A stretch of DNA of 32,380 bases from Pedobacter sp. Its GTDB lineage: Bacteria > Bacteroidota > Bacteroidia > Sphingobacteriales > Sphingobacteriaceae. The notes beneath the pieces were generated by a model that searched no databases, was not told the origin of the DNA, and was given only the letters and a program-made list of their open reading frames with translations. Positions 1 through 32,380 of the stretch are shown here, in pieces (position 1 is the stretch's first letter; each line of letters opens with the position of its first letter). A program made the position numbers and the translations under genes. Where the stretch lies: contig JACMPF010000221.1 in the NCBI GenBank assembly GCA_014377665.1, positions 1-32,380 on the forward strand. The letters run 5' to 3'.

Positions 1-1
1 G

Positions 2-547
2 ACAACTGCTGGCGCCTGTACCGGACTGGGTATTGCCCCCAACAAGGTTGGACATGTTTATGGAATTTTCAAAGCTTACTGTACTCGTGTAGGTGGAGGC
101 CCATTCCCAACTGAGCTAGACAATGAAGTTGGTGAAACGTTACGTTCTGTTGGTCATGAATTCGGAGCAACTACGGGTCGTGCGCGCCGTTGTGGCTGGA
201 TTGATCTTCCTGCATTGAAATACGCAATTATGTTGAATGGCGTCACCGATTTGATCATGATGAAAGCGGATGTTCTGGATGGATTTGATTCCATTTATGC
301 ATGCACGCATTATGAGCACAATGGTGAGACTATTGACTATATGCCATACGATATCATCACGGTTCAGCCTATCCCTGTTCTGAAAGAAATTGAGGGTTGG
401 AAAACAGATGTCACCAAAATAACTGCTGTGGATCAGATTCCTGCTAAACTGGCTGACTACATTGCTTTCCTGGAGAAAGAATTGCAAGTACCTGTTAAGT
501 TTCTGTCTGTTGGTCCCGATCGTACTCAGACCTTAGAACTGAATTAG
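2..547 (+). CDS. purA: Adenylosuccinate synthetase, C-terminal 181 residues (5' end outside window)
   Basis: Condenses IMP with aspartate using GTP to make adenylosuccinate, the first committed step from IMP to AMP in the cytoplasm. The frame is open from base 2 and ends at TAG 545-547, so only about the last 40% of a protein normally near 425-430 residues is present. Visible family signatures are the arginine-rich substrate loop GRARRCGWIDLPALKYA, the stretch LNGVTDLIMMKADVLDGFD, and a C-terminal VGPDRTQT like the usual GP(E/D)R.xT ending. The first ATG in this frame (215) is internal and is not the start. A strong hairpin terminator follows at 569-594, so this is the last gene of its transcript. 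Identity is near certain; upstream partners cannot be seen. Confidence 0.97.
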   Translation, partial: TTAGACTGLGIAPNKVGHVYGIFKAYCTRVGGGPFPTELDNEVGETLRSVGHEFGATTGRARRCGWIDLPALKYAIMLNGVTDLIMMKADVLDGFDSIYACTHYEHNGETIDYMPYDIITVQPIPVLKEIEGWKTDVTKITAVDQIPAKLADYIAFLEKELQVPVKFLSVGPDRTQTLELN

Positions 548-568
548 TAATTCTCGAAAATATTATAC

Positions 569-594
569 AAAGGCGGCATATTGTCGCCTTTTTT
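569..594 (+). terminator. Rho-independent terminator of purA
   Basis: The arms AAAGGCGGC (569-577) and GTCGCCTTT (583-591) pair over 9 bp with one G-T wobble around a 5-base loop. The T run continues to 594. It begins 21 bases after the purA stop, and the pabB promoter lies just downstream. Confidence 0.88.
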
Positions 595-595
595 A

Positions 596-628
596 TTGGA
601 CTAATTTTAAAGCATATCGATACATTTG
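596..628 (+). promoter_or_regulatory. Predicted Bacteroidota-type promoter of pabB
   Basis: TACATTTG at 621-628 fits the TAnnTTTG -7 element exactly. A TTG at 596-598, 22 bases upstream, could serve as the -33 element. The pabB ATG (641) follows 12 bases after the -7 box, giving a very short leader. Placement between the purA terminator and pabB supports it. It is a motif match only. Confidence 0.6.
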
Positions 629-640
629 CAATCGGAATTT

Positions 641-1912
641 ATGAAGATCGAGGAAATACAATTATTCAAACAGAAGGCGCTTAGGTGGGCGGATCGTTTT
701 GATGTTTGTTGTTACCTTGACTCAAATAACTATAGTGACAAGTATGGTGAATACGACTTTCTAATAGCTGCAGGAGTTGCGGATGAGCTCACCTGTTCAG
801 TCGGAAATGCGTTTGAAACTTGGAAGGCTTATTATGACCTAAATAAAAGCTGGATGTTTGGATTTTTAAGTTATGACTTGAAAAACGAAATAGAAGAACT
901 GGACTCACAGAACCCTGATCATTTACAATTCCCAGAATTATATTTTTTTATCCCTCAGTATCTAATCATTGGGAAAAATGGAGAGGTTCATGTAATCATT
1001 GGCGATTTAAATGTTCTCGACCTTATCCAAAACATCAAGTTTGATGAAGCTGCTGCAATTGCATCTGTAAAAGTAAATAAACGGATTGAAAGACTGGTTT
1101 ACATTACTGCAGTGGAGAAAATGCAAGAACATATCTTTCACGGGGATATTTATGAAGCCAATTTCTGTCAGGAGTTTTTTGCAACACATGCCACTATAGA
1201 CCCTGTATCGGTTTATCTACAACTGAAAGAATTATCACCCACTCCATTCTCAGGCTATTTCAAACAGTATAAAAATTACATTTTAGCCGCTACCCCCGAG
1301 CGCTTTCTTTGTAAACGAGGAACAAAGCTTGTATCTCAACCCATCAAAGGAACGGCAAAAAGAAGTCCAGACCCGGCTTTGGATAAACAGAATAGGGTAA
1401 CCCTGCAAAATAATGCAAAGGAACGGGCAGAAAATGTAATGATTGTTGACTTGGTGAGAAACGACCTTAGCAAAAGCGCGGTGAAGGGAAGTGTTGTAGT
1501 TAATGAACTATTTGGAGTTTATGGGTTTCCTCAAGTTTATCAGATGATTTCTACGATTAGCTGCGAACTAAATCCTGAGCTACATTTTATTGATGCCATT
1601 AAGAATGCTTTTCCAATGGGTTCTATGACTGGGGCACCAAAGTTAAGTGCAATGCGATTAATTGAGTTACTCGAATTTTCCAGGCGGGGTGTCTATTCAG
1701 GCGCAATGGGCTACATCGATCCATCAGGCGATTTCGATTTTAACGTTATCATTCGAAGTCTCCTCTACAATGCGGAAGAGAAATATCTTTCATTTCAGGT
1801 GGGGAGTGCAATAACCTATGCTGCGGAAGCAGCGCATGAATATGAAGAGTGTTTGTTAAAAGCATCGGCTATTTTACAAACTATTGAAAGTAAAAATGCT
1901 ACCCTAAGGTAG
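641..1912 (+). CDS. pabB: Aminodeoxychorismate synthase component I (PabB), chorismate-binding
   Basis: Makes 4-amino-4-deoxychorismate from chorismate and ammonia for p-aminobenzoate and folate synthesis. It normally works with the glutaminase PabA, which is not in this window. The frame could extend to a TTG at 626, but that TTG is part of the predicted -7 box (621-628), so I start at ATG 641, giving 423 residues. The chorismate-binding domain fills the C-terminal half: PIKGTAKRS with K236 (the lysine typical of PabB, where TrpE has PIAGT), MIVDLVRNDL, FPMGSMTGAPKLSAM, and YSGAMGYIDPSGDFDFNVIIR. The PIKGT motif makes PabB more likely than anthranilate or isochorismate synthase. A second route to folate, folC, lies at 28.1 kb but is not linked. 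The final codons form one arm of a terminator used by the opposite strand. Confidence 0.92.
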   Translation: MKIEEIQLFKQKALRWADRFDVCCYLDSNNYSDKYGEYDFLIAAGVADELTCSVGNAFETWKAYYDLNKSWMFGFLSYDLKNEIEELDSQNPDHLQFPELYFFIPQYLIIGKNGEVHVIIGDLNVLDLIQNIKFDEAAAIASVKVNKRIERLVYITAVEKMQEHIFHGDIYEANFCQEFFATHATIDPVSVYLQLKELSPTPFSGYFKQYKNYILAATPERFLCKRGTKLVSQPIKGTAKRSPDPALDKQNRVTLQNNAKERAENVMIVDLVRNDLSKSAVKGSVVVNELFGVYGFPQVYQMISTISCELNPELHFIDAIKNAFPMGSMTGAPKLSAMRLIELLEFSRRGVYSGAMGYIDPSGDFDFNVIIRSLLYNAEEKYLSFQVGSAITYAAEAAHEYEECLLKASAILQTIESKNATLR

Positions 1913-1916
1913 CATT
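1892..1916 (-). terminator. Terminator of the minus-strand nadC-plsY-M48 unit, inside the pabB 3' end
   Basis: The arms AATGCTACC (1895-1903) and GGTAGCATT (1908-1916) form a perfect 9-bp stem with a 4-base loop. Read on the minus strand, the hairpin is followed by TTTTTA, so it is oriented to stop transcription coming from the M48 gene, whose stop codon lies at 1921-1923. The element covers the last codons and stop (1910-1912) of pabB. On the plus strand no T run follows, so pabB itself is probably not terminated efficiently here. Confidence 0.8.
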
Positions 1917-1920
1917 CAAC

Positions 1921-2748
1921 TTACTTTACAGGCTTACCTGTAGTTGATTTAAAATACTTTTGAGCTTCAGGCAATGCGTTCTGAATTCTTGTAATCCTTG
2001 TCGCATCACTTGGGTGGGTACTTAAAAATTCAGGTGGTTTCTGGCTTCCTTCGGAAGCTGATGCCATTCTTTGCCAGAAAGATGTGGCATTTTGCGGGTT
2101 ATACCCGGCCATGGCCATAAATATTAATCCTAATCTATCCGCTTCCAATTCTTGGTCACGGCTGTACTTAAGCATAAGTAATGGTGTTCCCACTCCATAA
2201 AGGGTATTAAAGACTGATTGTGTTTGTGCGTTTTTTGAAAGTGCTACGTTACCAGCAACACCAATACCTTGAGAAACAAGTTCTTTAGACATACGCTCCG
2301 CAGAGTGTCCTGCGATCGCATGTGCGATCTCGTGTCCCATCACAGTGGCTAAACCAGCATCATCCTTAGTTACAGGAAGAATTCCTGTATAAACTACAAT
2401 CTTACCACCAGGCATACACCATGCATTCAAATCTTTACTCTGAACAACATTCACTTCCCATTGATAATTTCTAATTAACTCTGCATACCCGTTGTTGTTC
2501 ATGTAAGACTTTACAGCGGCAATGATATTATTTCCGACGCGTTTAACTTGTAGTGCCTGTGCATTTGATCCAGAAAGAACAGCGCCTTTATTTTCTGTAA
2601 GGAACTCTCCATAGGCTTGAAATGCCATTGGCAACATCTGTGAATCGCTGACCAGATTTAGCCTGCTCCTACCCGTTAAAGGAACTGTTGTACAGGATGA
2701 AATAGTGAGGCTTGTAATGGCTGCACCGAGAATAAATAACTTTTTCAT
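1921..2748 (-). CDS. M48-family metallopeptidase, predicted lipoprotein
   Basis: Predicted zinc endopeptidase held in the envelope by a lipid anchor, similar in layout to E. coli LoiP/BepA-type quality-control proteases. The frame extends further upstream, but the start at 2748 gives a proper signal: MKKLFILGAAITSLTISSC, with lipobox ISSC and lipidated C19, and a 275-residue protein. The HEIAH zinc motif is H139-E140-H143. The third ligand lies in SRDQELEAD (E200, with D204). GH and SAERM after the HExxH helix are also typical. It is the last gene of the minus-strand unit, 10 bases after plsY, and ends at a hairpin terminator. The substrate cannot be told from sequence. No C-terminal TPR domain is present, so it is closer to LoiP than to BepA. 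Confidence 0.9.
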   Translation of the reverse strand: MKKLFILGAAITSLTISSCTTVPLTGRSRLNLVSDSQMLPMAFQAYGEFLTENKGAVLSGSNAQALQVKRVGNNIIAAVKSYMNNNGYAELIRNYQWEVNVVQSKDLNAWCMPGGKIVVYTGILPVTKDDAGLATVMGHEIAHAIAGHSAERMSKELVSQGIGVAGNVALSKNAQTQSVFNTLYGVGTPLLMLKYSRDQELEADRLGLIFMAMAGYNPQNATSFWQRMASASEGSQKPPEFLSTHPSDATRITRIQNALPEAQKYFKSTTGKPVK

Positions 2749-2758
2749 AGATTTTAGT

Positions 2759-3406
2759 TTAACTTGTTTTTTTCTTGAACAGATAAACTTTTGATTCTTT
2801 GCCTTTGAGGAGTCGCTCAAGGTTCTTTTGATGAGTTATAAGTATTAAAATACAAACGCACATACCGTAAAGAACTTCTGATCTAATGGTAGACTGTAAT
2901 ATGAAGATAGTACTTAGCGGAAATGTAAAACCTGCGCATATAGAACCCAACGAAACATATTTAGTAGTCAACAAAACCACAACAAAAACAAGTACGCAAA
3001 ACATAGCTGCTGGGAAGTTAACTGCCAAAATCATTCCAAAAAGCGTAGCTACTCCTTTGCCCCCCCGGAAGCCGGCGAATATTGGAAATAAGTGCCCCAT
3101 TACTGCAGTTACACCCAGTGCAAGTTGATAGTTGACGAATTGTGAAGTATGCTGAGGGCCAGTTACGGAGAGACCTATAAAGTAGGCAAGGTTGGTCGCG
3201 GTGTATCCTTTGGCGATGTCAATGATCATTACGGCAATACCCGCCTTTTTTCCAAGAACCCTAAAAGTATTTGTTGCTCCTGCATTTCCGCTTCCATATT
3301 CTCTGACATCGACGCCATAAAATGCCTGTCCAAGCCATACCGCTGTAGGTATAGAACCAAATAGATAAGCGAATAGAACTGCTGAGATAGAGAAGATCGA
3401 TATCAT
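2759..3406 (-). CDS. plsY: Glycerol-3-phosphate acyltransferase PlsY (acyl-phosphate dependent)
   Basis: Transfers the acyl group from acyl-phosphate to sn-glycerol-3-phosphate, making lysophosphatidate for membrane phospholipid synthesis. It is an integral inner-membrane enzyme. At 215 residues it has normal length and about five hydrophobic segments. Conserved loops are visible: FGSIPTAVWLG near residue 16, GSGNAGATNTFRVLGKKAG near 38, and FAGFRGGKGVATLFG near 110. A lysine-rich tail (LLKGKESKVYLFKKK) ends the protein. It begins 2 bases after the nadC stop, so the two are almost certainly translated from one message. The partner PlsX is not in the window. Confidence 0.95.
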   Translation of the reverse strand: MISIFSISAVLFAYLFGSIPTAVWLGQAFYGVDVREYGSGNAGATNTFRVLGKKAGIAVMIIDIAKGYTATNLAYFIGLSVTGPQHTSQFVNYQLALGVTAVMGHLFPIFAGFRGGKGVATLFGMILAVNFPAAMFCVLVFVVVLLTTKYVSLGSICAGFTFPLSTIFILQSTIRSEVLYGMCVCILILITHQKNLERLLKGKESKVYLFKKKTS

Positions 3407-3408
3407 TC

Positions 3409-4251
3409 CTAGAAGGCCTTTAAACTCATATCTATACTTTTAACGGAATGAGTTAACGCACCAATTGAGATATAATCGACACCACAGGCCGCATAATCTA
3501 TAATGTTAGATTCAGTAATTCCTCCAGAAGCCTCTGTAATAAACCGACCATTTATGAGTTGAATCGCTTCCTTTAAGTCTGCTATTTTAAAATTGTCCAA
3601 CATAATACGATCAACATTACCAGTCAATAATACAGTTGATAGTTCAGAAAGGTTTCTTACTTCAATCTCTATCTGAAGTGCTTTACCATTTATTTTCAAG
3701 TACTCGTTAGCTGCATTGATAGCTTTTTCAATGCCACCTGCATAATCTACATGATTGTCTTTGATCAAAATCATATCATATAGACCAATCCTGTGGTTTA
3801 CCCCTCCTCCAATGCGAACAGCCCACTTTTCAATAACTCTTAGTCCAGGAGTAGTCTTACGAGTATCTAGTAATTTAGTTTTGTAGCCCCCAAGCAACAT
3901 TACGATGTTGTGAGTCTTGGTCGCTATGCCACTCATCCTTTGCATGCAGTTTAAAACAAGCCTTTCTGCGAGGAGAATACTGTGGGTACTGCCTGACACT
4001 GTGAAGGCGATATCGCCGTAATTAACCTCTTCACCATCATTAATAAACACTTCCACCACAAGACTAGAATCAATATAATTGAAAATTTGCAGCGCTAATT
4101 CGATGCCGGCTAGTATACCATCTTCTTTAATAATGAGTTTTGCTTTTCCCTGAGCATTTGCAGGGATTGTAGAAAGAGAAGTGTGATCACCGTCGCCAAG
4201 GTCTTCGTCAACAGCATTTTTTATGAACAGATCTATGATTTGCTTATCCAA
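3409..4251 (-). CDS. nadC: Nicotinate-nucleotide pyrophosphorylase (carboxylating), TTG start
   Basis: Converts quinolinate and PRPP to nicotinate mononucleotide, CO2 and PPi in de novo NAD synthesis. The 280 residues carry the family signatures AVDEDLGDGDHTS near the N-terminus, LNCMQRMSGIAT, LLDTRKTTPGLRVIEKWAVRIGG, HRIGLYDMILIKDNH, EIEVRNLSEL and EASGGITESNI. The start is unusual: the codon at 4251-4249 is TTG, an in-frame TAA lies two codons upstream (4257-4255), and no ATG occurs before the conserved N-terminal motif, so TTG is the only sensible start. nadA and nadB are not nearby. It sits between a DUF4783 gene and plsY in a unit with very short gaps. Confidence 0.95.
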   Translation of the reverse strand: MDKQIIDLFIKNAVDEDLGDGDHTSLSTIPANAQGKAKLIIKEDGILAGIELALQIFNYIDSSLVVEVFINDGEEVNYGDIAFTVSGSTHSILLAERLVLNCMQRMSGIATKTHNIVMLLGGYKTKLLDTRKTTPGLRVIEKWAVRIGGGVNHRIGLYDMILIKDNHVDYAGGIEKAINAANEYLKINGKALQIEIEVRNLSELSTVLLTGNVDRIMLDNFKIADLKEAIQLINGRFITEASGGITESNIIDYAACGVDYISIGALTHSVKSIDMSLKAF

Positions 4252-4267
4252 AACTTAAATTTAAATC

Positions 4268-4275
4268 CAAAAATA
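4268..4275 (-). promoter_or_regulatory. Possible -7 element ahead of nadC
   Basis: Read on the minus strand, 4275-4268 is TATTTTTG, an exact TAnnTTTG match 16 bases before the nadC TTG start. No convincing -33 element is visible, and the site lies in the 35-base gap after the DUF4783 gene. It could be an internal promoter or a chance match in AT-rich DNA. Confidence 0.3.
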
Positions 4276-4286
4276 GCATTTTGCTG

Positions 4287-4679
4287 CTATTTCTCGGTTT
4301 CTATTTTTAATTCAGTTATAAAAAAAGCGCTACCGTTCTTCTTTAAAGTAATTGAGACCCTGAAAGAGCCATTCTTAGCTATCAGAGACAAGGCTCCATA
4401 TCTGAAATTTGGATTGGTATTTAATCGGTGAATGACAGTAGATTTCACAGGAGGGAATTTCGAAAAAAAGCTTCGTAAAATTTGTTCTGCCTGTGCTTTA
4501 GAATAGACATCTTCTTCATCAATGATGATTAAGTCTACACTTGAAGAAAAATTTAATGCTATATCTTTAGAATTCGCTGTCCTAAACTGAGCGCAAAGTT
4601 CGTCAATAATATCGCCTTGAGAGGCGATAAACGCAGGAAAATGAAAAAGCAGCACAGCAGATAAGAGTAATGATTTCAT
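4287..4679 (-). CDS. DUF4783 family exported protein
   Basis: Small secreted protein of unknown function. I place the start at 4679, giving 130 residues and a clear signal peptide (MKSLLLSAVLLFHFPAFIASQ). The frame is open a further 15 codons upstream, but that would bury the signal sequence. The mature part has an alpha/beta pattern, with strands such as VDLIIIDEEDVYSKAQAEQILRSFF, VKSTVIHRL and GSFRVSITLKK. This resembles the DUF4783 family of Bacteroidota, which is thought to have an NTF2/SnoaL-like fold; that fold statement comes from memory of the family. It is the first gene of the minus-strand unit with nadC, plsY and the M48 protease, and is divergent from gpmI. No catalytic residues can be named. 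Confidence 0.7.
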   Translation of the reverse strand: MKSLLLSAVLLFHFPAFIASQGDIIDELCAQFRTANSKDIALNFSSSVDLIIIDEEDVYSKAQAEQILRSFFSKFPPVKSTVIHRLNTNPNFRYGALSLIAKNGSFRVSITLKKNGSAFFITELKIETEK

Positions 4680-4751
4680 AAACACGGGTTTACTTACAGA
4701 TTTAATTAACATAAATGATGCCATGTTTCGAGATGTTTATCTGGAAATCGA

Positions 4752-4782
4752 TTCGCAAAAAAAACATAATAGACTATCTTTG
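4752..4782 (+). promoter_or_regulatory. Predicted promoter of gpmI
   Basis: TATCTTTG at 4775-4782 is an exact TAnnTTTG -7 element. A TTCG at 4752-4755, 19 bases upstream, is a weak -33 candidate; the same TTCG/TATCTTTG pair occurs before rpsA. The gpmI start lies 22 bases after the -7 box. The match also supports choosing ATG 4805 over the longer upstream frame. Confidence 0.6.
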
Positions 4783-4804
4783 TAACACAATTGAAATTAT
4801 TAAG

Positions 4805-6331
4805 ATGCAAATGAATAATAAAAAAGTAGTGCTGCTTATTCTTGACGGTTGGGGATATGGCAAAAAAGATAGCTCCAATGCTGCATACCAAGCAAACACT
4901 CCATTTTTTGATAGCCTTTTAGCGCAATATCCAAACTCAAAGCTTGAAGCATCTGGTGAAGCGGTAGGTTTACCTGTGGGTCAGATGGGTAACTCTGAAG
5001 TTGGACATATGAACCTTGGTGCTGGACGCGTTGTTTATCAAGAACTAGGGCGAATTAATAAGGCAATTGCCGACAAGACACTTCACAACAACGAAGTACT
5101 ACTAACCGCTTTCAAATATGCTAAGCAAAACAAAAAGGCAGTACACTTTATCGGATTAGTTTCCAATGGAGGAGTTCATGCCCACATTGAGCATTTAAAA
5201 GCGCTATGTGATGCTGCTGGCGAGCAAGGATTGAAAGATGTATTTATACATGCATTTTTAGATGGTCGAGATACAGATCCGAATTCGGGTTTAAACTTTA
5301 TAAAAGATCTGAATGAGCACCTTAAAACATCTACTGGCAAAATTGCGAGTTTGATTGGAAGATACTATGCAATGGATCGTGATAGCAGATGGGAAAGGGT
5401 AAAATTAGCATATGACCTACTTACGAAAGGTGTTGGTGAACATGTGGAGGATCCAATTGCAGCTATAGAGAAGTCTTACCATGATGGAATTACAGATGAG
5501 TTTATTAAACCAATTGTAGTAACTGATGCTAAAGGAGTGCCAACTGCGACCATTCGACCCGACGATGTAGTAATTTGTTTCAATTACCGTACGGATCGTG
5601 GAAGGGAAATTACTTCAGTTTTAAGCCAGGCAGACTATCCAGATTTCGACATGTACAAATTGCCACTTTACTATGTGACAATGACAACCTATGACGAGAG
5701 CTTTAAAGGGGTAAAAGTGGTATTTACGAAGGCCGATTTGTCGCAAACATTAGGAGAGGTACTTGAAGTCAATAATAAGAAGCAGATTCGTATTGCAGAA
5801 ACTGAAAAATACCCCCATGTGACTTTTTTCTTTTCTGGAGGTAGAGAACAGGAATTCAAGCATGAGAAACGAATCTTAATTCCTTCTCCAAAGGTTGCTA
5901 CTTATGATCTTCAACCTGAAATGAGTGCTGCAGGAATTACAGAAGCAATAGTTAATGAATTAAAAGCGGGATGGCCTGATTTTGTTTGCCTGAATTTTGC
6001 AAATCCTGATATGGTTGGCCACACAGGCGTATTTGCTGCTGTGGTAAAAGCTGTGGAAACTGCTGATTATTGCGCCAAACAAGTTGTTGAAGCAGGAATA
6101 AAAAATGGATATTCATTCATAATTCTTGCAGACCACGGCAATTCTGAGTTTATGATAAACAATGATGGCTCAGCAAATACTGCGCACACTACCAATCTTG
6201 TTCCTTGTATATTGATTGACAACGATTATAAATCCATAAAGGACGGCAAGCTGGGTGACGTTGCACCTACCATTTTAGCGATCATGGATATTGCCATTCC
6301 AAAAATAATGACCGGGCACATATTGGTATAA
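4805..6331 (+). CDS. gpmI: 2,3-bisphosphoglycerate-independent phosphoglycerate mutase
   Basis: Interconverts 3- and 2-phosphoglycerate in glycolysis and gluconeogenesis, a cytoplasmic dimanganese enzyme of the alkaline phosphatase superfamily. The frame is open from 4715, but 4805 gives 508 residues, the usual family size, and follows the promoter; ATG 4811 is a possible alternative. Signatures: LILDGWGYGK (D14 metal ligand), MGNSEVGHMNLGAGR with catalytic S64, HAFLDGRDTDPNSG, CFNYRTDRGREI, NFANPDMVGHTG, ILADHGNSE and AHTTNLVP. All expected metal and substrate motifs are intact. The stop codon overlaps the start of the next gene by one base. Confidence 0.96.
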   Translation: MQMNNKKVVLLILDGWGYGKKDSSNAAYQANTPFFDSLLAQYPNSKLEASGEAVGLPVGQMGNSEVGHMNLGAGRVVYQELGRINKAIADKTLHNNEVLLTAFKYAKQNKKAVHFIGLVSNGGVHAHIEHLKALCDAAGEQGLKDVFIHAFLDGRDTDPNSGLNFIKDLNEHLKTSTGKIASLIGRYYAMDRDSRWERVKLAYDLLTKGVGEHVEDPIAAIEKSYHDGITDEFIKPIVVTDAKGVPTATIRPDDVVICFNYRTDRGREITSVLSQADYPDFDMYKLPLYYVTMTTYDESFKGVKVVFTKADLSQTLGEVLEVNNKKQIRIAETEKYPHVTFFFSGGREQEFKHEKRILIPSPKVATYDLQPEMSAAGITEAIVNELKAGWPDFVCLNFANPDMVGHTGVFAAVVKAVETADYCAKQVVEAGIKNGYSFIILADHGNSEFMINNDGSANTAHTTNLVPCILIDNDYKSIKDGKLGDVAPTILAIMDIAIPKIMTGHILV

Positions 6332-6864
6332 TGAGGAATAACGCATTATTTCCCTTAACACTATTGTTCTTTATCTGTAGTTGCAAATCACCTGCAGATA
6401 AAGAAAGGTTTTCAAAGTTTCAATATTTCGATATCAAAGGATACTTTGAAGCAGAAATTTCCAGGCTCTCAAAGTTAAATCCTTCAATTAGAAAAACAGT
6501 TGCAGTGAATGGAATATTTGAAACAAAAACAATTAAAATTAAGGATTGGAAACATGAACTGAGTGCCTTTAGTGACGCGGATATTAATCGGGCATCCTGG
6601 AAAGGACTTTTTTTAGTCTCCAAAACAGATACTGTGGAAACCTATTTATCCGAAAATGACAAAGTCGCAGTTCGAGAAGTAAGGGCTAATCTGCGTAAGG
6701 GCCAGATTTACAAGATATCAATTATTATACAAAACAAGAATGTCCTATATAGCTCTGTAGATAGCTTAATTTATTGTGCTGATAGCTTTTACCTCGTGAA
6801 AAAGCAACAAAATATCAAATTTCTTTCGACGAAGAATTATCTGATCGAAGGGAAATTTGAATAG
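6331..6864 (+). CDS. Hypothetical lipoprotein, 177 residues
   Basis: I do not recognise this family. The N-terminus MRNNALFPLTLLFFICSC is a short lipoprotein signal with the likely lipidated residue C18 (lipobox ICSC, somewhat irregular). The rest is polar with alternating strand-like segments, for example IYKISIIIQNKNVLYSSVDSL, suggesting a small beta-rich periplasmic or surface-facing domain. The ATG overlaps the last base of the gpmI stop (TAATG), so expression is coupled to gpmI, though no functional link is evident. Its stop (6862-6864) directly abuts the stop of the convergent TPR gene. Bacteroidota genomes carry many such lineage-specific lipoproteins. Confidence 0.75.
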   Translation: MRNNALFPLTLLFFICSCKSPADKERFSKFQYFDIKGYFEAEISRLSKLNPSIRKTVAVNGIFETKTIKIKDWKHELSAFSDADINRASWKGLFLVSKTDTVETYLSENDKVAVREVRANLRKGQIYKISIIIQNKNVLYSSVDSLIYCADSFYLVKKQQNIKFLSTKNYLIEGKFE

Positions 6865-7494
6865 TTATTTTAAGCTTGATATCTGTGCTTTAACATAGGA
6901 AACCAAACTGGTTATATCTGTACGTTGGGGCTGAAGAACTAAAATTTTTTGAAAATCTGCTACAGAGTTATTGAATAAGGCAATACAGGCTGTTTTGTCA
7001 ATGGCTTTCTTAATCTTGTACGATTTATAGATTGCATAATCTTTGTAAGCCAATGCACGATTTTGGAGTAATTGCGAATCTTCTTCGCCATTTAATTCAA
7101 TTGCTTTAGTAAAATCCTTAACTGATGACAAATAAAAATTATCTCTCATTTGACTCAATGATTCACGTGGATCGTTAGCAACGTTTAAACGTGCCTTCCC
7201 TCTATAATAATAAGCAGAATAATCCGCTGGCTTTAACGCGATGTATCTGCTGTAGGTAGATACAGCATTTTCAAAATTACCTGACTGGTAGTACGAATAC
7301 CCTAACATTTTCAAAACATTGGCATTATTAGGATCTTTGACGTCAGCTTTTTCTAATTGAGAAACCGCAGCTTTAAAATCCCCTTTCATCATTAGAGCCT
7401 GGAATCCAAGCTTATCATAATTACCAGTTTGAGCAATCGTTTGCCCCGTAATTAAAACAAAAAATAATAAAGCGGTCTGTTTGAAATAGTTCAT
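6865..7494 (-). CDS. Secreted tetratricopeptide repeat protein
   Basis: A 209-residue exported protein with signal peptide MNYFKQTALLFFVLITGQTIAQ and then TPR-like helical hairpins. Clear repeats are ALMMKGDFKAAVSQLEKADVKDPNN, LKMLGYSYYQSGNFENAVSTYSRYIALKP and ALAYKDYAIYKSYKIKK, followed by FNNSVADFQKILVLQPQ. Such proteins usually act as protein-binding scaffolds in the periplasm; the partner cannot be read from sequence. It is convergent with the gpmI-lipoprotein pair, with no bases between the two stop codons, and divergent from lon across a 317-bp gap. I found no exact -7 element on the minus strand upstream. Confidence 0.85.
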   Translation of the reverse strand: MNYFKQTALLFFVLITGQTIAQTGNYDKLGFQALMMKGDFKAAVSQLEKADVKDPNNANVLKMLGYSYYQSGNFENAVSTYSRYIALKPADYSAYYYRGKARLNVANDPRESLSQMRDNFYLSSVKDFTKAIELNGEEDSQLLQNRALAYKDYAIYKSYKIKKAIDKTACIALFNNSVADFQKILVLQPQRTDITSLVSYVKAQISSLK

Positions 7495-7811
7495 TAATTT
7501 TTACTTAATAAGAAATAAATATATTTAGTTTTGCCCTTATACTCCTAATAATCCTTGCAACTATCTTTTAGTCATCAGAAAGGATGCAAGTAATCAACTA
7601 TCGTACCAGTATAATTATTTTGTATCAACGCTAACTTTGTTAAATTATGATCTCGTTTGCAATAAATATTTTTAACCTGACTTTTTAACATACAAAAAAA
7701 GGTTAGACCATTTTTGGCACAGGAGTTGAAAATATGTTAAATCTATATTAAAATAGTAATATAGGAAATGACGGCTGTCAGATTGTCGTTAGAAATTTAA
7801 AGAACTACTTA
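7495..7811. promoter_or_regulatory. 317-bp divergent intergenic region (TPR gene / lon)
   Basis: AT-rich and without any open frame longer than about 20 codons. It contains exact TAnnTTTG matches on the plus strand at 7526-7533 (TAGTTTTG) and 7632-7639 (TAACTTTG), neither with a well-spaced -33 box, and a sigma-54-like site at 7715-7729 listed separately. I saw no tRNA-like fold or CIRCE-type long inverted repeat. Confidence 0.5.
7715..7729 (+). promoter_or_regulatory. Sigma-54-like -24/-12 element upstream of lon
   Basis: TGGCAC (7715-7720), five bases, then TTGA (7726-7729). The GG at 7716-7717 and the G at 7728 have the 10-bp spacing of a -24/-12 promoter, and TGGCAC matches the -24 consensus exactly. 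The -12 half is TTGA instead of TTGC, so this is one base off. A transcript from it would start near 7741 and give a leader of about 70 bases to the lon ATG. The alternative is a sigma-A promoter at TAACTTTG 7632-7639. Confidence 0.4.
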
Positions 7812-10283
7812 ATGAGCAAACAAGATCAATTTGATTTTAGCAACGCACTACCCATTATAAATGAAGACACAGAATTCTTTCCGTTAATGTCTCAACAAGA
7901 CGAAGATGAAATGAATAATGAAGATACACCTGAAATATTGCCAATACTCCCTTTAAGAAATACTGTTCTATTTCCAGGAGTCGTAATTCCAATCACCGTT
8001 GGAAGGGATAAGTCTATAAAATTGATTAAGGAGGCATACAAAGGGAACAAAATAATTGGTGTCGTTTCACAAAAGGATGTATCTATTGAAGATCCTACTT
8101 TCGAACAATTAAATAATGTGGGCACAGTTGCGCACATTATAAAGATGTTGCAAATGCCTGATGGGAACACTACTGTAATCATTCAGGGTAAACAACGTTT
8201 CCGTTTAATTGAGGAAATTCAGTCTGAACCCTACATTAAGGTGAGCATCATTAAATTTACTGAATCTAAAAATAAGTCGGACAAGGAATTTAAAGCACTG
8301 ATTGCATCTATAAAAGAGATGTCTTCTCAAATCATACAATTATCGCCCAATATTCCAAGCGAAGCTGGAATCGCTTTAAAAAACATTGAAAGTACGTCAT
8401 TTCTTATCAACTTTATATCTTCCAACATGAATGCTGACGTTTCTGACAAACAGAAAATGTTGGAAATGACAAATTTGCGTGAGCGTGCAACTATGGTTAT
8501 GGAATTGCTTACGCTAGAATTACAAATGCTAGAGTTGAAGAATCAGATTCAATCAAAAGTTCGCACAGATCTTGACAAGCAGCAGCGTGATTATTTTTTG
8601 AATCAACAGTTGAAGACTATCCAGGAAGAATTGGGCGGAAATTCATCTGATTTGGAATATGAGGCGCTACAATTGCGATCCCGTAAGAAAAAATGGGCTA
8701 TACATGTGAAGGAGCATTTTAACAAAGAGCTAGATAAACTTGGCCGAATGAATCCAGCTGCTCCTGACTATTCCCTCCAGATTAATTATTTGGAATTACT
8801 ACTGGATCTACCTTGGGATGATTTCACAAAAGATAATTTCGACCTAAAGCGTGCTCAACGCATCCTTGATAAGGATCACTTTGGGTTAGAGAAAGTAAAA
8901 AAACGTATTATCGAATACCTGGCGGTCTTAAAACTGAAACGAGATATGAAAGCGCCAATCATTTGTTTAGTGGGTCCTCCGGGAGTTGGTAAAACATCTT
9001 TAGGAAAGTCAATCGCAAAAGCATTAAATCGTAAATACGTAAGAATGGCACTAGGCGGTATCAGAGACGAAGCTGAAATCAGGGGCCACAGAAAAACTTA
9101 TATCGGCGCAATGCCAGGAAGAATTATTCAGTCTATCAAAAAAGCTGGAGCAGCCAATCCTGTATTTGTACTTGATGAGATTGACAAAGTCGGCTCAGAT
9201 CAACGCGGCGATCCATCGTCTGCTTTATTGGAAGTTTTAGATCCTGAACAGAACAATGCTTTTAATGACCATTATGTTGAAACTGATTATGATCTTTCAA
9301 GTGTTCTTTTTGTTGCTACGGCAAATTCTCTAAGTTCTATTCAACCGGCATTACTGGATCGTATGGAGATTATTGAAGTAAATGGATATACTATTGAAGA
9401 GAAAATAGAAATTGCTAAAAAGTTCCTCCTACCTAAACAGAAGGAACAGCATGGCATAAAGACTAAAGACATTATCTTGAAAAACAGCCTTATTGAAAAG
9501 GTTATTGAAGATTATACAAGAGAGTCTGGTGTACGTGGATTAGAAAAGAAAATAGGTTCTCTTGTTCGGGGAGTTGCCACAAAAATAGCTATGGAGGAAA
9601 GTTATGAACCCATACTTACCAATGACGATATTGAACGTATTTTAGGTGCTCCCATATATGACAAAGATCTTTATGAGGGAAATGAGGTGGCAGGTGTGGT
9701 TACAGGGCTGGCATGGACCTCTGTTGGTGGAGATATTTTATTTATCGAAGCAAGCTTGAGTCCGGGTAAAGGAAAACTTACGCTTACTGGGAATCTTGGA
9801 GATGTGATGAAGGAATCAGCGGTCATTGCGCTTGCCTATTTGCGTGCCCACGCTGCGGTATTTGGCATTGATTATATGCTTTTTGATCAGCGTGATATAC
9901 ATATTCATGTCCCAGCTGGCGCTACTCCGAAAGATGGGCCATCAGCGGGTATTACTATGTTAACTGCTTTGACTTCGGCATTTACTCAACGTAAAGTAAA
10001 ATCCAATTTGGCAATGACCGGCGAAATTACGCTTAGAGGTAAGGTACTTCCTGTAGGTGGTATTAAAGAAAAAATACTTGCGGCGAAACGTGCAGATATA
10101 AAAGATATTATCCTCTGTAAATCCAACAGAAAAGACATTTTGGAGATCAAAGAAAGCTACATCAAAGACTTGCGTTTTCACTACGTATCAGAGATGAAGG
10201 AAGTAATTGAACTGGCGCTGACTAAAGATAAGGTTAATAACGCTCATGATCTTACCGTCAAGCAAAGTGTAGTTGCAAACTAA
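7812..10283 (+). CDS. lon: ATP-dependent endopeptidase La (Lon)
   Basis: Cytoplasmic AAA+ serine protease that degrades misfolded and short-lived regulatory proteins. At 823 residues it is complete. Residues about 40-250 form the LAN substrate-binding domain ([20 protein letters not shown]), followed by a coiled-coil/linker ([20 protein letters not shown]). Walker A is GPPGVGKTS near 387 and Walker B is FVLDEIDK near 453. The C-terminal protease domain has the catalytic dyad S711 in [10 protein letters not shown] and K754 in GGIKEK, 43 residues apart as in E. coli Lon. The acidic N-terminal extension of about 40 residues is common in Bacteroidota Lon. It is followed 42 bases later by two outer-membrane protein genes that may be read through from it. 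Regulation may involve the sigma-54-like site upstream. Confidence 0.98.
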
Positions 10284-10325
10284 AATTATTTTACATAATA
10301 TTGAGGGAACCAACAAACTCTCTAA

Positions 10326-10820
10326 ATGAAAAAAATTTTACTAGTGACATCCATTCTATCATGCTTGTCTTGTCTTAAATTGAATGCGCAGGAAATAAAA
10401 CGCGCCCAAAATGTCTTTATAGAACTGGGTGGGCAAGGGTTGACTTTTACTGCTAATTACGATAGTCGCTTTGGGAACCGCAGGGATGGATTAGGCGGGC
10501 GTGCTGGAATTGGCTACTTCGCTGTTGATGGAGATAAGATAACCACTATTCCCTTGTCTTTAAACTACCTTTTAGGAAAAGGAAATAAATTTTTTGAGAT
10601 TGGATTGGGTGCTACGATAGCAACCATTAATATTCAATCCGGCGATGACTTTCTATTTAAAGATGGGTCTTCTAACGGCGTTCTAGGTACTATGAGTTTT
10701 GCTTATAGAGTTCAGCCGATAGATAGTGGTTTTTCCTTTAGAGCTGGGATCACACCTATATTTAACAAAGATAATTTTATACCTTACTTTGGTGGTATTA
10801 GCCTAGGCTATACGTTCTAA
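10326..10820 (+). CDS. Small outer-membrane beta-barrel-like protein
   Basis: A 164-residue exported protein with signal peptide MKKILLVTSILSCLSCLKLNAQ. The mature part alternates short amphipathic strands with turns (NVFIELGGQGLTFTANYDSRF, GLGGRAGIGYFAV, FFEIGLGATIATINI, GISLGYTF) and ends in phenylalanine, as expected for an outer-membrane barrel of about 8 strands. I cannot assign a specific family or ligand. It lies 42 bases after lon and 2 bases before the LpxR-family gene, so the two barrel genes are probably co-expressed. Confidence 0.75.
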   Translation: MKKILLVTSILSCLSCLKLNAQEIKRAQNVFIELGGQGLTFTANYDSRFGNRRDGLGGRAGIGYFAVDGDKITTIPLSLNYLLGKGNKFFEIGLGATIATINIQSGDDFLFKDGSSNGVLGTMSFAYRVQPIDSGFSFRAGITPIFNKDNFIPYFGGISLGYTF

Positions 10821-10822
10821 AA

Positions 10823-11776
10823 ATGAAAAGATACACTTTTAATATTCTCGTCTTTCTCCTGTTTGCCGCATGCAATGTTCATTCACAAGATTTTAAGAAT
10901 GAATTCGGATTTAAAAGTGAAAACGATTCTTATCTAGCCCAAGGGTCTGACCGTTATTATACCAATGGGATATTCATAAACTTTAGAAGAGCTGTGGATC
11001 AGATGAAATTAAAAGCTGGCTTAGAAAAAAAAATCTATGAAATTTCAGTAGGTCAGAAAATTTACAATCCGATTTCTGGCTATGCGCCCAATCCTGCAAC
11101 CCAAGATAGACCGTTCGCCGGGTATTTGTATGTAGGGGGAAGTCTTAGTTGGTTTAAGTTGGACGAAAGTGTTTTAAAGGTATCAACGGAAATTGGCACC
11201 GTAGGCCCTAGTTCTCTTGCAAAAGACGGTCAGGAGTTGCTACACAACACTGTAGGTTTTTATGAGCTTGCTGGCTGGGAAAATCAAATTAGAGATGAGG
11301 CTGCAATCAATCTGTCAGTTCAGTACACTAAATTGATTCATCGTTTAGTAGACAATGCAGCAGACATATCTTTCGAAGGCTACGCAAACGCCGGGACAAC
11401 ATATAGCGGAGCAGGTGCAGGGATATTATTAAGGGCAGGGAGTATCAATCAACTCTTTAACTCCTCTTATCTAAACGCATCTTTAGGAAATAACGTCAAG
11501 ACTAAAGGACTTGTTCCTAGCGAGATTTTCTTCTACGCTAAACCACAATTGAATTTTATTGCTTACGACGCCACTGTTGAGGGCAGTATATTTAAAAACA
11601 ATAGTCCTGTTACTTTTGATGCGAAGCCTATTGTTTTTGCCCAACAAATAGGATTCAATTATAGTTCGCAGCACTTTACTGTTGATTTTGGCGTGATCTT
11701 TAAAACAAAAGAAATTGAGAGTAGTGCGAGAGCCCATCAATGGGGTGCGATCAGCATGTATTATAGGTTCAACTAA
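10823..11776 (+). CDS. lpxR: Lipid A deacylase LpxR family outer-membrane protein
   Basis: Predicted outer-membrane enzyme removing the 3'-acyloxyacyl group of lipid A. The 317 residues begin with signal peptide MKRYTFNILVFLLFAACNVHSQ; the cysteine is not in a good lipobox, so I favour ordinary cleavage after SQ. The mature N-terminus has FGFKSENDSYLAQGSDRYYTNG, matching the family's ND...DRYYTNG signature; N34 and D35 correspond to active-site residues of Salmonella LpxR. GPSSLAKDGQELLHNTVG places H141 at the catalytic histidine, followed by ELAGWENQ. The protein ends in YYRFN, a terminal beta strand. Orthology to enteric LpxR is by family signature only. It is convergent with the ArfB-like gene, with 3 bases between the stop codons. 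Confidence 0.8.
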   Translation: MKRYTFNILVFLLFAACNVHSQDFKNEFGFKSENDSYLAQGSDRYYTNGIFINFRRAVDQMKLKAGLEKKIYEISVGQKIYNPISGYAPNPATQDRPFAGYLYVGGSLSWFKLDESVLKVSTEIGTVGPSSLAKDGQELLHNTVGFYELAGWENQIRDEAAINLSVQYTKLIHRLVDNAADISFEGYANAGTTYSGAGAGILLRAGSINQLFNSSYLNASLGNNVKTKGLVPSEIFFYAKPQLNFIAYDATVEGSIFKNNSPVTFDAKPIVFAQQIGFNYSSQHFTVDFGVIFKTKEIESSARAHQWGAISMYYRFN

Positions 11777-11779
11777 TCG

Positions 11780-12193
11780 TTAGCTATCTATTTGAGGCTT
11801 CTTTCTTAAATCCTTTTTGTCAGAAACAATAGATTTATTCTCAAGGCGTTTTCTGATTACAGATTTTGGAGTCTTGGTTACCATACGTTTTTTCTTCACT
11901 TTCAAAGCAGATTTCAGCAAGAAAATCATTTTTACAATACACCTTTCTTTGTTTAGTAACTGACTCCTGTCTTCTTGAGAAACTACATGAAGGTTGTTTT
12001 CGGTATCCAATCTTGTAGACAGTTTCACAAGTAAAAGGTCTTTCTCCTGATCATTAAAAAACGGAGCCGATGGAATGTGCAACACAAGCTCCACCTTACT
12101 GGAAACCTTGTTGACGTTTTGTCCGCCCTTTCCTCCACTTCTTGATGTTTTAAAAATTACTGACTTAATTATATCTTCTCTATCCGGTAACAT
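11780..12193 (-). CDS. arfB: ArfB/YaeJ-like peptidyl-tRNA hydrolase, ribosome rescue factor
   Basis: Releases peptides from ribosomes stalled without a stop codon. I start at 12193 (MLPDREDIIKS), giving 137 residues, the usual ArfB size; the open frame extends into the divergent cmk gene and is not used. The catalytic loop is SRSGGKGGQNVNKVSSKVEL, with the invariant GGQ. The C-terminal 40 residues are strongly basic (LKVKKKRMVTKTPKSVIRKRL...KKDLRKKPQ), like the tail that ArfB places in the empty mRNA channel. No stop-codon recognition domain is present, which excludes RF1/RF2. It is divergent from cmk with only 32 bases between start codons. Confidence 0.9.
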   Translation of the reverse strand: MLPDREDIIKSVIFKTSRSGGKGGQNVNKVSSKVELVLHIPSAPFFNDQEKDLLLVKLSTRLDTENNLHVVSQEDRSQLLNKERCIVKMIFLLKSALKVKKKRMVTKTPKSVIRKRLENKSIVSDKKDLRKKPQIDS

Positions 12194-12211
12194 TTCGTAA
12201 AAATAAACTTT

Positions 12212-12219
12212 TATCTTTG
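12212..12219 (+). promoter_or_regulatory. Predicted -7 element immediately before cmk
   Basis: TATCTTTG is an exact TAnnTTTG match ending only 6 bases before the cmk ATG (12226-12228). If used, transcription would begin at or within a few bases of the start codon, giving a leaderless or nearly leaderless message. No good -33 box is visible at the expected distance. The same octamer occurs before gpmI and rpsA. Confidence 0.45.
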
Positions 12220-12225
12220 GTTTAT

Positions 12226-12906
12226 ATGAGAAAGAACCTGGTAATAGCAATTGACGGATATTCATCTTGTGGAAAAAGTACCTTGGCAAAGGCTCTTGCA
12301 AAACAACTTGACTTTATTTATATAGATTCAGGTGCGATGTACCGGGCTGTAACACTTTATTTTTTAAGAAACAACATTGACGTTCAGAATGAAGAACAAG
12401 TGAATGATGCCATACACCACATCGAGCTAAATTTCCATTGTAGAGATTATGAGTCTCATATCACGTTGAATGGTGAGGAAGTTTCTGAAGAAATTCGCCA
12501 GATGCCGGTGTCCGAAAGCGTAAGCTACGTTTCTGCAAACAAACTGGTTCGTAAAGAAATGGTTAAGCAACAACAGAGAATGGGAAAATCTAAAAATATC
12601 GTAATGGACGGACGTGACATAGGAACCACCGTTTTTAGGGATGCACAGGTTAAATTATTTATGACCGCTGACCCAAAGATAAGAGCAGAAAGGCGATTTA
12701 AGGAGGTACAAAGCAAAGGAGACCTCGAAACCTCATTAGAAGATGTGTTTGAAAATCTTGCACACAGGGATTATGCGGATACCACTAGGCTCGTAAGCCC
12801 ACTAGTTAGGGCAGATGATGCCATCATTTTAGACAATACGGACTTAAGCCCGGCTGAGCAACTGGCCTTCGCAATGACTGAGGTTAGTGTACATCTAAAA
12901 GACTAA
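12226..12906 (+). CDS. cmk: Cytidylate kinase
   Basis: Phosphorylates CMP and dCMP with ATP in pyrimidine nucleotide metabolism. The 226-residue protein starts at ATG 12226 (MRKNLVIAIDGYSSCGKST). A TTG three codons upstream is in frame but lies inside the predicted -7 box. The P-loop GYSSCGKST is at residues 11-19. Further family motifs are FIYIDSGAMYRAVTLYFLR, VMDGRDIGTTVF, KLFMTADPKIRAERRFKE, HRDYADTTRLVSPL and DAIILDNTDLSPAEQ. The start codon sits right behind a -7 element, which raises the possibility of leaderless expression. Confidence 0.96.
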   Translation: MRKNLVIAIDGYSSCGKSTLAKALAKQLDFIYIDSGAMYRAVTLYFLRNNIDVQNEEQVNDAIHHIELNFHCRDYESHITLNGEEVSEEIRQMPVSESVSYVSANKLVRKEMVKQQQRMGKSKNIVMDGRDIGTTVFRDAQVKLFMTADPKIRAERRFKEVQSKGDLETSLEDVFENLAHRDYADTTRLVSPLVRADDAIILDNTDLSPAEQLAFAMTEVSVHLKD

Positions 12907-13030
12907 AGCGTTTTCATTTTCTGCAAATTCTAGGTACATTGGGAATTAGAAGTCAAACTTCACAACCGACCGTTGCTAGATTTAATTTAGAAGAGCTGCC
13001 TTTTCATAATTGTGCGATGACATTTATTGA

Positions 13031-13064
13031 TTTGCCAACTTTTTATAGCACCTTATTATGATTG
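13031..13064 (+). promoter_or_regulatory. Predicted promoter of the two-component genes
   Basis: TTTG at 13031-13034, 22 bases, then TATGATTG at 13057-13064, which differs from TAnnTTTG by one base. The response-regulator ATG (13078) follows 13 bases later. The remaining 12907-13030 gap shows no frame or strong hairpin. Confidence 0.4.
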
Positions 13065-13077
13065 GAAATCCATCTTT

Positions 13078-13755
13078 ATGAAGATATTAATTGTTGAGGA
13101 TGAAAAGACCTTGGCTTTAGAAATGGCTGAATTTCTAGGAAAGGAAGGTTATGTAATTGAGCATGCCTGGCAAAAAAAATCAGCGGAGGAAAAGATTTTT
13201 GTCAATAGTTATGATTTCATTTTGCTAGACCTTAGCCTGCCAGGCGGGGACGGACTAGAATTACTATCCCAGTTAAAAAGCAACTTAGAGCGGGATGATG
13301 CAGTTATAATTCTAACGGCACGAGGAGATGTGGATGATAGAGTAAAGGGGCTTGAGGCGGGAGCGGACGACTATTTACCCAAGCCGTTTTCCTTGATAGA
13401 ATTATTAGCAAGAATACATGCCATCACTCGTAGAAGACACAAGCTTGTTAATAATGAGGTAGAGGTCAAGGGATTCGTATTAGACATCAAGAGTCATAAA
13501 GTGAGCTTTGGTGAACACGATCTTAATCTTACTAATAAAGAATTTGAAATATTCAACTATCTTGTTTTAAATAAGAATCGCGTGATCTCGAGAAATAATC
13601 TTACTGAACATGTTTGGGGTGACATTTTGGAAATAAATTCAGATTCGAATTTTGTAGATGTGCACGTCAAAAATCTTCGAAAAAAACTTTCAATCCATGC
13701 AACAATCGAATGGTTTGAAACGGTAAGAAGCATAGGTTACCGGATCAAGCTGTAA
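13078..13755 (+). CDS. OmpR/PhoB-family response regulator
   Basis: DNA-binding partner of the downstream histidine kinase. Starting at ATG 13078 gives 225 residues; the longer upstream frame adds a non-conserved tail and covers the predicted promoter. The receiver domain has acidic residues E7-D8, phospho-acceptor D51 in FILLDLSLPGGDG, T80 in ILTARG and K102 in LPKPFS. The C-terminal winged helix starts near residue 130 and includes LNLTNKEFEIFNYLVLNKNRVISRNNL, HVWGD, NFVDVHVKNLRKKL and the wing ending RSIGYRIKL. The kinase gene begins 4 bases after its stop. Paired direct repeats at 15080-15098 just after the kinase gene are a candidate binding site. Confidence 0.95.
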   Translation: MKILIVEDEKTLALEMAEFLGKEGYVIEHAWQKKSAEEKIFVNSYDFILLDLSLPGGDGLELLSQLKSNLERDDAVIILTARGDVDDRVKGLEAGADDYLPKPFSLIELLARIHAITRRRHKLVNNEVEVKGFVLDIKSHKVSFGEHDLNLTNKEFEIFNYLVLNKNRVISRNNLTEHVWGDILEINSDSNFVDVHVKNLRKKLSIHATIEWFETVRSIGYRIKL

Positions 13756-13759
13756 ACTA

Positions 13760-15073
13760 ATGAAACTTCAGGTAAAGCTAGCCTTATACAATACCTTGAC
13801 AAAAGTGGCTGTTATAACGATCCTTGGAGTTGCAATCTTGTTTTCTATCAATCGGATCTCGATCAGGCATATCCAACAGCGGCTACTACAGAAAAAAGAT
13901 AAATTAGTATCTAATCTCTCTAATGTTGAGATTAACGACTTGTTAACAAAGCGAGGAACTTATACCGACTATAATATGTTGAAGGAAGAATATATAATTC
14001 TTCAGCAAGTTGAACCAGCAAGAGTCAGCCAGTCTGCATACTTTATTGCAGACTCGCGAAGTATTGAAGGTGAAGAAGAAGACTATCAAATATTAGTAAC
14101 AACATTTATATATGGTGGCAATCATTATCAGTTGGAACTGGGCGAAACAATGTCTTCAGTATCTCAACTCGATGAAACAATATCTATTTACACCTTTTTT
14201 ATTTTGGTAATTGCTGTAGCACTTACACTTTTAGCTGATTTAACGTTCACCAAATTCCTACTAAATCCATTTTATAAAATCGTTGATCAAAAAATTAATA
14301 AAGTTAATGATCCACAAAACTTCAATTATCACCCTATAGCAACCAGCACACAGGATTTCAAGATTCTTGATCAAAGTATCAGTACGCTAATGGAGAAAAT
14401 GGCAAGTCTGCTGGTTACTGAAAAAGAATTTATAGGTAATGTTTCGCATGAGCTACTAACTCCGATTTCCATTTTAAACAGCCGTTTAGAAAACATACTT
14501 GACAAGGAAACGCTAAGCGAGGAAGGTGAAAACAAACTATTTGCCTGTTTGAGAACATTAGGGCGGCTGAAGTCAATAATCAATAGTCTATTACTTATAT
14601 CAAAAGTTGAAAATAATCAATTCGTAAAAAAAGACATTATATCTGTTAGAGAAACTATTAGTGGAGTGCAAGAGGATCTGGAATACAGACTATTAATGAT
14701 GCGACTTACTTTTATTACTAAGATAGATGAAGATTTTACATTTTATGGCAACCAATCACTATTTTATACTTTGGTCATGAATATTATCAATAATGCTATA
14801 AAATACAATGTATATGACGGCGAAATTATAGTAGAAGCCAAACGCAATGAGAGTGGCTTTACTGTCACTATTACGGATACAGGAATTGGCATGGAAGCGG
14901 AAACATTAAAGAATGCCTTTAACAGATTCGAGAAGTTTGACTCAATACAGAAAGACAGTCATGGCCTCGGCTTATCCATTGTTAAGAGTATCGCACTTTT
15001 TCATAATATAAATCTTTCCATCAGTTCGCAGAAAGATGTGGGGACAAAGCTCTTTCTGTACTTTATAACTTAA
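13760..15073 (+). CDS. Sensor histidine kinase, inner membrane
   Basis: A 437-residue kinase paired with the preceding regulator. Membrane segments lie at about residues 11-32 and 148-172, enclosing a periplasmic sensing region of roughly 115 residues with no recognised domain. The dimerisation box FIGNVSHELLTPISIL contains H230; the position usually occupied by Arg (HELRTP) is Leu here. The ATPase domain has NIINNAIKYN (N box), DTGIGM (G1), FNRFEKFDSIQ (F box) and HGLGLSIVKS (G2), all intact. The input signal cannot be inferred from the sequence. The gene immediately downstream encodes a small basic secreted peptide that may be its target. Confidence 0.94.
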   Translation: MKLQVKLALYNTLTKVAVITILGVAILFSINRISIRHIQQRLLQKKDKLVSNLSNVEINDLLTKRGTYTDYNMLKEEYIILQQVEPARVSQSAYFIADSRSIEGEEEDYQILVTTFIYGGNHYQLELGETMSSVSQLDETISIYTFFILVIAVALTLLADLTFTKFLLNPFYKIVDQKINKVNDPQNFNYHPIATSTQDFKILDQSISTLMEKMASLLVTEKEFIGNVSHELLTPISILNSRLENILDKETLSEEGENKLFACLRTLGRLKSIINSLLLISKVENNQFVKKDIISVRETISGVQEDLEYRLLMMRLTFITKIDEDFTFYGNQSLFYTLVMNIINNAIKYNVYDGEIIVEAKRNESGFTVTITDTGIGMEAETLKNAFNRFEKFDSIQKDSHGLGLSIVKSIALFHNINLSISSQKDVGTKLFLYFIT

Positions 15074-15079
15074 AATTCA

Positions 15080-15116
15080 TTCTTCATCATTTCTTCATGT
15101 TTGGTTCGCAACTTTG
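15080..15116 (+). promoter_or_regulatory. Direct-repeat activator site plus -7 box ahead of the 54-residue peptide gene
   Basis: TTCTTCAT occurs at 15080-15087 and again at 15091-15098, an 11-bp period as in PhoB/OmpR boxes. Ten bases later CAACTTTG (15109-15116) differs from TAnnTTTG by one base. The repeats occupy the place of the -33 element, the usual layout for an activator contacting RNA polymerase. The peptide gene starts 32 bases after the -7 box. The motif is seen directly; regulator identity is inferred from position. Confidence 0.45.
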
Positions 15117-15148
15117 ATTCAACAATTAACCACTAGTAAATTAAGAAA

Positions 15149-15313
15149 ATGAAAAGAACAATTTTAGCCTTAGCACTAGTTGCTACAACGTTTGGTGCCT
15201 TTGCACAAACTCCTGCAACAACAACTAAACCGGTAATGAAAAAAGAAAAATCTCACAAGAAAGGGTCAACGATTGCACCCAAGGCTGTCGAAAAAAAGAA
15301 AGCTATTAAGTAG
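15149..15313 (+). CDS. Small secreted basic peptide, 54 residues
   Basis: A short complete frame, ATG 15149 to TAG 15311-15313. Residues 1-20 (MKRTILALALVATTFGAFAQ) form a textbook signal peptide with cleavage after FAQ. The 34-residue mature part starts TPATTTKPVMKK and is rich in Lys, Thr, Ala and Pro, with no cysteine and no hydrophobic core, so it is likely disordered. The gene has its own candidate regulated promoter (15080-15116) and ends at a strong terminator (15335-15365), so it is a real transcription unit. Composition and layout recall enterobacterial Asr, a small Lys/Ala/Thr-rich periplasmic protein controlled by PhoB/RstA-type regulators. That is analogy only; I claim no homology. 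Confidence 0.75.
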   Translation: MKRTILALALVATTFGAFAQTPATTTKPVMKKEKSHKKGSTIAPKAVEKKKAIK

Positions 15314-15334
15314 TCATTTTTCACACTTAGGCAT

Positions 15335-15365
15335 AGACCGTCTGTACACTACAGACGGTCTTTTT
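15335..15365 (+). terminator. Rho-independent terminator after the small peptide gene
   Basis: The arms 15335-15346 (AGACCGTCTGTA) and 15350-15361 form a perfect 12-bp stem with a CAC loop, followed by a T run to 15365. It lies 22 bases after the peptide stop and 12 bases before the stop of the convergent sigma-factor gene. The minus-strand side lacks a T run, so it works mainly for the plus strand. Confidence 0.92.
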
Positions 15366-15376
15366 AGCATATATAT

Positions 15377-16231
15377 CTAGCTTCGGAGTACCCCTGTAAT
15401 TCTAACTGCGGCGGAAAGCCGCTTCATTCCATCATCTTTTATTTGCCGTGTTCGCTCTTTACTTAATCCAACCGTTTCCGCAATCTCTTCAAGAGTAAGG
15501 TGGCTAAATCCATTTGTTCCGAAAAAATGCTGAACAATTTTCATTTGCCTTACTGGAAGAATCTTAAACAACCTATCAAGATTGATTTGGTTAGATTCGA
15601 GCTCTAGATTGTAATCGGCTTTAGGCGTATTCTTATTCTCAAGAACATCCATTAATCGACCTCCACTGTCAGGATTGGTTATCTTATCAATTGATAAGAC
15701 AGAGCTTGGGTTTGTGACGCTATCTTTAATTTGAGCAATTGTTAGATCAGAGGATTCTATCAGTTCGTTCTGAGTAGGGGAACGCTCTAGGATTTGTTCC
15801 AATTGCTGAGTTAGACGGTTAACTTTCGATCCTATGATTAATTGATTAGCGGGAAGCCGGATCATCTTTTGTTGAGCATATATGAACTTATGTATATGTT
15901 GCCGGATGTGCCAGACGGCAAATGAAATTAACTTAAATCCTTTTGTTTCATCAAACCGGTTGACAGCATCTATTAATCCAAACTGTCCTTCAGATATTAG
16001 ATCCATCAAAGGCAATCCGGTATACTGATACTTTTTGGCTATTGATACTAGAAATCGAGCGTTGGATAATACAATCTTGTCTCTAGCTTTCGTGTCTCCT
16101 TGTTTCGCTTTTTGCGAGAGAAATACCTCCTCTTCCATACTTAATAAAGGATACTTGCTAGTCGACCTCAAGAATTTCGTAAGTGACTCATCTCTTGATG
16201 TGATGGACTCCGTAATCTTTATTTTTTTCAT
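15377..16231 (-). CDS. Sigma-70 family RNA polymerase sigma factor, divergent paralogue
   Basis: A 284-residue group 1/2-like sigma factor with regions 1.2, 2, 3 and 4, the size of the Bacteroidota primary sigma. It opens MKKIKITESITSRDESLTKFLR, close to the lineage's RpoD start. Core-binding region 2.1-2.2 reads YQYTGLPLMDLISEGQFGLIDAVNRFDETKGFKLISFAVWHIRQHI. The canonical WWIRQS of the primary sigma is changed to W107-H108-I-R-Q-H, so the second of two aromatic residues that help melt the -10 region is histidine. Region 4.2 keeps a helix-turn-helix (HLTLEEIAETVGLSKERTRQI). These differences make it likely an alternative sigma and not the housekeeping one, but without the rest of the genome this is inference. 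It is divergent from rpsA. Confidence 0.88.
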   Translation of the reverse strand: MKKIKITESITSRDESLTKFLRSTSKYPLLSMEEEVFLSQKAKQGDTKARDKIVLSNARFLVSIAKKYQYTGLPLMDLISEGQFGLIDAVNRFDETKGFKLISFAVWHIRQHIHKFIYAQQKMIRLPANQLIIGSKVNRLTQQLEQILERSPTQNELIESSDLTIAQIKDSVTNPSSVLSIDKITNPDSGGRLMDVLENKNTPKADYNLELESNQINLDRLFKILPVRQMKIVQHFFGTNGFSHLTLEEIAETVGLSKERTRQIKDDGMKRLSAAVRITGVLRS

Positions 16232-16250
16232 TTGGTTATTTGTTGGACGG

Positions 16251-16258
16251 CAAATCTA
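16251..16258 (-). promoter_or_regulatory. Predicted -7 element of the sigma-factor gene
   Basis: Minus-strand TAGATTTG (16258 to 16251) is an exact TAnnTTTG match 19 bases before the sigma ATG (16231). No clear -33 box was found. If real, the gene is read by the ordinary sigma-A holoenzyme. Confidence 0.45.
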
Positions 16259-16419
16259 TAAACACAACTGACAATTCCTTCATTTTTGAAATCTTCGACG
16301 TTTTCCGTCGATAATCGCGCTTTAAACAGAAGAATATTTGGTGTAAATTTAAACCATAGCAGCTCGTATCTTCTATTCTGAGACAATTGGTTCAATATCA
16401 AGAAGATTTCAAAAAAATC

Positions 16420-16450
16420 TTTCGATTAAAAATATTAATTTCTATCTTTG
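16420..16450 (+). promoter_or_regulatory. Predicted promoter of rpsA
   Basis: TATCTTTG at 16443-16450 is an exact -7 element. TTTCG at 16420-16424, 18 bases upstream, is the -33 candidate. The leader to ATG 16486 is about 30 bases. The position also shows that the open frame upstream of 16486 is not translated. Confidence 0.6.
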
Positions 16451-16452
16451 CC

Positions 16453-16474
16453 GTCCCTAACGGGAACAAAGGAG
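16453..16474 (+). promoter_or_regulatory. rpsA leader: small hairpin and strong Shine-Dalgarno
   Basis: GTCCC (16453-16457) can pair with GGGAAC (16462-16467) around TAAC, and AAAGGAG follows at 16468-16474, 11 bases before the ATG. It is the only clear Shine-Dalgarno sequence in the window, where other genes start without one. It decides the start at 16486. A role in feedback control by S1 is possible but inferred. Confidence 0.5.
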
Positions 16475-16485
16475 ATTTAATTTTA

Positions 16486-18420
16486 ATGGCTAAAAAACAA
16501 GTAGCAGAAAAAGAACTAGAGGCAAAAACAGCCGAACTACAAGGCGCAGACGCTCGTCTGGCTGAGAGAGAAACAATTGAATCTGAAGCTGATTCAGTGT
16601 CTATCGAGCAGATCAAATCGTCAATAGCGACTCCAGATCAAGATTTTGACTGGGATGCAGATGACAAAGCTTTCGGAAATTACAGCGATGAAGACCGTAA
16701 GAAGTTTGAAGATATGTATACCGACACTTTCAATCAAATTACTCAAGGTGAAATTATTAGCGGTATTGTTGTTTCAATAAACAACAAAGATGTAGTATTA
16801 AATGTTGGATTTAAATCTGACGGTTTAGTCTCTACATCAGAGTTTCGCGATACCCCTGATTTAAAAGTTGGTGATACAGTTGACGTTTTCGTGGAAGCTC
16901 CTGAAGATGCTAACGGCCAATTGATTTTATCTCGTAAAAGAGCTAAAACTCAGAGATCATGGGAGACTATTAACGAAGCCCTTGATAATGATAGAATCAT
17001 CAACGGATTTGTAAAAAGTCGTACGAAAGGTGGTCTTATTGTTGACATCATGGGTGTTGAGGCTTTCTTACCAGGTTCTCAAATTGACATAAAACCTATC
17101 CGCGATTACGATGTATATGTGGGTAAAACAATGGAATTCAAAGTCGTTAAGATTAACCACGAATTTAAAAACGTCGTTGTATCTCACAAAATCCTTATTG
17201 AGGATGATTTGGAAAGCCAAAAAGTTGAAATTGTATCTAAACTTGAAAAAGGTCAGGTATTGGAAGGAACGGTTAAAAACATTACTGATTTCGGTGTATT
17301 CATTGATTTGGGAGGTGTTGACGGTCTACTTCACATCACTGATATTTCTTGGGGCCGCATAGAGCATCCAAAAGAAGTTTTGAGCTTGGACGAAAAAATC
17401 AATGTTGTTGTTCTTGATTTTGATGATGAGAAAAAACGTATTGCTTTAGGCTTAAAACAATTGACTCCTCACCCGTGGGAATCTTTAGATACTAATCTTG
17501 TGATCGGGTCTAAAGTAAAAGGTAAAATTGTTACTGTTGCTGATTATGGTGCTTTCTTAGAAATCATTCCAGGTGTTGAAGGTTTAATCCACGTTTCAGA
17601 AATGTCATGGTCACAAAATCTACGCAGTCCGCAGGAATTCTTGAAAGTTAGTGATGAGATCGAAGCTGAAGTTTTGACTTTAGATAGAGACGAGCGCAAA
17701 ATGAGCTTGGGTATCAAACAATTAACACAGGATCCTTGGCAAAATGTGGCAGAAAGATATCCTATTGGAAGTAAGCATACTGCAGTGGTTAAAAACATGA
17801 CTAACTTCGGCGTATTTGTTGAAATCGAAGAAGGTATTGATGGATTGATTCATATCTCTGATTTATCGTGGTCTAAAAAAGTAAACCATCCTAATGAGTT
17901 CACTAAGGTTGGTGAAAGATTAGATGTTGTTGTTCTTGAATTAGATGTTGAAAGCCGTAAATTAAGCTTAGGGCACAAACAACTTGAGGAAAACCCTTGG
18001 GATACTTTTGAGACTATCTTTACGGTAGATTCAATCCACCAGGGTACAGTTGTTAAAGTAACCGATAAAGGTGCTGTTATTGCTTTACCATACGGTGTAG
18101 AAGGTTTCGTGCCAACTAAACATATGACTAAAGAAGACGGTTCTACTATCAAAGCTGAAGAAACCAATGACTTCAAAATCATTGAATTTAACAAAGATGC
18201 TAAACGTATCGTTGTGTCTCATGCTCGTATATGGGAAGAAGCCAAAGCTGAAGCAGTTGCCGAAGAAAGAGCTAGCAAGAAAAAAGAAGCTAAAGCTTCA
18301 AGTAATGCAGTGAAGAAAGTTAAAGATTCTGTTGAAAAATCTACATTAGGTGACTTAGGGGTGCTCGCACAATTAAAACAACAGATGGAAGGTGAAGAAA
18401 GCAAAGCTAAGAAAAGCTAA
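16486..18420 (+). CDS. rpsA: 30S ribosomal protein S1
   Basis: RNA-binding ribosomal protein that brings mRNA to the 30S subunit. The start at ATG 16486, behind AAAGGAG, gives 644 residues (MAKKQVAEKELEAK...). An acidic, helical N-terminal extension of about 80 residues (AERETIESEADSVSIEQI, DFDWDADDKAFGNYSDEDRKKFE) is followed by six S1 repeats, near residues 85, 168, 252, 338, 425 and 511. Repeats 3-5 show the classic pattern GTVKNITDFGVFIDLGGVDG, LLHITDISW and PKEVLSLDEKINVVVLD. The C-terminus is a Lys/Ala/Glu-rich tail (EAKAEAVAEERASKKKEAKA). The extension is typical of Bacteroidota S1. It ends at a terminator and is a single-gene unit. Confidence 0.97.
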   Translation: MAKKQVAEKELEAKTAELQGADARLAERETIESEADSVSIEQIKSSIATPDQDFDWDADDKAFGNYSDEDRKKFEDMYTDTFNQITQGEIISGIVVSINNKDVVLNVGFKSDGLVSTSEFRDTPDLKVGDTVDVFVEAPEDANGQLILSRKRAKTQRSWETINEALDNDRIINGFVKSRTKGGLIVDIMGVEAFLPGSQIDIKPIRDYDVYVGKTMEFKVVKINHEFKNVVVSHKILIEDDLESQKVEIVSKLEKGQVLEGTVKNITDFGVFIDLGGVDGLLHITDISWGRIEHPKEVLSLDEKINVVVLDFDDEKKRIALGLKQLTPHPWESLDTNLVIGSKVKGKIVTVADYGAFLEIIPGVEGLIHVSEMSWSQNLRSPQEFLKVSDEIEAEVLTLDRDERKMSLGIKQLTQDPWQNVAERYPIGSKHTAVVKNMTNFGVFVEIEEGIDGLIHISDLSWSKKVNHPNEFTKVGERLDVVVLELDVESRKLSLGHKQLEENPWDTFETIFTVDSIHQGTVVKVTDKGAVIALPYGVEGFVPTKHMTKEDGSTIKAEETNDFKIIEFNKDAKRIVVSHARIWEEAKAEAVAEERASKKKEAKASSNAVKKVKDSVEKSTLGDLGVLAQLKQQMEGEESKAKKS

Positions 18421-18442
18421 TCTTTAATTCAATATATTAGAT

Positions 18443-18468
18443 AGCCCCTCAAGTTGAGGGGCTTTTTT
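18443..18468 (+). terminator. Rho-independent terminator of rpsA
   Basis: AGCCCCTC (18443-18450) pairs with GAGGGGCT (18456-18463) around AAGTT, followed by six Ts (18463-18468). It begins 22 bases after the rpsA stop. The rest of the gap to pyrR (18469-18648) shows no gene or further strong hairpin. Confidence 0.9.
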
Positions 18469-18648
18469 GTTTATATGTTACTGCATTTTCAAAAAAGAAT
18501 CATTAGGCCTTTAGGCGAGATTTTTTAAACTTCTAAACCCAAGAAAGACTTTACGCTGTTCAAAAACAGACCGATAAATTAGCTAAGAACGCAGGGTTTT
18601 AAAAACATAAAATATAGAAACAAGTGCCAATAATTCATTTCCATTTTT

Positions 18649-18656
18649 TATATTTG
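18649..18656 (+). promoter_or_regulatory. Predicted -7 element of pyrR-pyrB
   Basis: TATATTTG is an exact TAnnTTTG match ending 15 bases before the pyrR ATG (18672). The leader is too short to hold a Bacillus-type PyrR attenuator, and no terminator/antiterminator pair is visible between the promoter and the gene. No -33 box stands out. Confidence 0.5.
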
Positions 18657-18671
18657 CCTAATCATTAGTCA

Positions 18672-19220
18672 ATGCAAAAAAGAACTCTGCTAGACGGACA
18701 AAAATTCCAAATCACAATTAAGAGACTTTGTCACCAATTAATTGAGAATCACAATGACTTTTCTAATACTGTTTTAATTGGTATCCAGCCAAGAGGTAGT
18801 TTTTTTGCTGACAGGGTTCAGCAGGAGCTTTCGGTTATCATCGAAAATCAAACAATCAAGAAGGGAAATTTAGACATCACTTTTTTTAGAGACGATTTTA
18901 GGCGTAAGGACGGGCTAGTTTCTGCTAGTAGCAATACGATCGATTTTATTATTGAAGGGAAAAATGTGATTCTCATCGACGATGTACTTTGGACAGGCAG
19001 AACCATCAGATCTGCTATGGATGCACTACTTGCATATGGCCGACCTGCTAAAGTGGAACTATTAATTTTAATTGACAGGAGATTTTCGAGACAGCTCCCT
19101 ATTGAGCCAGACTATATTGGTCAACAGGTAGACAGTCTACACTCACAATATGTGAAAGTTAGTTGGAAAGAAACAGAGGGAGAAGACAAGGTGATTTTAA
19201 TCTCAGAAACAAACAAATAA
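18672..19220 (+). CDS. pyrR: PyrR, pyr regulator / uracil phosphoribosyltransferase family
   Basis: A 182-residue type I phosphoribosyltransferase of the PyrR family. In Bacillus it binds pyr mRNA and causes attenuation in response to UMP, and it also has uracil phosphoribosyltransferase activity. The N-terminus (LDGQKFQITIKRLCHQLIENH) and the PRPP loop VILIDDVLWTGRTIRSAMDAL (from about residue 98) are clear, as is IGIQPRGSFFADRVQQEL. The gene is followed 1 base later by pyrB, so it belongs with pyrimidine synthesis. No attenuator is visible in the short leader or between the two genes, so RNA-based control of this operon is not supported by the sequence; the protein may act elsewhere or as an enzyme. 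Confidence 0.93.
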   Translation: MQKRTLLDGQKFQITIKRLCHQLIENHNDFSNTVLIGIQPRGSFFADRVQQELSVIIENQTIKKGNLDITFFRDDFRRKDGLVSASSNTIDFIIEGKNVILIDDVLWTGRTIRSAMDALLAYGRPAKVELLILIDRRFSRQLPIEPDYIGQQVDSLHSQYVKVSWKETEGEDKVILISETNK

Positions 19221-19221
19221 T

Positions 19222-20154
19222 ATGACAGTAGAAAAACTATCAACACGACATCTTTTGGGGATTAAAGACATCAACCGAAATGATATTGAATTGATTTTTG
19301 AGACTGCTGATAACTTCAAGGATGTGATTAACAGACCCATAAAGCGGGTTCCTTCTTTAAGAGACATTACAATTGCCAACATTTTCTTCGAAAATTCAAC
19401 ACGCACAAAGCTCTCCTTTGAACTTGCTGAGAAACGACTTTCGGCAGATGTAGTAAATTTTGCAGCTTCCTCATCTTCTGTAAGTAAAGGAGAAACCCTG
19501 GTTGACACGGTTAACAACATACTTGCAATGAAGGTTGATATGGTTGTAATGCGTCATCCTTATGCCGGTGCTGGCGTTTTTCTAAGTAAGCATATAGACG
19601 CGCAAATTGTAAATGCTGGAGATGGAGCGCACGAGCACCCAACTCAAGCTTTATTGGATGCTTACTCGATACGTCAGAAATTTGGTAATGTAGCCGGAAA
19701 GAAAATCGTAATTGTTGGAGATATCCTTCATTCAAGAGTGGCAATTTCAAATATCCTTTGCCTTCAAAAACTCGGTGCTGAAGTTATGGTTTGTGGACCT
19801 ACAACTTTAATTCCTAAACATATCGAATCCTTAGGAGTCAAAGTTGAACACAATCTTATGAAAGCATTAAATTGGTGCGATGTCGCAAATATGCTCAGGA
19901 TCCAATTGGAACGACAAGATATTAAATACTTTCCATCATTAAGAGAATATGCAATGATGTATGGACTTAACAAGCAAATTCTTGACAGCTTAGATAAAGA
20001 AATTATTATCATGCATCCCGGTCCGATAAACAGAGGGGTTGAAATTACGAGCGATGTAGCGGACAGTAAACAATCCATTATTCTTGAACAAGTTGAGAAC
20101 GGCGTGGCTATAAGAATGGCTGTTTTATACCTTCTCGCTTCCCAAAGGGATTAA
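19222..20154 (+). CDS. pyrB: Aspartate carbamoyltransferase catalytic subunit
   Basis: Joins carbamoyl phosphate and aspartate to form N-carbamoylaspartate in de novo pyrimidine synthesis. At 310 residues it is complete. The carbamoyl-phosphate loop FFENSTRTKLSFE is near residues 54-66; SSSVSKGETLVDT supplies the neighbouring loop; HEHPTQALLDAYSIRQ is near 137; and GDILHSRVAISN, MLRIQLER and MHPGPINRGVEI follow in the second domain. All active-site motifs are intact. It starts 1 base after the pyrR stop. No pyrI regulatory subunit follows; the next gene is the envelope cluster after a 123-bp gap. Confidence 0.96.
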   Translation: MTVEKLSTRHLLGIKDINRNDIELIFETADNFKDVINRPIKRVPSLRDITIANIFFENSTRTKLSFELAEKRLSADVVNFAASSSSVSKGETLVDTVNNILAMKVDMVVMRHPYAGAGVFLSKHIDAQIVNAGDGAHEHPTQALLDAYSIRQKFGNVAGKKIVIVGDILHSRVAISNILCLQKLGAEVMVCGPTTLIPKHIESLGVKVEHNLMKALNWCDVANMLRIQLERQDIKYFPSLREYAMMYGLNKQILDSLDKEIIIMHPGPINRGVEITSDVADSKQSIILEQVENGVAIRMAVLYLLASQRD

Positions 20155-20277
20155 TCATTTCTATAACATTTCTATTTTCTTTTCGTTTAACTCAGTGTTA
20201 TCAACAGATGTTAATTTCTTCTGTTAATAAGACATAATACTATTTTTATATTAGTACTAACCATATTTGAAATCAAA

Positions 20278-23200
20278 ATGCAGAAAAAAATCTTTTTTAT
20301 TCCGCTGTTATTAGCAAGCGGCTTTACGGCTACGTACGCTCAGAGCAGCAAGTTAGTAACCCTTAATAAAAATTATCAAGTCGGATTAGAGCTTTTACAC
20401 AACGAAAAATATGTTGCTGCAGCACAACAGTTCAGACTAGTTGAGAGCATACGCGAAAAACCCGGTGCACAACAAGAAAGCAACGCTGAACTTTCCCTAT
20501 TAAAAGAAAATGCAAAGTTTTATACTGCAGTATGTGCGTTAGAACTTGGAAATAGTGACGCTGAAAGCCTATTTCAAAACTTTATAAAAGAATACCCTTT
20601 AAACTCTAACACCAAATTGGCATATTTTCATGTTGGCAAATCATATTTTGGCCAAAAGAATTATCAGAAGGCTCTAGAATGGTTCGAAAAAACCGATCCA
20701 TCCTCTCTTTCTGCAAAGCAGCGGCTAGAATATCAATTTAAACAGGGTTATTCGTATTTTGAACTCAAAAATATAGAGAAAGCAGAACCTCTTTTTGAAG
20801 CTGTGAAAAAAGACGATTCCCCATTCCAAGAAAGTGCCACATACTACTTCGCCTATATTAATTACCTTAACAAAGAGTATAAAACTGCACTTAGTAACTT
20901 TGAAAAGTTAAAAGGGTCGCCAACCTATGAGTCAAGCTATCCTTATTACATCACATCAATGTATTATCTGGATGAGAGGTATGACGATGTTCTGAGTTAC
21001 GCTATTCCAATTCTAAAAACTTCAAAACAGCAGTACGAAGCTGAGATGTTGAGTCTGATCGCCGCTTCGTACTTTGCTAAATCTGACTATCAAAATGCAG
21101 AAAAATATTTTGCTGAATTTTATCAAAAGGATAAGTCAAACACTCAAAATAACCTGTTTACCTATCAATACGGTTATTCACTTTTCCAATTGAAAAAATA
21201 TACTCAATCTATTAACGTTTTGGAAAAGCTAAATACAGATGATGTCTATTTACAAAGTGGAATGTACACTCTTGGGCGCTCATTCATTGAGCTGAAGAGT
21301 AAGGAGAGAGCAAGGAGCGCTTTCTTCAGAGCATCAAGATTGGACTTTGATAAGGTTGTACAGGAAGAGTCCTGGATAAACTACGCCAGATTAAGTTACG
21401 AACTGGATTTTAATCAGCAAGCCTTAGAAGCGACGCAAAATTTTTTAAAACAGTTTCCTACCTCAAGGAAGATTAATGAGACCAAAACTTTACTTGGCGA
21501 GATTTTACTGACAAGTAAAAATTACCAAGCAGCAATTGATATTCTTGAACCTATTCAGAATAAATCAGCCGACGCGAGGGAGGCTTACCAAAAGGTAACT
21601 TACTTCAGAGGATTAGAGTTTTACAATGAACGCGCATTTCCAAATGCTTTATCCATGTTTCTTAGATCGGAGAAATTTCCTGAAGATGCCGAAATTTTGG
21701 CTTTAAATACTTATTGGAAGGCCGAAGCATCCTACGAATTGAGAAAGTTTGGAGAAGCTGTTAGTCATTTTGAGACTTTTCTGGATATGCCAGGCGCTAA
21801 AAAAACGGGTGTTTACAACTTTGCTAACTACGCCCTCGCTTACTCTGCTTTTGAGGATGAAAAGTACAGCAAAGCAGCAAACTACTTTGAAAAGTTCCTA
21901 AACGGTAATGATAGAGATCAGAAAACAATAAACGATGCAGTTGTCAGGTTAGCCGATTCTTACTTTGTTAGTAAAAGCTATGGCAATGCGCTGACTAATT
22001 ATAATAAGATTATTTCAAATGGATCAACTGGTGAGGATTATGCACTTTTTCAACGTGGTATGATTCAGGGATTGGAAAATCAGAACGATGCAAAAATTGC
22101 CACTATGGAGGATTTACTGAAAAAATTCGCAAATTCAAATTATGCCGATGACGCAGGATTTGAAACTGCCTATACATATTTTAATAAAGGCGATTTTGAT
22201 AAGTCTAAGTCAGACCTGATCACTTTAATAAGTAAGTATCCGAACAGCAGTTATGTGCCAAGAGCTTTGGTGACAATTGGTTTGGTTCAATACAACCAAG
22301 ACAAAGATGACGAAGCATTAGAATCATTCAAAAAGGTCATTAGAGAATATGCAAGCACTGAGGAGGCAAAGCAGTCACTTGAATCCATCAAGAATATTTA
22401 TGTGGATAGAGGTGATTCTGAAGGTTTCATTACCTACGCAAACTCAACGCCAATTGGAAACTATTCAGTTGCAGAGCAAGACAACATTGTCTTCCAAGCA
22501 ACTAACAACAGATACTTAAAAGGCGATTTCAAAGGTGCTTTCGAAGCGGTAAATGCTTATTTTGACAAATTTCCAAAGGCGATTCACAATAAAGAGGCAA
22601 AGTTTGTTAGAGCAGAATCTTTAGTTCAACTCGGTAGACCTTTAGAAGCAATTCCTGACTATGAGTATATTCTTAACGACTGGACAAGCGACTATACTGA
22701 AAGGTCCTTAGTTGGCATTTCGAAATTGTTCCTTGATCAGAAAAAATATAACGAAGCCATCGTTTATCTTAAGAGACTAGAGACAACTGCAGATTATAAA
22801 GTTCATTACAGCTTTGCACTAAATAATTTATTAAGAGCATATGATGCTTTAAACATGCCAGACGATATTGTTAAGTACGTGAAATTGATTAAGGAGTCTG
22901 AAAAAGGCTCTGAAGAAGAGAAAAACAGCGCCGACCTGTATGCTGGTAAAGCCTATTTACTTAAAGCAGATACATCAATGGCAGTTAAGGCTTTCAATAA
23001 CGTAGTTAGCAGCACTAAAACGGTAGCTGCAGCCGAAGCGAAATATAACCTTGCCGCTATACAATATGCTAAAAAAGATTATAAAACCTCTACCAAAACT
23101 TGTTTTGATCTAATAAATAATATGCCATCCTATGATTATTGGGTAGCTATGTCATTCATTTTGTTATCAGACAACTATGTAGCTCTTAAGGACAATTTAC

Positions 23201-23295
23201 AAGCTAAAAGTACACTACTAAGTATTATTGATAATTATGACGGAAAAGACGACATCGTTCCAATAGCTAAAGAAAAATTGCAAAAAATCAAATAG
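20278..23295 (+). CDS. Large periplasmic tetratricopeptide repeat protein
   Basis: A 1005-residue exported scaffold. The signal peptide is MQKKIFFIPLLLASGFTATYAQ, and the rest is built almost entirely of TPR helices. Examples are LAYFHVGKSYFGQKNYQKALEWFEKTDP, LIAASYFAKSDYQNAEKYFAEFYQKD, LGEILLTSKNYQAAIDILEPI, ANYALAYSAFEDEKYSKAANYFEKFL and LAAIQYAKKDYKTSTKTCFDLI. The repeat style is that of BamD and CpoB/YbgF, the latter being the Tol-Pal-associated periplasmic protein, but this one is several times longer. It opens a row of six genes on one strand with short gaps (9 bases to the next), ending in ExbB, ExbD and a TonB/TolA-like protein. I infer a scaffold role between peptidoglycan and outer membrane. 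An imperfect -7 box (CATATTTG, 20262-20269) precedes it. Confidence 0.88.
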   Translation: MQKKIFFIPLLLASGFTATYAQSSKLVTLNKNYQVGLELLHNEKYVAAAQQFRLVESIREKPGAQQESNAELSLLKENAKFYTAVCALELGNSDAESLFQNFIKEYPLNSNTKLAYFHVGKSYFGQKNYQKALEWFEKTDPSSLSAKQRLEYQFKQGYSYFELKNIEKAEPLFEAVKKDDSPFQESATYYFAYINYLNKEYKTALSNFEKLKGSPTYESSYPYYITSMYYLDERYDDVLSYAIPILKTSKQQYEAEMLSLIAASYFAKSDYQNAEKYFAEFYQKDKSNTQNNLFTYQYGYSLFQLKKYTQSINVLEKLNTDDVYLQSGMYTLGRSFIELKSKERARSAFFRASRLDFDKVVQEESWINYARLSYELDFNQQALEATQNFLKQFPTSRKINETKTLLGEILLTSKNYQAAIDILEPIQNKSADAREAYQKVTYFRGLEFYNERAFPNALSMFLRSEKFPEDAEILALNTYWKAEASYELRKFGEAVSHFETFLDMPGAKKTGVYNFANYALAYSAFEDEKYSKAANYFEKFLNGNDRDQKTINDAVVRLADSYFVSKSYGNALTNYNKIISNGSTGEDYALFQRGMIQGLENQNDAKIATMEDLLKKFANSNYADDAGFETAYTYFNKGDFDKSKSDLITLISKYPNSSYVPRALVTIGLVQYNQDKDDEALESFKKVIREYASTEEAKQSLESIKNIYVDRGDSEGFITYANSTPIGNYSVAEQDNIVFQATNNRYLKGDFKGAFEAVNAYFDKFPKAIHNKEAKFVRAESLVQLGRPLEAIPDYEYILNDWTSDYTERSLVGISKLFLDQKKYNEAIVYLKRLETTADYKVHYSFALNNLLRAYDALNMPDDIVKYVKLIKESEKGSEEEKNSADLYAGKAYLLKADTSMAVKAFNNVVSSTKTVAAAEAKYNLAAIQYAKKDYKTSTKTCFDLINNMPSYDYWVAMSFILLSDNYVALKDNLQAKSTLLSIIDNYDGKDDIVPIAKEKLQKIK

Positions 23296-23304
23296 AAGAT
23301 CAAC

Positions 23305-25008
23305 ATGAAATTGACTAGAATAATATATACAACTGTTTTGTTATTAGCGGCCGTTTCTTTCGACTTGAAAGCTCAGGACACGAAAACAACGGAAAAGAAA
23401 ACTGAGGAAAAAGCTGTTACAGAAGAAATAGAGGTCGTAAGGCCTTACAAACCGATACTCGCAGAAGCTGTGAAACTTAGACGTAGCCCTGATTTGAACG
23501 ATGTTAAGACTTATAAAGCAAAGTTTAATTACAGTCTTACTGATCGTAAGCTTGAATTAAACTCTGATATTAATAAATTACAGGCTCAACAAGTAGCAGA
23601 TGAAAAACAGCATGAATTTATAAATAACTACGTTAAGGGTGGGTTCGGAAGTGCCAAAACTATTTTCGGGGAAGCTTACGTTAACATAGGTGACGATCCT
23701 GGTTTGCAAGCTGGCGCATTTTTTCAGCATTTCAGCCAGTCTGGAAAATTAAACAAACAACAATCGGATCAACAGAAGTTGGGAGCATTTGGACGAACAA
23801 CCGGTGATATGTATACCTTAAATGGCCGCATAAACTTTCAACGTAATGGATTATATTTTTACGGGCTTGACAAAAACAACCCAACATTCAATCCTAATCC
23901 ACAAAAACAAGTTTTAAATTTTGTAGAAGCAGAGGGTGAGATTGTGAACAAATTCACTGATGACCCAGACGCACTAAGTTACGCTGCTAAAGTTAATGGC
24001 TATGTGTGGAGTGATAAATACAATGCAACTGAAAATTCGATAGTTTTAAATGGCTATCTAAACAAGAGAATTAGTAGTTTCAACCTAGGGCTCTCTTCAT
24101 CGGCTGAATTTGGCAGCACAAAAGATTCATTAACTTCGGTTGGCAACAATCTCTTCAAACTAAACCCGTACATAAGGTTGCAGGCCAATGGTGTAAAAAT
24201 TAATGCCGGAATAAATTTTATTCAAGAATTTGGAGCATTTTCTTCAACGCGTATTTTCCCCGCAGTGACCGCGGATTTTACATTGATACCTGACTATTTA
24301 CAGATTTTTGGAGAGGTTAAAGGAGACGTGAATAGAAATTCCTTGAAGCAGTTTACTGATGAAAATCCATTTTTAAACAGTAACATCAATATCAGAAATA
24401 CAATTGAAAAATTAAGTATCAGTGGTGGTATTAAAGGAACTGGTGGGCCAGGCTTCGGCTATAAGGCTCGCTTCTATCACAAAAAAATTGAAGATATGCC
24501 ATTGTTTGTTAATAACTTTAATCAATTCAACAAGTTTGATGTTATTTACGATTTTGGTTCAATGAAATTAATTGGGCTAGAAGGGGAACTTTCCGTTCAA
24601 GTTAGTGACGCGCTAAAATGGACAGGTAAGGTTAATTTCGACGATTACAGTCCTGCTTCAGAAACGCAGAGTTGGTTCAAACCACTGCTAAGGATAAGTT
24701 CTGATTTGTGGCTTAATGTTACCAAGGAGCTTACATTGACCGGTTCAATCTTGATACAAGACGATAGCAAAGCGAAAGTATATAACTCAGCGCCAGCAAA
24801 TCCTTACTTTATTCCAGACCCTACGCAGGAACGTGTCGTTACAGTAAAAGGATTTGTTGATCTTGGGGCGGGTGCAAATTATAAAATCAACAATAAATTT
24901 TCTGCATTTGCAAATGTTAACAACCTATTGAACTCATCTTACAGTCGATATTTGTATTACGAAACCATAGGCCTAAATGTATTTGGAGGTATAAGTTATT
25001 CATTCTAA
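23305..25008 (+). CDS. Outer-membrane beta-barrel protein without plug (TonB-dependent-receptor-like)
   Basis: A 567-residue exported protein; signal peptide MKLTRIIYTTVLLLAAVSFDLKAQ. A Lys/Glu/Thr-rich linker (residues 25-41) leads to EIEVVRPYKPILAEAVKL, a short segment that could lie in the periplasm. From about residue 108 the sequence shows repeating amphipathic strands (YVKGGFGSAKTIFGEAYVNIG, KLGAFGRTTGDMYTLNGRINF) and ends GLNVFGGISYSF, the C-terminal strand with terminal Phe expected for BAM-inserted barrels. The last 60 residues resemble the end of TonB-dependent receptors (FVDLGAGANYKINNKFSAFANVNNLLN). No plug domain or TonB box is recognisable and the length is short for such a receptor. 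It lies between the TPR scaffold and the HU/SPOR gene. Confidence 0.82.
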   Translation: MKLTRIIYTTVLLLAAVSFDLKAQDTKTTEKKTEEKAVTEEIEVVRPYKPILAEAVKLRRSPDLNDVKTYKAKFNYSLTDRKLELNSDINKLQAQQVADEKQHEFINNYVKGGFGSAKTIFGEAYVNIGDDPGLQAGAFFQHFSQSGKLNKQQSDQQKLGAFGRTTGDMYTLNGRINFQRNGLYFYGLDKNNPTFNPNPQKQVLNFVEAEGEIVNKFTDDPDALSYAAKVNGYVWSDKYNATENSIVLNGYLNKRISSFNLGLSSSAEFGSTKDSLTSVGNNLFKLNPYIRLQANGVKINAGINFIQEFGAFSSTRIFPAVTADFTLIPDYLQIFGEVKGDVNRNSLKQFTDENPFLNSNINIRNTIEKLSISGGIKGTGGPGFGYKARFYHKKIEDMPLFVNNFNQFNKFDVIYDFGSMKLIGLEGELSVQVSDALKWTGKVNFDDYSPASETQSWFKPLLRISSDLWLNVTKELTLTGSILIQDDSKAKVYNSAPANPYFIPDPTQERVVTVKGFVDLGAGANYKINNKFSAFANVNNLLNSSYSRYLYYETIGLNVFGGISYSF

Positions 25009-25061
25009 TCGTTTTTTATTAATAGTTGGTTGATACGAAATTTAAATTTATTTTTACAAAA

Positions 25062-26135
25062 ATGGATATCTTATCACACCTGACAGATTTACTAAGAACT
25101 CACAAGGAAGTTGGAATTGAGGGGCTTGGTACGTTTTTTAAAAAGAAAATACCGGGGCGGTATGATGTTAAAAATCATCTATTCGTGCCTCCAAGATACA
25201 GTTTAGACTTCAGCGTAGAAATTAAAGAGACAGTAATCCTTAGTAAATATATCTCTGGTATAACAGATATCTCTACAGAGTCTGCTCAATATTACATTGG
25301 TCTTTTTGTTGATGATATCAATAGGCAAATTGCTATCTCGAATGAAGCTGATCTGGATTCTATGGGAAAGCTCAGGTACGTTGATGATAATTTAACCTTA
25401 GAAGAACAGGATGAAGTTAATCTCGGTTTCGAATTTTATGGACTCCCTGTAATAAGGGAGGACGAGTTTAGCGAAATTCAACAAATCACAACAAGGGAGC
25501 TTAGATCTGATGAAGGCCCATCCAATATATGGCATTTTGATAGAGAAGGATCGAGTCCTTCCACTATCAATGCTTTGAGTGATTCTCTAGAAGACGCAAA
25601 ATCTACCAGCCCTTTATGGATAAAAGCTTTAATAGTGATTATAGTTGTATTGGCTCTTGGTACTGTCGCTGCCTATTTCCTAAAGCCCAGCTTGTTTGGG
25701 ATAGAGAATGTCTCGCATTTACCAACAGTAGTAAAAGATGCAATAATTCCTTCTGTTTTACCGGTTAATATCGACACATCGTCAATTTCTGATTCAAATT
25801 CAAGCTTGAATTCAACAAAAACTATCGATAGTACTTCCAAAATACTACCAACAGCAAGTCAAGATCCACAGATTTCACACGACACGACTACATGGGAAAT
25901 TATCGGTGCTTCTTTGACAAAAAAAGAGGTTAGTTGGTACATAGAGGATATGAAGTCGAAAGGCTTTACAGCTAAGCCCGTACCCACTATGCCTGGAAAA
26001 AAAAGAATCAAAATGAGCATTGCTACTTTCGGCGATGAAGAAAGCGCCAGAGAAGGCCGCAAGTGGCTCATTAAAAAACTAAAAAATAAAGACCTATACA
26101 TTTTCCAGAATAAACACACATACAAACCTATATAA
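25062..26135 (+). CDS. HU-CCDC81 / SPOR domain membrane protein
   Basis: A 357-residue single-pass inner-membrane protein. I start at ATG 25062 (MDILSHLTDLLRTHKEV); an upstream TTG frame adds a poor N-terminus. Residues 1-135 look like the tandem HU-CCDC81 prokaryotic domains, with VGIEGLGTFFKKKIPGRYD corresponding to the HU-like core and a second copy ending near ADLDSMGKLRYVDDN. A polar linker leads to a membrane helix at about 187-209 (IKALIVIIVVLALGTVAAYFL), a Ser/Thr-rich spacer, and a SPOR-like domain at about 280-352 (EIIGASLTKKEVSWYIEDM, MSIATFGDEESAREGRKWL). SPOR domains bind denuded peptidoglycan. The HU-like part would be in the cytoplasm, where it could touch DNA or act as a protein-binding module. 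It ends 2 bases before exbB. Confidence 0.85.
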   Translation: MDILSHLTDLLRTHKEVGIEGLGTFFKKKIPGRYDVKNHLFVPPRYSLDFSVEIKETVILSKYISGITDISTESAQYYIGLFVDDINRQIAISNEADLDSMGKLRYVDDNLTLEEQDEVNLGFEFYGLPVIREDEFSEIQQITTRELRSDEGPSNIWHFDREGSSPSTINALSDSLEDAKSTSPLWIKALIVIIVVLALGTVAAYFLKPSLFGIENVSHLPTVVKDAIIPSVLPVNIDTSSISDSNSSLNSTKTIDSTSKILPTASQDPQISHDTTTWEIIGASLTKKEVSWYIEDMKSKGFTAKPVPTMPGKKRIKMSIATFGDEESAREGRKWLIKKLKNKDLYIFQNKHTYKPI

Positions 26136-26137
26136 AC

Positions 26138-26848
26138 ATGATCACTCTATTACAAAGCGTTACTGATACGGCAAACCAACTTGTTGACACAGCCAATAAC
26201 CTAGCGCAACCGATAACTCAAGCACCCGAAGAACTACATTTCATAGATTTACTATTTAAAGGTGGATGGGTTATGGTTCCCCTGGCACTATTAGCGTTCG
26301 CAGGCCTTATCATATTTGTGGAGCGTTACATAACTATCAGAAAAGCATCCAAAACGGAGTCTAACCTGATGCTTCAAATTAAACAGTACATCCATGATGG
26401 TAGACTAGATAATGCGATTGCATTATGCAAAAATAACAATTCTCCGCTGTCAAGAATGTTAGAGAAAGGTTTGAAACGTATTGGACGCCCCATTAAGGAT
26501 ATAGAGGCAGCTATTGAGAACATTGGGAAGTTGGAGGTCTCTAAATTGGAAAAAAATATAGGCATACTTGGTATTATTGCTGGAATTGCCCCAATGCTTG
26601 GATTCGTCGGAACAATTATCGGTGTAATTACAATCTTCCATGACGTATCTATAAAAGGGGCAATTGAAATTGGTACAATCTCTGGGGGTTTATATACTAA
26701 AATGATCACCTCAGCAACGGGTTTGATAGTAGGTATCATTGCCTATGTGCTGTATCATATACTAAATGCAATGGTGGAACGTATTATTTTAAGAATGGAG
26801 ACAGATTCAATTGAATTTATAGATTTACTTGAGGAGCCAGGAAAATAA
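26138..26848 (+). CDS. exbB: MotA/TolQ/ExbB proton channel family protein
   Basis: Inner-membrane stator that, with ExbD, uses the proton gradient to drive a TonB- or TolA-like transducer. The 236 residues have a periplasmic N-terminus, a first helix near 41-62 (GGWVMVPLALLAFAGLIIFVERY), a cytoplasmic domain, and two C-terminal helices: GILGIIAGIAPMLGFVGTIIGVITIF, and SATGLIVGIIAYVLYHILNAM near the end. The GxxxMLGFVGTxxG pattern and the threonine-bearing helices of the family are present. It cannot be placed as ExbB or TolQ from sequence alone. Its stop overlaps the exbD start by one base (TAATG). Confidence 0.9.
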   Translation: MITLLQSVTDTANQLVDTANNLAQPITQAPEELHFIDLLFKGGWVMVPLALLAFAGLIIFVERYITIRKASKTESNLMLQIKQYIHDGRLDNAIALCKNNNSPLSRMLEKGLKRIGRPIKDIEAAIENIGKLEVSKLEKNIGILGIIAGIAPMLGFVGTIIGVITIFHDVSIKGAIEIGTISGGLYTKMITSATGLIVGIIAYVLYHILNAMVERIILRMETDSIEFIDLLEEPGK

Positions 26849-27255
26849 TGAATTTACGTAAACGACAAAAAGGCACTGTGGAGGTCCATACCTCTGCATT
26901 GAATGACATCATGTTTTTTTTGATGTTGTTTTTCCTATTGGCATCTGCTGTGGTTAATCCTAAAGTTGTGAAATTGCTCCTACCAAGATCTGAATCTGGG
27001 CAGCAGTCATCACCACAGAAAACCGTAGCTATATCCATTGATAAAAACTTAAATTATTTTATTGACAAGCAGCCCACTACTATCGAAAACCTACAAGCTA
27101 CGCTAGAGGCCTATAAAGCGTCAGCTCCAGATCTTTCTGTGGTACTTTATGCAGATGGTGAAGTTTCAATTCAAAATACAATTGTAGTATACGATGTCGC
27201 GAATAAACTAGGATTAAAACTTGTGCTGGCAGTCGAACCTGAACGAAAAAAATAA
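26848..27255 (+). CDS. exbD: ExbD/TolR family biopolymer transport protein
   Basis: Single-pass partner of ExbB. The 135 residues begin MNLRKRQKGTVEVHTSALNDIMFF; D20 in the membrane helix (NDIMFFLMLFFLLASAVV) is the conserved proton-carrying aspartate. A periplasmic domain follows (VAISIDKNLNYFIDKQPTTIENL...VVLYADGEVSIQNTIVVYDVANKLGLKLVLAV) with the family's alpha/beta pattern. Start and stop each overlap the neighbouring genes by one base, so exbB, exbD and the next gene are translationally coupled and probably made in fixed ratio. Confidence 0.92.
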   Translation: MNLRKRQKGTVEVHTSALNDIMFFLMLFFLLASAVVNPKVVKLLLPRSESGQQSSPQKTVAISIDKNLNYFIDKQPTTIENLQATLEAYKASAPDLSVVLYADGEVSIQNTIVVYDVANKLGLKLVLAVEPERKK

Positions 27256-28067
27256 TGACCTATCCAAAAGAAGAAAACAATTATCCTAAGGCCATCGCAA
27301 TATCTACAGGTATCATGGGTGCTTTATTGGTATTGAGCTTTTTTATCGTAATTGGAAGCTTTGACCCTGTTGATACGGGCATGGGAGGAATGGTTGTAAA
27401 CTACGGCACTTCTCCCGAAGGCATGGGAACAGACATCACTAGTATAGAGGAGCCTTCAGCTGATCCTAACGCTAATAATCAAACACCTGATAAATTGGTT
27501 CCTACTGAGCCAACTAAGGAACAACCTACTAAACAGTCTAGCGATAAGGACATAGTGACTCAAAACACCGAGGATGCTGTAAAGGTAAACAGCAAGACTA
27601 ACAGCAAGAGCACTAATCCAACGGCTACTACAAACGATAAGCCATCTAAGCCTGTCATAAATCAAAATGCCTTGTATAAAGGGAAAACTAATAAAGGAAC
27701 CGGAGGTGGTGACGGTACTACAGCAACCCCAGGGAATCAGGGAGACAAAGACGGAGATCCATTAGCTAATAATTATGGTGAAGGAGGCTCAGGTTTTGGC
27801 GAAACTCCAATCGCACTTAGGAAATTTACTAATCTCGTTACTCCACAAGATGATGGACAAAAGACTGGTAAAATTGCAGTAAGAATCAGAATTGATAAAA
27901 GTGGAACAGTGATTAATGCCACGCCAGGAGTTAAGGGAACTACCCTTAATGATCGCGAATTATGGCAGAAATGTAAGGATGCCTTGATGGGCGCCAGACT
28001 GTCACCATCAGATTCCGCCCCCGATATACAAATTGGAGTGGTAGTATTTAATTTCAAAGTGAAATAA
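27255..28067 (+). CDS. TonB/TolA-like energy transducer
   Basis: A 270-residue protein with a cytoplasmic N-terminus of about 12 residues, one membrane helix (AIAISTGIMGALLVLSFFIVI, about 13-35), a long polar linker rich in Pro, Thr, Lys and Asn (residues about 65-150), a Gly-rich stretch (GTGGGDGTTATPGNQGD), and a C-terminal domain GKIAVRIRIDKSGTVINATPGV...IQIGVVVFNFKV. The C-terminal domain fits the TonB/TolA fold, but the YPGG-type motif common in Bacteroidota TonB proteins is absent, so it looks more TolA-like. Coupled to exbD by a one-base overlap. I infer it transmits force from ExbB/ExbD to the outer-membrane components encoded upstream. Confidence 0.82.
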   Translation: MTYPKEENNYPKAIAISTGIMGALLVLSFFIVIGSFDPVDTGMGGMVVNYGTSPEGMGTDITSIEEPSADPNANNQTPDKLVPTEPTKEQPTKQSSDKDIVTQNTEDAVKVNSKTNSKSTNPTATTNDKPSKPVINQNALYKGKTNKGTGGGDGTTATPGNQGDKDGDPLANNYGEGGSGFGETPIALRKFTNLVTPQDDGQKTGKIAVRIRIDKSGTVINATPGVKGTTLNDRELWQKCKDALMGARLSPSDSAPDIQIGVVVFNFKVK

Positions 28068-28096
28068 ACTTTCTCAGACTATTAAGTTTTTAGGTA

Positions 28097-29383
28097 ATGG
28101 ATTATGAACAGACACTGGATTATTTATATTCTAGGTTACCGATGTTTACTCGCGTAGGAGCTATAGCTTTTAAAAAGGATCTTCACAACACAATCGCTTT
28201 ATGTGAATATTTAGATAACCCGCAAAATAGGTTTAAATCTATACACGTAGGAGGTACAAATGGCAAGGGATCTACTTCTCATATGCTTGCATCGATATTG
28301 CAAGAAGCAGGTTACAAAACAGGGCTGTATACTTCGCCTCATCTGGTTGATTTTCGAGAGCGAATTCGCATTAATGGGGAAATGATAAGTAAGGAATTTG
28401 TTATAGATTTCACCGAGCAAACACAGCAAATTCTAGATGAAATTAGCCCATCATTTTTTGAAGTAACGGTGGCAATGGCTTTCTCCTATTTTGCGAAAAA
28501 TTCTGTAGATATAGCTGTCATCGAAGTTGGCCTTGGCGGTAGGCTCGATTCAACAAATATTATTACTCCAGAGTTGTCCGTTATCACTAATATAAGTCTC
28601 GACCATACCTATCTTCTTGGCAACACCTTAAAAGAAATAGCTTTTGAAAAAGCAGGCATAATAAAAGAGGAAGTACCAGTGATAATTGGTGAATTTGATA
28701 TGGAAACAGCAGATGTTTTCAAAGAAAAAGCAAACATCAGTAATGCTGTAATTATATTTGCCGATCAGGTATTGAACATTTCTCAGGCAAAGTTTGATAC
28801 GGATACACTTTCTTTTTCAGTATATCGTGACAGAAAGCTAATCTATGAAAATCTAGAAATGGATTTAACTGGTTCTTATCAGTTGAAGAATGTTTTATCT
28901 GTACTAGAAACAGTGGAAGTCCTCCAAAAAATCGGTTATGAGATTACAGATAGTCATGTTTACTCAGGTTTAAAAAATGTTAAAAAGCTTACAGGCCTAA
29001 AGGGTCGATGGCACATATTGGACCATAACCCATTAATCGTTTGTGACACAGGGCATAACGAAGCAGGTATAAAAGAAGTTGTAAATAACCTATTAGGGTT
29101 AAAATATAAACAACTACATATTGTAATTGGGATGGTTAAAGACAAAGACATTCCATCAGTGCTCGCCAAACTGCCTATCCATGCAACATACTATTTCTGT
29201 AGTCCTAATCTTGAGAGGGCACTATCTGCAGACGAGCTTAGATCCCAGGCAGCATTGCTAAAGCTAGCTGGTAAAAGCTTCTTGACTGTAACTGAAGCAT
29301 TCAGCGAAGCTAAAAGGAACGCATCTAAAGATGATGTAATTTTTGTTGGGGGAAGTACCTTCGTTGTAGCCGAAGTTTTATAA
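28097..29383 (+). CDS. folC: Bifunctional dihydrofolate synthase / folylpolyglutamate synthase
   Basis: Adds glutamate to dihydropteroate and to reduced folates. The 428 residues carry the ATP-binding loop VGGTNGKGST (residues 51-60) with the following folate loop LYTSPHLVDFRERIRINGE, then FFEVTVAMAFSYFA, VIEVGLGGRLDSTN, NISLDHTYLLGNT, EKAGIIKEEVPV, and in the second domain LKGRWHILDHNPLIVCDTGHNEAG and VIGMVKDKD. It begins 29 bases after the transducer gene, so it may be carried on the envelope transcript, an arrangement I recall as common in Bacteroidota but functionally unexplained. Confidence 0.96.
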   Translation: MDYEQTLDYLYSRLPMFTRVGAIAFKKDLHNTIALCEYLDNPQNRFKSIHVGGTNGKGSTSHMLASILQEAGYKTGLYTSPHLVDFRERIRINGEMISKEFVIDFTEQTQQILDEISPSFFEVTVAMAFSYFAKNSVDIAVIEVGLGGRLDSTNIITPELSVITNISLDHTYLLGNTLKEIAFEKAGIIKEEVPVIIGEFDMETADVFKEKANISNAVIIFADQVLNISQAKFDTDTLSFSVYRDRKLIYENLEMDLTGSYQLKNVLSVLETVEVLQKIGYEITDSHVYSGLKNVKKLTGLKGRWHILDHNPLIVCDTGHNEAGIKEVVNNLLGLKYKQLHIVIGMVKDKDIPSVLAKLPIHATYYFCSPNLERALSADELRSQAALLKLAGKSFLTVTEAFSEAKRNASKDDVIFVGGSTFVVAEVL

Positions 29384-29405
29384 AATCTTTACATAATATT
29401 AAACG

Positions 29406-29446
29406 ATTCTAATTTTGATCTAATTACCTTTAAAAATAATTAGAAT
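29406..29446 (+). promoter_or_regulatory. Inverted repeat overlapping a -7 box ahead of pafA
   Basis: ATTCTAATT (29406-29414) and AATTAGAAT (29438-29446) are perfect 9-bp inverted arms, 23 bases apart. TAATTTTG at 29410-29417 inside the left arm is an exact TAnnTTTG -7 element, 42 bases before the pafA start. The arms could be an operator or an RNA hairpin in the 5' leader; there is no T run after the right arm, so it does not look like a terminator for folC. Confidence 0.4.
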
Positions 29447-29459
29447 AAATTTTACATAG

Positions 29460-31130
29460 ATGATAAACAAAGCTTTTAAACTCTTTGCCTTGGTTTGCCT
29501 GATAAGTTTGACAACCGTAGCACAAACTAAGAAATCAAAACCTGTACAAAATTCAATTTATCCAGTTCAAGTTAGTCGCCCTAAGTTGGTTGTCGGAATG
29601 GTCATCGATCAAATGCGTTGGGACTATCTCTACCGTTACTACAATAGATATTCAGCCGGCGGATTTAAGAGATTGATAAATGAAGGTTTTTCTGCTGAAA
29701 ATACTTTGATCCCATATACACCCACTTATACGGGATGTGGTCATGCTAGCATATACACCGGGTCGGTACCTGCTATAAACGGTATTGTTGGCAACGATTG
29801 GTATGATCGGAGTATTAACAGGAATATGTATTGCGCAGAGGATACCACCGTCTCAACGGTTGGGAGCAATACCTCAGCTGGGAATATGTCTCCCAAAAAC
29901 CTTTTAGTAACTACCATAACAGATGAACTTCGCTTGGCAACAAATTTTCAAAGCAAAGTTATAGGCATTTCGCTCAAAGATCGTGGATCAATAATGCCTG
30001 TTGGCCATTCGGCTAATGCTGCATACTGGTATGATGGTGGAACTGGAGACTGGATCACAAGCACCCACTACATGTCGAAGCTCCCGACCTGGTTGGAAGA
30101 CTATAACAAAATAAAATTAGCTAATAAATTTTACGATAAAAACTGGAATACGCTATATCCAATAGATTCTTACATCCAAAGTACTACTGATAATAAACCA
30201 TACGAAGGTAAGGCGAGAGGTGAGGAAACACCTACATTTCCTCACCCTTTAAAACTATACATTGGCAAGAACTACGACATAATAAGGAGCACCCCATATG
30301 GCAACACGATGACCCTAGACCTTGCCAAACTGGCAATTCTATCAGAGAATCTCGGTAAGGGGCCTGCGACCGATTTTTTGGCGGTAAGTTGTTCTTCTAC
30401 TGATTACGTGGGCCACCAATATGGACCAAATTCAATAGAAGCTGAAGATACTTACCTGAGGTTGGATAAAGATCTGGAGGAATTTTTAAATTACTTAGAT
30501 AAAACCATAGGTAAAGGGAATTATCTTTTCTTTCTATCTGCGGACCATGGAGCTGCGCACGTTCCGGGCTTTATGGAAGAAAATAAACTTCCAGGTGGTT
30601 TGTTTAATGATTCTCAGGTTGTGAAATACTTGAATACTGAAATAGAAAACAAGTTTAAAGTTAAAAAAGCAATTATTACATCAAGCAACAGTCAATTCTA
30701 TTTTGACCATAAAGCAATTAACGATGCAAATGCTGATATCGACGTCATCAAAAAAATTGCGATAGAAGCTTTAAAACAGCAAGATCAAGTACTGGACGCT
30801 GTAGATTTAAGTAATCTATCAACGGAGACTTTGCCAGAACAAATTAAAAAAATGATCACTAACGGTTATAATCCTCGAAGAAGTGGAGACATCTATTATA
30901 TTTTAAAGTCTAACTACTTCGGAGGAGGAAAAACTGGCACCACACATGGTTCATGGAATCCATATGATTCTCACATCCCTTGTGTATTCATGGGATGGCA
31001 TGTTAAGCCTGGTAAAACTAACAAAACCCATTACATGACTGATATCGCCGCAACTTTAGCAGCAATGCTTCATATTCAGATGCCTAGTGGCTGTATTGGG
31101 GAACCAATAACTGAACTAATTGATCAATAA
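29460..31130 (+). CDS. pafA: PafA-type alkaline phosphatase, exported
   Basis: Phosphate monoesterase of the alkaline phosphatase superfamily, close in motif layout to the phosphate-irrepressible PafA of Elizabethkingia. The 556 residues start with signal peptide MINKAFKLFALVCLISLTTVAQ. Active-site residues line up with constant offset: D50 (VIDQMRWDY) as metal ligand, T91 (PTYTGCGH) as nucleophile, N112 (GNDWYD), and K173/R175 (LKDRGS), matching T79, N100, K162 and R164 of PafA. Further metal-binding motifs are CSSTDYVGHQYGP, SADHGAAH and GTTHGSWNPYD. It probably works in the periplasm to release phosphate. A separate promoter with an inverted repeat lies upstream, so it need not belong to the folC transcript. 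Confidence 0.92.
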   Translation: MINKAFKLFALVCLISLTTVAQTKKSKPVQNSIYPVQVSRPKLVVGMVIDQMRWDYLYRYYNRYSAGGFKRLINEGFSAENTLIPYTPTYTGCGHASIYTGSVPAINGIVGNDWYDRSINRNMYCAEDTTVSTVGSNTSAGNMSPKNLLVTTITDELRLATNFQSKVIGISLKDRGSIMPVGHSANAAYWYDGGTGDWITSTHYMSKLPTWLEDYNKIKLANKFYDKNWNTLYPIDSYIQSTTDNKPYEGKARGEETPTFPHPLKLYIGKNYDIIRSTPYGNTMTLDLAKLAILSENLGKGPATDFLAVSCSSTDYVGHQYGPNSIEAEDTYLRLDKDLEEFLNYLDKTIGKGNYLFFLSADHGAAHVPGFMEENKLPGGLFNDSQVVKYLNTEIENKFKVKKAIITSSNSQFYFDHKAINDANADIDVIKKIAIEALKQQDQVLDAVDLSNLSTETLPEQIKKMITNGYNPRRSGDIYYILKSNYFGGGKTGTTHGSWNPYDSHIPCVFMGWHVKPGKTNKTHYMTDIAATLAAMLHIQMPSGCIGEPITELIDQ

Positions 31131-31157
31131 AGAAACTTACATATTAAAAAGAACAAC

Positions 31158-32138
31158 TTAACCGTGTATCCAACTGAATTTATAATCCATAGTTGGATTG
31201 TTCATGCGTTCAGCTACCCGAATTAACCTGTTAGGGAGTTTCATAATGTAGTCGCGAGCCTTCTCTCCGGTCTCATTTAAGTCGCGCATGCTATCAAGCT
31301 TCCACTCCTCTATCAACTGTTGCATAATTTCAACATAATCTATTGCGGTATATACTCCCAAGCGCTGTGCAGCATCTGTAAAATGACCAAAAGTCTGCCC
31401 TATTTTCATACCCATTTCTCTGAGGAAATGTGCGGGCATAACAATTTTCTTTCTCATCATGTCTTCAAAAGCGATCATTGCCTCGTTAGGGTCAACTTCA
31501 AAGATCTTAGACATAAAATCCTTATAAGCCTTTGCGTGCCTAGCTTCATCCGATGCAATTACACCGCACATTTTTGAAAGTAGAGTATCACCATCCTTCT
31601 TAGCTAATGAAGCGACCCTTCTATGAGAAACATTAGTAGCTAGCTCTTGAAAAGAGGTGTATATAAAATTCCTGTAAGGATCATGTCCAGTACCGATATC
31701 GAAACCATCTGCAATAAGATATTGTGTAGAAATCTCCATTTGTCTCATATCAACACGTCCTGAAAGGTACAGATACTTATTAAGCAAATCACCATGTCGG
31801 TTTTCTTCTGCGGTCCAATGACGAACCCATTTCATCCAACCACCTTCTTCATTTCTAGTGATGCCATCAACCATCGATAACCATGATTCATAGGTAGGCA
31901 AAGCTTCTTCTGTTATGGTATCGCCTATTAGAACTGCTACTAGATCATAAGATAAATCTTTTGCGTTTTCCCGTAGGATTTTAATATCCTGATAAAATGT
32001 TTCACTAGTAGAATCAGGCAAGAAGTCAGAGGGCTGCCAATTGGTATCAATTGGTTTTAGGTAAGTTCCCATCATATCTAACATATAAGTTTCGATGTGT
32101 AGCATTACTTCCCTTCTTTTCTCTGCAAAAAAATTCAT
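31158..32138 (-). CDS. Acyl-ACP desaturase, plant stearoyl-ACP desaturase type
   Basis: Soluble di-iron enzyme that puts a double bond into acyl chains carried on acyl carrier protein, adjusting membrane fluidity. I start at ATG 32138 (MNFFAEKRREVMLHIETYM), giving 326 residues; the open frame continues upstream across the predicted promoter. The iron-binding helices are ITEEALPTY near 76-84, WTAEENRHGDLLNKYLYLSG with E112 and H115, and the later ASDEARHAKAYKDFM. These match plant acyl-ACP desaturases closely. It is convergent with pafA (27 bases between stops) and is the last gene before the rRNA operon terminator. Confidence 0.93.
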   Translation of the reverse strand: MNFFAEKRREVMLHIETYMLDMMGTYLKPIDTNWQPSDFLPDSTSETFYQDIKILRENAKDLSYDLVAVLIGDTITEEALPTYESWLSMVDGITRNEEGGWMKWVRHWTAEENRHGDLLNKYLYLSGRVDMRQMEISTQYLIADGFDIGTGHDPYRNFIYTSFQELATNVSHRRVASLAKKDGDTLLSKMCGVIASDEARHAKAYKDFMSKIFEVDPNEAMIAFEDMMRKKIVMPAHFLREMGMKIGQTFGHFTDAAQRLGVYTAIDYVEIMQQLIEEWKLDSMRDLNETGEKARDYIMKLPNRLIRVAERMNNPTMDYKFSWIHG

Positions 32139-32161
32139 TGGCGTATCGTTTAAATTTGTAT

Positions 32162-32169
32162 CAAATATA
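32162..32169 (-). promoter_or_regulatory. Predicted -7 element of the desaturase gene
   Basis: Minus-strand TATATTTG (32169 to 32162) is an exact TAnnTTTG match 23 bases before the ATG at 32138. A TTTG at 32187-32184 lies only 14 bases upstream, shorter than the usual -33 spacing. Position supports the shorter start of the protein. Confidence 0.55.
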
Positions 32170-32247
32170 CCAAAATATATACACAAACGACGTGCCTCTT
32201 ATGAATTAAAACGTATGAGTCGGCTGCATTTTTTGCCTATAAACAAG

Positions 32248-32278
32248 AATACCCTGCAGAAGTTATCTACAGGGTATT
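32248..32278 (-). terminator. Terminator of the rRNA operon
   Basis: AATACCCTG (32248-32256) pairs with 32270-32278 over 9 bp; after one C-A mismatch the stem continues for 3 bp (32258-32260 with 32266-32268) around a 5-base loop. Transcription from the 5S gene on the minus strand meets it about 10 bases after the 5S 3' end; the minus strand then reads TCTTGTTTAT. It may also act on the plus strand (TTTT at 32277-32280). Confidence 0.8.
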
Positions 32279-32287
32279 TTGATTAAG

Positions 32288-32380
<93 letters not shown>

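Follow-up and report, generated by a model that had tools for sequence, protein, structure and literature searches.

The row of six genes described here is an ancient unit with phylum-wide linkage. It was found in the window, a stretch of 32,380 nucleotides from Pedobacter sp. The chances appear evenly balanced that the row encodes a dedicated Ton-type trans-envelope force machine that pulls on a plugless outer-membrane barrel and does the job of Tol-Pal; by analogy, Tol-Pal-like envelope work is probably its function. ORF coordinates and translations reproduce the placement and the intergenic gaps (9, 53, 2, -1 and -1 bases) claimed in the earlier note. The features are as follows.

20278-28067, + strand: six-gene row (ORF list), in the order TPR, barrel, HU/TM/SPOR, ExbB, ExbD, transducer
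20278..23295, + strand: periplasmic TPR protein, 1005 aa, with CpoB/YbgF-type repeats; signal peptide by eye
23305..25008, + strand: predicted plugless outer-membrane barrel, 567 aa, of TonB-dependent-receptor descent (AF2, Foldseek, profile)
23425..23439, + strand: TonB-box-like motif EIEVV, barrel residues 41-45 (conservation in relatives)
23623..25005, + strand: predicted barrel domain, ~22 strands counted on the DSSP line
25062..26135, + strand: HU (two CCDC81-type)-TM-SPOR protein, ATG start at 25062 (Pfam, relatives)
25872..26111, + strand: SPOR-like C-terminal region, via relatives
26138..26848, + strand: ExbB/TolQ-family motor subunit, 236 aa (MotA_ExbB, 82.8 bits)
26848..27255, + strand: ExbD/TolR-family motor subunit, 135 aa (ExbD, 91.5 bits)
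27255..28067, + strand: transducer, 270 aa, with a TM helix, a disordered linker and a predicted TonB-type C-domain (AF2, relatives)
27813..28064, + strand: predicted TonB-type C-terminal domain of the transducer (AF2, fold comparison)
28097..29383, + strand: FolC, starting 29 bases past the transducer; a frequent downstream neighbor, considered to lie outside the machine

Composition of the six-gene row

Domain searches of the window proteins recognized TIGR02795, MotA_ExbB, ExbD and HU-CCDC81 and detected no TolB, Pal or OmpA domain among the six proteins. The barrel and the transducer gave weak family matches of their own and were therefore identified through their relatives and predicted folds. 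The TPR protein matched TIGR02795 (YbgF) over seven stretches at 178 bits (cut-off, 90.1), and the two PDB sequences matching it at E<=1e-6 are CpoB (6g5s) and YbgF (2xev), bearing out its earlier description as CpoB-like.

The AF2 model of the barrel (mean pLDDT 78) has strands starting at residue 109, and residues 17-106 score below 50. The best Foldseek folds are BtuB, PfeA and FpvA (E 3e-16 to 5e-16), the barrel profile matched PDB sequences at E 7e-7, and no plug family was found in 31 barrel homologues, in agreement with the proposed absence of a plug. The segment singled out previously, residues 41-63, lies in this disordered N-terminus and contains a motif, EIEVV, that is conserved in the homologue alignment: among 31 diverse barrels, position 41 is D/E/Q/N in 81%, position 42 is hydrophobic in 97%, and position 44 is hydrophobic in 100%. 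The strict pattern occurs in 69 of 101 barrels versus 20.8 expected by shuffling. We take EIEVV to be a candidate TonB box by its likeness to the TonB-box consensus. As modeled, then, the protein is a TonB-receptor barrel with a TonB-box-like motif and without the plug. Each of 15 genomes yielded a single barrel match (E<=1e-20).

In the HU/TM/SPOR protein, Pfam HU domains match residues 3-54 and 60-126, the second scoring just below its own cut-off. The ORF has an alternative, longer TTG start at 25026. The window protein on its own gave no significant SPOR match (E 0.33). It finds a homologue, L035 (E 2e-15), that matches SPOR regions of other families (E 2.7e-13), and Pfam SPOR is present in 11 of 19 homologues; judged by relatives only, the protein appears to carry a SPOR domain.

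The ExbB of the row falls below the equivalog cut-offs of both TolQ (68.1 bits of 221) and ExbB, and its ExbD below that of TolR (34.9 bits; cut-off, 127.3). For the transducer, AF2 modeling revealed a TM helix (residues 10-34) and an ordered C-domain (~191-268). Structure comparison placed this domain nearer to the TonB CTD (Z 9.1) than to the best TolA (Z 7.3); Foldseek alone gave E 0.004. TonB_C did not match the window transducer itself in the domain search and is present in 8 of 25 relatives, with the TolA family in none listed. The fold and the relatives indicate a TonB-type C-domain, and in this respect the Tol-like wording of the earlier note was not supported. Since the C-domain is nearer to TonB and the likely client appears to descend from TonB receptors, the system would be Ton-type by descent; the Tol-like machine of the earlier note thus survives as an analogy but not as a family assignment.

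Linkage of the row and distribution of Pal and TolB

We searched 296 genomes for the barrel by profile (E<=1e-25) and for close ExbB (E<=1e-55). The window barrel used alone as a query matched 93 of these genomes versus 205 by profile, and 12 of the 92 other genomes that it matched were left out of the locus sample. Two loci with weak barrel matches (L110 and L111) were taken as ordinary TonB receptors and removed, reducing the set from 81 loci to 79. By hand tally over the 296 genomes, the barrel is present in 169 of the 170 genomes with close ExbB and in 36 of the remaining 126. The closest partner of the barrel gene is the TPR gene (74 of 79 barrel loci).

Within the window's class, 72 of 73 sampled genomes, own genome included, encode the barrel, and the sole exception (G269) likewise lacks close ExbB; every one of the 17 barrel loci sampled from its families f1, f8 and f9 has all six genes together. 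In the phylum's other classes, the TPR-barrel-SPOR-ExbB-ExbD run is unbroken in 14 of 18 ExbB loci, which are the best ExbB matches at one or two per family, a choice that favors linked loci. A recognized transducer comes next in five of these 14, and three further loci of the 18 are complete except for a recognized TPR. To offset the ExbB-based choice, 15 of the 36 barrel genomes without close ExbB were examined, and 8 of the 15 loci keep TPR-barrel-SPOR-transducer without ExbBD; in G190, the row with its transducer (L046) is separate from a lone ExbB-ExbD pair (L131). Among 80 named ExbB loci, 32 include the barrel and 27 have TPR-barrel-HU/SPOR-ExbB-ExbD intact, with representatives from Rhodothermales, Cytophagales and Ignavibacteria. 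The gene order accordingly extends beyond close relatives, and the earlier idea withstands this check.

In f2-f7, f11 and Bacteroidales, the TPR and barrel genes lie at a different place from the motor, for example in Bacteroides fragilis, which retains both halves; same-class split loci were chosen with the separation already known. The motor pair then lies elsewhere, with a recognized transducer beside it in 12 of 22 loci examined and beside none of the six f2 motors. Barrel and TPR are therefore not necessarily co-expressed with the motor. The earlier proposal that barrel and TPR are tied to the motor holds in the many lineages where they are linked and fails in the many families with TPR-barrel but no adjacent motor genes.

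Pal scored over its cut-off in 61 of 65 genomes of one family, f17, and in 0 of 231 others, and the barrel was found in 0 of 65 f17 genomes and in 205 of 231 others (E<=1e-25). We guess that f17 corresponds to Chlorobiaceae, f4 to a Flavobacterium-like and f23 to a Balneolales-like group. Barrel and Pal are mutually exclusive in the 296 genomes, in a single clade contrast that sets one family against the rest and therefore amounts to one event. None of 12 named genomes has Pal over the cut-off. TolB_N matched only 10 of 65 f17 genomes, with nine more matches in f29, f16, f30, f28 and f11; given that it also matched in the control Bacteroides ihuae and other families, TolB-like proteins do occur in the phylum. 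The window's own genome (80.6% complete) gave no TolB_N match, and its best Pal match (3.8e-20) lies below the TIGR02802 cut-off, consistent with the lack of TolB and Pal first remarked on for the row; elsewhere it encodes eight OmpA-domain ORFs. According to the accessible part of one report, Bacteroidetes contain no identifiable tol-pal loci (PMC12204202).

Proposed mechanism and alternative explanations

We consider it quite likely that the six products form one complex. In the preferred reading, the proton gradient would act through ExbB-ExbD to drive the transducer, whose TonB-type C-domain would span the periplasm and bind the motif at the barrel N-terminus, an interaction that seems likely. 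As there is no plug to displace, the force would fall on the barrel itself and could tether, position or move the outer membrane. The HU-TM-SPOR protein would bring the complex to septal, denuded glycan and perhaps also sense the nucleoid, and the CpoB-type TPR protein would connect the complex to wall enzymes. A septal or outer-membrane-tethering role is conceivable at somewhat under even probability. More tentatively, the row could represent a third ion-driven trans-envelope class beside Ton and Tol, one that displaced Tol-Pal in the Bacteroidota ancestor and joined outer-membrane constriction, wall and nucleoid. The barrel genomes without close ExbB (36) stand against the preferred reading, as do the split loci, the f2 motors with no recognized transducer beside them, the reduction of the Pal contrast to one event, the few TolB_N matches in f17, and PorE, a rival for the wall tether in the accessible part of PMC12204202. 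A further counter-sign is a Riemerella TonB system of similar layout, which is dispensable in its host and able to power hemin and iron uptake in Escherichia coli (PMC4446302). If the preferred reading is true, a transport receptor was converted to a mechanical handle. For the holding and constriction of the Bacteroidota outer membrane without Tol-Pal, the row supplies named candidate genes, a motif and a partner; the accessible text of PMC12204202 expects further outer-membrane-stabilizing systems still to be revealed.

The same components could instead form an export gate, that is, a motor-powered plugless channel for which the TPR protein would serve as gate and chaperone in the periplasm, for example the surface-lipoprotein flippase of Bacteroidota. 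We regard this as unlikely: it would accommodate a wide plugless barrel nearly universal in the class (72 of 73 sampled genomes) and its partnership with the TPR gene (74 of 79 barrel loci), but it leaves HU-SPOR in the row unexplained, and the barrel is also present in Ignavibacteria and Rhodothermales. As far as the accessible part of PMC12578637 goes, the flippase is treated as unidentified and likely essential, but BamA is named as one possible flippase. A history in which TPR-barrel and HU/SPOR-motor-transducer are two ancient adjoining modules, not one complex, would explain why both halves are retained where they are split (f2-f7, f11 and Bacteroidales). This is highly improbable, given that linkage persists in many lineages, also in loci without motor genes, and that motor and barrel co-occur, down to the class genome that lacks both the barrel and close ExbB.

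An ordinary Ton system, in which ExbBD and the transducer feed nutrient receptors, the barrel is an unusual client, and TPR and SPOR are mere neighbors, would fit the predicted TonB-type C-domain and part of the work on Riemerella anatipestifer. There, in the accessible text of PMC4446302, the TonB1 complex drives its own hemin receptor in Escherichia coli and rescues iron-starved growth; hemin transport falls sharply when tonB2 is lost and ceases when tonB1 and tonB2 are both lost, but exbB-exbD-tonB1 can be deleted with hemin transport unchanged. In R. anatipestifer, deletion of tonBA alone left iron uptake normal, as stated in the part of PMC8383284 available. The same genome as the row encodes a second set, ExbB-ExbD-ExbD (C200), a plugless barrel would be an unlikely gated importer, the genes are linked across the phylum, and in some loci the transducer remains beside the barrel without ExbBD. 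We thus hold this explanation, too, to be improbable.

Comparison with known systems

Searches of open-access literature, preprints excluded, listed no paper that describes this row in its title or in the opening of its abstract. The row shares with Tol-Pal a motor that belongs, at the Pfam level, to the ExbB/TolQ and ExbD/TolR families, a single-TM transducer, a CpoB-type TPR protein, which in the row is 1005 aa long, and a wall-binding domain, putatively SPOR where Tol-Pal uses OmpA. It differs in that TolB and a Pal over the cut-off are missing, an integral barrel replaces the lipoprotein, and the transducer C-domain appears to be TonB-type instead. Plain Tol-Pal was rejected because neither TolB nor a Pal over the cut-off was found in the row or in the searches of its 80.6% complete genome. 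PorE, in the accessible part of PMC12204202, is a proposed outer-membrane-wall tether of Bacteroidetes and Tol-Pal substitute, a single lipoprotein that combines a TPR part with TolB-like, carboxypeptidase-like and Pal-like ones. The TPR part and the phylum are common to PorE and the row, but none of the row's six proteins has an OmpA domain, and PorE was set aside as an anchor inside the row for this reason. The exbB-exbD-tonB1 genes of R. anatipestifer, compared by the description in the part of the source available, have a like layout and like subunit sizes, but their flanking genes differ from those of the row.

The row's barrel shares the receptor-type architecture of ~22 strands with TonB-dependent transporters (AF2, Foldseek and profile), but it is predicted to lack their N-terminal plug domain. 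With the Ton system as a whole, the row would have in common the motor, the TonB-type C-domain and a receptor-type barrel with a TonB-box-like motif; it differs by a plugless barrel encoded together with a CpoB-type TPR protein and an HU-SPOR protein.

The gene row and its conservation

The earlier note had described a six-gene row as a Tol-like trans-envelope machine with non-classical parts, and the ORF coordinates bear out both the row and the gaps reported for it.

Features of the row and its flanks
19222-20154, upstream of the TPR gene: aspartate carbamoyltransferase (family search)
20278-23295, +: TPR protein, 1005 aa (ORF reading and translation)
23305-25008, +: barrel, 567 aa (ORF reading and translation)
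25062 (ATG)-26135, +: HU-TM-SPOR protein, SPOR putative (ORF reading and translation)
26138-26848, +: ExbB (ORF reading and translation)
26848-27255, +: ExbD (ORF reading and translation)
27255-28067, +: transducer, 270 aa (ORF reading and translation)
28097-29383, downstream of the transducer: FolC (family search)

The row is an ancient unit. In a survey of 296 genomes of the phylum, the window barrel as query was matched in 93, and we read the window locus and 80 of the 92 others. Two of these (L110 and L111) were taken for ordinary receptors and removed, leaving 79 barrel loci. In the window's family (f1) and families f8 and f9, the full six-gene order is kept at 17 of 17 loci, and at 74 of the 79 barrel loci the barrel is preceded by a TPR gene, either adjacent or separated from it by a single ORF. 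At locus L108 (209-4384), FtsK-, LolA- and YbhN-like ORFs (by eye) replace the TPR gene directly upstream of the barrel; L107, L137, L138 and L147 match this arrangement by ORF size only, and L109 and L112, other f23 loci, have different genes there.

Among 18 other-class loci, 14 carry TPR-barrel-SPOR-ExbB-ExbD, followed in 5 of them by a recognised transducer; another 3 carry barrel-SPOR-ExbB-ExbD-transducer and 1 is cut by a contig end. At 22 same-class loci around the best ExbB of genomes chosen with the barrel already known to be distant, no barrel was found near ExbB (0/22), and a transducer was recognised in the row at 12. Among the named loci (the best 80 of 588 ExbB matches), 27 have TPR-barrel-SPOR-ExbB-ExbD, 32 altogether have the barrel, one of them from a Latescibacterota MAG, and 43, mostly from records whose titles name Bacteroidales or a family within it, have ExbB-ExbD-transducer only, with or without FolC. 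A barrel match at E<=1e-15 was obtained in 16 of 17 named genomes tested, and the barrel lies elsewhere in the genome in 12 of the 13 tested that lack it beside ExbB. Bacteroides fragilis encodes TPR-barrel with a topA-like ORF (by eye) at 4.28 Mb and ExbB-ExbD-transducer near 3.78 Mb, behind a pdxJ-like ORF (by eye). The Latescibacterota locus (L250), outside Bacteroidota, reads TPR-barrel-ExbB-ExbD and could reflect transfer, shared ancestry or binning error. Candidatus Chrysopegis kryptomonas (L219, genome G310) has ExbB-ExbD-transducer and no barrel match at E<=1e-15. In L285, L288, L289 and L290, the transducer gene is followed by an ORF of 444-465 aa that resembles a UDP-sugar dehydrogenase (by eye, N-terminus).

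By hand tally, the barrel is present in 169 of 170 genomes with a close ExbB (E<=1e-55) versus 36 of the remaining 126; G269, the sole genome of the class without a barrel, also lacks a close ExbB. We read 15 of these 36. The TPR gene is upstream of the barrel in 14, and in 8 the row reads TPR-barrel-SPOR-transducer, with both ExbB and ExbD missing; in one of these 8 an additional ORF separates TPR from barrel. A further locus has the row with a divergent ExbB, and another has the transducer upstream. In G190 (f10), the transducer is beside the barrel (L046) and a lone ExbB-ExbD pair is on another contig (L131).

Protein components

The TPR protein matches TIGR02795 (YbgF) at 178 bits against a cut-off of 90.1, in seven stretches, and CpoB and YbgF were the two PDB sequences reached at E<=1e-6. 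Of 19 homologues of the HU-SPOR protein, 13 have HU domains and 11 have SPOR, and the SPOR domain of the window protein is a probable one, assigned through relatives. In alignments this protein is modular: L041 (f8) is TM-SPOR without HU, and L059 and L086 (f2) retain HU-TM without SPOR.

AF2 modeling of the transducer revealed a TM helix (10-34), a long disordered linker and an ordered C-domain (about 191-268). Foldseek placed TonB C-domains on top, weakly (E 0.004, probability 1.00), and VIA-align gave TonB Z = 9.1 versus Z = 7.3 for the best TolA; several of the TonB chains come from structures solved together with receptors. TonB_C was detected in 8 of 25 transducer relatives.

The barrel alone had no Pfam match. 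Its AF2 model (25 sequences, mean pLDDT 78) has strands from residue 109, and residues 17-106, at the place expected for a plug, are disordered. Foldseek with this model retrieved BtuB, PfeA and FpvA (E 3e-16 to 5e-16), and a sequence profile matched PDB entries for TonB-dependent receptors at 7e-7. The Pfam receptor barrel was found in 5 of 31 homologues and the Pfam plug family in 0 of 31. Across 31 diverse barrels, position 41 (window numbering) is D/E/Q/N in 81%, positions 42, 44 and 52 are hydrophobic in 97%, 100% and 97%, and position 57 is K/R wherever present; since 52 and 57 are also conserved, the kept segment of the disordered N-terminus is wider than the motif. The motif, which we take to resemble TonB boxes, falls within residues 41-63, the very segment that the earlier note had chosen for pairing with the transducer. 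Among the 101 of 128 barrels with a recognised signal peptide, which are related and hence non-independent, the strict motif occurs in 69 versus 20.8 expected by shuffling, and the loose motif in 91 versus 63.8.

Pal, TolB and function

Of the 296 genomes, 61 scored above the cut-off for Pal (TIGR02802), every one of them from family f17 (61/65; the other four score 115-125 bits against 125.35); 0 of 231 non-f17 genomes did so, and likewise none of the 12 named genomes tested. With the barrel profile (E<=1e-25), matches came from 0 of 65 f17 versus 205 of 231 other genomes, an exclusion that sets a single family against the rest and therefore counts as one contrast; 26 non-f17 genomes have neither. 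TolB_N matched in 19 of 296 genomes (18 over cut-off) and also in the control Bacteroides ihuae; 10 of the 19 belong to f17, so the Pal and TolB_N data there do not amount to a full Tol-Pal set. The matches in G135, G239 and G242 (f29) are TolB-like parts of long proteins (frames of about 1000-1100 aa). Families f22, f24, f27, f32 and f47, all without a close ExbB, show a large OmpA-domain expansion, with 15 Pal-model matches per genome (the number scored) and up to 54 first-look candidates.

By descent, the row is Ton-type with a probable plugless client. Excerpts of PMC4446302 describe Riemerella anatipestifer exbB-exbD-tonB1, which we tentatively equate with the window's motor set by layout and subunit size only, as deletable and, for hemin, redundant with tonB2; in E. 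coli, ExbB-ExbD-TonB1 powers both a hemin receptor and the uptake of iron. As far as these excerpts go, such data count against a dedicated Tol-like role. A plain Ton role, for its part, fails to explain the tonBA deletion in Riemerella that, according to excerpts of PMC8383284, lowers natural transformation with iron uptake normal; a third R. anatipestifer TonB-like protein is unlinked to exbBD (PMC5109031, in excerpt). Because the surface-lipoprotein flippase is left open in the excerpted text of PMC12578637, with BamA named as one possibility, we also considered that the plugless barrel and TPR protein might form a motor-powered outward channel.

In excerpts of PMC12204202, identifiable tol-pal loci are described as absent from Bacteroidetes, putative TolB-Pal fusions are reported and PorE is put forward as a tether. 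The row of Ton-type descent is not classed as a Tol-Pal member because the tests for TolB and Pal came out negative; as a working analogy, Tol-Pal would be our best guess, with about an even chance of being apt.
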